From: Alloalcanivorax dieselolei B5
GTDB lineage: Bacteria > Pseudomonadota > Gammaproteobacteria > Pseudomonadales > Alcanivoracaceae
Length of the DNA stretch: 64,000 nt
Assembly: GCF_000300005.1 (NCBI RefSeq)
Contig: NC_018691.1
Span: 1,240,001 to 1,304,000 of the forward strand
Reading direction: 5' to 3'
In this document: positions 1 through 64,000 of the stretch, one piece after another
Layout of the letters: the number at the start of each line of letters is the position of its first letter
Numbering within the stretch: the first letter of the stretch is position 1
Program-made: the position numbers and the translations under genes
The notes under the pieces: generated by a model
What the model was told of the DNA's origin: nothing
The model's database searches: none
Seen by the model: the letters and a program-made list of their open reading frames with translations, nothing else

Positions 1-2
1 CC

Positions 3-158
3 CGGCGGGTGGTGCAGGTTGTGGGAGAGGTGTCCCAGTCAACGGTGTCCTCCGGCGCCTTCCTCAGCTGGGCCACGGCGCCGGACAACCCCGGCCTGGC
101 CCGCGCCTTCTCCGGATTCGGCTTCCAGCCACCTAAACGGCTCAATGAGGCAAGTTGA
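3..158 (+). CDS. C-terminal fragment of an unidentified protein (cut by window edge)
   Basis: An open frame enters from the left edge and stops at TGA 156-158, giving about 51 residues that end in ...GFQPPKRLNEAS. It shows typical high-GC coding character (third positions mostly G or C), and no competing gene is seen here. The stop codon lies inside the first arm of a long inverted repeat, an arrangement also seen after sufB in this window. I do not recognise the family. The next gene is convergent (minus strand), so the repeat between them probably serves as a shared 3' structure. Confidence 0.5.
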   Translation, partial: RRVVQVVGEVSQSTVSSGAFLSWATAPDNPGLARAFSGFGFQPPKRLNEAS

Positions 159-343
159 CAGTTGATAGTGGACAGTTGACAGCGAAAAACAAAAAAGTCG
201 ATCCATATGTTTTCTGTGGGAAGCTTGCTTGCAAGCGAATATTGCTAAACGCCTGAGCGAACCCCATTCGCTTGCAAGCAAGCTTCCCACAGCAGTTCAG
301 TCCCTTGTTTTTGCTGTCAACTGTCCACTATCAACTGTCAACT
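153..343. repeat. Nested inverted repeat between convergent genes (ladder-type outer arms)
   Basis: The outer arms 153-183 and 313-343 are perfect reverse complements of 31 bp, built from degenerate copies of a ~10-mer around TTGACAG/TTGATAG. The left arm begins at the stop codon of the upstream gene; the right arm ends just before the stop of the Crp-type gene. A related sequence lies at the end of sufB (37206-37242), so this is a dispersed family. A role as bidirectional terminator or mRNA 3'-end structure is inferred. Confidence 0.75.
214..292. repeat. REP-like inner inverted repeat
   Basis: Arms 214-240 and 266-292 are perfect 27-bp reverse complements (CTGTGGGAAGC...GCAAGCGAAT and its complement) with a 25-bp loop. 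They are nested inside the ladder-type repeat. Each arm also contains the internal palindrome CTTGCTTGCAAG-like core. The compact extragenic palindrome layout resembles REP/BIME elements of gammaproteobacteria; which family it belongs to cannot be decided here. Confidence 0.7.
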
Positions 344-350
344 GCCTTTC

Positions 351-1064
351 TCATTCCCCATAGTCCCGCAGCGCTTCCAGGTCCTGGATGTTGATGCGGC
401 CGTATTCCACTTTCAGCAGGCCGTTGGCTTCCAGTTCGCGCAGGGCCTGGTTGGCGCGCTGGCGCGACATGCCGCACAGTTGCGCCACGTCCTCCTGGGA
501 GACTTTCAGGCTCAGGGAGCCGTTGGGGTAGAGGTAGGAATTGAACAGCGTGGCCAGGCAGCGGGCCACGCGGGCCTCGGGGCGCAGCATGCGATCGAAA
601 CTGACCATGGAAATGAACAGGCCCAGGCGTTCGTTCAGTTGCCGCAGCAGGAAGCGGTTGAAGGCGATGCTGTTGTCCAGCAACCAGGTGAACGTGGTTC
701 GGGGCATCAGCGCCACCCGGGTCTGGCCCACCGCGATACCGTCATAGCGGCGCGGTTCGTCCTTGAGTAGTGAGCCTTCGCCGAACCAGCCACCGGCATT
801 GACCCCGGTAAGGGTGATCGCCTTGCCCTCCGGGGACAGCACACTGAGTTTTACCAGCCCCTGAATCACGCCGATCCAGTGGTCCGCCGGGTAGCCCTGA
901 TGACAGACGTACTCCCCCGGGCCCACCTCCCGCTCGGTGATCTGGCTACGCACGTGATCCAGCGTCACGGAATCCAGGTTCTGAGCCCAGATCGAGTCGC
1001 GCAGCATGCTCTCCACATCGCCGTGGGAGGTGGTGATGTCATCGCTATGATCTTTGACGGACAT
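351..1064 (-). CDS. Crp/Fnr-family transcriptional regulator
   Basis: A 237-residue protein. An N-terminal cyclic-nucleotide-binding-type beta-roll spans about residues 30-145 (PGEYVCHQGYPADHWIGVI...GGWFGEGSLL). A dimerisation helix follows, then a C-terminal winged helix-turn-helix from about 170 (SQEDVAQLCGMSRQRANQALRELEANGLL). The usual Fnr cysteine set is absent, so an oxygen-sensing Fe-S cluster is not expected; whether it binds cAMP is unclear. It is transcribed away from the acyl-CoA synthetase/ABC cluster across a 520-bp gap, so it may control that cluster, but this is only a positional inference. The ATG start gives the standard family length. Confidence 0.85.
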   Translation of the reverse strand: MSVKDHSDDITTSHGDVESMLRDSIWAQNLDSVTLDHVRSQITEREVGPGEYVCHQGYPADHWIGVIQGLVKLSVLSPEGKAITLTGVNAGGWFGEGSLLKDEPRRYDGIAVGQTRVALMPRTTFTWLLDNSIAFNRFLLRQLNERLGLFISMVSFDRMLRPEARVARCLATLFNSYLYPNGSLSLKVSQEDVAQLCGMSRQRANQALRELEANGLLKVEYGRINIQDLEALRDYGE

Positions 1065-1585
1065 GGTGTTGTAATCCCGTACTCCGGTCTGAAAAAGAGC
1101 TTCTTTCCCAGATTGTCGCGGAAACGACAGCTTGGTGCAGCCAGTCGATGATATAGATGGTCATGCGCTGATGCGCCGGCCCTGGATGATCCCGCGGACG
1201 CCGTTGTGCGGACCGCTTGCAAAAGGCCGTCAGGCGGGTAGCCTGAAACAGAAAAGAGTAAGTATAAGAACGGTTAATAACAATAACGTCGTGGTCCGAG
1301 CGGCCACGCAAAAGCTGGAGGTGAGAGCCTTGACGTGTATCCCTCGTTTGGCGGGCGGCACTGTTGGCACCGGTATGACCACTGTTGGTAGTACCACTGC
1401 CGGTAGTACCAGTGAAAGTACCATGACTGCCATGAGCGCCGCGATTTCCTGTCATTCCCTTGTCCGGCCCCGCGCCGTCACCGCATCCCGAGTCTGTCCG
1501 AGCCGCACCGAAATCACGGTGGTAAACCCCTGTTTCACCTTGACCAACCTTCGGATTGGTATGAGAAAAAAGGGAGGTGTCCGCC
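1065..1585. other. 520-bp intergenic region between divergent regulator and transport cluster
   Basis: I see no convincing gene. An A/T-richer patch around 1255-1290 may hold promoters for one or both flanking genes. Around 1370-1430 there are short imperfect direct repeats of GGTAGTACCAGTG type. No clear CRP/FNR palindrome is visible. A ribosome binding site (GGGAGG, 1572-1577) precedes the next gene. Confidence 0.5.
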
Positions 1586-3532
1586 ATGTCGGTCAATGAA
1601 CTGGACACATTCCCCAAACTGTTGATGCATAACGCCGAGCATCGGCCGAATGTGGACGCCATGCGAGAAAAGGATCTGGGTATCTGGCAAACCTGGACCT
1701 GGCGCCAGGTGTACAAGGAGGTGGAAGCCCTGGCCGGTGGGCTGAAGGCACTCGGGCTGCAGCGTGGCGACCGGGTGGCGGTGATCGGCGACAATCGGCC
1801 GCAACTGTATTGGTCAGTGGCCGCGGTACAGGCCATGGGCGCCGTCCCGGTGCCGCTGTATCAGGATTCGGTCGGCGACGAAATGCAGTATGTCCTGCAC
1901 CATGCTGAAGTCCGCTTCGCGGTGGTGGAAAACCAGGAGCAAGTGGACAAGGTACTGGACATCAAAAGTCAGGTGCCGAGCCTGGAGACGATGGTCTATG
2001 ACGACCCTCGGGGCCTGCGCAGTTACCCGGAACCGTTTCTGCACGAACTGACCGGGGTGCAGGAAAAAGGCCGCGCCTACGCCCGTGAGAACAGTGATTT
2101 CTTCGCTCGCGAAGTGGCCCTCGGTCAGGGGCCGGACCTGTCCATCATCGTCTACACGTCCGGTACCACCGGCCGGCCCAAGGGTGTCATGCTCAGCTAT
2201 GACAATCTGATCGAAACCGGCAAGCTGGCGGTGAAGTTCGACAACATCACCGAGAAAGACGAAACCCTTGCCTATCTGCCGATGGCTTGGGTGGGCGATC
2301 ACTTCATCACCTACGGCGAGAGCCTGATCTCCGGCTTCTGCTTCAACTGCCCGGAATCTCCGGAAACGGTGATGACCGATCTGCGCGAAATCGGCCCCAC
2401 TTACTTCTTCGCGCCGCCACGGATCTGGGAAAACCTGATCACCAATGTGATGGTGAGAATGGAGAACGCCAGCCGTCTCAAGCAGATCATGTTCCAGCAT
2501 TTCATGAAGGTGTCCCGCAAGGTTGGCGTGCGTCTGCTGGAAGGCAAGCCGGTGTCGTTGCTCGAGCGATTGCATTACGCCTTGGGCAATGTGCTGGTTT
2601 ACGGACCTCTGCGCAACGTACTCGGTTTCAGCCGCATTCGTCTGGCCTATACCGCCGGTGAAGCGCTGGGGCCGGACATTTTCGACTTCTTCCGTGCCCT
2701 GGGCATCAATCTCAAACAGCTGTACGGACAGACCGAGTGTTCCGTATACCTGTGCCTGCAGAAGGACAATGACGTGCGCCCGGACACTGTCGGGCCGCCG
2801 GCGGAAGGCGTGGAAATACGGCTGGACGAGAACGGTGAAGTGTTGTTCCGCAGCCCCGGCGTATTCATGGGCTATTACAAGAACGAAGAAGCCACCCGCG
2901 ACACCAAGACCGAGGATGGCTGGGTGCACAGCGGCGATGCCGGCATGTTCACCGAGGATGGCCATCTGCGCATTATCGACCGGGCCAAGGATGTGGGACG
3001 TCTCAATGGCGGCACCCTGTTCAGTCCCAAGTTCGTCGAGAACAAACTGAAGTTCCACCCGCACATCAAGGAAGCGGTGGCGTTTGGCCATCAACGGGAT
3101 TATGTCACCGCCTTCATCAACATCGACTTCGAAGCGCTGAGCAACTGGGCGGAACGCCGCAACATCTCGTTCACCGGCTATATGGACCTGGCCGGCCGCG
3201 AGGAGGTGTATCAGTTGATCAGGGAAGAGGTGGAAGCGGTCAATCGGGATCTGTCCGGGGATCCGGAAATGACATCGATCCAGATTCATCGCTTTCTCAT
3301 CCTGCATAAGGAGCTGGACCCGGACGACGGCGAAATCACCCGTACCCGCAAGGTGCGCCGGCGCATCATCGCCGAGCGCTATGAGCCGCTGATTTCGGCG
3401 CTTTACGGTGGTGACGAGCGGGTGGACGTGGATGTCCGGGTGACTTACGAGGATGGCGGCACCGGTCAACTGCGTTCCACGCTGTCGATCAGTGACGCCA
3501 GTACCTATCAGCAGCTCAGCAAGGCGGGGTGA
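1586..3532 (+). CDS. Long-chain acyl-CoA synthetase (AMP-forming)
   Basis: A 648-residue adenylate-forming enzyme of the FAA1/long-chain type, which activates a carboxylic acid to its CoA thioester via an acyl-AMP. The AMP-binding P-loop YTSGTTGRPKG lies at about residues 190-200, followed by the YGQTE motif and the hinge-region motif GWVHSGDAG...RIIDRAKD. ATG 1586 was chosen over GTG 1577 because GGGAGG sits 8 nt upstream of the ATG. It is followed within 4 bp by an ABC ATPase and heads a tight run of transporter genes, suggesting that it activates the imported acid. The substrate cannot be read from sequence; long-chain fatty, branched or aromatic acids are all possible. Confidence 0.88.
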   Translation: MSVNELDTFPKLLMHNAEHRPNVDAMREKDLGIWQTWTWRQVYKEVEALAGGLKALGLQRGDRVAVIGDNRPQLYWSVAAVQAMGAVPVPLYQDSVGDEMQYVLHHAEVRFAVVENQEQVDKVLDIKSQVPSLETMVYDDPRGLRSYPEPFLHELTGVQEKGRAYARENSDFFAREVALGQGPDLSIIVYTSGTTGRPKGVMLSYDNLIETGKLAVKFDNITEKDETLAYLPMAWVGDHFITYGESLISGFCFNCPESPETVMTDLREIGPTYFFAPPRIWENLITNVMVRMENASRLKQIMFQHFMKVSRKVGVRLLEGKPVSLLERLHYALGNVLVYGPLRNVLGFSRIRLAYTAGEALGPDIFDFFRALGINLKQLYGQTECSVYLCLQKDNDVRPDTVGPPAEGVEIRLDENGEVLFRSPGVFMGYYKNEEATRDTKTEDGWVHSGDAGMFTEDGHLRIIDRAKDVGRLNGGTLFSPKFVENKLKFHPHIKEAVAFGHQRDYVTAFINIDFEALSNWAERRNISFTGYMDLAGREEVYQLIREEVEAVNRDLSGDPEMTSIQIHRFLILHKELDPDDGEITRTRKVRRRIIAERYEPLISALYGGDERVDVDVRVTYEDGGTGQLRSTLSISDASTYQQLSKAG

Positions 3533-3535
3533 CCC

Positions 3536-4357
3536 ATGGTGGCAACGGTTTCCGATCTGACGCCGCGCGAGCAGGCGTCGGAAATACTGCTCAAAGTCGA
3601 AAATGTGGAGCTGCGTTTTGGCGGGGTCTGTGCCCTTCGTGACGTGGGCTTCGAAATCCGCAAGGGTCAGATCTTTTCCATTATCGGACCCAACGGGGCG
3701 GGCAAGTCGTCGATGCTCAACTGCATCAACGGTTTCTATCACCCCACTTCCGGGACCCTGACCTACAAAGGCCGGCCGCGTAAGCACATGCGGCCCTACG
3801 TGACCGCCAGCCAGGGCATCGCCCGGACCTTCCAGAACATCGCCCTGTTCAAGGGCATGTCGACGCTGGACAACATCATGACCGGCCGGCACCTGAAGAC
3901 CAAAGCCTCGCTGCTGGAGAACGCGTTCTGGTTTGGCCGTGCCCGCCGCGAAGAGCTGGAGCACCGGCGTTTCTGCGAGGAGATCATCGATTTTCTCAAT
4001 CTGCAGCATGTACGCAAGACCCCGGTGGGCACCTTGCCCTACGGCCTGCAGAAGCGGGTGGAACTGGGCCGGGCGCTGGCGGCGGAGCCGGAATTGCTGC
4101 TGCTGGACGAGCCCATGGCGGGCATGAACCTGGAAGAAAAACAGGACATGGCCCGTTTCATTCTCGACGTCAATGATGAGTACGGCACCACCATCTGTCT
4201 GATCGAGCACGACATCGGCGTGGTGATGGATCTGTCCGATCGTATCGTGGTGCTGGATCACGGCGAGAAAATCGGCGAGGGCACGCCCAGGGAGGTGAGT
4301 AACGATCCCAAGGTGATCGAGGCTTATCTGGGTGTTCAGGAACAGGAGAGCGCATAG
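3536..4357 (+). CDS. ABC transporter ATP-binding protein, LivG type
   Basis: A 273-residue ATPase. The Walker A motif GPNGAGKSS is at residues 51-59, Walker B is ELLLLDEPMAGM, and the switch histidine lies in LIEHDIGVV. The signature region is the degenerate LPYGLQKRVELGRAL typical of the branched-chain amino-acid (HAAT) transporter class. It begins 3 bp after the synthetase stop and ends 2 bp before the permease, so they are certainly co-transcribed. It energises the importer formed with the two permeases, the periplasmic binding protein and the second ATPase downstream. The CoA-ligase context argues for a carboxylate substrate rather than leucine. Confidence 0.9.
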   Translation: MVATVSDLTPREQASEILLKVENVELRFGGVCALRDVGFEIRKGQIFSIIGPNGAGKSSMLNCINGFYHPTSGTLTYKGRPRKHMRPYVTASQGIARTFQNIALFKGMSTLDNIMTGRHLKTKASLLENAFWFGRARREELEHRRFCEEIIDFLNLQHVRKTPVGTLPYGLQKRVELGRALAAEPELLLLDEPMAGMNLEEKQDMARFILDVNDEYGTTICLIEHDIGVVMDLSDRIVVLDHGEKIGEGTPREVSNDPKVIEAYLGVQEQESA

Positions 4358-4359
4358 CC

Positions 4360-5244
4360 ATGATGTTTTTTCTGGAAGTTCTCATCGGCGGCTTGCTGGC
4401 CGGTGTGATGTACGCACTGGTGGCGCTGGGCTTCGTTCTGATTTTCAAGGCCTCCGGCATCTTCAACTTCGCCCAGGCGGCGATGGTGCTGTTCGCGGCC
4501 ATGTTCATGGGCGGCATGCACAACGACTGGGGCCTGCCGTACTGGCTGGCGATCCCGATCACCCTGGTGATCATGATCGGTGTGGCCTGGGTTATCGAAA
4601 GGGTGGTGTTGCGCCCGATGGTGAACCAGGAACCGATCATTTTGTTCATGTCCACCATCGGTATTTTCTTCGCTCTGATCGGCTTCGCCGAGATTTTCTG
4701 GGGCAGCCGCTCACGCACTCTGGACGTGGGCATCCCCTCCGATCCGATCTTTCTCGGTGACCTGCTGCTGCAGAGCTATGACCTGATCACCGCGGCCATC
4801 GTCGCCGCGCTGGTGGTGGGGCTGGTGCTTTTCTCGCAGAAAACACGCATGGGGCGGGTATTGAGGGCGGTGGCGGATGATCATCAGGCGGCGCAGTCGG
4901 TGGGCATCAAGCTGAGCACGGTGTGGGTGGTGGTGTGGTCCATCGCCGGGCTGGTGGCGGTGGTGGCCGGTATCGTCTGGGGCGGTGCCCTGGGAGTGCA
5001 ACCGGTGATGGTGGACGTGGCGTTCAAGGCGCTGCCGGTGCTGTTGCTGGGTGGACTCACGTCGATCCCGGGTGCCATCGTCGCCGGCCTCATCATCGGC
5101 GCCGGCGAAGCTCTGGCGGAGGTCTATCTGGGACCGATCATCGGCGGGGGCATCGACAGCTGGTTCGCGTACATCATTGCCATGGCGTTCATGGTATGGC
5201 GGCCGGAAGGCCTGTTTGGCGAAAAAATTATAGAAAGGATCTGA
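4360..5244 (+). CDS. ABC transporter permease, LivH type
   Basis: A 294-residue inner-membrane protein with about eight hydrophobic segments. It opens with the characteristic GGLLAGVMYALVALGFVLIF and contains the HAAT permease region SVGIKLSTVWVVVWSIAG and, near the C-terminus, ALPVLLLGGLTSIPGAIVAG. It would form one half of the membrane channel with the next gene. Two ATG codons (4360, 4363) are adjacent; the first is given. Spacing to both neighbours is a few bases, consistent with a single operon. Confidence 0.9.
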   Translation: MMFFLEVLIGGLLAGVMYALVALGFVLIFKASGIFNFAQAAMVLFAAMFMGGMHNDWGLPYWLAIPITLVIMIGVAWVIERVVLRPMVNQEPIILFMSTIGIFFALIGFAEIFWGSRSRTLDVGIPSDPIFLGDLLLQSYDLITAAIVAALVVGLVLFSQKTRMGRVLRAVADDHQAAQSVGIKLSTVWVVVWSIAGLVAVVAGIVWGGALGVQPVMVDVAFKALPVLLLGGLTSIPGAIVAGLIIGAGEALAEVYLGPIIGGGIDSWFAYIIAMAFMVWRPEGLFGEKIIERI

Positions 5245-5248
5245 CCGC

Positions 5249-6307
5249 ATGATTTATCGCGAATCCGGACAGTTCAAAAAGACCTATCAGGCCGACCAGG
5301 CGATTCTGCCGCTGCGCCAGGACCGTATTTTTCTGATCCTGGTGTTGCTGGTGGCGTTCCTGGTGGTTCCGTTCACCGCGTCCAACTATGTGATGAACTC
5401 GTTGCTGCTGCCGTTTCTGATTTACTCACTGGCGGCCATCGGGCTCAACATCCTGGTGGGCTATTGCGGACAGATATCCCTGGGCACCGGCGGCTTCATG
5501 GCGGTGGGCGCGTTCGCAGCCTGGAACCTGGCGATCCGCACCGACTTGCCGATGCCGGTGATCTTCGTGCTGGCGGGGTTGATCACCTCCGGCGCCGGGG
5601 TGCTGTTCGGCCTGCCGGCACTGCGGATCAAAGGGTTCTACCTGGCGGTGACGACGCTGGCGGCGCAGTTCTTCCTGGTGTGGTTGCTGCAGCGTCCCTG
5701 GTTCAACAACTACAGCGCTTCCGGGGTGATCTCGGCACCGGATTTCCACATGTTCGGCTGGAGCATCGAGACGGTTACCGACCGCTACTATCTGTCGCTG
5801 ATCATCTTGGTGGTGATGGCGCTGCTGGCCAAGAATCTGGTACGCAGCGCCACCGGCCGTAAATGGATGGCGATCCGCGATATGGACGTGGCGGCGGAAA
5901 TCATCGGTATCCGGCCCATGCCCACCAAATTGAAGGCGTTCGCGGTGAGCTCATTCTTCATCGGTATCGCCGGGGTGCTCTGGGCGTTCCTGTACCTGGG
6001 GCAACTGGAGGCGGATGCGTTCAATATCTACACCTCCTTCGACGTGTTGTTCATGGTGATCATCGGCGGCCTGGGGTCGATTCTGGGCTGCTTCCTCGGC
6101 GCCGCCTTTGTGGTACTGGTGCCGATCTTCCTCAATATCATTCCCAGCGCCCTGGGATTGCCATTGAGCACCGCCATGATCAGCTACATTGAAGTGTTCA
6201 TCTTCGGCTCTCTGATCATTTTCTTCCTGATCGTGGAGCCCCATGGCATGGCCCGTTTGTGGAGCATCGCCAAACAGAAACTGCGGCTGTGGCCGTTCCC
6301 CTATTGA
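5249..6307 (+). CDS. ABC transporter permease, LivM type
   Basis: A 352-residue inner-membrane protein with a hydrophilic N-terminal ~25 residues and then roughly nine or ten hydrophobic segments. The LivM hallmark region AIGLNILVGYCGQISLGTGG is at about residues 57-76, and GRKWMAIRDMDVAAEIIGI lies in the cytoplasmic loop. It pairs with the LivH-type permease upstream. It is followed by a 103-bp gap with a hairpin before the binding-protein gene. Confidence 0.9.
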   Translation: MIYRESGQFKKTYQADQAILPLRQDRIFLILVLLVAFLVVPFTASNYVMNSLLLPFLIYSLAAIGLNILVGYCGQISLGTGGFMAVGAFAAWNLAIRTDLPMPVIFVLAGLITSGAGVLFGLPALRIKGFYLAVTTLAAQFFLVWLLQRPWFNNYSASGVISAPDFHMFGWSIETVTDRYYLSLIILVVMALLAKNLVRSATGRKWMAIRDMDVAAEIIGIRPMPTKLKAFAVSSFFIGIAGVLWAFLYLGQLEADAFNIYTSFDVLFMVIIGGLGSILGCFLGAAFVVLVPIFLNIIPSALGLPLSTAMISYIEVFIFGSLIIFFLIVEPHGMARLWSIAKQKLRLWPFPY

Positions 6308-6383
6308 TCACGACGGTGATGGAGAGGGGTGTAACAGGAAGAATCGCCCGGTCGGGCGGACAATGAAATAACAATCAAGGGTC

Positions 6384-6397
6384 GGGGGCTTGCCCCC
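6384..6397 (+). other. Stem-loop in the leader of the binding-protein gene
   Basis: GGGGGC-TT-GCCCCC forms a short, very GC-rich hairpin 13 bp before the start codon and directly upstream of the Shine-Dalgarno GGAGG. Such inter-cistronic hairpins often set differential expression inside ABC operons. No U-run follows, so it is not a plain terminator. Confidence 0.45.
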
Positions 6398-6410
6398 TTG
6401 GAGGACGATC

Positions 6411-7739
6411 ATGAAAACAACAATGTTGAAGAAAGCGGCGCTGATGGGGCTGAGTGCCTGCATCGGCCTGACCGGCGCGATGTCCGCGCAGGCTCAGGAG
6501 GCCAAAGAGCAATACCTGCCCAGTCTGGTGTATCGCACTGGCCCCTTCGCACCCAGCGGCATCGGTTTCGCCGATGGCTTCGCCGATTACGTGACGTTGA
6601 TCAATCAGCGCGATGGCGGTATCAACGGCGTGAAAATTCGCCTTGAGGAGTGCGAAACCGGTTATGCCAATGACCGGGGCGTGGAATGTTATGAACGTCT
6701 CAAGGACCGTCACGGCGGCGCCACCGTGGTGGCGCCGTTGTCCACCGGGATCACCTACGCGCTGATTCCGCGTACCCGGGCGGACGGCATCACCATGAGC
6801 ACCATGGGCTACGGCCGCGCTGACGCCGCCTATGGTCCGGTGCTGGATAACGTCTTCATGGTGCCCACTACCTACTGGTCCAGCACCACCGTGGTGATGG
6901 ACTACATCGCCGAGCAGGAAGGCGGCTGGGAAAACTTGAAAGGCAAGGATATTGTCCACGCCTATCACGATTCCGCCTATGGTAAGGAGCCGCTGGGCGT
7001 GCTGCGCCACTATGCTGAGAAGTACGGCTTCACTCTGCACGAAATGCCGATCTCTCCGCCGGGCGTGGAGCAGCGCACGGTGTGGACTCAGGTACGCCGC
7101 ATCAAGCCGGATTGGATTTCCCTGTTCGGCTGGGGCGTGATGAACCCCACCGCCATCCGTACCGCCTCTTCCATGGGCATTGATGTCAGCCACATGATTG
7201 GCGGTATCTACGCTGCCCAGGACGATGCGGTGAAACCCGCGGGAGAAGACGCCAAGGGCTACAAGGCGGTTACCTTCCACGGTCCCGGCGCCGACTATCC
7301 GATCTACGAAGAACTGAAAGAGCACGTCTACGACAAAGACATGGCGGCCGGTTCCGGTGATGCCAAAGGCTCCATCGCCTATAACCGGGGCCTGATCAAC
7401 GCCGGTTATATCGTCGAAGCCTGGCGTCAGGCCCAGGAGATGTCCGAGAAAGGTCGGCCCTCCACCCGTGAGGAAACGCTGAAGGCGTGGCAGAGCCTGA
7501 ACATCCCCGAGGCCCGCACCAAGGCGTTGGGTATGGGCGGTCTGATGCCGCCGGTGCACATCACCTGCCTGGACCACGAGGGCCCCGGCATGGCGCTGAT
7601 TCAGCAGTGGAACGGCGAAGCCTGGGAACAGGTCACCGAATTCCGCAAGCCGAACAAGGATCTGGTGTTCCCGATGTACAAAGCGTCGGCGGAAGCCTAC
7701 GCCAAGCAGGAAGGCATCACGCCCAAATCCTGCGACTAA
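6411..7739 (+). CDS. ABC transporter periplasmic substrate-binding protein (Liv type)
   Basis: A 442-residue protein with a signal peptide (MKTTMLKKAALMG...), probably cleaved after SAQA at about residue 28. The mature part has the two-lobed periplasmic binding protein type I fold of the HAAT group (YRTGPFAPSGIGFADGFADYVTLINQRDGGINGVKI near the N-terminus). ATG 6411 was chosen because it follows GGAGG and begins a perfect signal peptide; an upstream TTG extension would spoil it. It supplies substrate to the two permeases encoded upstream. It is followed by a strong hairpin and then the second ATPase. Confidence 0.9.
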   Translation: MKTTMLKKAALMGLSACIGLTGAMSAQAQEAKEQYLPSLVYRTGPFAPSGIGFADGFADYVTLINQRDGGINGVKIRLEECETGYANDRGVECYERLKDRHGGATVVAPLSTGITYALIPRTRADGITMSTMGYGRADAAYGPVLDNVFMVPTTYWSSTTVVMDYIAEQEGGWENLKGKDIVHAYHDSAYGKEPLGVLRHYAEKYGFTLHEMPISPPGVEQRTVWTQVRRIKPDWISLFGWGVMNPTAIRTASSMGIDVSHMIGGIYAAQDDAVKPAGEDAKGYKAVTFHGPGADYPIYEELKEHVYDKDMAAGSGDAKGSIAYNRGLINAGYIVEAWRQAQEMSEKGRPSTREETLKAWQSLNIPEARTKALGMGGLMPPVHITCLDHEGPGMALIQQWNGEAWEQVTEFRKPNKDLVFPMYKASAEAYAKQEGITPKSCD

Positions 7740-7758
7740 CGGTCCTGTGACTAACGGC

Positions 7759-7791
7759 GCGGTGCCGGAGCAGTAGACACTCCGGCACCGC
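7759..7791 (+). terminator. Strong intercistronic hairpin after the binding-protein gene
   Basis: GCGGTGCCGGAG (7759-7770) pairs perfectly with CTCCGGCACCGC (7780-7791) around a 9-nt loop. No U-run follows, so partial termination or 3'-end stabilisation of the upstream message is more likely than full termination. The downstream ATPase starts 23 bp later. Confidence 0.6.
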
Positions 7792-7814
7792 TGACCGAAC
7801 AGAGGAAAAACGAC

Positions 7815-8651
7815 ATGGCGGAACAAGCCACGGCTCAAAAGGCCGAACAGACCTTGCTTTCCATTAACAACATCGAAGTCGTGTACAACCACGTGGTGCT
7901 GGTGCTCAAAGGGGTATCCCTGGATGTGGGGCCGGGCTCCATCGTTGCCCTGCTGGGCGGTAACGGCGCCGGTAAGAGCACCACCCTGAAAGCCATTTCC
8001 GGTTTGTTGACCGGGGAACGCGGTGACATCACCCGTGGATCGATTCATTACAACGGTGAGCGCATCGATACTCTCAGTGCCGCCGACCGCGTGCGTCGCG
8101 GTGTGCTGCACGTGATGGAAGGACGCCGGGTATTCGAACACCTGAGCGTGGAAGAAAACCTGCTGGTCGGCGCCTACGGCCGACGTGACGGCGCCGCCGC
8201 GGTGCAGCGCGACATGGAGATGGTATACACCTATTTCCCTCGCCTGAAAGAGCGGCGCCGGTCAGTGGCCGGTTATACCTCCGGCGGTGAGCAGCAAATG
8301 CTGGCCATGGGCCGGGCGATGATGGCGAAACCGCGCATGATCCTGCTGGATGAACCGTCCATGGGCCTGGCGCCGCAATTGGTGGAGGAGATCTTCAACA
8401 TCGTCTCCACGCTGCGCAAGGAGGAGGGCGTGACCTTCCTGGTGGCCGAGCAAAACACCAACGTGGCCCTGCGCCACGCGGATTACGGCTACATTCTGGA
8501 AAACGGCCGCATCGTCATGTACGGCGATGCCGACCAGTTGCGCGAAAACCCGGACGTGAAGGAATTCTACCTTGGCGTGGGATCCGGGGAAGGGCGCAAG
8601 AGCTTCCGCGATACCAAGCATTACCGCCGCCGCAAGCGCTGGTTGTCCTGA
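7815..8651 (+). CDS. ABC transporter ATP-binding protein, LivF type
   Basis: A 278-residue ATPase, the second nucleotide-binding subunit of the importer. Walker A GGNGAGKST lies at residues 48-56, the signature TSGGEQQMLAMGRAMM is intact, and Walker B is MILLDEPSMGL. The C-terminus is somewhat longer than LivF and very basic (KSFRDTKHYRRRKRWLS). That short extension is typical of the CoA-ligase-linked branch of this family rather than true leucine transporters; this is my reading of the context. Confidence 0.88.
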   Translation: MAEQATAQKAEQTLLSINNIEVVYNHVVLVLKGVSLDVGPGSIVALLGGNGAGKSTTLKAISGLLTGERGDITRGSIHYNGERIDTLSAADRVRRGVLHVMEGRRVFEHLSVEENLLVGAYGRRDGAAAVQRDMEMVYTYFPRLKERRRSVAGYTSGGEQQMLAMGRAMMAKPRMILLDEPSMGLAPQLVEEIFNIVSTLRKEEGVTFLVAEQNTNVALRHADYGYILENGRIVMYGDADQLRENPDVKEFYLGVGSGEGRKSFRDTKHYRRRKRWLS

Positions 8652-8720
8652 CGCCCGCGCCGGCTGGTACTCAATGACGTTGTTGGCGGCCCGCGCCGGT
8701 CGCCCTCAGGAGGAACAACA

Positions 8721-9965
8721 ATGGCAAGTCATTCCGCGTATCTGGATGATCGTGAAACCCGCTCACCCGACGAGCGGGCGGCACGGCAATGGGAAGCGCT
8801 GCGCGCGGCGCTGGCCCATGCCAAGGCGCACTCCCGTTATTGGGCCGGTGTGTTGGCCGATATCGATCCCGAGGCGATTCAAGGCCCGGCGGACCTGGCC
8901 CGGATTCCACTGACACGCAAATCCGATATCCCGACGATCCAGGCACAGGGAGTATTGGGCGGCATGGAAGCGGCGCCCATGGGTGAGCTGTCGCGGATTT
9001 TTCTGTCGCCAGGGCCGATTTACGAAGCCAGCGAGGCGATTACGGATTTCTGGCGCTTTGGCCGCGCCATGTGGGCGTCGGGCATGCGCCCCGGCGCTTT
9101 GGTGCACAATACTTTTTCTTATCACCTCACCCCCGCCGGCATGATGGTGGACAGCGGCGCCCGGGCGATTGGCTGTTCGGTATTTCCCGCCGGCGTCGGC
9201 AACACCGAAATCCAGCTCGATGCCATCCAGCAACTGCGCCCGAGCTACTACGGCGGCACGCCGTCGTTTCTGAAAATGCTGCTGGACAAGGGGCGTGAAC
9301 TGGGCAAGGACACCAGTTCTCTGGTGGCGGCTTCGGTGGGCGGCGAACCGCTCAGCAGCAGCCTGCGTCAGGAAGTGGAAGCGCAGGGCGTCAAGGTGTC
9401 GCAGAGTTTCGGAACCGCCGAGTTGGGCCTGGTGGCCTATGAGTCGGAGGCGCGTGAAGGCCTTATCGCCGACGAGGACGTATTGATCGAAGTGGTGCGT
9501 CCGGGTAGCGGGGATCCGTTACCGGATGGCGAGGTCGGTGAGATGGTGGTGACCGTGCTGCGCAATGCCAGCTTCCCGATGATCCGCATCGCCACCGGTG
9601 ATATGACCGCGATCATGCCCGGCGCCAGCTCGTGCGGGCGTACCGCGCCACGTATCAAAGGCTGGATGGGCCGGGCCGATCAGCGTACCAAGATCAAGGG
9701 TATGTTCGTGGCGCCGGAGCAGATCAACCAACTGATGCAGCGGCACCCGGAAATCCAGCGGGCCCGTCTGGTGGTGACGCGGGAAAACGAGCAGGATCGC
9801 ATGGTGCTGTCGGCGGAATGCGAGAGCAGCGATAGCGCCTTCGCAGAGAACGTCACCGAAACCCTGCAGGTGGTGACCAAACTGCGCGGTAGCGTGGAGC
9901 TGGTGGCACCGGGCTCGCTGCCGAATGACGGCAAGGTGATCGCCGATGAGCGGCGGTTCGACTGA
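8721..9965 (+). CDS. Phenylacetate-CoA ligase-like adenylate-forming enzyme
   Basis: A 414-residue PaaK-type AMP-dependent ligase. Visible features are the N-terminal ALAHAKAHSRYWAG segment typical of PaaK proteins, the SFGTAELGLVAYESE motif near residue 230, and the C-terminal KIKGMFVAPEQI region near residue 325. It presumably forms an acyl- or aryl-CoA thioester. With the long-chain-type synthetase at the start of the cluster, this makes two different CoA ligases bracketing one ABC importer. The start follows AGGAGG by a normal distance. The substrate is not deducible from sequence. Confidence 0.8.
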   Translation: MASHSAYLDDRETRSPDERAARQWEALRAALAHAKAHSRYWAGVLADIDPEAIQGPADLARIPLTRKSDIPTIQAQGVLGGMEAAPMGELSRIFLSPGPIYEASEAITDFWRFGRAMWASGMRPGALVHNTFSYHLTPAGMMVDSGARAIGCSVFPAGVGNTEIQLDAIQQLRPSYYGGTPSFLKMLLDKGRELGKDTSSLVAASVGGEPLSSSLRQEVEAQGVKVSQSFGTAELGLVAYESEAREGLIADEDVLIEVVRPGSGDPLPDGEVGEMVVTVLRNASFPMIRIATGDMTAIMPGASSCGRTAPRIKGWMGRADQRTKIKGMFVAPEQINQLMQRHPEIQRARLVVTRENEQDRMVLSAECESSDSAFAENVTETLQVVTKLRGSVELVAPGSLPNDGKVIADERRFD

Positions 9966-10012
9966 GAGGCTTTAGTGCTTCGTAGCCGGGTCTTGCTTGT
10001 CCCCCGAGGTGT

Positions 10013-10176
10013 CCATGACCCGCCGTGAATACGTCCCTGAAGCTGGGTATTTCAGAGCTCGAAGAGTGTCGCCGGTCAGAGTCTTCCAGGACCGTGTTTG
10101 GCCAGGGATGGCCAAACCCGAGCTTACAGGGATGTACTTGTAGCGTGTCCTGAAAGACTCTGGCCGGCGACACTCC
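10013..10176. repeat. MITE-like / extragenic inverted-repeat element
   Basis: The arms GAGTGTCGCCGG... (10064-10092) and ...CCGGCGACACTC (10147-10175) are imperfect reverse complements of 29 bp. Inside them is GTTTGGCC-aggga-tGGCCAAAC. A second motif, CCGCCGTGAATACGTCCCTG (10020-10039), lies just outside. No transposase is present. The element fills the gap between the convergent PaaK-like ligase and the sigma-54 activator and may form a large cruciform or terminator. Confidence 0.6.
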
Positions 10177-10233
10177 CCTGCTGGAAAAACTTCCCACTGA
10201 ACCCTGATTAACCTGATTTTGGGGACTGTCAGG

Positions 10234-12189
10234 CTAACCGTCCCGCTGATTCGGCGGTGTCAGTCCGTGCTTGCGCATACGACGGTAGACGGTGGGACGG
10301 GATACGCCCAGTTCCCGGGCCACTGCGCTGATCATCCAGTGGTGCCGTTTCAGGATCGACAGCAGGCCGGCGCGTTGCGGGTCACCATCGTCGTCATCCT
10401 CCGTGCTGGCCGGCGTGGTGCCGGGGCCGATCACCTGGGCCAGACACTCTTCCGGCAGATCGTTCACCGTGATTTGCTCGCCGTCACAAGTGGCCTCGGC
10501 AAAGTTCAGGGCGTTCACCAACTGACGGATATTGCCGGGCCAGGGGCAGGCCAGCAGGGCACTCATGGCGTCCGCGCGCAACTGCAGTCGTGGTTGCCCG
10601 ACGGCGCGGGCCAGTTGCGCCATCACCGAGACGATCACATGTTGTTTGTCCGCCCGTTCCCTGAGTGCCGGCAGCCGCAGCGTAGCGCCGTTGAGCCGGT
10701 AGTAAAGATCCTCGCGAAAATGGCCGTCGGCGATCAATCTGGCCGGATCCCGGTGAGTGGCGGCGATCACCCGGCAGTCCACTGATATTGGCCGCTCCGA
10801 GCCCAGTGGCAGCACTTCCCCTTCCGCCAGTACCCTGAGCAGCCGGGTCTGCAACGTCAACGGCATGTCGCCGATTTCGTCCAGGAACAAGGTGCCGCCG
10901 TGGGCTTGCTGGATCAGGCCGCGCATGCCCTTGGCCCGGGCGCCGGTGAAGGTGCCCGGGCTGTAGCCGAACAATTCGCTTTCGATCAGAGATTCGGGGA
11001 TAGCGGCGCAGTTCACCGCCACGAACGGTTTGTGCCGGCGCGGCCCGGCGTCGTGAATGGCCCGTGCCAGCACCTCCTTGCCGGTGCCGGTTTCCCCCAG
11101 GATCAACAGGCTCACATCCCGTTGCCGCAGACGCTTGGCCAGCTTCAGGGTGCGGCGCATGGCCGGATCGTCGGCCGCCAGGCGGTCCAGTTCCGGTACC
11201 GGCTCTTCCGGGATCAGCGCTTGCGGCGCGGCGGGCCGGGCCGGCCGGCGTGGCTCAATCAGGCTGCCGAACAGGGTGCTGCCGAGAGCCTGTACCCGAA
11301 AGGCGCGCACCTGGTCCTCGCAGGCATAGGGGATGGACCAGATATCCCGGGCATCACAATCAAACAACTCCGGCAGGGCGACATCGCCGTCGTCCGTGCG
11401 CGCCCGCGCCAGCAGATGCCGGCCGACGCCGTTGGCGGCGAGTACCCGGCCGTCGCCGTCGAGAGCGAACAGATACTGGCCGTTGACCTGCACCAGCTCC
11501 CGTGAGGTATCGCAACGGAACACGGTGTGGTGGCGGTAAAGGCGCAGGAAGTAAGCGTCCTCGATCATGCGAGCGTACAGGCGGATCAAGTGCAGGGCGA
11601 AATTCTGGCTGTCCCGGGTCGGCGCGGAATCCAGAGCGGAAATGTCCAGCACCGCCAGTAGGCGACCCTGGGGATCGGTGATCGGCGCCGAGGTGCAGGT
11701 GAGGTCGATGTGGGTGGCGTCGAAGTGATCCTGGCGATGGCAGGTGAGCGCTTCGACTTCGCGGATGCAGGTGCCCACGGCGCAGGTGCCGGCATGGTGT
11801 TCGTTCCAGTCGGCGCCGAGATAGAGTCCTGCCTGGCGCAGCCGCTGGTCATGTCGGCGGTCACCCAGGAATTGCACGGTAATGCCGCGCTGATCGGTGA
11901 GCAGCAGCACATAGCCGAGCCGTGCGATCTGACCATACAACTGCTCGACGCCGGCCCGGGCCACATTGAGAAACTCGTCGGCGCTTTCCTGATGTTCCCG
12001 CAGGGTCTGATGGGTAACGATACGGGCCGGGCGGGGCCGCGCCGGATCCAGGCCGTATTCCTCGATACAGCGTTTCCAGGACCGGGCGATCATGGCGTCG
12101 CCAGGGGACACGGTGGGGCGATAGCCGCCGTCCGCGTATCGCAGAATGTCGTCGATATGGCGACGTTGTTGCGCGTGCAGGCTGCTCAT
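10234..12189 (-). CDS. Sigma-54-dependent activator, AcoR-like
   Basis: A 651-residue enhancer-binding protein. An N-terminal GAF-type sensor region occupies about residues 80-210. The AAA+ sigma-54 interaction domain has Walker A GETGTGKE at 365-372 and Walker B TLFLDEIGD at about 433-441. A Fis-type helix-turn-helix closes the protein (SAVARELGVSRPTVYRRMRKHGL). The sigma-54-contacting loop reads GTFTGA (412-417) instead of GAFTGA. The architecture matches the acetoin-catabolism regulator AcoR and relatives. It is divergent from the monooxygenase/SDR genes, whose upstream region has a sigma-54 promoter and a palindrome, so it very likely activates them. Confidence 0.9.
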   Translation of the reverse strand: MSSLHAQQRRHIDDILRYADGGYRPTVSPGDAMIARSWKRCIEEYGLDPARPRPARIVTHQTLREHQESADEFLNVARAGVEQLYGQIARLGYVLLLTDQRGITVQFLGDRRHDQRLRQAGLYLGADWNEHHAGTCAVGTCIREVEALTCHRQDHFDATHIDLTCTSAPITDPQGRLLAVLDISALDSAPTRDSQNFALHLIRLYARMIEDAYFLRLYRHHTVFRCDTSRELVQVNGQYLFALDGDGRVLAANGVGRHLLARARTDDGDVALPELFDCDARDIWSIPYACEDQVRAFRVQALGSTLFGSLIEPRRPARPAAPQALIPEEPVPELDRLAADDPAMRRTLKLAKRLRQRDVSLLILGETGTGKEVLARAIHDAGPRRHKPFVAVNCAAIPESLIESELFGYSPGTFTGARAKGMRGLIQQAHGGTLFLDEIGDMPLTLQTRLLRVLAEGEVLPLGSERPISVDCRVIAATHRDPARLIADGHFREDLYYRLNGATLRLPALRERADKQHVIVSVMAQLARAVGQPRLQLRADAMSALLACPWPGNIRQLVNALNFAEATCDGEQITVNDLPEECLAQVIGPGTTPASTEDDDDGDPQRAGLLSILKRHHWMISAVARELGVSRPTVYRRMRKHGLTPPNQRDG

Positions 12190-12296
12190 GCCCGGGCCTC
12201 CGCGGTGGATTGTTGTTCTGTTTTTTGCCTGGAATTCAGACTAGCCCCATGGCCCTGGCGGCTCCATCCGACTTGAGTACTAAATACACCCCGTGG

Positions 12297-12314
12297 ACGT
12301 TACACCTGTAACGT
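12297..12314. promoter_or_regulatory. Putative upstream activating site for the sigma-54 activator
   Basis: ACGTTACacctGTAACGT is a perfect inverted repeat with a 4-bp centre, about 135 bp upstream of the -24 element. Further half-site-like sequences follow (CGTAA at 12311 and GTTACG around 12330). Position and symmetry fit a Fis-type enhancer-binding-protein site. Binding by the adjacent regulator is inferred. Confidence 0.6.
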
Positions 12315-12447
12315 AAAGCGTTGCGCACCGTTACGCCTGAGAAGGCCATGAAGCCCCTCCAAAAGATGTTGCCCTGTACCCGGTTCCAATGAAAATTCTT
12401 TTCCGAATCAAAGCTCTAAAAGCGAATTGGCGGCCATGTCGGGAGAT

Positions 12448-12462
12448 TGGCACGGCTTCTGC
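12448..12462 (+). promoter_or_regulatory. Sigma-54 (-24/-12) promoter of the monooxygenase-SDR operon
   Basis: TGGCACG-N4-CTGC matches the sigma-54 consensus TGGCACG-N4-TTGC with one mismatch. Transcription would start near 12474, leaving a leader of about 80 nt before the ATG at 12552. The divergent sigma-54 activator gene makes the assignment strong. Confidence 0.75.
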
Positions 12463-12551
12463 TCTTGTCCCCGCATCCGTCCCTGTGTCCGCATCGACCG
12501 CGACGCCGGTGGCGGAAAACGAACAACAACAACGCATGCGAGGAGCAAATC

Positions 12552-14351
12552 ATGAGCAATGCAAAAACGCCGAACCATCAAGTGGAACACTGGCTTGGCG
12601 AATGGGAGCGTACCCTGCGCGGCGACGATCCCACCGCCGCCGCCGAACTGTTCGAGCAAAACGGTTACTGGCGCGATCTGGTGTCCTTCACCTGGAACAT
12701 CAAAACGGTGGAGGGACACGCTGCTCTGCGCGATATGATTGGTGCCACCGTCGCCAACACCCAACCCTTCGACTGGAACCTGGCCGGTGACGCCCGGGAG
12801 GAAAACGGCGTGGTGGAAGCCTGGATTACTTTCCAGACCGCGGTGGGACGAGGCCATGGCCACCTGCGTCTGCGTGAGGGCAAGGCCTGGACTCTGCTGA
12901 CCACGCTAAAGGAACTGCGGGACTATCCGGAGCAACGTAACGATCTGCGGCCCAAGGGCGCCCGCCATGGCGTGTTCAAGAACCGTAAAAGCTGGCTGGA
13001 GGAACGCCGCGAGGAGGAAGCGGAGCTGGGTTACAGTCGCCAGCCTTATTGCGTGGTCATTGGTGGCGGCCAGGGCGGTATCGGTCTGGCGGCGCGTCTG
13101 CGGCAGTTGAATGTCCCCACCATCGTGGTGGAAAAGAACCCGCGCCCCGGGGATTCCTGGCGCAACCGCTACAAGTCCCTGTGTCTGCACGATCCGGTCT
13201 GGTATGACCACATGCCGTACCTGCCGTTTCCTGATCACTGGCCGGTGTTTTCGCCCAAGGACAAGATCGGCGATTGGCTGGAGATGTATACCCGGATCAT
13301 GGAGATCAACTACTGGGGTTCCACTGAATGCACCGGTGCTCGCTATGACGAGCAGGCCGGTGAATGGGTGGTGGACGTGAATCGTGATGGTGAGCGCGTC
13401 ACCTTGCGTCCGCAACAGCTGGTGCTGGCCACCGGCATGTCGGGCATGCCCAATGTGCCGGAAATCCCGGGCATGGAAGACTTTCAGGGCGAGCAGCATC
13501 ACTCCAGCAAGCACCCCGGCGGCGAAGCCTATGCCGGCAAGAAATGCGTGGTGCTGGGCGCCAATAACTCGGCCCACGACATTTGCGCGGCCCTGTGGGA
13601 ACACGGCGCCGACGTCACCATGGTGCAACGCTCTTCCACCCACGTGATCAAATCGGAAACACTGATGGAGCTGGTGCTGGGGCCGTTGTACTCCGAAGAG
13701 GCGGTGAATAACGGTATCACTACGGAAATGGCGGACATGACCTTCGCCTCCATTCCCTACAAAGTGATGCCGCAGTTTCATGTTCCGGTTTATGAACAGG
13801 TGGCGGAGAAGGACGCGGATTTCTACCGCCGTCTGCGCGACGCTGGTTTCATGCTGGACTTCGGCGACGACGGTTCCGGCCTGTTCATGAAATATCTGCG
13901 CCGCGGCTCCGGCTATTACATCGATGTGGGCGCCTGCGAGCTGGTGGCCAACGGTGATATCAAATTGAGAAGCGGTGTCGGCATCGAGCGCATCAATGCG
14001 CATTCGGTGACGCTGACCGACGGTTCCGAGTTGCCGGCGGATCTGATCGTCTACGCCACCGGTTATGGCTCCATGAACGGCTGGGCGGCGCGCATCATTT
14101 CCCAGGAAGTGGCGGACAAAGTGGGTAAATGTTGGGGTATGGGTTCGGACACCACCAAGGACCCGGGCCCCTGGGAAGGCGAATTGCGCAATATGTGGAA
14201 GCCCACCCGGCAGCAGGCGCTCTGGTTCCATGGCGGCAATCTGCACCAGTCCCGGTTTTACTCGCAGTTCCTGGCGCTGCAATTGAAAGCACGGATGGAA
14301 GGCCTGGACACGCCGGTGTATGGCCAGCAGGAAGTGCATCATCTGGCTTGA
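12552..14351 (+). CDS. Flavin-containing monooxygenase with N-terminal NTF2/SnoaL-like domain
   Basis: A 599-residue fusion. Residues ~10-125 look like a SnoaL/NTF2-like alpha+beta barrel (WLGEWERTL...AAELFEQNGYWRDLVSFTW). From about 165 comes a class-B flavoprotein monooxygenase: FAD site GGGQGGIGLAARL (171-183), an FMO fingerprint-like FQGEQHHSSKHP near 311-322, and an NADPH site GANNSAHDI near 337. It probably oxygenates a carbonyl, amine or sulfur compound using NADPH and O2. ATG 12552 was chosen because AGGAG precedes it; a longer open frame upstream lacks coding character and would run through the promoter. It is probably co-transcribed with the SDR downstream. Confidence 0.88.
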   Translation: MSNAKTPNHQVEHWLGEWERTLRGDDPTAAAELFEQNGYWRDLVSFTWNIKTVEGHAALRDMIGATVANTQPFDWNLAGDAREENGVVEAWITFQTAVGRGHGHLRLREGKAWTLLTTLKELRDYPEQRNDLRPKGARHGVFKNRKSWLEERREEEAELGYSRQPYCVVIGGGQGGIGLAARLRQLNVPTIVVEKNPRPGDSWRNRYKSLCLHDPVWYDHMPYLPFPDHWPVFSPKDKIGDWLEMYTRIMEINYWGSTECTGARYDEQAGEWVVDVNRDGERVTLRPQQLVLATGMSGMPNVPEIPGMEDFQGEQHHSSKHPGGEAYAGKKCVVLGANNSAHDICAALWEHGADVTMVQRSSTHVIKSETLMELVLGPLYSEEAVNNGITTEMADMTFASIPYKVMPQFHVPVYEQVAEKDADFYRRLRDAGFMLDFGDDGSGLFMKYLRRGSGYYIDVGACELVANGDIKLRSGVGIERINAHSVTLTDGSELPADLIVYATGYGSMNGWAARIISQEVADKVGKCWGMGSDTTKDPGPWEGELRNMWKPTRQQALWFHGGNLHQSRFYSQFLALQLKARMEGLDTPVYGQQEVHHLA

Positions 14352-14427
14352 TTGATTTGCGTCAGCGGCGGGCGGGCCTGTCCCGCCTATGCTGAACGCC
14401 GGAACTCATTGAACAGGAGCAGCGATC

Positions 14428-15204
14428 ATGGAATTGAAAGGAAAAGTCGCCCTGGTCACCGGCGGTGGCCGGGGTATCGGGCAGGGGATTGCCCTGGCGT
14501 TGGCCGGTGCCGGCGCGGACGTGGCGGTGGCGGATCTGGATCTGGCCATTGCCGAGGAAACCGCCGCCAAGGTGGAGGCCGTGGGGCGACGTAGCGTGGC
14601 GATTTCCGTCAACGTAGCGCAGCCGGATTCAGTCCGTGCCATGGTGGAAAAGGTGGAGGCGGAGTTGGGCGGCCTGGACATCGCCGTCAATAACGCCGGC
14701 ATCATCAGTATTCAGTCCATCGAGGAGCTCACCGCCGAGGACTTCGACCGCATCATGGCGGTGAACGCCAAAGGGGTTTTCCTCTGCACCCAGGCCGCGG
14801 TGAGGGTGATGCGGCCGCGACGCTGGGGACGCATCATCAACGTGGCCTCCATCGCCGGCAAGATCGGCTTCCCGGATCTGTCCCATTACACCGCGTCCAA
14901 ATTCGCGGTGATCGGCTTCACCAACGCGGTGGCCAAGGAAGTGGCCCTGGACGGCATCACCGTCAACGCGCTGTGCCCGGGCATCGTTGGCACCGGCATG
15001 TGGCGTGGCGAGGATGGCCTGGCCGGGCGCTGGCGGGAAGAAGGGGAGAGCGAGGAGGCATCCTGGGCCCGTCACCAGAAAACCCTGCTGCCCCAGGGCG
15101 TGGCGCAAACCCCGGAAGATATGGGGCAACTGGCGGTGTACCTGGCCTGTGCCGAACACGTCACCGGCCAGGCTATCGCCGTGGACGGGGGCTGTACGCT
15201 CTAG
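14428..15204 (+). CDS. Short-chain dehydrogenase/reductase (SDR)
   Basis: A 258-residue classical SDR. The cofactor motif TGGGRGIG is at residues 11-18, NNAG at 88-91, and the catalytic triad is Ser141, Tyr154 and Lys158 (YTASK). It probably interconverts an alcohol and a ketone with NAD(P). An acidic residue at the end of the second strand (VADLD) favours NAD(H). It lies 76 bp after the monooxygenase, likely under the same sigma-54 promoter, suggesting an alcohol-to-ketone-to-ester (or reverse) route. Its stop overlaps the convergent guanidine carboxylase stop by 4 bp. Confidence 0.85.
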   Translation: MELKGKVALVTGGGRGIGQGIALALAGAGADVAVADLDLAIAEETAAKVEAVGRRSVAISVNVAQPDSVRAMVEKVEAELGGLDIAVNNAGIISIQSIEELTAEDFDRIMAVNAKGVFLCTQAAVRVMRPRRWGRIINVASIAGKIGFPDLSHYTASKFAVIGFTNAVAKEVALDGITVNALCPGIVGTGMWRGEDGLAGRWREEGESEEASWARHQKTLLPQGVAQTPEDMGQLAVYLACAEHVTGQAIAVDGGCTL

Positions 15205-18200
15205 CCCAGCACCATGATCGCCTGGCCGGCATTGATCTGCTGGCCTTCCTGGCGCGCTATATGCAGCACCTGGCCGGCTTCCGGGGCGGTGACTTCGATC
15301 TCCATCTTCATGGATTCCAGGATTGCCACCACCTGGCCGGCTTCCACATTGTCGCCCTCGGCCACGTTGAGCTGCCAGATGTTGCCGGCGGTGGGGGATT
15401 CCACCGGCGTGCCTTCCGGCAGGCCGTCGCCGTCATCGCCGTCCAGATCCTGTTGCGACTCGAAATGAATCTGGCCGCTTTCCACCCAGCGTTGCAGTTC
15501 CTCGTCAAAGGCCCGGTTCCGCTTCCCGGTGAAGGCGCGGATGCTGTCGTCATTGCGCTGCAGAAAATCCTGATAAGCATTGAGACTGAATGTGGTCTCT
15601 TCCACCTTCAGCGGGTAGTCGCCTTTGGGGAAGTCCCGGCGGATCTGCTGCAGTTCCCCGGCGCTGACTTCGTAAAAACGAATCTGATCGAAAAACCGTA
15701 ACAGCCAGGGTTTGGTGAACGCCTCGGTGGTGCGATAGCGGTTCCACATTTGCAGGGTACGGCCGACGAACTGATACCCCCCCGGGCCTTCCATGCCGTA
15801 CACACATAAATAGGAGCCGCCGATGCCGACGGAGTTTTCCGCGGTCCAGGTGCGTGCCGGATTGTATTTGGTGGTGACCAGCCGGTGACGGGGATCGTAA
15901 GGCGTCGCCACCGGGGCGCCCAGGTAAACATCGCCCAGCCCCATTACCACGTAGCTGGCCTCGAACAGAATCCGCTTCACCTCGTCGATGCTGTCGAGGC
16001 CGTTGATGCGGCGGATGAATTCGATATTGCTCGGACACCAGGGTGCGTCCTTGCGCACCGATTGCATGTATTTCCAGATCGCCAGCCGGCAGGCCTCGTC
16101 GTCCCAGCTCAGTGGCAGATGAACGATACGTGACGGCACTTGCAAATCATCCTGTTGCTGCAAGGACAGTTCCGCTTCCTTCAATAGCGTCAACAGGGTG
16201 TTGCGTGGCAGCTGCCGTGGATCGAAGTGAATCTGCAGGGAACGAATACCCGGGGTCAGTTCCAGCACGCCGTCAATCCGCTGCTGCTCCAGCCACAGCA
16301 TCAGGGCGTGAGCCCGGAAGCGCAGGCGCAAATCCAGTTCCAGCGGGCCGTATTCCACCAGCACATAACGGTCTCCGGCGGCCCGGTAGACCACCTCCAC
16401 ACCGGCCTCTTCCTCCGGCAGGCGGTCCAATACCGGAGTGATCACCGCTGCGGGCTTCACCGCCAGCTCGGGTGCGTCCAGGTGTTGCAGACAGCGGTCC
16501 TGTTCTTCGCACAGGCGGTCCGCGTCTTCCAGGGAGACCGGTTGAAAACGGACTTTATCGCCGGCTTTCAATTGCCCCAGTTTCCACAGGTCGGCTTTGA
16601 TCACCGTGGCCGGGCAGACAAAGCCACCGAGGGACGGACCGTCCGGGCCCAGAATTACCGGCATATCGCCGGTGAAATCAATGGTGCCCACCGCGTAGGC
16701 ATTATCGTGGATGTTGGACGGGTGCATGCCGGCCTCGCCGCCGTCGCTGCGGGCCCATTCCGGTTTCGGCCCCACCAGCCGTACGCCGGTGCGGCTGGAG
16801 TTGTAATGCACCTGCCAATCGCTGGTGAAGAAGGTGGCGATGTCGTTGTCGGTGAAGAAGTCCGGCGCGCCATGGGGGCCGTAGATGACTCGCAGTGTCC
16901 AGGTATCGCGCAGCTTCGGCATCAGCGTTTGCGGCACCTCTACCACGGCTTGCGGTGCCGCGCTGTGCGGGCTCAGATGCAACACATCGCCGGTACGCAG
17001 AGCACGGCCGCCGTGACCACCAAACTGACCCAGCGTAAAGGTGCTGCGTGAACCCAGGTAGGGTTCGCATTGAATGCCACCGTCCACGGCTATGTAAGCG
17101 CGGGCGCCGGTGCCGTTGACCTTGCCCAGCTTCAGCGTCTGGCCGGCCACCACCGTCACCGCCTGGTAGCGGGGCACGGGCTTGCCGTCGAGCGTGGCGC
17201 CCATATCCGCGCCGGTCAGCGCGATCCGGGTGTCGCGGTTGAAGCGCAGGGTCGGGCCATTGAGCGTGCATTCCAGGCCGGCCGCATTATTGTCGTTGCC
17301 AAGCAGCCGGTTCCCGAGCCGGAAGCTCAGGTTATCGAACGGGCCGGACGGCGGCACGCCCACCGGCCAGTAGCCGCCGCGCCCGGGATAATCCTGGACG
17401 GTGGTCAGGGTACCGCCGGCAAGGACATCCAGGGTATCGGGTTGGTAGCGGAAGTCGTTCAGATAGCGGGTGGTCATGCGGCCTTCCCGGAACGCCGGGT
17501 CGGCGAGGATCGCCAGCACATACTGGCGGTTGGTTTCGATGCCTTCCACCAGCGTGTCGCCGAGCGCGTGCTCCAGGGCGGCCAGAGCGCGCTCGCGATC
17601 ATTCTCGTGAACGATGACCTTCGCCAGCATCGGGTCGTACAGCGGGGATACGGTCAGTCCCGCTTCGATCCAATGATCCAGCCGCAACCGCCGGCCGTCC
17701 GCTTCAGGAAAACGCACGGTGGTCAGCAGGCCGGCACTGGGTTGGAAATCCTTATTCGGATCCTCGGCATAGAGACGCACCTGGATCGAATGGCCGCGCG
17801 GCGCGAGATCGCCGGCCAGCCGTTCCAACGGCGGCAGTTCGCCAGCGGCCAGTCGCACCATCCAGGACACCAGATCGACGCCGTACACCTGCTCGGTGAC
17901 ACCGTGTTCCACTTGAAGGCGGGTATTCACTTCAAGGAAATAAAACCGGTTGCTGTCCTGGTCGAGAATAAATTCCACGGTACCGGCGTTGCGGTAGTGC
18001 ACCGCCGACATCAGGCGCCGGGCGGTATCGTGCAAAGTGTGCCGAACGTCTTCGGGAAGATTGGGCGCCGGCGTTTCCTCCACCACTTTTTGATGGCGGC
18101 GTTGGGCGGAGCAGTCACGCTCGCCGAGCGTCACCGCCTGGCCTTTGCCGTCGCCGAACACCTGCACTTCGATGTGGCGGGCGCGCTCGATGTATTTCTC

Positions 18201-18794
18201 CAGGAACACGCCGTCGTTGGAAAAGTTGTTGGCGCTGAGCCGGCGCACCGTATCCCAGGCTTTGCGCAGCGATTCGGCATCGTGGCAAATCTGCATGCCG
18301 ATACCGCCGCCGCCGGCGGTGCTCTTCAACATCACCGGGTAGCCGATGTGGTTGGCGGCGGCCAGCGCTTGTTCCGGATCGGTCAGCAGACCGGTACCCG
18401 GCAGCAGCGGTACCTGATTGTCTTCCGCCAGTTGGCGGGCGGTATGCTTGAGGCCGAAATCCCGCATCTGTTGGGGGGTGGGGCCGATAAAGGCGATGCC
18501 TTGGGCTTCGCAACGCTCGACGAAATCCGGGTTCTCGCTGAGAAAACCATAGCCGGGATGCACCGCGTCGATCTGATGCTCGGCCATCAGCGCCAGTAAT
18601 TTGTCCTGGTCGAGATAGGTGCTGGCGGCGCTGCCGTCGCCCAGACAATAAGCCTCGTCGGCCAGGCTCACGTGACGGGAATCGGCGTCCGCGTCGGCAT
18701 AGACGGCGACGCTGGTGACGCCCAGGGTTTTCAGGGTACGGATGATTCGGGTGGCGATGGCGCCACGGTTGGCGATCAGTACCTTCTTGAACAT
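15201..18794 (-). CDS. Guanidine carboxylase (formerly annotated urea carboxylase)
   Basis: A 1197-residue biotin enzyme. An N-terminal biotin carboxylase (residues ~1-445) has the ATP-grasp glycine loop [9 protein letters not shown]. A KipA/KipI-like carboxyltransferase part (~470-1090, [22 protein letters not shown]...) follows, then a C-terminal biotinyl domain with the biotin lysine at 1163 in ESMKMEI. It carboxylates guanidine (or urea) with ATP and bicarbonate. The guanidine-I riboswitch heading the operon and the two carboxyguanidine deiminase genes just upstream point to guanidine as the true substrate. It is the last gene of the operon; an allophanate hydrolase, the usual next step, is not adjacent. 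Confidence 0.9.
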   Translation of the reverse strand: [1197 protein letters not shown]

Positions 18795-18879
18795 GATGTC
18801 GGCTCTGCGGCGATGGCGGGCCGTCCCGCCGTAAGCATCCGGCTTCCGGGGTCGTCCCCGGCGCCTTCGATTCTGATCG

Positions 18880-19518
18880 TCAGTGCCAGATCAGCACTTC
18901 GATGGGTGTGGGGTTGTAGCCGTTGCACGGGTTATTGAGTTGCGGGCAGTTGGAAATCAGCACGGTGATGTCCATCAGCGCTTTCATTTCCACGTACTTG
19001 CCCGGTGCGGAAATACCGTCAGCGAAGGTGAGGCCACCTTCGGCGGTCACCGGCACGTTCATGAAGAAATTGATGTTGTGGGTGATGTCGCGCTTGCTCA
19101 GCCCGTATTCCTCATGCTCGTTAACGGCCCGCATCCAGCTGTCCCGGCAGGCGTGCATGCAGCGCTTTTCCAGCGCGTAACGCACCGTGTTGCTTTCCGT
19201 GGCGCAGGCGCCGCCGAGGGTATCGTGGCGGCCGCAGGTGTCGGCGGTGATTTCCAGCATCGGCCGGTTGCGGTTGGAGCGCAGCACGGTGCCGGCGGTG
19301 AGGAAGACGTTGCCCTGTTCGCGGATGGTGTCCATGGCGCTGTAGCGCTCGGCGGTGTCCTTGGCATTGAAAAACAGCGTGTCCGCCGCCTGGTTGCCTT
19401 CCAGATCGAGGATGCGCAGGGTCTCGCCTTCCTTAAGCACTTTCAGAAAGTAATCGCCGGCGGGGACGGTATCGCGGAAATGAGCATCGGCGGGGTTCAA
19501 CTGACTTTCCCGAATCAT
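18880..19518 (-). CDS. Carboxyguanidine deiminase subunit (urea-carboxylase-associated protein 2-like)
   Basis: A 212-residue protein of the urea-carboxylase-associated family now known as carboxyguanidine deiminase (CgdA/CgdB). It carries the signature [17 protein letters not shown] near residue 37, followed by [20 protein letters not shown] with clustered Cys/His residues that may bind metal. The paralogous subunit is encoded 9 bp upstream, and the two are known to act as a complex that converts carboxyguanidine to allophanate and ammonia. Which of the pair is named CgdA or CgdB is not settled here, so no symbol is given. Confidence 0.85.
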
Positions 19519-19527
19519 GATGGTCTC

Positions 19528-20244
19528 CTAAAGGCCCAGGTGATAGAGGCGGTTATTTTCGAAAGCACGGGCGTTTTCCGGACGAAAATTCAGACAGTAA
19601 TCGTCCTTTGCCACCGGCGCGGCGGTGAGCATTTCCACCCGCACCGGCTTGCGTGGATAGTCGCTGGCGGGATTGAGCGGGTGCGGGCAGGTGTGCATCA
19701 CCACCAGCGTGTCCATCTCGAAACGCAGGGTGATTTGCGCCCCGGCCCGGGCGGCGCCGGCGTCGAAACGCAGCTGTCCGTTATCGTCGGTGACCACCTT
19801 GCTGAACAGATTGAGATTGGCGGCCAGGTCCCGCTCTCCCAGGCCGTATTTGGCCAGCTCGGTGAGGAAACTGGCGTGGCCGCTCAGGGTCCAGTCGTTG
19901 CGGTATTGCTGGTAATTGTGCTCACCGTATTTCTCCAGCAGGCGGGCATCGTCCAGGTTACCGCAGACGGTGTCGTGCCAGCCGAAGCTGTCGTCGACAA
20001 TGGAGGCGAACACCCGGCCCATGTCGGAGTAGAGACAATTGCCGCGGGTCAGTTTGAAGGTGTGCTGACCCTTGAGGGTGTCCGGGGCGTTGTAACGCTC
20101 CAGTTTTTCTTCCGGGTTGTAGAACAGCATGCCGACGTTGGCGCCGCCTTCCAGGTCGGTAAGACGCAGAGCGGTGCCGCGACGCAGGCGAAACGACCAA
20201 TGGGCGCCGCTGGGCATGGTGTAGTCGTACAGCAGTTCGGTCAT
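19528..20244 (-). CDS. Carboxyguanidine deiminase subunit (urea-carboxylase-associated protein 1-like)
   Basis: A 238-residue paralogue of the next gene. It opens YDYTMPSGAHWSFRLRRGT, then LTDLEGGANVGMLFYNPEEKLERYN and a Cys/His-containing segment (FGWHDTVCGNLDDARL). ATG 20244 was chosen because AAGGAG precedes it and it matches the family N-terminus; a longer frame would overrun the ATPase gene. It is translated 17 bp after the ABC ATPase stop, in the same operon. With its partner it would hydrolyse carboxyguanidine made by the carboxylase. Confidence 0.85.
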   Translation of the reverse strand: MTELLYDYTMPSGAHWSFRLRRGTALRLTDLEGGANVGMLFYNPEEKLERYNAPDTLKGQHTFKLTRGNCLYSDMGRVFASIVDDSFGWHDTVCGNLDDARLLEKYGEHNYQQYRNDWTLSGHASFLTELAKYGLGERDLAANLNLFSKVVTDDNGQLRFDAGAARAGAQITLRFEMDTLVVMHTCPHPLNPASDYPRKPVRVEMLTAAPVAKDDYCLNFRPENARAFENNRLYHLGL

Positions 20245-20261
20245 GAAGGTCTCCTTGTACG

Positions 20262-21044
20262 TTAGGCCATGGTGCGGGCGGTGGCGTCCGCCTGCTCCTG
20301 GATGGCCGTGAGCGTGCCTTTGTCGCAATCCCCCACCGGCAGGTCGTAGGTGATGCGCGCGCCATAGGCGCCGGGGGCTTGCGGGTCCAGGCGGGTCTTG
20401 TCGAACACCCACAGCCGGGTGCCGAGATAAAAGCCCTCGGCGAGGTCATGGGTGACCATAAAGATGGTCAGCCCTTGTTCCCGCCACAGATCCAGCACCA
20501 GGTGGTGCATGTCGCGGCGGATGCCGGGATCGAGCGCGCCGAAGGGTTCGTCCAGCAGCAAAATGCGCGGCCGTTTCATCAATGCCTGGGCGATGGCCAG
20601 GCGTTGCTGCATGCCACCGGACAATTCGTGGGGAAATTTACCGGCAGCCTGGGTCAGCCCCACGGATTCCAGCATTGCCATGGCGGCGTCCTTCAAGGCT
20701 TTGCGTTTGCCGCCGAAGGCGCGGCCGATGAGCTTGTGGCGGTGCAGCTCGTCGGACAGCATGACGTTTTCCAGCGCGCTCAGATGCGGCAGCACCGAAT
20801 AGCGCTGGAACACGATGCCGCGGGTCTCGTCCGGCTGATCCGGGATCGGCGCGCCGTCCAGCAGCAGCTTGCCCCGGGTGGGCGATTCGGTGCCGAGCAG
20901 CATTTTCAGAAAGGTGGTCTTGCCGCAGCCGGAGGCGCCCACCAGGGTGACGAATTCCCCTTCCTGCACCTCGGCGTTGAGGCGTTCCAGCACCACCTGG
21001 TCGCCATACTCCTTCCACAGATTGTTCATTTCGATGATGGCCAT
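20262..21044 (-). CDS. ABC transporter ATP-binding protein (nitrate/taurine type), guanidine uptake
   Basis: A 260-residue ATPase. Walker A is GASGCGKTT near residue 36, the signature is LSGGMQQRLAIAQALM, and Walker B is ILLLDEPFGALD, with the switch histidine in VTHDLAEG. It belongs to the NitT/TauT/SsuB class. It follows the permease gene by 19 bp and energises the importer predicted to bring in guanidine, given the riboswitch at the head of the operon. Confidence 0.88.
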   Translation of the reverse strand: MAIIEMNNLWKEYGDQVVLERLNAEVQEGEFVTLVGASGCGKTTFLKMLLGTESPTRGKLLLDGAPIPDQPDETRGIVFQRYSVLPHLSALENVMLSDELHRHKLIGRAFGGKRKALKDAAMAMLESVGLTQAAGKFPHELSGGMQQRLAIAQALMKRPRILLLDEPFGALDPGIRRDMHHLVLDLWREQGLTIFMVTHDLAEGFYLGTRLWVFDKTRLDPQAPGAYGARITYDLPVGDCDKGTLTAIQEQADATARTMA

Positions 21045-21063
21045 GGGCCTCTCCTCGCTTTAC

Positions 21064-21879
21064 TCAGTGGCTGCCGTGGAACCAGGGGTAACGCCAGCGG
21101 GAATAACGGGCCAGCAGGAAATCGATGGCGAACGCCAGCAGGGTGATCCAGAGCACGTAGGGCAGGATCACATCCATGGACAGGTAGCGGCGCACCAGGA
21201 AAATGCGATAGCCCAGTCCCTCGGTGGCGGCGATGGCTTCGGCGGCGATCAGGAACAGCCAGGCGGATCCCAGTGACAGCCGCACGGCGCTGATCAGGCG
21301 CGGCATGATTTGCGGCCACACCAGACGCAGGATGATCTGCCAGGTGTTGGCGCCGAGCGTCTGCATCTTGATCACCTGCTCGGCGGGGATCTCCTGAGCC
21401 CTTTGCTGCAAGTCGCGGATCAGGAACGGCGTGATGCCGATGATGATCAGCATCACCTTGGCCAGTTCACCGAGGCCGAACAGAATGAACAGGATTGGCA
21501 GGATCGCCATCGGCGGCACCAGCGACAGCCCGGTGATCAGCGGGGACAGACCGGCGCGGGCATAGGGCAGGGTGCCGGTGACAATGCCGAAGACCAGCCC
21601 CATCAAGGCGCTGATGCCGACGCCGATGGCCAGGCGGGTGAGGCTGGCCAGGGTATCCGCCCATAACAGGTACTCGCCGCTGCGCTTGCTGGGTTCGAAC
21701 GCCATGCGTTGAATGGCATCGCCCATGGCGCTGAACGCCGGCAGCAGTTTGTCGTTGGGGTTGGCTTCCAGGCGGGCGTCGGAAGCCAGCAGGTACACCA
21801 CCAGCAGAAGGGCGAAGGGCAACAGCCCCAGCGCCCAGGTGGCGACCCGTCCGGGTTGCCGGTTGATCAACTTCTTCAT
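21064..21879 (-). CDS. ABC transporter permease (nitrate/taurine type), guanidine uptake
   Basis: A 271-residue inner-membrane permease with about six hydrophobic segments. The EAA-type cytoplasmic loop is seen as MQTLGANTWQIILRLVWPQIMPRL, which contacts the ATPase. ATG 21879 was chosen because CAGGAG lies 6 nt upstream and the protein then starts with a basic stretch before the first membrane helix (MKKLINRQPGRVATWALGLL). It sits between the binding-protein and ATPase genes of the guanidine operon. Confidence 0.88.
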   Translation of the reverse strand: MKKLINRQPGRVATWALGLLPFALLLVVYLLASDARLEANPNDKLLPAFSAMGDAIQRMAFEPSKRSGEYLLWADTLASLTRLAIGVGISALMGLVFGIVTGTLPYARAGLSPLITGLSLVPPMAILPILFILFGLGELAKVMLIIIGITPFLIRDLQQRAQEIPAEQVIKMQTLGANTWQIILRLVWPQIMPRLISAVRLSLGSAWLFLIAAEAIAATEGLGYRIFLVRRYLSMDVILPYVLWITLLAFAIDFLLARYSRWRYPWFHGSH

Positions 21880-21918
21880 GGCGACTCCTGTGGGCGGTGA
21901 CAAGGCACGAGGGGCCGG

Positions 21919-22965
21919 TTACAGCTCACCCTCGGCGGCCATCGTCATGTAGGTCGGGTCAAAGCGCAGTTTGACGTTGCCGTTGTTGCCGTAGACGCCG
22001 GCGGGGGTTTCCACGCCAACGAAGCCGGCATCCGGGGCGCCTTCGCCGAGCAGACCGTGGTCAAAAGAGAATTCCGCCACTTTCTGCATGGTGTCCTTCA
22101 GCGCCGGGCTGTTGGTGAAGGTGACCGCGTCCTCGGCTTTGTCGAACAGGCGGGTGGCGTCGAGCTGCATCCGCAGGCCGTCCAGGTCGGTGGCGGCGAC
22201 ATTGGCCAGATGCTGGCGGAAGCCGCTGTCATTGAGGTGCCCCATGATTTCGTACCAGGCGCCGGTGAGCGCTTTGCCCAGGGCTGGATTGGCTTTCAGG
22301 GTGTCGGTGTTCACCACCATCAGGTCGATGATTTCGCCGGGAATTTTGGAAGAGTCGAACACCAGATTGGCTTCCGGAGACTCCTTGATTGTGCCCAGCA
22401 GCGGATTCCAGGTGGCCAGGGCGGTTACGTCGGGGGTATTGAAAGCGGATACCAGATCGGCGTCGGCGGTGTTGACCACGGTGATGTCGCGCTCGCTGAG
22501 TCCCACGCTGTCCAGCGCCCGGGCCAGCAGGTAGTGGGAGACGGACAGTTCCACCAGATTGACGCGACGGCCCTTGATGGCCTCGAGTTTATCGGCGTCC
22601 TTGAGCACGATGCCGTCGTTGCCGTTGGAGAAGTCACCAACGATCAGCGCGGTGCTGTCGACGCCGCCGGCGGCGGGGATGGTCAGGGCGTCCATGTTGG
22701 TCATGGTGCAACCGTCGAACTGGCCGGCGGTGTACTGGTTGATGGACTCGATGTAGTCGTTGATCTGTACCACTTCGATGTCGATGTCGTACTTGTCCGC
22801 CCATTTGTCGACGATGCCTTCGGCGGCGCCGTAGTCCCAGGGCAGCCAGCCCACGTAGATGGACCAGCAGACCTTGAAACTGTCCCGGGCCTGGGCCTGG
22901 ACAGGGGTGGCGAGCGTCAGGGCGAGCAGGGCGGTGGTGCAGACGGTGGTGAGCAAACGGGTCAT
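21919..22965 (-). CDS. ABC transporter substrate-binding protein, guanidine uptake
   Basis: A 348-residue periplasmic protein with a clear signal peptide, probably cut after VQAQA around residue 26. The mature part is of the NMT1/TauA class (CWSIYVGWLPWDYGAAEGIVDKWADKY), in which the aromatic-rich SIYVGWLPW stretch likely lines the pocket. It is the first gene of the operon. AGGAGG precedes the ATG by 6 nt, and the leader carries the guanidine-I riboswitch. Confidence 0.9.
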   Translation of the reverse strand: MTRLLTTVCTTALLALTLATPVQAQARDSFKVCWSIYVGWLPWDYGAAEGIVDKWADKYDIDIEVVQINDYIESINQYTAGQFDGCTMTNMDALTIPAAGGVDSTALIVGDFSNGNDGIVLKDADKLEAIKGRRVNLVELSVSHYLLARALDSVGLSERDITVVNTADADLVSAFNTPDVTALATWNPLLGTIKESPEANLVFDSSKIPGEIIDLMVVNTDTLKANPALGKALTGAWYEIMGHLNDSGFRQHLANVAATDLDGLRMQLDATRLFDKAEDAVTFTNSPALKDTMQKVAEFSFDHGLLGEGAPDAGFVGVETPAGVYGNNGNVKLRFDPTYMTMAAEGEL

Positions 22966-23017
22966 GTCGGACCTCCTGGGTTACGGACGAAGAGGAATCC
23001 AATGACAGGTGTCATCG

Positions 23018-23110
23018 TGTCCTCCCGGGCTTTTGTCCCGCCGTGTAACCTTCAGCGAAGGTCGACTGCTCTCGGACCAGGCATCGGCGGCGCCGATCGG
23101 AACCCTAGCG
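23018..23110 (-). promoter_or_regulatory. Guanidine-I riboswitch (ykkC class)
   Basis: Read on the minus strand, the leader contains the conserved blocks of this class in order: CTAGGGTTCCG, GGTCCGAGAGC, ACACGGCGGGACAAAAG and CCCGGGAGGA. The first two are separated by a hairpin arm (CGGCGCCGCCG) and the second and third by CCTTCGCTGAAGG. The element ends about 50 nt before the start codon of the binding-protein gene, and a small hairpin (ATGACA-CC-TGTCAT, 23002-23015) lies between. It would switch the operon on when guanidine is bound. Confidence 0.93.
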
Positions 23111-23316
23111 GTCTATTGGAAGCAAATTGTCGAGTGTGGATGGCCACCGGCCATTCGATTCCTCACGCCGGTATACCAGCAAGAGCGGTGCCAAATCGGT
23201 GCAGGCCAGGGATTGCGGGGGATCGGGGGAGGAAAAACGGGGTGGAGGGCCTGCGGATGGGGCGGGCATGGCGCCAGTTTGGTGCGCCATGCCCGAAGGT
23301 GGTGCATTCAGGGGCG

Positions 23317-24087
23317 TCAGGGTGTGCTATCGAGAAACTCCGTCAGTGCCCGCCAGCTCTCCCGGTCGGCTTCGGCGTCGTAGGCCAGGGGCATGTCGAA
23401 ACGCTGACCAAACTGATCCGCCTCGGGATTGGTGAAGCCGTGCTTGGCGTCGGGGAAGCTGAGCAGCTGATATTCCGCGCCGGCGTTGTTCAGTTCCTCC
23501 ACCAGTGCCGAGACCTGCTCCGGTGGCACCATGGGGTCGGCCTGCCCGGTGGCCACCAGGATGCGTGCCTTGATGTCGCCGGGACCCGCTGGATTTTGCG
23601 TCGCCAGGGTGCCGTGGAAGCTGGCCACGCCGGCCAGATCATTGCCCCCGCGGGCCTGCTCCAGCACCACGCCGCCACCGAAACAGTAGCCCACCGCGTA
23701 AATCCGGTTGTCATCCACATACTGCATCTTGCGCAGCAGCGTCTTGGCGGCATTGAAGCGGGCGGTCATCTTTTCCGGCTCGGCCAGGGCCTGCTCCATG
23801 AACGCCTTGGCGTCCTTGGGGTGCTGCGCCACTTTTTCGTTGTACATGTCCACGGCCAGTGCCACGTAGCCTTTTGCGGCCAGTTGCCGACTCCGGTTAC
23901 GGATGTAGTTGTTCAGGCCCCACCATTCGTGGACCACGATGACGCCGGCGGTGACCCGCTCCTGATCCTCGTCCATGTACAGTACCCCGGTGCCGACGCC
24001 ACCGGGCAGGTTCACTTTCTGTTCAATGATATCGGCCTGGGCCAGGGAACCGAGCAGCAGCAGGCTCAGCGCGATCAGGCGGGTCAT
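23317..24087 (-). CDS. Dienelactone hydrolase family protein, exported
   Basis: A 256-residue alpha/beta hydrolase with a signal peptide (MTRLIALSLLLLGSLAQA). The catalytic triad is Cys135 (GYCFGGG), Asp184 and His216 (KHGFTNP), and the HEWWG motif at 53-57 supplies the conserved Glu. True dienelactone hydrolases are cytoplasmic; the exported type acts on unknown ester or lactone substrates in the periplasm. Its start overlaps the stop of the upstream 116-residue gene by 4 bp (ATGA), so the two are translationally coupled. Confidence 0.85.
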   Translation of the reverse strand: MTRLIALSLLLLGSLAQADIIEQKVNLPGGVGTGVLYMDEDQERVTAGVIVVHEWWGLNNYIRNRSRQLAAKGYVALAVDMYNEKVAQHPKDAKAFMEQALAEPEKMTARFNAAKTLLRKMQYVDDNRIYAVGYCFGGGVVLEQARGGNDLAGVASFHGTLATQNPAGPGDIKARILVATGQADPMVPPEQVSALVEELNNAGAEYQLLSFPDAKHGFTNPEADQFGQRFDMPLAYDAEADRESWRALTEFLDSTP

Positions 24088-24434
24088 GAGTTCTCCTTGT
24101 CCGGGGTGTCGGGGGCGGTGGTGGCGTCTTCCCAGACCCAGCGTAATGGCTCGCCGAAGTCGTCATAGATCAGCCGGCGGCGCGGCGTCGTGGATCTGGC
24201 GCGGCGTACCTTGGGTTTGTGCTTGCGGGCGTCGATGGTGGCGGCCAGCCGTGACAGATCAGTGCGCTGGGGCCTGGGCGTGTGGCTGAACGGGGATAAC
24301 GGCCGGGCACCTTGCGGGGGCTCGCCGCTGGTGCCGGGCGGCACGCGCTTGATACTCCCGCCCCGGGACAGAAAACGCTCCATATCCCGGCGCAGTCGCT
24401 CGCGCTGCTGTTCCTTGGTGGTACGCACTTTCAT
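24084..24434 (-). CDS. Small basic protein of unknown function
   Basis: A 116-residue, strongly basic and largely disordered protein. The N-terminal QRERLRRDMERFLSRGGSI and VPPGTSG segments resemble a short conserved pattern that I associate with small uncharacterised gammaproteobacterial proteins. There is no signal peptide or membrane segment. It overlaps the dienelactone hydrolase start by 4 bp. No function can be proposed; nucleic-acid binding would fit its charge. Confidence 0.65.
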   Translation of the reverse strand: MKVRTTKEQQRERLRRDMERFLSRGGSIKRVPPGTSGEPPQGARPLSPFSHTPRPQRTDLSRLAATIDARKHKPKVRRARSTTPRRRLIYDDFGEPLRWVWEDATTAPDTPDKENS

Positions 24435-24493
24435 GGGGAAGGCGAATCATCGGCGTGGACGACCTTCAACGATAGCAGCGCGGCGGTGGGAAG

Positions 24494-24518
24494 GCCACCG
24501 GAGAGAGACGCCGGTGGC
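24494..24518 (-). terminator. Hairpin downstream of the 152-residue membrane protein gene
   Basis: GCCACCGG (24494-24501) pairs with CCGGTGGC (24511-24518) about 25 bp beyond the stop of the minus-strand gene. No U-run follows, so a termination role is uncertain. Confidence 0.35.
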
Positions 24519-24542
24519 GCATTTTCAGGGCCCGGCGGAGGT

Positions 24543-25001
24543 TTAAAGCGCGGTTCGCGGGCGTTTGGGGATGGTGGTGTCCTCGGCGCCACTATCGTCG
24601 GCACTCTTGTTGTCCGCCTTGTTGTCCGCACGACCACCGCCACCGGCACGCAGAGGGTGACAGTTTTCTATCACCACTTGGCCTTCCAGCAGATTGCCAC
24701 GGGAGTATTCACGGAAAATACAGCGGTTGGTTTCCGGGTCGTAGTTCTCAAGCCACAGATTGTCGCCTTTCCAGGTGGCGGCGATGTGCTGCTGCCCCGC
24801 CGGCACGCTCAGCGTCATGGTGCCGCCCAGCCGCTTGACGAAAATCTGCTCAAGCCAGAAGTAATACAACACGGTGCCCGCCAACCATACCAGCACCGCC
24901 AGGATCACCGCCGGTTTCCACTTGCCCATGCGGGCACCGACCAGGAACAGACTGAGAAAAATCAGGATCGCAACCAGAACCCAATAGAGGTAAGTAATCA
25001 T
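24543..25001 (-). CDS. Inner-membrane protein of unknown function
   Basis: A 152-residue protein. Two hydrophobic segments lie near the N-terminus (TYLYWVLVAILIFLSLFLVG and AVILAVLVWLAGTVLYYFWL), followed by a soluble beta-rich domain (LSVPAGQQHIAATWKGDNLWLENYD) with two cysteines and a polar, lysine/aspartate-rich tail. ATG 25001 was chosen because GGAGA precedes it and the first helix then begins at once; the longer open frame upstream overlaps the divergent GIY-YIG promoter. I do not recognise the family. Confidence 0.7.
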   Translation of the reverse strand: MITYLYWVLVAILIFLSLFLVGARMGKWKPAVILAVLVWLAGTVLYYFWLEQIFVKRLGGTMTLSVPAGQQHIAATWKGDNLWLENYDPETNRCIFREYSRGNLLEGQVVIENCHPLRAGGGGRADNKADNKSADDSGAEDTTIPKRPRTAL

Positions 25002-25102
25002 GCGTGTCTCCGGAAATCCTTGTATTGTAGTGTCGCCGCCTTCGCTGGCGGAGCGGGGTATGTTTTGATGATAGCAACTGTCGACGCGGGAGATGTAAAA
25101 CC

Positions 25103-25420
25103 ATGCAACAGTGGTGCGTATATATACTGCGCTGCGTGGACGGTTCACTGTATACCGGCGTCACCACCGATGTGGAGCGCCGTCACCGGGAACACAATGA
25201 AGGTCCCCGTGGGGCCCGTTATACTCGGGCGCGACGGCCGGTGACCCTGGTTTGGCGGGCGGCGGTGGCGGATCGCGCCAGCGCCTGCCGGCTCGAAGCC
25301 CGCATCAAGGCGCAGCCACGCACCGTCAAGGAGCGCTTGCTGGCCATCGGGCAAAGCAATACAAATGACGTCCAGGAAGTGCTGGACGTCCTCGGTTTGG
25401 ATAGGGAGACCCCGCAATGA
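25103..25420 (+). CDS. GIY-YIG nuclease superfamily protein (YhbQ-like)
   Basis: A 105-residue single-domain GIY-YIG protein. The motif appears as VYILRC...LYTGVT in the first 20 residues, followed by the conserved Arg in DVERRHREHN and a Glu in RLEARIK. Stand-alone proteins of this type (YhbQ/UPF0213) are DNA endonuclease-like with poorly known roles. Its stop overlaps the LemA-family start by 4 bp, tying it to the cluster below. Confidence 0.85.
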   Translation: MQQWCVYILRCVDGSLYTGVTTDVERRHREHNEGPRGARYTRARRPVTLVWRAAVADRASACRLEARIKAQPRTVKERLLAIGQSNTNDVQEVLDVLGLDRETPQ

Positions 25421-26007
25421 AGCATTGGCGTTTTGTCCTGTTGCTGTCGATTCTGTTCGGCCTCACCGGCTGCGGTATCAACAATATTCCCACCTATGAC
25501 GAGCAGGTGAAGGCCGCCTGGGGGCAGGTGGAGAACCAGTATCAGCGGCGCGCGGATCTGGTGCCGAACCTGGTCAGTACGGTACGGGGTTACATGGAAC
25601 ACGAGCGGGAGGTGCTGGTGGAGGTCACTGAAGCCCGCGCCAAGGTCGGTTCCATTCAGGCCGATGAAAGTCTGATTAACGACCCGCAGAAACTGCAGCA
25701 GTTCGAGGCGGCGCAGCAGCAGCTTGGTTCCGCTTTGCAGCGACTGATGGTGGTGGTGGAGCGCTACCCGGATCTCAAGGCCAACCAGAATTTCCTGACC
25801 TTGCAATCGCAGTTGGAAGGCACCGAGAACCGCATTGCCGTGGCGCGCCGGGACTACATCACCGCGGTGCAGCAATACAATACCGAGATTCGCACCTTCC
25901 CGGGTCGTATCTGGCACAGCATGCTGTACAGTGAGATGGAAATACGGCCTTCCTTCGAAGCCACCACGGAAGGGGCGGAGCAAGCGCCCCAGGTTAACTT
26001 CAACTGA
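25417..26007 (+). CDS. LemA family lipoprotein
   Basis: A 196-residue protein with a lipoprotein signal (LTGC lipobox at residues 17-20). The LemA helical domain shows YDEQVKAAWGQVENQYQRRADLVPNLVSTVRGY and ends FPGRIWHSMLY. LemA proteins usually neighbour TPM-domain proteins, as here. The cluster is commonly linked to envelope maintenance, though its biochemical role is unknown. It is overlapped by the genes on both sides (4 bp and 1 bp), indicating one operon. Confidence 0.88.
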   Translation: MKHWRFVLLLSILFGLTGCGINNIPTYDEQVKAAWGQVENQYQRRADLVPNLVSTVRGYMEHEREVLVEVTEARAKVGSIQADESLINDPQKLQQFEAAQQQLGSALQRLMVVVERYPDLKANQNFLTLQSQLEGTENRIAVARRDYITAVQQYNTEIRTFPGRIWHSMLYSEMEIRPSFEATTEGAEQAPQVNFN

Positions 26008-26735
26008 TGCGACTACTGCTCTGTACTCTGCTGATGCTGGTGCTGCCCTCGGCCTGGGCGGCACCGGAATTCCCCGCTCTGACCGGCCGCGTGGTGGATA
26101 ATGCCGGCCTGCTTTCTTCGCAACAGGCACAGGCACTGGAGCAGCGCCTGGCCGAGGCCGAGAGCCGCACCTCCAACCAGGTCGTCGTGGTGACCCTGCC
26201 GGATCTGCAGGGCTACGCCATCGAGGATTACGGTTATCAATTGGGGCGGGCCTGGGGGATCGGTCAGGCCGAACATGACAACGGCGCCTTGCTGATCATC
26301 GCCCCCAAGGAGCGCAAGATCCGCATTGAGGTGGGGTACGGGCTCGAGGGCGTGCTCACCGATGCGTTGTCCCACGCCATTATTCAGAACGAAATCCGGC
26401 CCGCGTTCCGTCAAGGGGACTACGCCACGGGTATCGAACAGGGGGCCGCAGCCGTTCTTGCCGCCATCGACGGCGAATACACCGCACCGGCCAGCAAAGC
26501 CAATAAAGGCAGCAACCTCCAGGCATTGATCTATCTGATCGTATTGGTGGTGTTGACCATGCTGCTGACCTTCGGCGGCGGCGGACGCGGCGGTGGCCGT
26601 CGTGGACGAGGCCTGCTGGCACCGATCGCCATTGGCGGAATGGGCGGCTTCGGCGGCGGCGGTGGTTTTGGCGGCGGCGGCTTCGGTGGTGGAGGCGGCG
26701 GCTTTGGTGGCGGTGGCGCTTCGGGAGGCTGGTGA
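26007..26735 (+). CDS. TPM-domain protein with glycine-rich tail (YgcG family)
   Basis: A 242-residue protein with a signal peptide (MRLLLCTLLMLVLPSAWA), a TPM domain at ~25-150 (VVDNAGLLSSQQAQALEQRL...NQVVVVTLPDLQGY...GYGLEGVL), one membrane helix near 175-190, and a glycine-rich C-terminus of GGGGFGG repeats. The domain faces the periplasm. It is paired with LemA upstream and a second TPM-like protein downstream, both overlapping it. Confidence 0.88.
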   Translation: MRLLLCTLLMLVLPSAWAAPEFPALTGRVVDNAGLLSSQQAQALEQRLAEAESRTSNQVVVVTLPDLQGYAIEDYGYQLGRAWGIGQAEHDNGALLIIAPKERKIRIEVGYGLEGVLTDALSHAIIQNEIRPAFRQGDYATGIEQGAAAVLAAIDGEYTAPASKANKGSNLQALIYLIVLVVLTMLLTFGGGGRGGGRRGRGLLAPIAIGGMGGFGGGGGFGGGGFGGGGGGFGGGGASGGW

Positions 26736-27346
26736 TGTTATTGAATGAAGAGAACCAAAACCGGGTGTCCCGGGCCATTGCCGCGGTGGAAAAGGACACC
26801 GACGCCGAGCTGGTGACGGTGCTGGCCCGGCAGGCGGACAACTATCGCTATATCCCGATGATGTGGGCGGCTTTGCTGTCCCTGCTGGTGCCGCTGATCC
26901 TCGCTTTCACGCCGGTCTGGCTGGCACCGCTGGAAGTGCTGCTGGCGCAGTGGACCACTCTGGTGGTGCTGGCGCTGGTGTTCCGCTGGCCACCGCTGAT
27001 GATGCGGCTGGTGCCCGCCTCGGTGAAACAGCGCCGCGCCGCGGACCTGGCCCGGCGGGTGTTTCTGGATCAGGGGCTGCACCATACCAAGGGCGGTACC
27101 GGCGTATTGATCTTCGTCTGCGAAGCGGAGCACTACGTGGAAATCCTGGCCGACCACGGCATTGCCCGCCATGTGCCCAATGAACGCTGGCAGTCCATCG
27201 TCGACACCTTCACCGCCCATGTGAAGGCCAGGGACACCCTGAACGGCTTCCTGGAATGCGTGGCCAGTTGCGGCGATGAGCTGATCACCCACGTGCCGGC
27301 CACCGAGCAGAAGAACGAGCTGCCGAACCATTTGATCGTGTTGTAA
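26732..27346 (+). CDS. TPM-domain membrane protein
   Basis: A 204-residue protein that starts with a soluble segment (RVSRAIAAVEKDTDAELVTVLARQADNY) followed by two hydrophobic helices at ~45-90. A C-terminal part then carries GGTGVLIFVCEAEHYVEILADHGIA, typical of TPM-like proteins. It overlaps the YgcG-like gene by 4 bp. Such LemA-TPM-TPM triplets are common in Proteobacteria; the function is unresolved. Confidence 0.82.
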   Translation: MMLLNEENQNRVSRAIAAVEKDTDAELVTVLARQADNYRYIPMMWAALLSLLVPLILAFTPVWLAPLEVLLAQWTTLVVLALVFRWPPLMMRLVPASVKQRRAADLARRVFLDQGLHHTKGGTGVLIFVCEAEHYVEILADHGIARHVPNERWQSIVDTFTAHVKARDTLNGFLECVASCGDELITHVPATEQKNELPNHLIVL

Positions 27347-27385
27347 GAAACGTGTTGTAAGAAAAAGGCGCCGTAGGGAAGGGAC

Positions 27386-27691
27386 ATGGAGAGCGTGGAA
27401 CTCGTATTCGAAATGACCACCTGGGACTACATCACCATGGTGTTCTGGTGGCTGTTTCCGTTGCTGTTCAGCGTGGGCTATACCTTTGCGTTCCGGCGGC
27501 GCCTGTATCTCCACCTCTGGTTCGCCGTATTGGCCACCGTATGCGGATACGCCGGCTATGCCGGTATCCCGTTCATCTGGGGGCAATCCGGTCCGGTGGT
27601 CAACGCGCTCTCCACGTGGTGGGTCATCTGCTGCCCCTTCGTGCTGCACCTGATCCGGGCCTTCCGGGTCCCGGGCATCGCTCGCGGTTAG
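27386..27691 (+). CDS. Small integral membrane protein
   Basis: A 101-residue protein with about three hydrophobic segments (ITMVFWWLFPLLFSVGYTF, LWFAVLATVCGYAGYAG and VVNALSTWWVICCPFVLHL). It follows the TPM gene by 39 bp and is probably the last gene of that operon. The family is not recognised. Confidence 0.6.
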   Translation: MESVELVFEMTTWDYITMVFWWLFPLLFSVGYTFAFRRRLYLHLWFAVLATVCGYAGYAGIPFIWGQSGPVVNALSTWWVICCPFVLHLIRAFRVPGIARG

Positions 27692-27707
27692 AGTAGGGAG
27701 AGGATGA

Positions 27708-27766
27708 TTACTCATATATGAGTAAAATTTCCTTTTTTCTTGTCTTTTTACTCAAATATGAGTAAA
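27708..27766. promoter_or_regulatory. Two palindromic operators upstream of hipBA
   Basis: TTACTCATATATGAGTAA (27708-27725) is a perfect palindrome. TTTACTCAAATATGAGTAAA (27747-27766) repeats it with a slightly altered centre, 40 bp away and only 8 bp before the hipB start. Paired ACTCAtATATGAGT sites next to a HipB-type repressor are expected autoregulatory operators. The second site covers the place of the ribosome binding site or start region, so bound HipB could block expression directly. Confidence 0.82.
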
Positions 27767-27774
27767 TACGACTT

Positions 27775-28014
27775 ATGGAAACCCTAAGCCAGATTGGCCG
27801 CAATCTCCGTGAAGCACGCCGGAAGGCGTATCCCAAGGATTCCCTGGAGGACTTTGCTCTGCGTATTGGTGTGGGCAGGGCAACGCTTCAGAGAATGGAA
27901 AAAGGGGATCTCAGCGTCTCTCTGGGCAAGTATTTCCAGGCGGCAAAGCTGCTGGGGCTGGAAGCGCCTTTCCATGAGTTGCTGAAACCGCGACAGAGCT
28001 TGTTCGATGACTAG
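27775..28014 (+). CDS. hipB: HipB-like antitoxin / XRE-family repressor
   Basis: A 79-residue helix-turn-helix protein (LREARRKAYPKDSLEDFALRI, then VGRATLQRMEKGDLSV). As in HipB it would bind the kinase and repress the operon via the two palindromes just upstream. There is no clear Shine-Dalgarno, so a short or absent leader is possible. Its 3' end overlaps hipA by 8 bp. The base composition of this region is lower in GC than the flanks, which suggests acquisition. Confidence 0.82.
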   Translation: METLSQIGRNLREARRKAYPKDSLEDFALRIGVGRATLQRMEKGDLSVSLGKYFQAAKLLGLEAPFHELLKPRQSLFDD

Positions 28015-29245
28015 GCAGCGCTATGACCTTTATCTCAACACCCAGGAAACCGGCATTATTCATGCCGCCGATGTGGTGCTGCTGGAAGAATCCGGCTTCC
28101 TGGTTCGGGCCGGTTTTCGCTACCGCCCTGACTACCTGAGCCTGGCTACAGCGTTTCCTCTTGATCCTGCCCAACTGCCCCTGCGCGGTTCCCCATTAGA
28201 ATTCGAGTGTCACAGAGGGGCGAGCCCGGCTTTCCTGGATGACTATTTGCCTGATAACTGGGGCCGCAAGGTACTGGTGCAACTGGCTCTGCTGCGCAAC
28301 AAACAAAAGCTCAACGCCCATAGCGTCATCGACACCTTGGCACTGTTGGGCAACAGCCGCATCGGTGCACTGAGCCTGGTTGGGCAGGGAGAAGAGCCCC
28401 GATTCGATGTTGGCTATTCCATCGAGCATCTTCGTGCCGCGGAGCAGGCCGCGCAGAAAATGGATCAATTGGAATATGGTGGTGTGGATCTCGATGAGAT
28501 GAGCCTGCTGTATCTGGCCAATGCGGGAACCGGCATTGGCGGGGCCCGCCCGAAAGCCCTGCTGTTTGATGAAGCGGGTTGTTATCTGGCCAAGTTCAAC
28601 CGTCTGACACAGGATGGCTATAATAATGCCCGAGTTGAGCTGGCCTGCCTGCGAATGGCCCAAGCCGCAGGCATCCAAATGTGTGACGGAAAGATTATTG
28701 AGGGCATCAATGGGCGCGAAGTCCTGCTATTGAATCGTTTCGATATGGACGGTACCGCAAGACGACATCTGATTACGGTGAATGGCTTGCTTAAGGACCC
28801 CGCCTCCCAGACGGACCTGGGGCATGCGTTCCGCTATGACCATATCGCTGATCTGATCAGGAAGTATTCCTGTCAGGTTGAAGAGGACCTTGTCCAGCTA
28901 CTCAAGCTGATGCTCTTCAACCGTGCCATCAACAATACCGATGACCACGAACGCAATTTCAGCCTGATGCACGGCAAACACGGCTACCATCTGGCGCCCG
29001 CCTATGACCTGGTGCCCAGCCTTACGGTGAATATGCACCATGCCGCCAGCTACCAGTACCAACCTTACCCGCCAACCCCAACGGAGGCCCTGGCGGATGG
29101 CCGCATCTTCAAACTGCCCCGCGGCAAGGTGGAGAACGCGGCCCGTGATGTGATCAATGCAGTCCAGCAGTGGGATGCGGTGGCTGGTGCGGTTGGCGTC
29201 TCGGCGGAGGATATCGAGAACGTCGCCAGGGTGATGAGAGTTTAG
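28007..29245 (+). CDS. hipA: HipA-like Ser/Thr kinase toxin
   Basis: A 412-residue HipA-family kinase. Features are an N-terminal barrel domain, the nucleotide-loop region GIGGARPKALLF near residue 178, the catalytic motif NNTDDHERN near 308-316, and the metal-binding AYDLVPS soon after. All key residues are present, so the toxin looks active. HipA kinases phosphorylate a tRNA synthetase or other target and induce growth arrest. Length and hipB overlap match a type II toxin-antitoxin operon. Confidence 0.88.
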   Translation: MTRQRYDLYLNTQETGIIHAADVVLLEESGFLVRAGFRYRPDYLSLATAFPLDPAQLPLRGSPLEFECHRGASPAFLDDYLPDNWGRKVLVQLALLRNKQKLNAHSVIDTLALLGNSRIGALSLVGQGEEPRFDVGYSIEHLRAAEQAAQKMDQLEYGGVDLDEMSLLYLANAGTGIGGARPKALLFDEAGCYLAKFNRLTQDGYNNARVELACLRMAQAAGIQMCDGKIIEGINGREVLLLNRFDMDGTARRHLITVNGLLKDPASQTDLGHAFRYDHIADLIRKYSCQVEEDLVQLLKLMLFNRAINNTDDHERNFSLMHGKHGYHLAPAYDLVPSLTVNMHHAASYQYQPYPPTPTEALADGRIFKLPRGKVENAARDVINAVQQWDAVAGAVGVSAEDIENVARVMRV

Positions 29246-29567
29246 AGAGTTATCATCCTGCCTGGTGCTTGATAAGCACTTCGCGCCATTGGAAGCGAAA
29301 AAGGTGTCGCGGGATAGCCGGGTTGGGTGTCTCTATCAGATCCGCTTCGGGTGAACCGTAGCGTTCCAGATTCCGACAACGACTTACCTAGAAGAATAGG
29401 GCCTGACTTCATGTACCGCCTGCTGGAAAAGAGCTGCTTTAGCGAGAACGGGTGACTAAGGGCGGTCCTTTTTTGTGGCTGACCAAAAGGCCGGTACTGT
29501 TCTTGTGTACAGTTTTTCGTTGTGCGATTATTGAACAACCCAACATCCACGACGATACAGGTGAATA
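29246..29567. other. Intergenic region after hipA
   Basis: About 320 bp of lower-GC sequence without a convincing gene. A minus-strand open frame (29242-29550) has no family resemblance. A GT-rich stretch around 29500-29530 may carry the promoter of the next small gene. No repeat or RNA gene is recognised. Confidence 0.4.
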
Positions 29568-29780
29568 GTGGCTAGAAAACGAATTTCCGTCACAAAAGAA
29601 AGCGATTCAGGCAGGAATCTGAAGTTTCACGACAACGTTACTGGTGTAGATATGACCTTAAAGCAGTTTGTTAAGGGCATTGAGAGCGGTAAGTACCCTG
29701 GTCACCATATAAGGAACATCAATGGCGTAAAAACGCCGGTTTCAAACCCGGATGGCTCGAAAAACAACAATCTTGATTGA
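29568..29780 (+). CDS. Small conserved-looking protein of unknown function
   Basis: A 70-residue protein starting at GTG, with an AGGTGA-type ribosome binding site close upstream. The pattern ISVTKES...FHDNVTGVDMTLKQFVKGIESGKYPGHH and the tail INGVKTPVSNPDGSKNNN look like a conserved small domain (DUF3892-like is possible, not certain). It is hydrophilic with no signal peptide. Its A/T-rich codon use differs from the core genes and matches the hipBA surroundings. Confidence 0.6.
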   Translation: MARKRISVTKESDSGRNLKFHDNVTGVDMTLKQFVKGIESGKYPGHHIRNINGVKTPVSNPDGSKNNNLD

Positions 29781-29794
29781 GCGCGGGCTGGCTT

Positions 29795-29816
29795 TCAGTT
29801 CGACATGTCGAACTGA
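29795..29816. promoter_or_regulatory. Perfect 22-bp palindrome
   Basis: The half-site TCAGTTCGACA followed directly by its reverse complement forms an uninterrupted palindrome 15 bp after the small gene. It may be a protein-binding site or a hairpin; there is no U-run. Confidence 0.5.
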
Positions 29817-29846
29817 GGCCTGAAGATAGGTATACATGCTGCAAAC

Positions 29847-29880
29847 AACAAGGGCCTAGCCTTGCGGCTAAGCCCTTGTT
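29847..29880. terminator. Bidirectional terminator beside tRNA-Met
   Basis: AACAAGGGC...GCCCTTGTT encloses a second pairing (TAGCC-TTGC-GGCTA), giving an almost perfect 15-bp stem with a 4-nt loop. T-rich runs flank both sides. It probably ends the tRNA transcript (minus strand) and the small gene on the plus strand. Confidence 0.8.
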
Positions 29881-29885
29881 TCGTT

Positions 29886-29962
29886 TGGTAGCAAGGGGCG
29901 GACTTGAACCGCCGACCCCAGCATTATGAGTGCTGTGCTCTAACCAGCTGAGCTACCTTGCC
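29886..29962 (-). tRNA. tRNA-Met (elongator, anticodon CAT)
   Basis: A complete 77-nt cloverleaf with encoded CCA. Read on the minus strand, the acceptor GGCAAGG pairs with CCTTGCT near the 3' end, the D-arm is GCTC-AGCTGGTTA-GAGC, the anticodon loop is CTCATAA between GCACT-side arms, and the T-arm is GGCGG-TTCAAGT-CCGCC. The sequence resembles bacterial elongator rather than initiator tRNA-Met, since it has the paired first base. Confidence 0.95.
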
Positions 29963-30104
29963 ATGTTTCAAGGCCGCGAATTGTCCGTGAGCTCCGGGGC
30001 GCTGTCAAGAACGAGGAAGTCGATCCGGGCCATTTCGGGAACCAACCGTCTATTTCTTGTTCAGACCTTTTTACATGAGAACGGTTATCAATTATTCTCC
30101 GATA

Positions 30105-30129
30105 ATACTTGACTGATTTGGTTGGTCTT
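30105..30129 (+). promoter_or_regulatory. Probable IscR site / iscR promoter
   Basis: The left half ATACTTGACT and A/T centre GATTT match the type-1 IscR consensus well; the right half is degenerate. It overlaps a -35-like TTGACT with TATAGT-type -10 sequence downstream, about 40 bp before the iscR ATG. Negative autoregulation by [2Fe-2S]-IscR is the expected function. Confidence 0.6.
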
Positions 30130-30168
30130 TATAGTCTGACTTCCTATTCACGTACCAAGGGTGTGGGT

Positions 30169-30642
30169 ATGCGATTAACCACCAAAGGCCGATACGCGGT
30201 GACCGCGATGTTGGATCTGGCTCTTCACGCGGATGAAGGCCCGGTCTCCCTGGCGGACATCTCCGAGCGTCAGGGAATTTCCATTTCCTATCTGGAGCAG
30301 CTGTTCGCCAAGTTGCGCCGGCGGCATCTGGTGAGCAGTGTGCGCGGTCCCGGCGGCGGCTACAGGCTGAGCCGGGACAGCGACGACATCGATGTGGCCT
30401 CGGTGATCGCCGCCGTGGACGAGTCCGTGGATGCCACCCGTTGTGGCGGCAATGGCGACTGCCAGGATGGCCACATTTGTCTGACGCACCATCTCTGGTG
30501 TGATCTGTCGGATCAGATCCAGGATTTCCTGTCGCACATCACGCTGGGCGAACTGGTATCCCGCAATGAGGTTCGGCAGGTGGCGGAGCGCCAGAAGGCC
30601 ACGCAGAGCCAGCTGAACCGGGTGCCGGTCAGCACGCTTTGA
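30169..30642 (+). CDS. iscR: Fe-S cluster regulator IscR
   Basis: A 157-residue Rrf2-family regulator with an N-terminal winged helix ([19 protein letters not shown]...[15 protein letters not shown]). The [2Fe-2S] ligands Cys92, Cys98, Cys104 and His107 are all at the positions of E. coli IscR. ATG 30169 gives the standard N-terminus; an upstream alternative start does not. It precedes a cysteine desulfurase by 32 bp. Type-1-like sites lie before iscR itself and before sufB, so it probably senses Fe-S demand and controls both units. Confidence 0.95.
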
Positions 30643-30674
30643 TCCTTCCATCATCAACACAGTAATCAACGTCC

Positions 30675-31835
30675 ATGTCGCAAGCGGTTTATCTGGATTA
30701 CGCCGCCACCACCCCGGTGGATCCCCGGGTGGTGGAGGCGATGGTGCGTTTTCTCGGGCCGGACGGAACCTTCGGGAATCCGGCGTCGCGCAGTCATCTT
30801 TACGGCTGGTTGGCGGAGGAGGCGGTGGAAAACGCCCGTCGCCAGGTGGCGGACGCACTCAACGCTGATCCCCGGGAAATCGTCTGGACCAGCGGTGCCA
30901 CCGAGGCCAACAATCTGGCCATCAAGGGCGCTCTGGAGCAGCGTGGCGGCGGTCACGTGATCACCTCCGCCACCGAGCACAAGGCGGTGTTGGACCCTTG
31001 CGGCTGGCTGGAAGGGCGTGGCGTCGAGGTTACCTATCTGACGCCGGAGCCGGATGGCCGAATCACCCCGCGGGCGGTGGAAGAGGCGATGCGCGAGGAC
31101 ACCGTGCTGGTGTCGATCATGCATGCCAACAACGAAACCGGAGTGATCAACGACATCGACACCATCGGCGCGTTGTGCCGGGGTCGTGGTGTTCTGTTCC
31201 ACACCGACGCCGCCCAGAGCATGGGTAAATTACCGCTGGATGTGCGGGAAACCGCGGTGGACATGGTCTCCCTGTGTGCCCACAAGATTTACGGCCCGAA
31301 AGGCATTGGTGCGCTCTATGTGCGGCGCCACCCGGATGTCCGGGTCACCGCCCAGATCCACGGTGGCGGCCATGAGCGCGGCATGCGGTCGGGCACTTTG
31401 CCCGCCCACCAGATTGTCGCCATGGGCGAGGCCCTGTCACTGGCCATGGCGGGCCGGAATGAAGAAAACACGCGTATCGCCGCGTTGCGGGATCGCTTGT
31501 GGGATGGCATTCGGGCGTTGCCCGGTGTGTCCCTTAATGGCGCCGGCGCGCCGCGTTTGCCCGGCCATATGAACGTGGCCTTCGAAGGGCTGGAAGGGGA
31601 GATGCTGCTGACCGCGCTGACCGGCGTGGCGGTGTCCACCGGTTCCGCCTGCACCTCGGCGTCACTGGAGCCGTCCTATGTGCTCAAGGCGATGGGGGTG
31701 TCCGATTCGCTGGCGCACGGCTCACTGCGTTTCTCGGTGGGCCGCTTCACCGATGAGACGCAAATCGACACGGTAATACAGAATGTGACGCAGGTGGTCA
31801 CCCGCCTGCGTGACGCCGCCGCTCAAAGGGGATAA
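30675..31835 (+). CDS. iscS: Cysteine desulfurase (IscS/NifS class)
   Basis: A 386-residue PLP enzyme that supplies sulfur from cysteine. The PLP lysine is Lys204 ([10 protein letters not shown]) and the catalytic Cys326 lies in [14 protein letters not shown] on a long class-I loop, unlike the class-II SufS encoded nearby. It directly follows iscR, as in isc operons, but iscU, iscA, hscBA and fdx do not follow; the next gene is an H-NOX sensor. Its sulfur may therefore feed tRNA thiolation or the Suf scaffold. Confidence 0.9.
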
Positions 31836-31925
31836 GCGGTTCTTTTTGTCCGACGGAAGGCTCCGTAACCGGCTTGCTGCTTGCTTCGGTCTTCGGCGTA
31901 AGCACACCAAAGGACGGAGCCAACC

Positions 31926-32471
31926 ATGCACGGAGTGATCCTTGCCCATTTACGTCATTTCGTTACCGACCGCTATGGTCAGTCGGTATGGGATGACGTC
32001 AACCACCGAGCGGGCCTGACCGATTGCCTGCACGTGCCGATTCAACTTTACCCGGACAGCCATCTGGAGGACCTGGTGGCGGCGCTGCAGTCGGTCACCG
32101 GGCTGCACCGTGATGATTTGCTGGAGGAATTCGGCGCCTGGGTGATCCCGCCCCTGATCAATATGTACCGGGCGATGATTCCACGGGAATGGGACGCGGT
32201 GGCGTTCCTGCTCAACGTGGAAGAACGCATTCACCAGCGGGTCATTCGTCTGAAGAACCCGGAGGCGACGCCGCCGCGCATTGATGTGCGTGAGCTGGAG
32301 CCACGGGTGCTGCAGGTGGAATACCGTTCCCACCGGGATCTGAGCCTGTTGGCGCTGGGCTGTGTCCACGGTGTGGCGGCGTTCTACGGGGAGAAGGTGG
32401 AAATACTGGAATCGGAGCAGGTGGACGGCGGCGTGCGGCGCTTCGTGGTGCGCCTGGAACCGGCCGCCTGA
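31926..32471 (+). CDS. Stand-alone H-NOX (haem NO-binding) protein
   Basis: A 181-residue H-NOX domain protein. The N-terminus MHGVILAHLRHFVTDRYG and the region AGL...LYPDSHLEDLV fit the family. The proximal haem ligand is His103 (RIHQRVIRLKNPEATPP), and the diagnostic YxSxR motif is Tyr133-Ser135-Arg137. It would bind haem and sense NO (no distal Tyr is evident, so O2 binding is unlikely). H-NOX genes usually sit beside a histidine kinase or cyclic-di-GMP enzyme; here the neighbours are iscS and the suf genes, an unusual setting. It lies 90 bp after iscS with an 8-bp inverted repeat (GGCTCCGT/ACGGAGCC) in the leader. Confidence 0.88.
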   Translation: MHGVILAHLRHFVTDRYGQSVWDDVNHRAGLTDCLHVPIQLYPDSHLEDLVAALQSVTGLHRDDLLEEFGAWVIPPLINMYRAMIPREWDAVAFLLNVEERIHQRVIRLKNPEATPPRIDVRELEPRVLQVEYRSHRDLSLLALGCVHGVAAFYGEKVEILESEQVDGGVRRFVVRLEPAA

Positions 32472-32492
32472 ACGTCGGAAAGCTCTCGAGGA

Positions 32493-32945
32493 TCAGGCGG
32501 CCAGGGCCGCCGCTTCCTGCTTGATGCGGGCCACCATGGCACGCAGGCCGTTGCCACGGGTGGGGCTGAGATGGCCGAACAGGTCGATGTCCTGGAAGAA
32601 GGCATCCATGTCCACCGCCGCGATCTGTTCCGGCGAGCGGCGGTTGAGGGCGGTGAGTACGATCGCCGCCAGCCCGCGCACGATGATGGCGTCGGAATCC
32701 ACCGCCAGATAGAGGCGGCCCTCGCCGTCATCGTAGTCGGTGACCAGCCATACCTGGCTCTGGCAGCCGCGCACGAAGCGGTCTTCGGTGCGCAAGGATT
32801 CCGGCAGTTCCGGCAGTTGCTTGCCGAGATCAATGATGTAGCGGTAGCGCTCTTCCCAGTCGTCCAGGAATTCCAGGTCGTCACGGACATCCTCGGCGGT
32901 GATTTTCTCACCCAGGGTGATGGCGCGAATATCGAAATCAGACAA
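32493..32945 (-). CDS. sufE: Sulfur acceptor protein SufE
   Basis: A 150-residue SufE-family protein that takes persulfide sulfur from SufS and passes it to SufB. The active cysteine is Cys61 in VRGCQSQVW. No ATG is available; TTG 32945 was chosen because AAGGTGG lies 6 nt upstream and gives the N-terminus MSDFDIRAITLGEKIT, while another TTG six codons earlier lacks such a site. It is the last gene of the suf operon. Confidence 0.85.
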   Translation of the reverse strand: MSDFDIRAITLGEKITAEDVRDDLEFLDDWEERYRYIIDLGKQLPELPESLRTEDRFVRGCQSQVWLVTDYDDGEGRLYLAVDSDAIIVRGLAAIVLTALNRRSPEQIAAVDMDAFFQDIDLFGHLSPTRGNGLRAMVARIKQEAAALAA

Positions 32946-32972
32946 GTTGAACCACCTTCTCAATTACTGCCG

Positions 32973-33533
32973 TCAGAACAGGCCCAGTTCCAGTTGGGCC
33001 TCTTCGGTCATCATATCCCGGCTCCAGGGCGGGTCGAACACCAGCGCCACTTCCACTGTGTCGACGTTGGGGACCTTGGCCAGCCGGTCTTCCACATCGC
33101 CCACCAGGACCGGGCCCATGCCGCAGGTGGGAGCGGTGAGTGTCATGCGTACCTGCACCACATTCTGGTTGTCCCTGCGAATCACATCGCAGCCGTAAAC
33201 CAGGCCCAGATCGACCACATTCACCGGAATTTCCGGGTCGTAGATGGTTTTCAGGGTCTTCTCAAGATCCTCGTCCCGCACCGTGCCGTCCGCCTCGGCG
33301 GCGTCGAAATCCAGCTCCAGCGGTTGCTGGCCGATGGCATCCGCGTCGGTGCCGTCGATGCGCGCCATATTGCCGTTCACGGTCACCGTATAAGTGCCGC
33401 CCAGCGCCTGACGCAGATTGACGAAGGCATTCTTCTTGATGGTGATGCGGGTGCCGTTGGGAACCAGCCGGGCGGGTACGTCCCGGCTGACCACCACGGT
33501 GCGTTGCTCTGAGGTGGAGGGTACGTTGGTCAA
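32973..33533 (-). CDS. sufT: Fe-S assembly protein SufT (DUF59/MIP18 type)
   Basis: A 186-residue protein whose C-terminal half is a DUF59 domain (LKTIYDPEIPVNVVDLGLVYG...TLTAPTCGMGPVLVGDVEDRL), with the conserved cysteine in TAPTCGMG. SufT proteins assist Fe-S maturation of client enzymes. The start is TTG in this frame with only a weak, close GAAGG site, so the true start could be a little different. It sits between sufA and sufE in the operon. Confidence 0.82.
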   Translation of the reverse strand: MTNVPSTSEQRTVVVSRDVPARLVPNGTRITIKKNAFVNLRQALGGTYTVTVNGNMARIDGTDADAIGQQPLELDFDAAEADGTVRDEDLEKTLKTIYDPEIPVNVVDLGLVYGCDVIRRDNQNVVQVRMTLTAPTCGMGPVLVGDVEDRLAKVPNVDTVEVALVFDPPWSRDMMTEEAQLELGLF

Positions 33534-33538
33534 GACCT

Positions 33539-33898
33539 TCAGACCTCGTGCACGGTGAAGCTTTCACCGCAGCCGCATTCGCCGGTGGCGTTGGGGTTGC
33601 GGAACTTGAACAGGCTGTTGACGCCCTCGGTGACGTAATCGATTTCGAGACCGTTGAGCATCAGCAGCCATTTCTCCGGCACGTAGAGCGCAATGCCGTC
33701 GATGTCGAAGCGCGTGTCGCCCTCGCGCGGTTCGTCGACGAAGTCGAGCACGTACATGTAACCGGAGCAGCCGGACTCATCCAGGTTCAAGCGGATACCG
33801 GCGGCCCCGGCGCGCTCGATCTCTTTGAGAGCCTGGCGGCGGGCGGATTCGGTCAGGTGAATTTGCGCCTGGCCGGGCACGAAAGTCTGTACCGTCAT
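33539..33898 (-). CDS. sufA: A-type Fe-S carrier protein (SufA/IscA family)
   Basis: A 119-residue HesB-type protein that transfers clusters to apo-proteins. The three ligand cysteines are Cys44 (ESGCSG), Cys108 and Cys110 (GECGCGESF). It follows sufS by 11 bp. SufA versus IscA cannot be decided from sequence; the symbol follows the suf context. Confidence 0.85.
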   Translation of the reverse strand: MTVQTFVPGQAQIHLTESARRQALKEIERAGAAGIRLNLDESGCSGYMYVLDFVDEPREGDTRFDIDGIALYVPEKWLLMLNGLEIDYVTEGVNSLFKFRNPNATGECGCGESFTVHEV

Positions 33899-33909
33899 GA
33901 CATCATCAC

Positions 33910-35124
33910 CTATAAAAAAGAACGTATTTTGTGGAGTGCCTGGAACAGGACGTCCACCTCATCAAGGGTATTGTAGATCGAAAACGAGGCGCGCACGGTA
34001 CCGGGAATGCCGAGGCTGTCCATCAGCGGCATGCAGCAATGATGCCCGGTGCGCACCGCCACGCCTTGCTTGTCCAGCAGCACGCCGACATCGGCGGGGT
34101 GGGCGCCGTCCAACAGAAACGACAATACACCGACCTTGGTGGCGGCGTTACCGATGATTTTCAACCCCGGGAACGCCTCTGCCTGTTCATGGGCGGCGCT
34201 CAACAGGGCCTGCTCATGGTGCGCCAGCGCGTCCCGGTCCTGCCCCTGGAGCCAGCGGATGGCCGCGCCCAGGCCGACCACGCCGGCGATGTTCGGCGTG
34301 CCCGGCTCGAATTTGTACGGCAACTGATTCCAGGTGCTCTTCTCGAACGTCACCACTTCGATCATCTCGCCGCCGGTCTGGTAAGGCGGCATGGCCTCCA
34401 GTAGCTCGCGGCGGCCATACAGGGCGCCGATGCCGGTGGGGCCGAACAGCTTATGGCCGGAGAAGGCGTAGAAATCACAGTCCAGCGCGCGCACATCCAC
34501 CGGGAAGTGCGACACCGCCTGGGCGCCGTCCACCAGGGTGATGGCGCCGACGGCCCTGGCGGCGGCGATCAGCTCCGCCACTGGCGTCACCGAGCCCAGG
34601 CTGTTGGAGACATGGGACAGCGCCACGATGCGGGTGCGCTCATTCAGCAACCGGTGGAACGCCTCGGTATCCACGCCGCCATCCTCGCGCAGGGGAACCA
34701 CTTTGAGGCTGGCGCCAGTGGCCAGGCAGGCCTGCTGCCAGGGCACGATGTTGGCGTGGTGCTCCAGGGTGGTGATCAGCACTTCGTCACCGGCCTTGAG
34801 CCGCTCGCGGCCGATGCACTGGGCCACCAGGTTGATGCCTTCGGTGGTGCCCTTGGTCCAGATGATCTCCTCGCGATCGGCGTTGAGGAACGCCGCCACG
34901 GTGTCCCGCGCCGCTTCGAAGTCCGCGGTGGCGCGGTCACTCAGGTAATGAGCGCCCCGGTGCACGTTGCTGTTGGTGCCCTGGTAGTAATCCCGTATCG
35001 CGTCGATCACCGCCCGCGGCTTTTGCGTGGTGGCGGCGTTATCCAGGTACACCAGCGGTTTGCCGTTGGCCTCCTGGTGGAGAATCGGGAAGGCGTCGCG
35101 CAGCGCGGAAACATTCAGGCTCAT
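33910..35124 (-). CDS. sufS: Cysteine desulfurase SufS (class II)
   Basis: A 404-residue PLP enzyme with PLP lysine Lys225 (FSGHKLFGPTG) and active cysteine near residue 363 in RTGHHCCMPLMDSLG, a short lobe typical of group-II enzymes. It works with SufE to deliver sulfur to SufBCD. The 3' end of sufD overlaps its start by 4 bp. Confidence 0.92.
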   Translation of the reverse strand: MSLNVSALRDAFPILHQEANGKPLVYLDNAATTQKPRAVIDAIRDYYQGTNSNVHRGAHYLSDRATADFEAARDTVAAFLNADREEIIWTKGTTEGINLVAQCIGRERLKAGDEVLITTLEHHANIVPWQQACLATGASLKVVPLREDGGVDTEAFHRLLNERTRIVALSHVSNSLGSVTPVAELIAAARAVGAITLVDGAQAVSHFPVDVRALDCDFYAFSGHKLFGPTGIGALYGRRELLEAMPPYQTGGEMIEVVTFEKSTWNQLPYKFEPGTPNIAGVVGLGAAIRWLQGQDRDALAHHEQALLSAAHEQAEAFPGLKIIGNAATKVGVLSFLLDGAHPADVGVLLDKQGVAVRTGHHCCMPLMDSLGIPGTVRASFSIYNTLDEVDVLFQALHKIRSFL

Positions 35125-36377
35125 GCCGCTTCCTCATTGGCGCCGGGATACTGGCTCAATTCCCCCGCCAGCCACGGCTGCACCCACTGCGCCACGCTCT
35201 CGTCCGGCAATGCCAGGATCAGTTCGTTGACGAAGCCCAGACTCAGCATGCGCTTGGCTTCCGCCAGCGCGATGCCCCGGGATTGCAGGTAGAACTGCTG
35301 GGCGGCGTCGAGTTGGCCGACGGTGGCGCCATGGGCGCACTTCACATCGTCGTTGTAAATTTCCAGTTCCGGTTTGGTATAGATCTCGGCGCCGGGGCTC
35401 AGCAACAGGTTCTTGTTGCTCAGTTCCGCCAGGGTGCCCATGGCGCCCTGGTGGATGTGAATGCGGCCGTTGAGGATCGCCTTGCCCTTTTCGCCGGCCA
35501 GACCCTTGAACACCTGATTGGAGGTGCAGTGCGGCACGCGGTGTTCCACGCACAGCTGATTGTCGATGTGGCTTTGGCCACGGGCCACGAACACGCCCTG
35601 CATGTTCAGTTCGGCGCCGCTTTTTTCCAGCAGGGCGCGCACGTCGTTGCGGCGCAGCCGGTTGCCGCCCATCAACTGGTAGCTGTCGATGCGGCTGGCA
35701 CCGGTCTGCCGGAACAGCAAGGTGCTGATGTGCAGGGTGTCTTCCCGTTCGCTTTGCAGCCGGTAGTGGGTGAGGCTGGCGTTGTCGCGGGCCTCGATCA
35801 CGGTCACCGCGTTGTTCAGCACCGGGCCCTGGCCGATGTAATGCTCGATCAGGGTCAGCTTGCTGCCCGGATTCAACAGCACTTCCACCCGGGTCTGGCA
35901 ATGGGCGGGCGCATCACTGGCGGCGTGCAGCAGCAGGTGCAGCGGCGCGCTGACTTCGGTGTTGGCGGCCACTTCCAGAGTGATGGCGTCCGTCAGCGCC
36001 GCGCCGTTGTAGAGCGCGAACGGCGTTAGCAGCTCGTCACGCTGTCCGGCCTGACGACGCAGCGTCACGCCTTCCGGCAACTGGCTCAAGGCCTCCTGCA
36101 AGCGGCCGTTGCTCATCACCAGGCGATGGGCGGCCAGGTTCGGCAGGGGCTCGGGCAGGGCGCCGTCGGCGGCGGTGCTCAGGTGGCCGTCGGTGAGTGG
36201 ATGCAGGGACGTGTATTTCCACTGCTCGGTTTTGCGGTCGGGGAATACGGCGGCCTCCAGGGCGCTCAGGCTGTCGCCGCGCAGCGGCGCCAGCGCGTCC
36301 CCGGCTTCCGACCGGCGCGCGTTTGCCATCGCCAGGGTCTTCAGTTCCAGGCCCTGTTGTTTCGAAGGGAGGCTCAT
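35121..36377 (-). CDS. sufD: Fe-S assembly scaffold subunit SufD
   Basis: A 418-residue SufB/SufD-family beta-helix protein. The N-terminus carries FPDRKTEQWKYTSL, and the core contains ...SGAELNMQGVFVARGQSHIDNQ and the C-terminal KCAHGATVGQLDAAQQFYLQ with the conserved Cys-His. It forms SufBC2D with SufB and SufC. It overlaps both sufC and sufS by 4 bp, which shows tight coupling. Confidence 0.92.
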   Translation of the reverse strand: MSLPSKQQGLELKTLAMANARRSEAGDALAPLRGDSLSALEAAVFPDRKTEQWKYTSLHPLTDGHLSTAADGALPEPLPNLAAHRLVMSNGRLQEALSQLPEGVTLRRQAGQRDELLTPFALYNGAALTDAITLEVAANTEVSAPLHLLLHAASDAPAHCQTRVEVLLNPGSKLTLIEHYIGQGPVLNNAVTVIEARDNASLTHYRLQSEREDTLHISTLLFRQTGASRIDSYQLMGGNRLRRNDVRALLEKSGAELNMQGVFVARGQSHIDNQLCVEHRVPHCTSNQVFKGLAGEKGKAILNGRIHIHQGAMGTLAELSNKNLLLSPGAEIYTKPELEIYNDDVKCAHGATVGQLDAAQQFYLQSRGIALAEAKRMLSLGFVNELILALPDESVAQWVQPWLAGELSQYPGANEEAA

Positions 36378-37129
36378 GCGGACTCTTCCTCGCCGGTCAG
36401 CCAGCCGTAGCCTTTCTGTTCCAGTTCCTGAGCCAGTTCCTTGCCGCCGGATTTAATGATGCGGCCATCGGAAAGCACGTGAACGTGGTCCGGCACAATG
36501 TAATCCAGCAGGCGCTGATAGTGCGTGACCAACACGATGCCACGCTCCGGGCTGCGCAGGGAGTTGACGCCCCGGGCCACGGTTTGCAGAGCATCGATAT
36601 CGAGACCGGAGTCGGTTTCGTCGAGCAGGGCCAGACGCGGCTCCATCAGCAGCATCTGCATGATCTCGTTGCGCTTCTTCTCGCCGCCGGAGAAACCTTC
36701 GTTAACACCGCGCTTGAGGAACTGAGCGTCCAGGTTGACCTGCTTGCAGGCTTCGCGGGCCTTGCGCAGCAGCGTCACCGAGTCCCATTCTTCCTTGCCC
36801 TGGGCCTTGCGTACCGCTTCCAGAGCCGCTTTGAGAAATTCCATGTTGGACACGCCGGGAATTTCCACCGGGTACTGGAACGCCAGGAACAGGCCGGCCT
36901 GGGCGCGCTCCTCCGGTTCCAGCTCCGCCAGATCATGACCGTCCAGGGTGGCCTGGCCGCCCGTGATCTCGTAATTGTCACGACCGGCCAGCACGTTGGC
37001 CAGGGTGGACTTGCCCGAGCCGTTGGGCCCCATGATGGCGTGTACTTCGCCCGGGTTCACGGTCAGATCCAGACCCTTGAGAATGGCTTTGCCGTTGACG
37101 GCGGCGTGCAGATCACGAATTTCCAGCAT
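36374..37129 (-). CDS. sufC: Fe-S assembly ATPase SufC
   Basis: A 251-residue ABC-type ATPase with Walker A GPNGSGKST, signature GFSGGEKKRNEI and Walker B LALLDETDSGLD. It drives conformational change in the SufBC2D scaffold. It is separated from sufB by a 110-bp gap holding a ladder-type repeat, the only sizeable gap in the operon, and overlaps sufD by 4 bp. Confidence 0.94.
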   Translation of the reverse strand: MLEIRDLHAAVNGKAILKGLDLTVNPGEVHAIMGPNGSGKSTLANVLAGRDNYEITGGQATLDGHDLAELEPEERAQAGLFLAFQYPVEIPGVSNMEFLKAALEAVRKAQGKEEWDSVTLLRKAREACKQVNLDAQFLKRGVNEGFSGGEKKRNEIMQMLLMEPRLALLDETDSGLDIDALQTVARGVNSLRSPERGIVLVTHYQRLLDYIVPDHVHVLSDGRIIKSGGKELAQELEQKGYGWLTGEEESA

Positions 37130-37205
37130 GTAAATAACGCCTATATATTAACTGTCTAAGACTTTCCCGCAACGCTTCGCTGCGGAGGACGAGGCCTGGG
37201 GCCGG

Positions 37206-37242
37206 TTTTCGCTATTAACTGTTAACTATCAACTGTTAACTA
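37206..37242 (-). repeat. Ladder-type repeat starting at the sufB stop codon
   Basis: On the minus strand, TAGTTAACAGTTGATAG and TTAACAGTTAATAGCGAAAA run on directly from the sufB TAG. The sequence parallels the 153-183 arm (GTTGACAGTTGATAGTGGAC...GCGAAAA) with about six base changes. Both copies begin at a stop codon, so a 3'-end or processing signal is plausible. Confidence 0.7.
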
Positions 37243-38682
37243 ACCAACTGCCCCTTCCAGACTCACTTCCAGTAGCTTGCCGGCCTCCACCGCGAATTCC
37301 ATCGGCAGTTCCTTGAACACTTCCTTGCAGAAGCCGTTGACGATCATGGAAATCGCTTTCTCCGGATCGATGCCGCGCTGCCGGCACAGGAACAACTGGT
37401 CGTCGCTCACTTTGGAGGTGGTGGCCTCGTGTTCCACCGTGGCGCTGGGGTGCTTGGACTCGATGTACGGGAAAGTGTGGGCGCCGCAGCGATCGCCCAG
37501 CAGCAGCGAGTCACACTGGGTGAAGTTGCGGGCGTTCTCCGCGCGTGGGCCCATCCGTACCAGGCCGCGATAAGCGTTGGAGCTCCTGCCGGCGGAAATG
37601 CCCTTGGAAACGATGGTGCTCTTGGTGTTCTTGCCCAGGTGGATCATCTTGGTGCCGGTGTCCGCCTGTTGCGCGTGGCGGGTCAGGGCCACGGAATAGA
37701 ACTCGCCCACGGCGTTGTCGCCGCGCAGCACCACGGACGGGTATTTCCAGGTGATCGCCGAGCCGGTTTCCACCTGGGTCCAGCTGATCTTGGCGTTGTC
37801 ATGGGCGACGCCGCGCTTGGTGACGAAGTTGTAAATGCCGCCCTTGCCGTTCTCGTCGCCGGGATACCAGTTCTGCACCGTGGAATATTTGATCTCGGCG
37901 CCGGGCAGGGCCACCAGCTCCACCACCGCCGCGTGCAGCTGATTCTCATCACGCTGCGGCGCGGTGCAGCCTTCCAGATAGCTCACGTAGCTGCCTTCGT
38001 CGGCAACGATCAGGGTGCGCTCGAACTGCCCGGTGTTGGCTTCGTTGATGCGGAAGTAAGTGGACAGCTCCATCGGGCAACGCACGCCCTTGGGGATGTA
38101 AACAAAGGAGCCGTCGGTGAATACCGCGGAATTGAGCCCGGCGAAGAAGTTGTCGCTCTTGGGCACCACGGAACCCAGGTATTTCCGTACCAGTTCAGGA
38201 TGTTCCTGCACCGCCTCGGAAATGGAGCAGAAGATCACCCCGGCCTCACCCAGCTTTTCCTTGAAGGTGGTGCCAATGGAAACCGAGTCGAACACCGCGT
38301 CCACCGCCACCCCGGCGAGCATTTCCTGTTCGTGCAGGGGGATGCCGAGCTTCTTGTAGGTGTCAAGCAGCTCAGGATCCACCTCATCCAGGCTTTTCGG
38401 CCGGTCTTCCATGCTTTTCGGCGCGGAATAGTAGGAGATGGCGTCATAGTCCACCTTCGGATAATGCAGATGGGCCCACTCCGGCTCCGGCATTTCCCGC
38501 CATTTGCGATAGGCTTCCAGACGCCACTCCAGCAGCCACTCCGGCTCTCCTTTCTTGGCGGAGATGAAGCGGATGACGTCTTCGCTGAGCCCCGGCGGCA
38601 GGGTGTCGGACTCCACCAGGGTGGTGAATCCGGCCTCGTACTCGGAGCGGATGACTTTGTCCAGTTCGGCTTGGCTGCTCAT
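37240..38682 (-). CDS. sufB: Fe-S assembly scaffold subunit SufB
   Basis: A 480-residue SufB that builds Fe-S clusters in the SufBC2D complex. Family features are [24 protein letters not shown] near residue 50, the central [24 protein letters not shown] with the conserved cysteine, and the C-terminal [13 protein letters not shown] and [18 protein letters not shown]. It is the first gene of the operon, preceded by a promoter with a type-1 IscR site. The overall order is sufB-C-D-S-A-T-E. Confidence 0.95.
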
Positions 38683-38691
38683 AATCTCAGA

Positions 38692-38720
38692 ATACCAGAG
38701 TAATTTAGTCAGGTATTATA
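38692..38720 (-). promoter_or_regulatory. suf promoter with type-1 IscR site
   Basis: On the minus strand a -10 box TATAAT (38715-38720) runs into a 25-bp IscR site (38692-38716): left half ATACCTGACT, A/T centre, right half ACTCTGGTAT. It differs from the type-1 consensus at only a few positions. The site lies 10 bp before the sufB start and overlaps the promoter, so holo-IscR should repress, with relief when clusters are scarce. Confidence 0.82.
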
Positions 38721-38965
38721 CGGGATCCGACGGCGGGGTGGAATCCAGAGTGGCGATGGGATCAATAGACGGCGGCCCGGGGGGCTGAAACCGGCGCCAA
38801 CGGTATCATATTTAGCCCCGGATGCGTATAATCCGCCGGTTTCAGGCCCCCGGATCGCGGCGAGGACCGCCCAGGCCGAGTCCACGGGCGCGGCCGGCCG
38901 AATGGCGCGGGCGCCTATTCAATACAAGCAATGCAAATTCATGCAATTCTGGAGAAGACACAGCG

Positions 38966-39397
<432 letters not shown>

Positions 39398-39455
39398 GGT
39401 GGTGGGTAAGCGCCTCGCCGCAGGGCGGGGCGTGACGCCGCCGCAGGAGGAAGCC

Positions 39456-40598
39456 ATGAGTGCCCCGCAAAAGGTCAATCTGCTCGGTTTCAGCCGTGAG
39501 CAAATGGAAGCGTTCTTCCTCGAAATGGGGGAGAAGAAATTCCGTGCCCAACAGGTGATGAAGTGGATCCATCACCATCAGGCGGACCATTTTGACCAGA
39601 TGACCGACGTCGGCAAGGCGCTGCGCCAGAAGCTGACCGAAGTGGCGGAAATCCGTGGCCCCAAAGTGCTGCACGAAGGTATTTCCCGGGATGGCACCCG
39701 CAAGTGGGTGTTCGAGGCCGACGGCGGCGGCGCGGTGGAAACCGTGTTCATCCCCGATGGCCGCCGCGGCACCCTGTGTGTGTCCTCCCAGGTGGGCTGC
39801 GCCGTGGATTGCGGCTTCTGCTCCACCGGTAAACAGGGTTTCCAGCGCGATCTGACCAGCGCCGAGATCATCGGCCAGGTCTGGCAGGCGGGCCGCGCGT
39901 TCGGCCCACGCCGTAATCTGGGCGAGCATCCGATCACCAACGTGGTGATGATGGGCATGGGCGAGCCGATGCTGAACTACGACGCCGTACTCACCGCCAT
40001 GCGCATCATGAAGGACGACCTGGGTTACGGCATCGGCAAGAAGCGCATTACCCTGTCCACTTCCGGCGTGGTGCCGAAGATCGACCAGCTCAGCCGGGAT
40101 CTGGATGTGGCGCTGGCGGTCAGTCTGCACGCGCCCAACGATGAGCTGCGCAACGAACTGGTGCCGCTCAATCGCAAATACCCGCTGGCGGAGCTGATGG
40201 CCGCCTGCAAACGCTACAGCGACAATATTACTCACCGTCACAACACCATCACCATGGAATACGTGATGCTGCGTGACGTGAACGACAAACCGGAGCACGC
40301 CCGGCAGTTGGTCAAGCTGCTCAACGGCATTCCGGTGAAGGTCAACCTGATTCCCTTCAACCCCTTCCCCCACGCTGGCTATGAGCGCTCCCGGAAAAAA
40401 GACATCCTGGAGTTCCATAAATTCCTTAATGACCATGGCCTGCTGACCACGGTACGCACCACCCGGGGCGACGACATCGACGCCGCCTGCGGACAATTGG
40501 TGGGCACGGTGCAGGACCGCACCCGTCGTGCCGAACGTTGGAAAAAATCGGTGTTTCACCGCACCGAACAGGCCGATGGCAATGCGGCGTCTGTATGA
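39456..40598 (+). CDS. rlmN: Dual-specificity RNA methyltransferase RlmN
   Basis: A 380-residue radical-SAM enzyme that methylates C2 of A2503 in 23S rRNA and A37 in tRNA. The cluster motif is CAVDCGFC (CxxxCxxC), preceded by TLCVSSQVG, and the catalytic Cys pair is completed by [10 protein letters not shown] near the C-terminus. ATG 39456 follows CAGGAGGA. Its stop overlaps the pilW start (ATGA). Confidence 0.95.
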
Positions 40599-41368
40599 TA
40601 AAACGACATTTTTTGGTTGTGGCACTGGCCGGAGGCCTTTGGCTGTCCGGCTGCGCGGTGGAGAGCAGTCGTAACAACGTCAAGGTGGATGAAGCGGTCA
40701 CCAGCCGTGTCGCCGCTGGTCTTCAATATCTTCAGCAGGGCAATCCCAGCGAGGCCCGGCGACATTTTTCCCGGGCTCTGTCACTCAATGACAACAGTGC
40801 CAAGGCACACAATGCCATGGCACTGTTGTATAACTACGAGCGCGATCCGGAGAATGAGGAACGCCACTACAAGCGCGCCTTGCGGATCGACGGTGATTAC
40901 GCGCCGGCATTGAACAATTACGGAACCCTGCTGTACAGCCAGGGTCGGTACCAGGAAGCGCTCAAGCTGTTCGGCCGGGTCGCCAACGATCCCGGTTATG
41001 AAGGGCGGGGCAGTGCCTATAGCAATATCGGCCTGTGCCATCTGCGCCTGAACCAGCCGGAGCAGGCGAAAGAAGCCTTTATCAAGGCGCTTCGTCTGCA
41101 ACCGCGATCCGTGACACCGAATCTGGAACTGGCGCGGCTGTATTATCAGGATCAGCGCTACGATCTGGGCTGGGACTATTACCAACAATACACCCAGCGG
41201 GTGGGTCGACAGGACCCCGCCGGGTTGTGGCTGGGGGTGCGGCTGGCCCACGCGTTGGGCCGTAAAGACCAACAATCCAGTTATGAGCTTGCGTTGCAGA
41301 ATCTCCACCGGGGTTCCCGTGAATATCGGCTCTGGCAGGAGTGGCGCGGCGCTCAGGAGGCACCTTAA
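40595..41368 (+). CDS. pilW: Type IV pilus biogenesis lipoprotein PilW/PilF
   Basis: A 257-residue lipoprotein (lipobox LSGC) with tandem TPR units ([21 protein letters not shown]..., [22 protein letters not shown]). It acts as pilotin for PilQ secretin assembly in the outer membrane. ATG 40595 was chosen since it overlaps the rlmN stop and starts a perfect signal sequence. It is followed by rodZ with a 1-bp overlap. Confidence 0.9.
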
Positions 41369-42291
41369 TGAGCGAGTCAGGGACGGAACTGCCCGGCGCC
41401 GAGTTGCGTCGAGTGCGTGAAGAGCGGGGTATGACCCGTGAGGAAGTGTCCGAACACCTGCACCTTTCGATGAGCTACCTTCAGGCTCTCGAGGAAGATG
41501 ACTACGGGCGTTTGCCCGAGCCGCCCTTTATTAAAGGGTATTTGCGCAATTACGCCCGGCTGCTCGGGCTGCCCGGTGAGGAACTGGCGTCCCGCTTTCA
41601 GCAACATGTGAACCAGAACCGCCGGGAGCCGGTGCCCACCGAATCCCTGCATGAACCCCTGAGCAACCGTCGTGATTGGCGCTGGCCGCTATTGCTGGTA
41701 CTACTGGTCCTGTTACTGCTGGTTCTGGCATGGTGGTTATGGCCCTCCGCTGGTGAGCCCGAGCCGCCGGGTACGTACCCCGATACGGTGGAAGAATCCG
41801 TGGTGCCGGAGGCGGCACCAGCAGCGCCGGCTGATACCGGGTCCGATACGGACGCCCCGACATCGCCGTCGGAGCCCTCCCTGGACTCCGGAACGACCAC
41901 CCCGGAACCTGTCATGGAGCCGTCTTCCAATACGGAGGATAATAGCTCTGACAGTGGGGTCGAAGCCGTGGAGTCACAGGCGGGGACCCCGGAGCCGACC
42001 AGTGAGGCCGGTGCGGACAGTGAAACGGGAGCCGCGGTGGCGGCAGCCGGTGGCGATCGGCTGGAATTGGCCTTTTCCCGCGATTGCTGGATCCGGGTCG
42101 TGGACGCCACCGGCAAGCGCCTGGTGGAAGGCGTGCAGAGCGCCGGTGATCGCGTGTCCCTAAATGGCGAAGCGCCTTATCGGCTAACCGTCGGCGACGC
42201 CGCCGCGGTCAGCGAGATGACGCTCAACGGCAAGGCGGAAACCCTGCCCGGCAGCGGATCAGGCCAGGTGTTGCGTTTCTCGTTACCGTAG
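41368..42291 (+). CDS. rodZ: Cell-shape protein RodZ
   Basis: A 307-residue bitopic membrane protein. A cytoplasmic helix-turn-helix occupies residues 8-80 (LRRVREERGMTREEVSEHL...PPFIKGYLRNYARLLGL). One transmembrane helix is at ~105-126, followed by a Ser/Thr/Pro/Glu-rich periplasmic linker and a C-terminal DUF4115 domain (FSRDCWIRVVDATGKRLVEG). It links MreB to the wall machinery. AGGAGG precedes ATG 41368. Confidence 0.92.
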   Translation: MSESGTELPGAELRRVREERGMTREEVSEHLHLSMSYLQALEEDDYGRLPEPPFIKGYLRNYARLLGLPGEELASRFQQHVNQNRREPVPTESLHEPLSNRRDWRWPLLLVLLVLLLLVLAWWLWPSAGEPEPPGTYPDTVEESVVPEAAPAAPADTGSDTDAPTSPSEPSLDSGTTTPEPVMEPSSNTEDNSSDSGVEAVESQAGTPEPTSEAGADSETGAAVAAAGGDRLELAFSRDCWIRVVDATGKRLVEGVQSAGDRVSLNGEAPYRLTVGDAAAVSEMTLNGKAETLPGSGSGQVLRFSLP

Positions 42292-42395
42292 CCCCGTTTA
42301 CCGTGGTCTCCGCGGCCGCCTAACGCTGTTGAATGCCCGACCCGGTGCCGGGCAGTGACGGGTCGATCAGACGTTTCAGCTCTTCAGGAGTCAGT

Positions 42396-43514
42396 ATGGA
42401 ACCGGAAATTTCCATTCAACGCCGCAAATCCCGGCAGATTCATGTGGGATCCGTGCCCGTTGGCGGTGACGCGCCGATCTCCGTGCAGAGCATGACCAAC
42501 ACCGACACCTGCGACGTGGACGCCACGGTGGCGCAGATTCGCCGCCTGGAAGAGGTGGGGGCCGATATCGTGCGGGTTTCGGTGCCGACCATGGACGCCG
42601 CCGAGGCCTTCGGCAAGATCCGGAAACAGGTGCAGGCGCCGCTGGTGGCGGACATCCACTACGATTACAAGATCGCCCTGAAAGTGGCCGACGAAGGCGC
42701 CGACTGCCTGCGTATCAACCCGGGCAATATCGGGCGCGAGGACCGGGTGCGGGCGGTGATCCAATCCGCCCGTGACCACGGGGTCCCGATCCGTATCGGG
42801 GTCAACGCCGGCTCGCTGGAAAAGGAACTGCAACGCAAATACGGCGAACCCTGCAGCGACGCGCTGGTGGAGTCGGCGTTGCGGCACGTGGAGATTCTCG
42901 ACCGCTACGACTTCCAGGAATTCAAAATCAGCGTCAAGGCCTCCAACGTGTTCATGACGTTGCAAGCCTACCGCAAGCTGGCCACCCAGGTGGAGCAGCC
43001 CCTGCACCTGGGTGTCACCGAGGCCGGCACGTTCCGCTCCGGTACGGTGAAATCCGCGGTGGCGCTCGGCGGTCTGCTGCTGGAAGGCATTGGCGACACC
43101 ATCCGTATCTCCCTGGCCACCGATCCGGTGGAGGAGATCCGCGTCGGTTTCGATATTCTCAAGAGCCTCAACCTGCGCAAAAAAGGCGTCAACATCATCG
43201 CCTGCCCGAGCTGCTCGCGGCAGAACTTCGATGTGATCCAGACCGTCAACGAATTGGAGGCGCGTCTGGAGGACATCAACGAGTCGGTGGACCTGGCGGT
43301 GATCGGCTGCCTGGTCAACGGCCCTGGTGAAGCGCGGGAAGCCGATGTCGGCCTCACCGGCGGCACCCCTAACAATCTGTCCTATGAGGACGGCCAGAAG
43401 AGCCACCACGTCAAGCAGGAAGACCTGGTGAGTGAACTGGAGCGGATGGTGCGTACCAAGGTGCAAAAAATGCGCGATGACGAAGCCAAGGGTATTATCG
43501 CGCGTAGTGAATAA
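42396..43514 (+). CDS. ispG: 4-hydroxy-3-methylbut-2-enyl diphosphate synthase (IspG)
   Basis: A 372-residue [4Fe-4S] enzyme of the non-mevalonate isoprenoid pathway. Cluster cysteines appear in [10 protein letters not shown] and in [10 protein letters not shown], and the TIM-barrel N-terminus opens ...[23 protein letters not shown] 42396 follows AGGAG. It depends on the Fe-S assembly genes encoded nearby. Confidence 0.95.
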
Positions 43515-43517
43515 AGA

Positions 43518-43629
43518 ACGCCGGATGCCGAACGCCGGACGCTTGACGCCGAAAAGCGGCAAGTCTCCGGCGTTTGTTGTTTCCGGTCAGGTTTCAAGCG
43601 TCGGGCGTCCAGCGTCGGGCGTCGAGCGT
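43518..43629. repeat. GC-rich ladder-type inverted repeat between ispG and hisS
   Basis: The left side is made of degenerate CGCCGGATGC/CGCCGGACGC units, and the right side of GCGTCGGGCGTC units that are their approximate reverse complement. The closest pairing is GGACGCTTGA with TCAAGCGTC. The architecture mirrors the AT-richer ladder repeats at 153-343 and 37206-37242, with different units. Confidence 0.6.
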
Positions 43630-43644
43630 TAACAAGGAGAACCG

Positions 43645-44925
43645 GTGAGCAAGAAGATCACCTCCATTCGCGGGATGAACGACATCCTGCCGCAGCAGAC
43701 ACCGCTGTGGCAGTGGCTGGAAGACAAGGTGCGCGGGGTGCTGGCGGCCTATGGTTACCAGGAGATCCGTACGCCGATCCTGGAACAGACCGATCTGTTC
43801 AAGCGCGGTATCGGTGAAGTCACCGATATTGTCGAGAAGGAGATGTACACCTTCGAGGACCGCAACGGCGACAGCCTGACCCTGCGCCCGGAAGGCACCG
43901 CCAGCTGCGTGCGCGCCGCCGAGGAGCATGGTTTGCTCTACAATCAGACCCAGCGGCTGTGGTACGCCGGGCCCATGTTCCGCCATGAGCGTCCGCAGGC
44001 CGGCCGCTATCGCCAGTTCCACCAGATCGGCGTGGAAACCTTTGGCATGGACGGGCCGGACATCGACGCCGAGGTGATTCTGCTCTCCGCGCGTCTGTGG
44101 AAAGCCCTGGGGTTATCCGATCAGGTGACCCTGGAACTGAATTCACTGGGAGACGCCGAAGACCGCGCCCGCTACCGTGATGCCCTGGTGGCGTATCTGC
44201 GTGAGCACAGCGAGCGCCTGGACGACGACTCCCGCCGCCGGCTGGAACGCAATCCGCTGCGCGTGCTCGACAGCAAGGACGCCGGCACCCGCGAAGTGCT
44301 GGAGCAGGCACCGCGGCTGGAAGCCTTTCTTAACGACGATGCCCGCGAGCACTTCCGCAGGCTGTGTGCGTTACTGGAAGCCGCCGGGATCGAGTACCGC
44401 CTCAACCCTTATTTGGTACGCGGGCTGGACTATTACGGCAAAACCGTATTCGAATGGACCACCCGGGCTCTGGGCGCCCAGGGCACGGTGTGCGCCGGCG
44501 GCCGTTACGACGGCCTGGTGGCGCAACTGGGTGGCAAGCCGACCCCGGCGGTGGGCTTCGCCATGGGCCTGGAGCGGCTGATTCTGCTGCTGGAACAACA
44601 AAACCCGGAACTGCCGGCGCCGGTGGCACTCTATATTGCTGCCATGGGCGAAGTGCAGTCCCAGGCTCTGGCCCTGGCCGAGCGCCTGCGGGACCGGCTC
44701 CCCGGCGTCGGTATCGTCACCCACTGTGGTGGCGGCAGCTTCAAGAGCCAGATGAAAAAAGCCGACCGCAGCGGCGCCCGCTACGCGCTGATCCTCGGCG
44801 AGGACGAAGTGGCGCGCGGGGAAGTGGCGGTGAAACCGCTGCGTGAAGACGCGGAACAACAGCAATTGCCCGAGACCGACCTGGCCGACTGGCTGGCCGA
44901 ACGTCTCGCAAGATCACAAGCGTAA
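43645..44925 (+). CDS. hisS: Histidyl-tRNA synthetase
   Basis: A 426-residue class-II aminoacyl-tRNA synthetase. Motif 2 region is [18 protein letters not shown]...[15 protein letters not shown], the histidine-specific loop is [15 protein letters not shown], and an anticodon-binding domain is at the C-terminus. The start is GTG 43645 with AAGGAG 7 nt upstream; no in-frame ATG gives the family N-terminus [15 protein letters not shown]. It is followed by yfgM after 12 bp. Confidence 0.95.
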
Positions 44926-44937
44926 GGAGAAACAGGG

Positions 44938-45585
44938 GTGGCCGATTACATCCGTGACGAAGAAGAACAAGCCGAGCGTCTGCGCAACTGGTGGCAGAAA
45001 AACGGCGTGGCCACGGTAGTGGTGATCGTACTGGCGGTGGGTTCCATGATTGGCTGGCGGCAATGGCAGCAGCATCAAAGCGTTGAAGCCGGCAAGGCCT
45101 CCGGCCTGTACGAGAAGATGATCGGCGCGATGCCGACCGGCGACGGCGACGGCAATGCCGACGCGGTGAAAACCAACGCCGCGGCGCTGATCGACCAGTT
45201 CGCCGGCAGCAGCTACGCCGGTTACGCCCATCTGGCACTGGCCAAACTGGCGGCGCAGGACGGCGATCTGGACGAAGCCGCCAGCCAGCTGCGCCTGGTG
45301 GTGGACAAACCCGCCACCAAGGAACTGGAACACGTGGCCCGTTTACGCTTGGTGCGCGTGTTGATCGCCCAGAACGAGCTGGATGCCGCCGGCAAGGAAT
45401 TGGGCCGTACCTGGCCTGAGTCCATGCAGGGGCAGGCCCTGGAACTCAAAGGCGATGTCGCCAAGGCCAGGCAGCAATGGGACGAAGCACGGGACGCTTA
45501 TGCTTCCGCACTGGAAGCCATGGGCGGCCAGGGGGGAAGTGACCGCGTGCAAATGAAACTGGATGACCTGAACCGTCAATCGTGA
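44938..45585 (+). CDS. yfgM: Ancillary SecYEG translocon protein YfgM
   Basis: A 215-residue membrane-anchored TPR protein: cytoplasmic N-tail, one helix at ~23-41 (VATVVVIVLAVGSMIGW), then periplasmic TPR-like repeats (AHLALAKLAAQDGDLDEAASQL). It works with SecYEG and periplasmic chaperones. It starts at GTG 44938 after AAGGAG. The stop overlaps the next gene's GTG. Confidence 0.88.
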   Translation: MADYIRDEEEQAERLRNWWQKNGVATVVVIVLAVGSMIGWRQWQQHQSVEAGKASGLYEKMIGAMPTGDGDGNADAVKTNAAALIDQFAGSSYAGYAHLALAKLAAQDGDLDEAASQLRLVVDKPATKELEHVARLRLVRVLIAQNELDAAGKELGRTWPESMQGQALELKGDVAKARQQWDEARDAYASALEAMGGQGGSDRVQMKLDDLNRQS

Positions 45586-46787
45586 GATTTATGCAGCCTC
45601 TTAAAGCCTCCCAAGCCTCCGGCGGTCTGCGCCGCTCCCTCACCACGCGTGGCCTGGTGGCCCTGGTGGCGGGCGCGCTGGTGCTGACCGGATGCAGCAG
45701 CAACCCCAACGCCATCGAGCCCAATGATCTGCCGGACTTCGACAGTGCCTACAAGGTCAAACGGCTGTGGAAAGCCAATGCCGGCGACGGCATGGACGAG
45801 ACCTCGATGAAACTGAGCCCGGCGGTGACCAGCCAGCAGGTGTTCGCCGCCGACGTGCACGGTCAGGTCTACGCGTTCAACCGCGAAGACGGCGACCGGC
45901 AATGGCGTAAAAAGACCGAGGATCGCATCTCCGGCGGCCTCTTCGCCGGCTACGGCAAGGTCTACTACGGCACCCGGGAAGGCGAGGCGGTGGCGCTGTC
46001 CGCCGAGGATGGCAGCGAATTGTGGCGCCGCCAGTTGAGCAGCGAGATCCTCTCCGCCCCCACTGGCACCAGTTCCTTGGCGCTGTACCAGACCATCGAC
46101 GGCCGTATCCAGGCGCTTGATAGTGAAACCGGAGAGCCGCGCTGGGAGTACGAGACCGCCATTCCCAACCTGATTCTGCTGGGTGGCACTCAGCCGGTGG
46201 TGACCGCCGGACGTGTCTACGCGGCGTTTTCCGGCGGCAAGGTGGTGTGCCTGGACGAACAGACCGGTTCGCCGATCTGGGAGCGCCGGGTGGCCGAGCC
46301 CACCGGCCGTTCCGAGCTGGACCGCCTGGTGGACATCAACACCAGCCTGATCGTGGAGAACGGCGGTGTGTTCACCGCCACGTTCCAGGGCAAAGTGGCG
46401 GTACTGGACTGGGAAAACGGCCGCCCTTACTGGGCCAAGGACATTTCCAGCCACCAGCGCCTCAGTTCCGATCTGGGCACGCTGTTCGTCAGCGATGACC
46501 AGGGCCTGGTGCGCGGCGTCGACCAGCGCAGCGGCACCTTCCTGTGGCAGCAGGACAAGCTCTATGGCCGCCGCCTCACCGGCACCACGGTGCAGGACGA
46601 CCTGGTGGTGGTCGGTGACTACGAAGGCTATCTGCACTGGATGGATCAGAGCGACGGCAAGCTGGTGGCGCGCTATCGCCATCGCGGCAAGCCCATTGTG
46701 TCCGCGCCGATCCGCCACGACGAGGTCATCTACGTGCTCGGCAGCGAGGGCCGTCTGGCCGCCTACCGCCTGGAAGCCCGGGACTGA
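45582..46787 (+). CDS. bamB: Outer membrane assembly lipoprotein BamB
   Basis: A 401-residue lipoprotein with an extended N-terminal segment, lipobox LVLTGC, and an eight-bladed PQQ-type beta-propeller (repeated GxVYAFNREDGDRQWR-like blades). It is part of the BAM complex for outer-membrane protein folding. The start may be GTG 45582, overlapping the yfgM stop, or ATG 45591; the first is given. The signal is unusually long at the N-terminus with either start. Confidence 0.92.
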   Translation: MRFMQPLKASQASGGLRRSLTTRGLVALVAGALVLTGCSSNPNAIEPNDLPDFDSAYKVKRLWKANAGDGMDETSMKLSPAVTSQQVFAADVHGQVYAFNREDGDRQWRKKTEDRISGGLFAGYGKVYYGTREGEAVALSAEDGSELWRRQLSSEILSAPTGTSSLALYQTIDGRIQALDSETGEPRWEYETAIPNLILLGGTQPVVTAGRVYAAFSGGKVVCLDEQTGSPIWERRVAEPTGRSELDRLVDINTSLIVENGGVFTATFQGKVAVLDWENGRPYWAKDISSHQRLSSDLGTLFVSDDQGLVRGVDQRSGTFLWQQDKLYGRRLTGTTVQDDLVVVGDYEGYLHWMDQSDGKLVARYRHRGKPIVSAPIRHDEVIYVLGSEGRLAAYRLEARD

Positions 46788-46883
46788 TCCGAACTGGTCA
46801 GTCCCGAACGGGCACCGTGATTCGCCGACCAGTCTGAAGTGGAGCGCCGCCGGGCGCTTCCCACAGACCGGGCTACGAAGCGG

Positions 46884-46952
46884 CTGTAGGAGCGAGCCCT
46901 GCTAGTGAAATTTTTTGCCTGGCCGGTTCGCCAGCAGGGCTGGTTCCTACAG
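46884..46952. repeat. REP-like hairpin downstream of bamB
   Basis: CTGTAGGAGCGAGCCCTGCT (46884-46903) and AGCAGGGCTGGTTCCTACAG (46933-46952) are imperfect reverse complements around a T-rich loop. The TGTAGGAGC core recurs at 56514. It resembles the TGTAGGAGCGR REP family of gammaproteobacteria and may end bamB transcription. Confidence 0.65.
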
Positions 46953-47051
46953 TCGTCCCGTGGCCGCCGGCCCCCCGCCATTGCCGATTAATTTGGCAAC
47001 TTTCCCGCTAAGTTAATACCATAGCGCCCCAATATACCGTCAGAGTGCCGC

Positions 47052-48449
47052 ATGAAACCGGTTATCGCCCTGGTGGGCCGCCCCAATGTGGGCAAGTCCA
47101 CCCTGTTCAATCGCCTCACCCGTACCCGGGACGCCCTGGTGGCGGACTTTCCCGGGCTCACCCGTGACCGCAAGTACGGGGACGGCCGCATGGGCGACCG
47201 GCCCTATATCGTGGTCGATACCGGCGGTATCGGCGAAAGCGAGGAGGGCATAGACCGGCCGATGACCGATCAGGCCTTGCTTGCCGTGGGCGAAGCGGAC
47301 GCCGTGCTGTTCATGGTGGATGGCCGCGCCGGGCTGACCGCCGCCGATCAGCAGGTGGCCTCGGAGTTGCGCAAGCTGCCCAAGCCGGTGTTCCTGGTGG
47401 TGAACAAGACCGATGGCCTGGACCCGGATTCCGCCATGGCGGATTTTTACGCTTTGGGGCTGACCCAGGTGCTGCCCATCGCCGCCGCCCACGGGCGTGG
47501 CGTGCGCGCGCTGATGGACGAAGTGCTGGCCGTCTTCCCCGAACCGGAAGAAACCGGTGAAGAGGAAGAACCGGAAGATCCGGACACCGTGCGGGTGGCG
47601 GTGCTGGGCCGCCCCAATGTGGGTAAATCCACACTGATCAACCGTATACTCGGTGAAGAGCGGGTGGTGGTATTCGACCAGGCCGGCACCACTCGGGACT
47701 CCATTGAAGTGCCGTTCGAACGCAATGGCCGGCCTTATGTGCTGATCGACACCGCCGGGGTGCGCCGCCGGGGCAAAGTCCACGAGACCATCGAAAAATT
47801 CTCGGTGATCAAGGCGCTGCAGGCGGTGGACGCCGCCCAGGTGGTGTTGCTGGTGGTGGATGCCCGCGACGGCATCAGTGACCAGGATCTGCACCTGCTG
47901 GGCTATGTGCTGGAAGCCGGCCGTGCCCTGGTGATCGCCATGAACAAGTGGGATGGCCTGGAAAGCGATCACAAGGACTGGGTCAAACAGCAACTGGATC
48001 GTCGCCTGCAATTCGTGCCCTGGGCCAAAATAAAATTCATCTCCGCCCTGCACGGCACCGGCGTCGGCGACCTGTTTGGTCTGGTGGAACGGGCCTGGGA
48101 TTCCGCTTTCATCAAGATCGGCAGCAATGCCCTGACGCGCATGCTGGAAGACATCACCCATGCCCATCCGCCGCCCCGTAGCGGCCGTTTTCGCGCCAAG
48201 CTGCGTTACGCGCACCTGGGCGGCTCGAACCCGCCGGTGGTGGTAATTCACGGTAACCGCACCGATTCATTGCCGGTCAGTTACCGGCGTTATCTGGAGA
48301 ACCGGTTCCGGGAACTGCTGAAAATCGAAGGATCGCCGATCCGGCTGGAGCTGAAATCCGGCGACAACCCCTACGAGGGGCGCAAGAATCCGCTGACCGA
48401 TCGGCAGATCCGCCGTCGTCGGCGCATGATGAAGCACATCAAGAAATAA
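47052..48449 (+). CDS. der: Ribosome-assembly GTPase Der (EngA)
   Basis: A 465-residue tandem GTPase required for 50S assembly. It has two G1 motifs GRPNVGKST (near residues 8 and 186), two DTGGI/DTAGV G3 motifs, NKTD and NKWD G4 motifs, a C-terminal KH-like domain, and a basic tail [15 protein letters not shown]. It closes the conserved block. Confidence 0.95.
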
Positions 48450-48530
48450 CTCGGATTCCGATAGAAAAAACGGAGAACGGCTGCCGTCGTGGGGACGGCA
48501 CGGTTCCGGATCAAGCGGGGGGAGCACGGG

Positions 48531-50651
48531 GTGCGATACCACTGTGGAATGCGGCTCTGGTCCGCCGCCGTACTGGCAAGTACGGTGGGGCTGAGCCATG
48601 CCCAGGAAATGGCCGGCCCGGATATTCCCCGGGTCCTGACCCCGGCCCGCCTCGATCAGCCGCTCTCCGAAGTCCCCGCCAGCGTCACCATCATCACCCA
48701 GGACATGATCCGCGCCAGCGGCGCCCGGGAACTGTATCAGGTCATGCGGCTGGTGCCCGGCATGAGCGTGGCCAAGGCCGACGGCAATATACCGTCGGTG
48801 TCCTATCACGGCACCCAGGCCCGCGATCACCGCCGCATGTTGGTACTGCTCGACGGTCGCAGTGTCTATCGGCCGGCGCTGGCCCGGGTCAACTGGAACG
48901 ATCTGGCCATTGCTCTGGAAGACGTGGAGCGTATTGAAGTCACCCGTGGTCCGGCCGCCGCGGCCTACGGCGCCAACGCCTTTGCCGGCGTGATCAACAT
49001 CATCAGTCGCGACCCGCGCGACAGCGAAGGCCAGGAGGCACGTCTGCGCGCTGGCAACAATGGCATTCGTGATGCCTACGTCAGCGGCGGCTGGCACCAC
49101 GGCAACGGCGCCTTCCGGATCTCCGTGGAAAGTCGCGGCGACGATGGCTACGACGCCGGTCTGCCGCCGATGGAGGACGGCGACGCCAAGCGCAGCCATA
49201 CCGTCAACGGCCGCGGGGTCTGGGAGCTGGGCAACGGCGACGTGCTCAGCCTTTACCTCGGGGGCAGCCGTTCAAAACTGGAGCGGGCGCCGGAAAGCAG
49301 TCTGCGCGGGCTGGGCGACTATCAGGGGTTGGCGATACAGCGCGACGACAGCGCCTTCGCCGGCATGGTGTGGGAACGCCAGCTGTCCGACTGGCACCAA
49401 CTGAAAGTTTCGGGTTACGCCCAGTATTCCGATGAAAAACTGCCGCTGAGCATGTGCTATTTCGACCCGCTTACCGGGCAGCACGGTGCCGGTGGCGGGT
49501 TGTTTTTCTCCCGGGAAATGCGGGATCTGTATTGGGCCAACGAGGGTGATATCGACGCCACGCTGTCCGCCGCCTCCGCCGACCCGGCGGTGCGGCAGCG
49601 CTACGCCGCCTTGCTCAGTAGCGGCGCCGACCGTTTTTGTGGCACCAGCTACCTCGATGTGCACGAGCATCGCTACGATCTGGAGATTCAGGATACCGTT
49701 CAGATCAGCCAGTGGGCGCGGCTGGTGGCGGGACTCAATCTTCGCTACGACCGGGGCAGCTCGCAAACCTACCTCAGCGGGACCGCCGATAACGTCAGCC
49801 GCCGTGCTTTCGCCAATCTGGCGCTGAAGCCGTTGTCCCGACTCACCGCCAATCTGGGCGGGTACTGGGAATACGATGACCTCAACGGCGAGCATTTCAC
49901 GCCACGCGTCGGTCTGTCCTGGCGATTGATGCCCGGGCACCATTTGCGCTGGGTGTACGCCCGCGGCCTGCGCTCGCCGGACATCTACGAGGACCAGGCC
50001 CATTCCAACGCGCCGATCAGCCGGCTCAACGGGCCTTTCGGCGACCGCACCGCGGACTGGCTGGGTTGGGATCCGGCTTACTTCTTCGTCAGCGAACAGG
50101 CCGATGGCAATCTCAAACCGGAACGCATCCGCTCCCGGGAATGGGGCTACTACGGCCACTTCGGTGAGATGGAACTGGACCTGCGTTATTTCCAGGAAGA
50201 ACTCTGGGATCTGATCAGCGGCCCCATCAGTCCGGTGAATTTCGACGCCGACAACAGCGGCAAGGTCACCCACCGCGGCACCGAAGCGCAGCTTAGCTGG
50301 CGGCCCGGTGCGCGTCACTGGTTGCGTCTCAGCGGCGCCCACATCCATACCCGCAGCAACCGTGACACGGAATTACGCTTCGCCGCCCGCGACAGCGGCA
50401 GCGCCCTGTGGGAATGGCACGCTCTGCGGAACTGGTGGCTTTCCAGCGGTTATTACCTGGCGCGGGACTACAACAATCACCCGTACGAACGCCTGGACCT
50501 GCAACTGGCTTATCGCCGTGCCCTGGGCCCCACCCATCTGGAGGCCCGCCTGCTGGTGCAGCACTTCCTGGAAAACGAGCCGGTGGTGTTCACGGAGAAT
50601 CGCTACCGGGCCGATGAACGATTCTGGTTAACCCTGGCTTTGCGGTTCTGA
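48531..50651 (+). CDS. TonB-dependent outer-membrane receptor
   Basis: A 706-residue receptor with a signal peptide ending near SHA. A plug domain follows (PLSEVPASVTIITQDMIRASGARELYQVMRLVPGM...VERIEVTRGPAAAAYGANAFAGVINI), then a 22-strand barrel ending in phenylalanine (LALRF). GTG 48531 was chosen because GGGGGGAG precedes it; ATG 48549 also keeps a signal peptide. The cargo is not known; siderophore, cobalamin or a signal molecule are possible. It is followed by a periplasmic binding protein and a hybrid kinase, so it may feed a signalling chain rather than simple uptake. Confidence 0.85.
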   Translation: MRYHCGMRLWSAAVLASTVGLSHAQEMAGPDIPRVLTPARLDQPLSEVPASVTIITQDMIRASGARELYQVMRLVPGMSVAKADGNIPSVSYHGTQARDHRRMLVLLDGRSVYRPALARVNWNDLAIALEDVERIEVTRGPAAAAYGANAFAGVINIISRDPRDSEGQEARLRAGNNGIRDAYVSGGWHHGNGAFRISVESRGDDGYDAGLPPMEDGDAKRSHTVNGRGVWELGNGDVLSLYLGGSRSKLERAPESSLRGLGDYQGLAIQRDDSAFAGMVWERQLSDWHQLKVSGYAQYSDEKLPLSMCYFDPLTGQHGAGGGLFFSREMRDLYWANEGDIDATLSAASADPAVRQRYAALLSSGADRFCGTSYLDVHEHRYDLEIQDTVQISQWARLVAGLNLRYDRGSSQTYLSGTADNVSRRAFANLALKPLSRLTANLGGYWEYDDLNGEHFTPRVGLSWRLMPGHHLRWVYARGLRSPDIYEDQAHSNAPISRLNGPFGDRTADWLGWDPAYFFVSEQADGNLKPERIRSREWGYYGHFGEMELDLRYFQEELWDLISGPISPVNFDADNSGKVTHRGTEAQLSWRPGARHWLRLSGAHIHTRSNRDTELRFAARDSGSALWEWHALRNWWLSSGYYLARDYNNHPYERLDLQLAYRRALGPTHLEARLLVQHFLENEPVVFTENRYRADERFWLTLALRF

Positions 50652-50745
50652 TTATGACGGAGCGACGCCTTTTCCATAACGTCCGACTCTTCGCCTTAAC
50701 CGGCGGGGAGCGGATCGGTGTCGCACCGCGGGGAGGTCACTGAGC

Positions 50746-51600
50746 GTGCGCTGGTCAAGGAAGGCCCGGATTCTGCTCGCAACCCTCGCGTTATATTCCC
50801 TGTCGGCGGCGGCCGACGATCCGTTGCGGGTGCGCGTGATCAGCGACCAGCCGCAGCAGCGCGGCGCCTTTCTGCTGGCCCTGGAGCAGGTGCCGCCGCT
50901 GCTGTCCTGGAGTCTGGTGGAGAGCGGCGCCGACGTAACCCTGGCGTTGGGCGCCGGTCCGTTTCGGCGCGCCGTGGAGGAGGGCGGGCCGGTGCTTGGC
51001 GTTTCGGTGCCGCCGGCGGTGGTCGATGAGGCCAGACGCCGGAACTGCCAGTGCAGTGCGATCCTGAGTGGGGTGGCGCTGGAGCAGCAGTTGCGCCTGA
51101 TCGAAATCCTCTTTCCCGGTGTCAGCCGCGTTGGCGTTTTGTATGGCCCCGACAGTGCCTGGCAGCCACTGCCTTCGGCGGCCACCGCTGCCCTGCAACT
51201 GGATTGGGTGTCGGTTTCCTCCGCCGCCGGTATCGGACCGCTGTTGAGAAGGCACTTGCCGCAATGGGATTTGCTGTTACTGCCGGAAGACGAGACGCTG
51301 TTCAACGCCGGCACCGCCAAACTCATTTTACTCTCCGGCTACCGCCAACGAGTGCCCGTGGTCGGGCCCGGCCAGGGTTTCGTCAACGCCGGCAGTGTCG
51401 CCAGTGTCCATCCCTCTTTGCCGGCGTTGGCACGGCAAACATTGCGCTGGCTCCACCAATGGCGGCAACAAGGGCACTGGCCGTTGCCGGATTTTGTCGA
51501 GGACAGCAGCATCAGCGTCAATGAGCACGTGGCACGCGCCTATAACCTGCCGCTTTGGGAACCCCGGGCGTTACAACGAAAATGGGAGGAACAGCCATGA
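50746..51600 (+). CDS. Periplasmic binding-protein-like component (ABC_sub_bind type)
   Basis: A 284-residue exported protein starting at GTG with GGGAGG upstream and a signal peptide ending near SAAA. The fold resembles the ABC_sub_bind/TrpX class (ALEQQLRLIEILFPGVSRVGVLYGPDSA, VPVVGPGQGFVNAGSVASVHPSLPALARQTL). No permease or ATPase gene accompanies it. Its stop overlaps the start of the hybrid kinase, suggesting that it presents a ligand to the kinase's periplasmic domain. Ligand unknown. Confidence 0.75.
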   Translation: MRWSRKARILLATLALYSLSAAADDPLRVRVISDQPQQRGAFLLALEQVPPLLSWSLVESGADVTLALGAGPFRRAVEEGGPVLGVSVPPAVVDEARRRNCQCSAILSGVALEQQLRLIEILFPGVSRVGVLYGPDSAWQPLPSAATAALQLDWVSVSSAAGIGPLLRRHLPQWDLLLLPEDETLFNAGTAKLILLSGYRQRVPVVGPGQGFVNAGSVASVHPSLPALARQTLRWLHQWRQQGHWPLPDFVEDSSISVNEHVARAYNLPLWEPRALQRKWEEQP

Positions 51601-53483
51601 TGGCCCAGGGGGGGATTCGCCGGCAGCTGCGCTGGCTCGGTGTGATACCGGCGCTGATCATGCTGGTTCTGGTGCTGGTGACACTCACCTGGCAGCGCCT
51701 GCAGGACGCCGACAACGAAGTGCGCGAACTGGGCGGCTTCCTGGCCCGCCAGCTGGCCGCCGCCGCCGAGTACGGGGTGCTCTCCGGCAACACTTCGGAG
51801 CTGCGCCGTCACGCCAACATGGCGCTGCAGCGTCCGGACGTCTATTACGTGGCGTTCCGTGACGAGACCGGCCAGGTGCTATTGAGCGAAGGCCGGGCCA
51901 CCAGCGACGGGCGCGGCGGACTGCTGGAATTCCGCGCCGGCATCTATCGGCAGCCGCTGTCCGCCTCTGAAACCGAGCGTTATGTGGATCCCGGAGACCG
52001 GGTCGGCGAAGTGGTGCTGGGGCTGGCTCCGGAACTGCTGGCGGCGCGGCAAAAGGAGATCCTCGCCGCCAGCCTGGTGCCGGCCTTGTTGGCGATGATG
52101 GTGGGCCTGGTGTGCGCCGGTTATCTGGCCCGCCGCATCGCCGAGCCGCTGTCCTATCTGTCCGGCCTGGTGCGGGTGATTCGCGGCGGTGATTACCGCG
52201 CCCGCGGCGACCACCATCTGCAGGGGGAGCTGTCGGACCTGCAACGGGACATCAACGAACTGGCCTCCGGTCTGGAGCGCGCCCGTGCCGATCAGCAACG
52301 GGCCATGGGGGAATTGCGGCAGGCCCATCGCAGCGCGCAGCAGGCCAGCCAGGCGAAAACCGATTTCCTGGCGATGATGAGCCATGAACTGCGCACCCCC
52401 ATGAATGGCGTGCTCGGCATGCTGCAACTGCTGGAAACCACCCGGCAGAACGAGGAGCAGCGCGAGTACACCCAGGCGGCGCTGGAATCCACCGGCCACT
52501 TGCTGGAAGTGATCAACGACATCCTCGATTTCTCGCGCATCGAAGCCGGGCGCATGGACATCGATCAGACCTTCTTCGCCCCCGGCCCGCTACTGGAAAA
52601 CTGCATCGGCACTTTTCGCTACGTGGCCCGCCACAAAGGCCTGTACCTGGAACTGGAAGGGCTGGAGCAACTGGAAGGTTATGACCTGTATTCCGACCCC
52701 ACGCGGCTGCGGCAGATTCTCAGCAACCTGATCTCCAACGCGGTGAAATTCACCGAGCAGGGCGGGGTGCGGGTGACCATCCAGGCCTCCGCCGACGAGC
52801 ACGGCCTGATGAACCTGTCGCTGTCCGTCACCGACACCGGCATCGGTATCTCCGACGCCCAGCGCGACCGCCTGTTCGTGGCGTTCTCGCAGCTGGACGC
52901 GTCGCCGTCACGCCGTTACGGTGGCACCGGCCTGGGGCTGGCCATCGCCCGGCGCCTGGCGGAGATGCTCGGCGGCGATCTGGCCGTCAAAAGCCGGGCC
53001 GGGGAGGGCAGTTGCTTCACCCTGCGGTTGCGCGTGCGTGCCCGGGCCGCCGGGGAGCAGGCCAGCGACGGCCCGCGTATCGATGACGGCCACCTGCGCG
53101 GCCGCGCCCTGCTGGTGGAAGACAACCTGGTCAACCGCATGGTGGCGGCGCGCATGCTGGAAAATCTGGGGCTGGAAGTGGTCAGCTGTGGCGACGGCGA
53201 AACCGCGCTCAACACCATCCAGGGGGAAAACTTCGATGTGGTGCTGATGGACGTGCAAATGCCGGTGATGGACGGTCTGGAAGCGACCCGGGCGATCCGG
53301 CGCTGGGAACGGGCGGCGGGCCGCTCGCCGGTGCCGATCATCGCGCTCACCGCCAACGCCCTGGGAGAGGAACGGGAACGCTGCCTCGCCTCGGGCATGG
53401 ACGACCACCTGGCCAAACCCTACCGCCGGCAATTGCTGGCGAAATTGCTCAGTCGTTATCTGAAGACGGCGGAAGCCGGGTGA
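51597..53483 (+). CDS. Hybrid sensor histidine kinase / response regulator
   Basis: A 628-residue hybrid kinase: TM1 at ~12-32, a periplasmic sensor loop at ~33-156 (CHASE8-like length), TM2 at ~157-177, HAMP to ~231, HisKA with phospho-acceptor His263 (MSHELRTPMNG), HATPase with GTGLGLAI at 443-450, and a receiver domain with Asp552 (VLMDVQMPVMDG). ATG 51597 overlaps the previous stop and follows GGGAGGA. No output regulator is encoded next to it, so signal relay goes to an unlinked Hpt or regulator. Its 3' end overlaps the convergent xseA by 35 bp. Confidence 0.9.
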   Translation: MMAQGGIRRQLRWLGVIPALIMLVLVLVTLTWQRLQDADNEVRELGGFLARQLAAAAEYGVLSGNTSELRRHANMALQRPDVYYVAFRDETGQVLLSEGRATSDGRGGLLEFRAGIYRQPLSASETERYVDPGDRVGEVVLGLAPELLAARQKEILAASLVPALLAMMVGLVCAGYLARRIAEPLSYLSGLVRVIRGGDYRARGDHHLQGELSDLQRDINELASGLERARADQQRAMGELRQAHRSAQQASQAKTDFLAMMSHELRTPMNGVLGMLQLLETTRQNEEQREYTQAALESTGHLLEVINDILDFSRIEAGRMDIDQTFFAPGPLLENCIGTFRYVARHKGLYLELEGLEQLEGYDLYSDPTRLRQILSNLISNAVKFTEQGGVRVTIQASADEHGLMNLSLSVTDTGIGISDAQRDRLFVAFSQLDASPSRRYGGTGLGLAIARRLAEMLGGDLAVKSRAGEGSCFTLRLRVRARAAGEQASDGPRIDDGHLRGRALLVEDNLVNRMVAARMLENLGLEVVSCGDGETALNTIQGENFDVVLMDVQMPVMDGLEATRAIRRWERAAGRSPVPIIALTANALGEERERCLASGMDDHLAKPYRRQLLAKLLSRYLKTAEAG

Positions 53484-54801
53484 CTTTAGATTCGAAGCGG
53501 CCGTCCGCCAGCCGCGTTTCCACGGTCTGGCCTTCCCGCAGCGTTTGCACCGAACGCAGCGGTTGGCCCTCGGCCAGCGTCAGCGAATAACCCCGGTCCA
53601 GCGTTGCCAGCGGGCTGGCGGTGTGCAGCCGCCGGCCCAGCCCGGTGAGCCGCTGCTGCAACTGGCTGCGCTGGTGCAGCAGCGGCACCGGCAGCCGCCG
53701 TTGCAGGCCCAGCAGACGTTGCCGCTGCAGCGCCAGCCGCTGAAGCGGGGACTGCTGCATCACCCGTCCTTTCAAGCGATCCAGTCGCGCCTGCAGCAGC
53801 GTCTGCTTGTGTTGCAGCGCCCGTTGCAGACGGGCCTGGTATTCGTCCACCTGTTGCCGGCGCTGCTCCAGCTCCCGTTGCGGGTGGCGCAATTGCAGCC
53901 GGTGGGCCAGCTGGCTCAGCCGCTGACGTCGGTATTGCAGCGTGCCCGCCACCGCCCGGTGCTGGCGGCGCTGCAACTGATCCAGCCGCGCCAGAATCGC
54001 CTCGCCATCCGGGCTCACCAGCTCCGCCGCCGCCGACGGCGTGGGCGCGCGCAAATCAGCGGCGAAATCGGTCAGCGCCACATCCACCTCATGGCCCACC
54101 GCCGAGACGATGGGAATCGGGCAAGCCGCCACCGCCCGCACCAGGGCTTCATCATTGAACGCCCACAGATCCTCCAGCGAACCGCCGCCACGGCCGATTA
54201 TCAGCACGTCGCAATCCGCCCGGCGCACCGCCAGGTCCAGTGCCCGGCGCAGCTGCATTGGTGCTTCATCGCCCTGTACCGCCGCCGGGTAGACCAGCAC
54301 CGGAATGCCGGGACAGCGGCGTGTCAGCACCTGCACCACATCGCGCACCGCCGCGCCGCTGGGGCTGGTGATCACGCCGATGCGGCGTGGCCAGCGGGGC
54401 AGGGGGCGTTTGCGTTCGCTGGCGAACAGCCCTTCCGCCTCCAGTTTCGCCTTGAGCGCCTCGAACTGTGCCCGCAGCGCCCCTTCGCCGGCCTCTTCCA
54501 TGTGCTCCACCACCAGCTGGAAACCGCCACGCGGCACATACAACGTGACCCGGGCGCGCACCAACACTTGCTGGCCATCTCGGGGCTGGAAGCGTAGCAA
54601 CTGATTGCGATTGCGGAACATGGCGCCGTTGACCTGGGCGCGATCGTCCTTGAGGCTGAAATACCAATGGCCGGAACGGGGACGGGACAGATTGGACAGC
54701 TCCCCCTGCAACCAGATCAGCGGGAAACTGCCTTCCAGCAGTCCCTGGGCTTCCAGATTGAGACGGCTGATGGAATAGGGTTCGGTGCGTGATGAAGTCA
54801 T
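53449..54801 (-). CDS. xseA: Exodeoxyribonuclease VII large subunit
   Basis: A 450-residue XseA with an N-terminal OB fold (SISRLNLEAQGLLEGSFPLIWLQGELSN...HWYFSLKDDRAQVNGAMF). A catalytic domain carries GVITSPSGAAVRDV and DVLIIGRGGGSLEDLWAFNDE, then a long glutamine/arginine-rich coiled coil. With XseB it degrades single-stranded DNA. ATG 54801 was chosen from the family N-terminus MTSSRTEPYSISRLN; a much longer open frame upstream lacks homology. Confidence 0.92.
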   Translation of the reverse strand: MTSSRTEPYSISRLNLEAQGLLEGSFPLIWLQGELSNLSRPRSGHWYFSLKDDRAQVNGAMFRNRNQLLRFQPRDGQQVLVRARVTLYVPRGGFQLVVEHMEEAGEGALRAQFEALKAKLEAEGLFASERKRPLPRWPRRIGVITSPSGAAVRDVVQVLTRRCPGIPVLVYPAAVQGDEAPMQLRRALDLAVRRADCDVLIIGRGGGSLEDLWAFNDEALVRAVAACPIPIVSAVGHEVDVALTDFAADLRAPTPSAAAELVSPDGEAILARLDQLQRRQHRAVAGTLQYRRQRLSQLAHRLQLRHPQRELEQRRQQVDEYQARLQRALQHKQTLLQARLDRLKGRVMQQSPLQRLALQRQRLLGLQRRLPVPLLHQRSQLQQRLTGLGRRLHTASPLATLDRGYSLTLAEGQPLRSVQTLREGQTVETRLADGRFESKVTRLPPSSDND

Positions 54802-54883
54802 GTCGCGCAATGTAAGCGCCCCCCGCCGTCGTCGCAAGCGTTGCTTCCCACAGGACAGGGGCGTTATCCACCGCGATCCCCGA

Positions 54884-54913
54884 TTGCCGCGAAGGACCGC
54901 CATACCGTATAAT
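54884..54913 (+). promoter_or_regulatory. Likely sigma-70 promoter of guaB
   Basis: TTGCCG (54884-54889) and a perfect TATAAT (54908-54913) are separated by 18 bp. The leader would be about 110 nt, without an open frame of note. GC-rich sequence lies between -10 and the start region, as often seen in stringently controlled promoters. Confidence 0.65.
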
Positions 54914-54929
54914 GCCCCGCTTAATTTAA

Positions 54930-56506
<1,577 letters not shown>

Positions 56507-56512
56507 CTCTTG

Positions 56513-56562
56513 CTGTAGGAGCGGGCCTGCCCGCGAACGCGGCCCTCGGGCCGCGCCCGCAG
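56513..56562. repeat. REP-like element in the guaB-guaA gap
   Basis: CTGTAGGAGCGGGCCTGCCCGCG is followed by a stem GCGGCCC-TC-GGGCCGC (56539-56554). The TGTAGGAGC start is shared with the element at 46885. A further stem GGCCGGC-ccaacc-GCCGGCC with TTT (56585-56607) lies just after, so the gap holds at least three hairpins. Confidence 0.6.
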
Positions 56563-56654
56563 CGCAACAAGAATTGAACCAAACGGCCGGCCCAACCGCC
56601 GGCCTTTGCATTTAAAGCCGGCCCCGAACCGCCGGCCCTAACCGGAAACGGACC

Positions 56655-58226
56655 ATGCAAGACATCCATGCCCAGCGCCTCCTGATCCTCGACTTCGGCT
56701 CCCAGTACACCCAGCTGATCGCCCGCCGCGTGCGCGAAATCGGCGTCTACTGCGAAATCCGTGCCTTCGACATCAGCGCCGAGGACATCGCCGAATTCAA
56801 CCCCAAAGGCATCATCCTCTCCGGCGGCCCGGAATCCGTCACCGCCGCCGAAACCCCGCGCGCGCCGCAAGCGGTGTTCGAGCTGGGCGTGCCGGTGCTG
56901 GGCATCTGCTACGGCATGCAAACCATGGCCGAGCAACTGGGTGGCGCCGTGGTGGCCGGTGAAAAACACGAATTCGGCTACGCCCGTGTCGCCAAAGCCG
57001 AAAGCAACGCGCTGCTGGACGGCATCGTCGACCACGAAGAAGGCGGCGAGGAACACCTGGACGTGTGGATGAGCCACGGTGACCGCGTCGGCGCGGTGCC
57101 GGAAGGCTTCGTCGTTACCGCCACCACCGACAGCTGCCCCATCGCCGGCATGGCCAACGACGAAAAACGCTTCTACGGCGTCCAGTTCCACCCGGAAGTC
57201 ACACACACCCTGCAAGGCGGCCGCCTGCTGGAACGCTTCATCCGCGAACTGTGCGGCTGTGAAGCCCTGTGGACCCCGGCCAACATCATCGAAGACGCCA
57301 TCGCCACCATCAAAGAGCAGGTCGGCAGCGACGATGTCATCCTCGGCCTTTCCGGCGGCGTCGACTCCTCCGTGGTCGCCGCGCTGCTGCACAAAGCCAT
57401 CGGCGACCAGCTCACCTGCGTGTTCGTCGACAACGGCCTGCTGCGCCACCAGGAAGGCGACCAGGTGATGGAAATGTTCGCCGACCACATGGGCGTGCGC
57501 GTCATCCGCGTCGACGCCGAAGAGCACTTCCTCTCCCGTCTGGCCGGCGAAGCCGATCCGGAGAAGAAACGCAAAATCATCGGCAACACCTTCATCGACA
57601 TCTTCGACACCGAAGCCGGCAAACTCACCAACGCCCACTGGCTCGCCCAGGGCACCATCTACCCGGACGTGATCGAATCCGCCGCCTCCAAAACCGGCGG
57701 CGCCCACGTGATCAAATCCCACCACAACGTGGGCGGCCTCCCCGAAGACATGAAGCTCAAGCTGGTCGAGCCCCTGCGCGAACTGTTCAAGGACGAAGTG
57801 CGCAAGATCGGCCTGGAACTCGGCCTGCCCTACGACATGGTCTACCGCCACCCCTTCCCCGGCCCCGGCCTGGGCGTGCGCATCCTCGGCGAAGTGAAAA
57901 AAGAATACGCTGACACCCTGCGCCTGGCGGACCACATCTTCATCCAGGAACTCAAAGCCGCCGGCCTCTACCACAAAACCAGCCAGGCCTTCGCCGTCTT
58001 CCTCCCGGTCAAATCCGTCGGCGTCGTCGGCGACGCCCGCCGCTACGAATACGTCGTGGCCCTGCGCGCCGTGGAGACGATCGACTTCATGACCGCGCGT
58101 TGGGCGCATCTGCCGTATGAGTTTCTGGAGAAGGTCTCCAGCCGGATCATCAACGAGATTCCGGGGATCAGCCGGGTGACGTATGACATCTCGTCCAAGC
58201 CGCCGGCTACGATTGAGTGGGAATGA
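56655..58226 (+). CDS. guaA: GMP synthase (glutamine-hydrolysing)
   Basis: A 523-residue GuaA: an N-terminal class-I glutamine amidotransferase with Cys85 (GICYGMQT), an ATP pyrophosphatase with P-loop LSGGVDSSV near 232-240, and a C-terminal dimerisation domain ending PPATIEWE. The gene is intact. The last ~140 bp switch to a different codon style (CCGTATGAGTTTCTGGAG, GGGATCAGCCGGGTG) from the C-ending codons before, suggesting that the 3' end was supplied by an integrating element. It is the insertion site of the island that follows. Confidence 0.95.
57609..58226 (+). repeat. Direct repeat: 3' part of guaA, duplicated at 63361-63978
   Basis: The two copies are 5752 bp apart in the same orientation and align without gaps. 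From 57659 to 58226 I find no difference over 568 bp. The first ~50 bp of the match differ at about 12 positions, and the 22 bp after the stop differ at about three. Confidence 0.92.
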
Positions 58227-58263
58227 TCTGATCTAGCCTGGTAGTAAGGGCTTACTTGGAAGG

Positions 58264-58294
58264 CCGTCGGCGCGGGAGCGCCGGCGGTTTTTTT
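58264..58294 (+). terminator. Rho-independent terminator after guaA
   Basis: CCGTCGGCGC and GCGCCGGCGG form a 10-bp stem with a short loop, followed by TTTTTTT. It lies 38 bp past the guaA stop. Confidence 0.88.
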
Positions 58295-58444
58295 GCTTTT
58301 TGGGGGAGCGCGGGGCAAGGCATCAGAACAAGTCCAAATCTGACTGGTGGGCTGCTGACTCTTCCGGTGCTATTGTGTGCTGTGGGGGTTCGATCAAAGT
58401 GATGTAACGCCAGCTGGTTGATTATAATGGAAGGCGGCATCCTA

Positions 58445-58918
58445 ATGCCTGTTAGCGATCATATGCGCATAGAACAGCTCGAACAGATTGCCTCCAAGTT
58501 CCGGAGGGCTATTGAAATGGTTCCAGAGTCGAGCCGTCCTGTTTCATTTGAATACTTTCCTAATGGAAGCTGTGGCGATTCTTCCTTGCTCCTCGGTGCC
58601 CATTTCGTAGACCTAGAAATCGCCGGCTTTGAGTATATCTCCGGAGAGAGAGGCTGCCAGTCAGAGGGTACGTGGACCTCTCATGCTTGGCTGGAGCGAA
58701 ATGGGTGCGTCATTGACATCACTGCAGACCAGTTCTCGGATGCACCGTCCCCCGTAATCGTGGCCGACCCTTCGCCGTGGCATTATCAGTTCGAGCGAAA
58801 TGGCGCCAAACCTAGCGATTTCAGGATGTGGAATGGCATGGGTGTCGATTTTCTTAAACCCATGTACTCCGCGATCAAAGAGATACTTGAAGAGCAATCA
58901 GGGGGCATGTCTAGCTAG
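58445..58918 (+). CDS. Unknown island protein with Cys-His-Asp pattern (papain/transglutaminase-like?)
   Basis: A 157-residue protein of unrecognised family. A cysteine at an N-terminal helix start (NGSCGDSSLLLGAHF, Cys43), a histidine in a strand (SHAWLERNG, His80) and an aspartate 11 residues on (VIDITADQF, Asp91) have the order and spacing of papain-like or transglutaminase-like catalytic triads. A protease, deamidase or similar role is a hypothesis only. ATG 58445 follows AAGGCGG; two upstream in-frame starts exist (58418, 58427). Codon use is A/T-richer than the core genome. It lies 82 bp before the HEPN-like gene in the same orientation. Confidence 0.72.
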   Translation: MPVSDHMRIEQLEQIASKFRRAIEMVPESSRPVSFEYFPNGSCGDSSLLLGAHFVDLEIAGFEYISGERGCQSEGTWTSHAWLERNGCVIDITADQFSDAPSPVIVADPSPWHYQFERNGAKPSDFRMWNGMGVDFLKPMYSAIKEILEEQSGGMSS

Positions 58919-59000
58919 GTCCCAACCGAAGGCCGGCTTTCTTGCCAGCGCTCTAAATCTAGATGGTAAGCTAAGAGTTACGTGTACGGCATAAAAAATC

Positions 59001-59531
59001 ATGGAAGAATTGAAAAGACTCGAAGAGCTCACCGAAATGGATGAAAAACACCGTCTGGTGGGCGCTATTTGCGGTGCAGTGCCCAGCTTGGAGAGGATGC
59101 ACGATGTTCTATCGAAGGAACGTCTGAACGGTCAGGTGCCAGAAGTAATTAGAAACCAGTTCAATGTGGCTCGAAATATGGCTCTTTATACCTACTATTT
59201 TTACGCGCTGGCTCCTGAGGTGAATTTGAAAACCTATACGCTGATCGAGCACGCTCTCAAACTTAAAACGAAGCCTGAGAAGCACATGATGTTGGCGAGG
59301 CTTCTCCGTGCCGCTCTTAGAAATGGCTGGATTTCCGACGCCGGGTTTCGCCACATTGATAACCCCTCGCAAGACAATGAGTGGTGTAAAGCAATGCTGA
59401 AGAGTATCCCGGAATTAAGAAACTCTCAGGCTCACGGCTCATCAATGTTAATAGGCGATTGTATTGATCACATCTCTATTTGCGCGGATTTCATCAATCA
59501 ACTCTTTCCTGATGATAAGAGTGGGCAATGA
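59001..59531 (+). CDS. HEPN-like protein with R-x4-H motif
   Basis: A 176-residue, almost entirely helical protein. Near the C-terminus ELRNSQAHGSS contains Arg140-Asn141-x3-His145, matching the HEPN ribonuclease motif (R, polar residue, then H at 4-6 residues). The helices around it (NEWCKAMLKSIPEL before, IDHISICADFINQLF after) fit the HEPN arrangement of a motif at a helix junction. HEPN proteins in conflict systems cleave RNA. It overlaps the ATPase start by 4 bp (ATGA), so the two are coupled. The call is by motif, not by recognised family. Confidence 0.68.
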   Translation: MEELKRLEELTEMDEKHRLVGAICGAVPSLERMHDVLSKERLNGQVPEVIRNQFNVARNMALYTYYFYALAPEVNLKTYTLIEHALKLKTKPEKHMMLARLLRAALRNGWISDAGFRHIDNPSQDNEWCKAMLKSIPELRNSQAHGSSMLIGDCIDHISICADFINQLFPDDKSGQ

Positions 59532-62500
59532 GTAGGGAAGATCGGGCGTCCCTGGGTGGCGCACCCCGTCTAATGTCGATTACCAGGAGATTCCTAGGTA
59601 AGAGTGATCGCCAGGAGTGCACGTCAGAAGGATCGTGGAACCTCGTACCACTTACCCCTGAGTATATAGATAGGGAGCACGGCGGGTATGTCAGAGCTAT
59701 AGAGGTTGCGCTTGAGAATAAGCAAATCCGAAATATCGCGCTGTCGGGAAACTATGGTGTTGGAAAAAGCAGCATCTTAAGGGAGTTCGCTCGAAGGCAG
59801 AGAGAGCACGTCGTTGAGCTCTCGCTTTCGACCCTTGCGCCAATTGAAGCATCTAATCTTGACGACTCCGTGCCAAAGCAGGCGACTACGCCGACTAATC
59901 GTATTCAACAGGAGATCGTCAAGCAGCTGCTTTATAGGAAGGACCCGAGCAAGGCGCCAGCATCACGGTTTCGAAGAATCGAGCGATTCCGGTGGGGGTG
60001 GGAAATTGCGGCTGCGGCACTGAGCGGACTTGCTATCGCCTTCATTTTCCTGCTGACGGGGTGGGCCACACGGATAGCGTCGGCCTTTGGAGTCACTGAT
60101 AAAATTGGTATATGGATTCATTTAATTATCTTTTTAGTGGCCACAGGGGCTACAGTTCTATTGCGCTGGCTATTCTATGGGAAGCTTCATATAAAGCAAT
60201 TATCGGCAGGATCGGCAACAGTCACGCTTGATGATAAGTCAGTATCGTACTTTGATCAGTATCTTGACGAGATAGTCTACTTTTTTGAGGTATCGGATCA
60301 CCATATTGTGATCTTTGAGGATATTGACCGCTTCAATGACTCCCAGATTTTCGAGACGCTCCGAGCTTTGAATACATTGCTCAACGCTTCTCCTCAGATA
60401 AAAATACCGATTCGCTTCATATACGCAATAAAAGATAGCATCTTCGATAGCATGGGTTTGGGGGTGGAAGGTCGTAAGGGTGAGTCAAATGCCCAAAGCA
60501 CTGACGACCCTGCTCAGGCTGAAGCCGTGCGTGCCAACCGAACCAAGTTCTTCGACCTGATCATTCCCGTGGTCCCCTTCATCACGCACCGCAGCGCTCG
60601 TAATCTGGCGGTAAAACTGCTTGGCGAAATCGAGCACGAAGTGAATCCGAAGTTGCTCGATTTGGCGGCACAGTACGTTCCGGACATGCGGCTACTTAAA
60701 AATACTTGCAACGAGTTCATTATTTTCCGCGACCGGATTTTTTCTGGTGACGGCGAGCAGCTCAGGCTAAATGAGACAGAGCTGTTCGCGATGATGCTAT
60801 ATAAGAGCACACATTTATCGGACTTTGAAAAGATCCGGCTCGGCAGGAGCAATCTGGACAGGCTCTACAAAATCAGTCGTGAGCTTGTGACTGAGAATAT
60901 AAAAAGAATAGAAGCGGAGCGTCGCAGTCTTCGGCAGCGACTTGCACGGATTGATGGCGCGGCCACACGCAGCGCCCAATTAGGTGACCGCCTGATTGCG
61001 TACGTGCAGCGGACGGCGAAGGCAGTACCCGATATATCCCAGGACGGGAACTTCGTTTTTAAAGGGGTTCACCGGTCAACACCCGACGTCAAGGCAGCGG
61101 CTTTCTGGAATGATTTCGTGGCAGAGGACGGCGACGCTGAACTGCATTGGCAAACCCAGCGTGCGCACAGGCCTTTCTCTTTGTCGTTCAGCCGCAAGAA
61201 TCTTGCGGAAGACCTCGGCGACCCGTTGGACGCGGATAGTTGGAACGAAGCGGATCGTGAGGAATTGACCGAGCAGATTGATGAGAAGGCAAAGGATATC
61301 AAGTTCCTGCGTAGCGCAGATTTTGGTGATCTCACAGAACGGTCGAAATTTCTTGTGAGTTACGAGGAGGGCGAACCACAGTTCCTCGAGGCAATCGCGA
61401 AGATGATCCTGAAGTCGGGTCTGGCGTATCAGCTTATCCATGCCGGGTACATCAACCGCAACTTCACCCTCTATACATCAACTTTCCACGGTGATCGAGT
61501 GGGCCCTGCTGCTACGAATTTTATAATTCACCATGTTGAGCAAGACCTGATGGACGAGCACTTCCAACTTTCTCCGGACGATGTTGATGCAGTGTTGCGC
61601 GAGCGGGGGAATGGCGCGCTGAAAGAGCCGGCGCTATACAACATAGCCATCCTCGACCGGCTACTGTCCACCGATATTAGTACCGCTGATATCATGATCC
61701 GTTCTCTTGTTGACTTTGGCGACAGTCAAGCGCGCTTCATCCAGGCATACCTATCTGCGGGGGGGGAACGCACAAGGTTCATCGAGCGATTCACGGCCAC
61801 CTCCCCGAAAGCGTTTATTTATCTTGTGAGCCAGGCGGAGCTGGATGATCCCTTACGCCTAGATCTGGTGAATGTGGCACTTGCCCATCTTATTTCTATG
61901 AAGCAGCGGATAGATGCTGAAGTTTCGGGATATCTATCCGCGCACTATGCTGATTTCAAAGTGCTTACGTCTGATACGACTACAGTGGCCCAGGCCGAAC
62001 GAATTGGCGCAATCTATGCTGATTCGAGGATCGCCGTGCCTCACCTGGAGCCCTTAGGCCACCGAGTATGCACGTCCTTTGTGTCTAAAAATCTATATGA
62101 GATCACCCACAATAACCTCGTCATCGCTATCGGCAGTACGGAAACCTTGGCACTTGACGTTATCCGTACGGCCAACGAGACGGTTTATGACTATGTGCTT
62201 GGAAATTTAAGTGCTTACCTGGATGCCATAGACGGTGTATCCGCGACGGTCGACATGAGGGAAAACTTCCTCGCTATAATTGAAGATATAATCGGCCAAG
62301 GAGCTTCTGCCCTCGATGATGTAATCGCGCTTTCCGCTCCAGATTGCAAAGTTGAGGATCTCGTAGAGGTGTCAGAGGCCGCGTGGCCGGCGTTGGCGGA
62401 GCACGGACGTTTCCCTGCCACGTTTAATAACGTAAGCCGCTACGTACTAGTTTTCGAATCGATCGACGCATCTCTCGCCAAAGTGCTATCCGCTGCGGGT

Positions 62501-63253
62501 AAGATCACCAAGATTGACGCCGCTGAAGAAGAGCATAAGATCCAGTTGGCGGTAGCGGTCCTGGAATCAAAAGATCATCTGCCGTCGCCAGCGCTGCGTG
62601 CCGGGTTGGTCGAAAGCCTAGATCTAAAAGAGTACCTCGGTGTTGATGGCATCGCTGCTGAGATGGGCGAGCTCTTCGCCCTACTAATCAAACACGACAT
62701 TATTGCCGACGACGCTGTGTCCTACGATCATCTCGTAACAACTGACTGGGCGACCCGCGAGGCATTTATTCGTGAGTCGAAGAACTTCAAGAGCTACATG
62801 ACGCCGGAGTTGTTGGGCTCGGACCTAGAGGGACTATTGACGAGTGATGAGGTCGATTCGGCAATCAAGAGTGCGATTGTTGAGCAAGCCGAAGCGTACG
62901 TTGACGTAGGCGGGCCTCGTGGTCTGAACGAACTAGCCCGGTTCGCCACGCGGCACGGAAATGAACTTTCACCCGATGTTCTGGAGAAGATGGCGCAAGG
63001 CAGTGTCTCAGCGCAACAAATCGTGACGCTGCTCAAACCCCACCTAGCTTCTATCAACCGTGATCAGCTCTTCACGATATTGAGAGCTCTTGGCGGCGAT
63101 TACCCCAAGCTGAGTGAAGTCGGTCGCGACAAGCCTCGCATCCCCAATACTGTTGCTGATCGCGCATTGCTTGAACGTCTTAAACAGGATGGTATCGTCA
63201 GTCGGTTCGACGAGCAGAAGTCGCCGATCAAGGTCCATAAGAGGTACAAGTGA
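59528..63253 (+). CDS. Large membrane-anchored P-loop NTPase (YobI/KAP-like)
   Basis: A 1241-residue protein. The N-terminus LTPEYIDREHGGYVRAIEVAL leads into Walker A GNYGVGKSS (74-82). Two predicted membrane helices (~158-178 and ~194-216) are inserted before Walker B HIVIFEDIDRF (259-269), and a sensor-like RFIYAIKDSIF follows at ~296-306. Helices placed between Walker A and B are typical of KAP NTPases, and the N-terminal block resembles YobI-type P-loop proteins. Residues ~450-1241 form a long, mostly helical region without recognised motifs, likely a sensor or effector scaffold. It is coupled to the HEPN gene upstream. A role in phage defence is inferred from architecture and location. 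Confidence 0.82.
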   Translation: MSREDRASLGGAPRLMSITRRFLGKSDRQECTSEGSWNLVPLTPEYIDREHGGYVRAIEVALENKQIRNIALSGNYGVGKSSILREFARRQREHVVELSLSTLAPIEASNLDDSVPKQATTPTNRIQQEIVKQLLYRKDPSKAPASRFRRIERFRWGWEIAAAALSGLAIAFIFLLTGWATRIASAFGVTDKIGIWIHLIIFLVATGATVLLRWLFYGKLHIKQLSAGSATVTLDDKSVSYFDQYLDEIVYFFEVSDHHIVIFEDIDRFNDSQIFETLRALNTLLNASPQIKIPIRFIYAIKDSIFDSMGLGVEGRKGESNAQSTDDPAQAEAVRANRTKFFDLIIPVVPFITHRSARNLAVKLLGEIEHEVNPKLLDLAAQYVPDMRLLKNTCNEFIIFRDRIFSGDGEQLRLNETELFAMMLYKSTHLSDFEKIRLGRSNLDRLYKISRELVTENIKRIEAERRSLRQRLARIDGAATRSAQLGDRLIAYVQRTAKAVPDISQDGNFVFKGVHRSTPDVKAAAFWNDFVAEDGDAELHWQTQRAHRPFSLSFSRKNLAEDLGDPLDADSWNEADREELTEQIDEKAKDIKFLRSADFGDLTERSKFLVSYEEGEPQFLEAIAKMILKSGLAYQLIHAGYINRNFTLYTSTFHGDRVGPAATNFIIHHVEQDLMDEHFQLSPDDVDAVLRERGNGALKEPALYNIAILDRLLSTDISTADIMIRSLVDFGDSQARFIQAYLSAGGERTRFIERFTATSPKAFIYLVSQAELDDPLRLDLVNVALAHLISMKQRIDAEVSGYLSAHYADFKVLTSDTTTVAQAERIGAIYADSRIAVPHLEPLGHRVCTSFVSKNLYEITHNNLVIAIGSTETLALDVIRTANETVYDYVLGNLSAYLDAIDGVSATVDMRENFLAIIEDIIGQGASALDDVIALSAPDCKVEDLVEVSEAAWPALAEHGRFPATFNNVSRYVLVFESIDASLAKVLSAAGKITKIDAAEEEHKIQLAVAVLESKDHLPSPALRAGLVESLDLKEYLGVDGIAAEMGELFALLIKHDIIADDAVSYDHLVTTDWATREAFIRESKNFKSYMTPELLGSDLEGLLTSDEVDSAIKSAIVEQAEAYVDVGGPRGLNELARFATRHGNELSPDVLEKMAQGSVSAQQIVTLLKPHLASINRDQLFTILRALGGDYPKLSEVGRDKPRIPNTVADRALLERLKQDGIVSRFDEQKSPIKVHKRYK

Positions 63254-63360
63254 GGCGGTCGAGATTGTACCCAGAAAGGCTATAAATCGACCCAAAAGCG
63301 CGGTGCTCATCGAGCTAGTTGTGTGCCTGCCCGGCGGGCCCGCGCGCCACCCTTGTGGGC

Positions 63361-63978
63361 GCTGAAGCGGCCAAGCTCACCAATGTCGACTGGCTCGCCC
63401 AAGGCGCTATCTACCCGGACGTGATCGAATCCGCCGCCTCCAAAACCGGCGGCGCCCACGTGATCAAATCCCACCACAACGTGGGCGGCCTCCCCGAAGA
63501 CATGAAGCTCAAGCTGGTCGAGCCCCTGCGCGAACTGTTCAAGGACGAAGTGCGCAAGATCGGCCTGGAACTCGGCCTGCCCTACGACATGGTCTACCGC
63601 CACCCCTTCCCCGGCCCCGGCCTGGGCGTGCGCATCCTCGGCGAAGTGAAAAAAGAATACGCTGACACCCTGCGCCTGGCGGACCACATCTTCATCCAGG
63701 AACTCAAAGCCGCCGGCCTCTACCACAAAACCAGCCAGGCCTTCGCCGTCTTCCTCCCGGTCAAATCCGTCGGCGTCGTCGGCGACGCCCGCCGCTACGA
63801 ATACGTCGTGGCCCTGCGCGCCGTGGAGACGATCGACTTCATGACCGCGCGTTGGGCGCATCTGCCGTATGAGTTTCTGGAGAAGGTCTCCAGCCGGATC
63901 ATCAACGAGATTCCGGGGATCAGCCGGGTGACGTATGACATCTCGTCCAAGCCGCCGGCTACGATTGAGTGGGAATGA
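63361..63978 (+). pseudogene. Truncated second copy of guaA (3' third)
   Basis: It encodes the C-terminal ~206 residues of GMP synthase in frame with an arbitrary TTG at 63319. The amidotransferase part and the ATP-binding P-loop are missing, so it cannot be active. The first ~16 codons ([19 protein letters not shown]) differ from the resident gene ([19 protein letters not shown]), while the following 568 bp are identical, a mosaic of a foreign and a resident allele. It marks the right boundary of the visible island unit. Confidence 0.9.
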
Positions 63979-64000
63979 CCTGATCTAGCCAGTTAGTAAG

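What the first reader, a model, noticed from the sequence alone, without database searches (positions are those of the whole stretch)
15201..23110. Guanidine-I riboswitch shows that the 'urea carboxylase' operon is for guanidine
The leader contains all conserved blocks of the guanidine-I class (CTAGGGTTCCG, GGTCCGAGAGC, ACACGGCGGGACAAAAG, CCCGGGAGGA). It is followed by an ABC importer, both carboxyguanidine deiminase subunits and the carboxylase. Automatic annotation would call this urea metabolism.
Basis: partly seen in the sequence, partly recalled or inferred. Interest (0 to 1): 0.6.

Follow-up and report, generated by a model that had tools for sequence, protein, structure and literature searches.

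The report
Guanidine-use operon with two riboswitches
A marine oil-degrading bacterium carries a nitrogen-scavenging operon that software labels 'urea' but that looks built for guanidine and carries two different guanidine-sensing RNAs; the operon type is already known, while the way its first switch and its promoter seem to work is the part worth testing.

Summary
Confirmed, and larger than reported. Window 23119-23020(-) is a Guanidine-I aptamer (RF00442, 89.9 bits). It heads an ABC importer, both carboxyguanidine deiminase subunits and a carboxylase carrying the aspartate that marks guanidine carboxylases (D706). A second carboxylase in the genome has the urea-type asparagine. Guanidine-I plus internal Guanidine-II in one operon is published for Vreelandella and enterobacteria: a new member of a known kind.

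Three points go beyond the passages I read. (1) The 5' strand of aptamer helix P2 covaries with the first gene's Shine-Dalgarno region (109 usable of 149 leaders): probably a translational ON switch, not the presumed terminator. (2) Near-consensus sigma-54 sites precede 102 of 123 leaders examined, with NtrC-like sites: a nitrogen-starvation AND guanidine gate. (3) The operon lacks allophanate hydrolase; the only one above cut-off lies at the unlinked urea locus. Four of five one-carboxylase Alcanivorax relatives keep it. None of this is shown by experiment.

The parts
23290..23306 (-). NtrC-like site TGCACCACCTTCGGGCA (10 of 12 consensus positions)
   Evidence: consensus recalled. Over 72 regions with a sigma-54 match, 49 score 9 or more (6.8 expected from shuffles) and 24 score 10 or more (0.7 expected).
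23270..23286 (-). Second NtrC-like site CGCACCAAACTGGCGCC (9 of 12, scored by eye)
   Evidence: Read from the sequence; not separately tested.
23178..23193 (-). Sigma-54 promoter core TGGCAC-N5-TTGCT (11 of 11); start of transcription inferred near 23167
   Evidence: 102 of 123 distinct upstream regions score 9 or more (1.3 expected), 85 score 10 or more (0.15 expected); coordinates.
23020..23119 (-). Guanidine-I aptamer
   Evidence: RF00442, 89.9 bits, E 7.7e-15.
23057..23066 (-). P2 5' strand GTCGACCTTC, proposed switching strand that masks the Shine-Dalgarno region
22966..22977 (-). Shine-Dalgarno region AGGAGGTCCGAC of the first gene, complementary to the P2 5' strand with one bulged base
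22979..22986 (-). CCGTAACC, complementary to the P2 3' strand plus ACACGG (GGTTACACGG) with a gap
   Evidence: Fold. CCGTGT or CGTGTA stands in 22 of 140 tails, 2.3 expected; but the window's own P2-3' duplex is not better than with other tails.
21919..22965 (-). Substrate-binding protein of an ABC importer (TIGR03427)
21064..21903 (-). ABC permease
20262..21044 (-). ABC ATPase
19528..20250 (-). Carboxyguanidine deiminase subunit CgdA (UAAP1, TIGR03425)
18880..19518 (-). Carboxyguanidine deiminase subunit CgdB (UAAP2, TIGR03424)
18816..18863 (-). Internal Guanidine-II riboswitch: CCGGGG-ACGA-CCCCGG and GGCGGG-ACGG-CCCGCC, 20 nt before the carboxylase ATG by the scan
   Evidence: RF01068, 39.3 bits; two ACGR hairpins in 45 of 57 relatives' loci before the carboxylase.
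15201..18794 (-). Guanidine carboxylase (annotated urea carboxylase), D706 and D955

Best explanation
A guanidine-assimilation operon of Alloalcanivorax. Imported guanidine is carboxylated (gca), deiminated to allophanate (cgdAB), and the allophanate is hydrolysed by an enzyme encoded elsewhere, at the urea locus. Transcription probably starts at a sigma-54 promoter activated by NtrC when nitrogen is short. Without guanidine, the 5' strand of aptamer helix P2 pairs with the Shine-Dalgarno region of the first gene and blocks translation; guanidine binding forms P2 and frees it. The internal Guanidine-II riboswitch separately gates translation of the costly carboxylase. Shown by sequence: both riboswitch matches, gene content, residues, promoter motif and P2/Shine-Dalgarno covariation. 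Inferred: ligand binding, substrates, the direction of each switch, sigma-54/NtrC use, and the shared hydrolase.
For: Guanidine-I and Guanidine-II over their gathering scores, nowhere else in the genome except a Guanidine-II at 1685645-1685702. D706/D955; paralog with N beside allophanate hydrolase and urt-like genes, no guanidine riboswitch over gathering there. Two ACGR hairpins upstream of gca in 45 of 57 loci, against 0 to 2 before six other genes and 0.0 expected from shuffles. P2/Shine-Dalgarno: own pairs beat permuted pairs, z -8.5 over 128 leaders with the P1 hairpin control at z 0.7; z -3.5, p 0.0008 among 26 leaders under 65% identity; flank pairs beyond the CCT/AGG core 4.08 against 2.96, z 12.2, n 109, and z 7.4 among 37 leaders under 70% identity. 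Forcing P2 raises Shine-Dalgarno openness from 0.22 to 0.45 over 110 leaders; forcing the P1 hairpin does not (0.22). No excess of TTTT: 16 of 140, 17.2 expected. Sigma-54 and NtrC-like sites. Hydrolase.
Against: No experiment. The leader is not unusually stable (z -1.28, 18 of 200 shuffles as stable), nor the Guanidine-II region (z -0.67, 48 of 200). Reversed P2 also scores slightly (z -2.6). The covariation is weak outside the order (12 leaders of other gammaproteobacterial orders: P2 5' p 0.10, P2 3' p 0.0002) and absent in 11 leaders of other classes (p 0.54). 9 of those 12 have TTTT in the tail, so terminators may act there (counted). The window's Shine-Dalgarno openness rises only from 0.11 to 0.26. 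One relative, G758, has the operon but no allophanate hydrolase match.
Confidence: 0.85

Rival explanations
1. The operon is as above, but Guanidine-I works by transcription attenuation (an intrinsic or Rho-dependent terminator), as presumed in print, and the P2/Shine-Dalgarno complementarity is secondary.
For: PMC12186494 and PMC12508155 (passages) describe Guanidine-I as usually or presumably transcriptional. The pattern scan calls a weak terminator-like hairpin at 23017-23000. The hairpin ATGAC..GTCAT-TTGGATTCCTC is conserved in 20 distinct Alcanivorax-type leaders. 9 of 12 leaders from other gammaproteobacterial orders have TTTT.
Against: Terminator-like sites in the region are no more than in shuffles (6 against a mean of 6.5). 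No TTTT excess in 140 leaders. Pairing of the aptamer 3' end with the tail is near chance (59 of 140 with 5 or more, 37% in shuffles). The strong P2/Shine-Dalgarno covariation stays unexplained.
Confidence: 0.25
2. The carboxylase and importer serve urea, and the riboswitch only reports guanidine as a side signal.
For: Curated family names say urea.
Against: Asp at the 1330 position; both deiminase subunits present; a separate urea-type carboxylase with allophanate hydrolase and urt-like genes in the same genome.
Confidence: 0.03
3. The two riboswitches divide ligands: Guanidine-I for guanidine alone, Guanidine-II also for methylguanidine, so the carboxylase responds to more substrates than the importer.
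For: Reported for the V. boliviensis pair (PMC12508155 passages).
Against: Not tested for this sequence. No extra gene lies between gca and the convergent SDR gene; mgdH and mgdL were not searched for elsewhere.
Confidence: 0.3

Closest known systems
Guanidine carboxylase operon of Vreelandella boliviensis (PMC12508155, abstract and passages)
   Same: Guanidine-I at the head, Guanidine-II between cgdB and gca, importer, cgdA/B and gca.
   Different: There mgdH, mgdL and atzF follow gca; here gca is last, overlaps a convergent SDR gene by 4 bases, and atzF is unlinked.
Enterobacterial guanidine operons (Raoultella, Erwinia, Klebsiella), as described in the review PMC12186494 (passages)
   Same: Importer and deiminase under Guanidine-I, carboxylase under Guanidine-II.
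   Different: There allophanate hydrolase follows the carboxylase under Guanidine-II.
Guanidine-I riboswitch of Alcanivorax dieselolei B-5 (PMC9788540, abstract, outline and section 2.7.1 read)
   Same: Very likely the same element: Guanidine-I before a gene called urtA, seen as an expressed leader; Guanidine-II before a SugE-like gene.
   Different: The section reports no Guanidine-II before the carboxylase and infers export; Table S10 was not seen.
Ectopseudomonas guguanensis G3 (PMC13296017, passages)
   Same: A second uca gene with Guanidine-I, apart from an atzF-uca pair: the same split of guanidine and urea loci.
   Different: No Guanidine-II, sigma-54 or Shine-Dalgarno mechanism in the passages seen.

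Membership tests
Guanidine-I riboswitch | Match to the curated covariance model | tested here: met
   89.9 bits against 63, full length.
Guanidine-I riboswitch | Guanidine binding | not testable with these tools
   Needs in-line probing or ITC.
Guanidine-I with intrinsic terminator (the mechanism usually given for the class; not a defining trait of the aptamer) | G+C hairpin followed by a U-run | tested here: not met
   No TTTT in the window's 60-nt tail; 16 of 140 leaders against 17.2 expected; only a weak hairpin call.
Guanidine-II riboswitch | Covariance-model match | tested here: met
   39.3 bits against 32.
Guanidine-II riboswitch | Two G+C hairpins with ACGR loops near a ribosome-binding site | tested here: met
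   ACGA and ACGG loops, 20 nt before the ATG; definition from PMC5486947 passages.
Guanidine-II riboswitch | Guanidine binding | not testable with these tools
   -
Guanidine carboxylase | Urea-carboxylase family with Asp at K. lactis 1330 and 1584 | tested here: met
   D706 and D955 (criteria).
Guanidine carboxylase | Activity on guanidine above urea | not testable with these tools
   -
Urea carboxylase | Asn at K. lactis 1330 | tested here: not met
   D in the window protein; N in the paralog of the same genome.
Carboxyguanidine deiminase | Both subunits (UAAP1 and UAAP2 families) | tested here: met
   TIGR03425 and TIGR03424 over their cut-offs.
Complete guanidine-carboxylase operon | Allophanate hydrolase in the operon | tested here: not met
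   Only hit over cut-off is at 782582-784231, the operon at 1255201-1263119.

The most novel reading that the evidence does not exclude
In the window's order Guanidine-I is a translational switch whose own aptamer strand (P2 5') doubles as an anti-Shine-Dalgarno sequence, set downstream of a sigma-54/NtrC promoter and upstream of a second, different guanidine switch: a three-layer gate (nitrogen shortage, guanidine, guanidine) on one operon, with allophanate hydrolase supplied by a separate locus that also carries a sigma-54-like site but no guanidine riboswitch.
Probability: 0.55. Interest if true: 0.5.

Novelty: new member of a known kind. Interest (0 to 1): 0.36.

Why it matters
The operon itself is an instance of a published system and corrects annotation in a model alkane degrader. 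If the covariation result holds, the account of Guanidine-I as a transcription switch would not apply to a large group of gammaproteobacterial operons. The sigma-54 sites would tie guanidine use to general nitrogen starvation, bearing on whether these bacteria treat guanidine as food or as poison. The missing allophanate hydrolase predicts that guanidine growth depends on a gene of the urea locus.

Tried and rejected
Leader peptide: a 17-codon frame (MTPVIGFLFVRNPGGPT) starts right after the aptamer and its stop overlaps the SBP start codon; rejected because relatives change the frame by loop-length differences. Aptamer 3' end pairing with the tail as a general OFF stem: near chance over 140 leaders, though conserved in the 20 Alcanivorax-type leaders. 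My first regular expression for the 1330 residue missed 43 of 57 proteins and was replaced by an alignment. The first parser of leaders outside the order lost 19 of 27; a looser one read 23 of 27, which weakened the P2 5' result there from p 0.014 (n 8) to p 0.10 (n 12 of other gammaproteobacterial orders). No structure prediction was run.

Rows dropped before counts: one search used 56 riboswitch-led loci of 61 (window plus 60); L070, L090, L091, L094 and L103 dropped (no carboxylase hit, a cut contig, or best aligned piece of 900 columns or less). One search used 109 of 149 leaders (start codon, CCT in P2 and AGG near the start required). Searches used the 128 distinct leaders that my parser read. 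One search tested NtrC sites only where a sigma-54 match of 9 or more was found (72), and sigma-54 outside the order on 12 loci. The sigma-54 and NtrC shuffles keep base composition only.

Paper searches bearing on novelty: in an open-licence library; for only 20 of 313, 12 of 446 and 15 of 648 papers were listed. None of the listings or passages I saw describes a translational Guanidine-I or a sigma-54 promoter before a guanidine riboswitch; subscription papers, including the original Guanidine-I report (not held), were not seen.
Full report
OBSERVATION. The genes behind it are those described: substrate-binding protein, permease, ATPase, both UAAP/carboxyguanidine deiminase subunits, and a carboxylase that NCBIfam names urea carboxylase. 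A second riboswitch of another class, Guanidine-II (RF01068, 39.3 bits against 32), lies at 18863-18816 between cgdB and the carboxylase gene. The genome has one Guanidine-I and two Guanidine-II matches; the other Guanidine-II, at 1685645-1685702, lies before a small SugE-like frame, named by eye.

ORGANISM. The substrate-binding protein is 99% identical to that of Alloalcanivorax xenomutans JC109. The genome is one contig of 4,928,223 bases. That fits A. dieselolei B5 from recall, but the strain was not established by a call.

SUBSTRATE. PMC11410670 (passages) separates guanidine from urea carboxylases by Asp at K. lactis position 1330, with Asp at 1584 conserved. Through the alignment to 3va7/5i8i these are D706 and D955 here. 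All 56 riboswitch-led carboxylases compared (of 61 loci) have D at 1330; the genome's second carboxylase, 56% identical, has N. That paralog lies next to the only allophanate hydrolase over cut-off, urt-like transporter genes, and no guanidine riboswitch over gathering score. The genome thus holds a guanidine-type and a urea-type enzyme side by side.

THE INTERNAL GUANIDINE-II. Two hairpins with ACGR loops stand within 160 nt before the carboxylase start in 45 of 57 loci; the same scan before six other genes of these loci gives 0 of 54, 0 of 53, 0 of 57, 2 of 56, 0 of 56 and 0 of 29, and shuffles give 0.0. In the family listing all 17 loci show them, with stems that differ in sequence but stay paired. 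By Rfam alone, 69 of 110 Guanidine-I genomes in a sample of 390 of the order have a Guanidine-II downstream on the same strand within 9 kb, and 16 of 17 in the family (fast filters, so lower bounds). The arrangement is published: V. boliviensis (PMC12508155) and enterobacteria (PMC12186494). For Alcanivorax, PMC9788540 section 2.7.1 reports only the Guanidine-I and the sugE Guanidine-II, and reads the operon as export.

HOW GUANIDINE-I PROBABLY ACTS. Both papers above give transcription (a terminator) as the usual or presumed mechanism. The window's tail has no TTTT, and over 140 distinct leaders TTTT occurs in 16 (17.2 expected). In the fold of the window leader without ligand, P2 is opened: its 5' strand GUCGACCUUC pairs with AGGAGGUCCGAC, the Shine-Dalgarno region of the first gene, and its 3' strand pairs with CCGUAACC just upstream (the fold as a whole is not significantly stable, z -1.28). 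A leader's own P2 5' strand pairs better with its own tail than with other leaders' tails: z -8.5, 0 of 2000 permutations, n 128; P2 3' strand z -7.1. Controls: P1 hairpin z 0.7, upstream sequence z -1.5, reversed P2 z -2.6. It also pairs better with the first gene's start region than with those of five other genes of the same loci, in 66 to 78% of cases. Among divergent leaders the signal stays: z -3.5, p 0.0008 for 26 leaders under 65% identity. The best duplex covers positions -10 to -7 from the start in about 80% of 112 leaders. Counting only pairs beyond the CCT/AGG core, own pairs exceed permuted ones 4.08 to 2.96 (z 12.2, n 109 of 149), and z 7.4 for 37 leaders under 70% identity, with pairs such as GACCTTCAGAG/CTCTGGAGGTT, GACCTTCGAAG/CTTCGGAGGTT and GGCCTTTTCC/GGAAAAGGCC. 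Forcing P2 to form raises the mean openness of the Shine-Dalgarno region from 0.22 to 0.45 in 110 leaders, while forcing the P1 hairpin leaves it at 0.22. Since ligand-bound Guanidine-I needs P2, guanidine would switch translation on. Against: in the window itself the rise is only 0.11 to 0.26; its P2-3' duplex is not better than with other leaders' tails (rank 0.51); 21 new leaders of the order give p 0.014; 12 leaders of other gammaproteobacterial orders give p 0.10 for the 5' strand and 0.0002 for the 3' strand; 11 leaders of other classes give p 0.54 and none of them has CCTY in the P2 5' strand, against 134 of 149 in the order. So the proposed mechanism belongs to the window's order and perhaps neighbours, not to the class at large; enterobacterial-type leaders may combine it with terminators.

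PROMOTER. TGGCACCGCTCTTGCT, a full sigma-54 core match, lies at 23193-23178. Of 123 distinct regions upstream of Guanidine-I, 102 score 9 or more of 11 and 85 score 10 or more (1.3 and 0.15 expected from shuffles; reverse strand 1 and 0). Outside the order 10 of 12 examined score 10 or more, three of them only 20-22 nt before the aptamer core, which is tight. NtrC-like sites upstream: 49 of 72 score 9 or more of 12 (6.8 expected), 24 score 10 or more (0.7 expected). The region upstream of allophanate hydrolase at the urea locus also has an 11 of 11 sigma-54 match; the sugE Guanidine-II does not (best 8). Co-induction by nitrogen shortage would explain how a hydrolase without a riboswitch is available to this operon. 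Use of sigma-54 and NtrC is inferred.

THE MISSING HYDROLASE. The operon ends at the carboxylase, whose stop overlaps a convergent SDR gene by 4 bases. In 13 of 13 genomes of the genus there are two carboxylases and an allophanate hydrolase beside the non-riboswitch one (one genome has a further shorter match). In the sister genus g4, 5 of 17 genomes have a single carboxylase; four of these keep allophanate hydrolase, with the carboxylase missing between it and a GntR-like gene (named by eye), where G243 has hydrolase-carboxylase-GntR. The remaining carboxylase is riboswitch-led in G282 and G223; this was not checked for G757 and G767. The fifth, G758, has the operon with both riboswitches but no hydrolase match, against the rule.

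VERDICT. A real and correctly read guanidine operon, of a published kind, with an overlooked second riboswitch. Its control may hold a new variant: a translational Guanidine-I behind a sigma-54 promoter. Confidence 0.85 covers the operon reading; I put the Shine-Dalgarno mechanism near 0.6 and the sigma-54 promoter near 0.8.

Noticed in passing
G000:C1:1685645-1685702 (L002 1501-1558, L021 4646-4703): A second Guanidine-II riboswitch (32.7 bits, just over gathering) before a small SugE/Gdx-like frame, so the genome probably has guanidine import and export both under guanidine riboswitches.
   Followed up: partly
G000:C1:778910-784231 (L020): Urea-type carboxylase paralog with allophanate hydrolase, a GntR-like gene and urt-like genes; sigma-54-like site upstream of the hydrolase.
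   Followed up: yes
L277 (G758:C1:1569000-1583000): An Alcanivorax relative with the guanidine operon and both riboswitches but no allophanate hydrolase match in the genome: how would it finish allophanate?
   Followed up: partly
L073, L074, L077, L099, L102: Several loci carry two or three Guanidine-I cores in tandem, each before its own gene or gene group.
   Followed up: no
window 23317-24087 (-): A dienelactone-hydrolase-like gene (weak match to a YghX-family model, below cut-off) directly upstream of the leader on the same strand; a similar-looking gene precedes the operon in L277 (by eye).
   Followed up: no
window 12447-14351 (+) and 14428-15204 (+): A flavin monooxygenase-like protein with an N-terminal extension and an SDR gene that converges on the carboxylase with a 4-base overlap.
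   Followed up: no
window 23017-22991 (-): Hairpin ATGAC..GTCAT followed by TTGGATTCCTC, conserved in 20 distinct Alcanivorax-type leaders with varying loop length; its role is not settled.
   Followed up: partly
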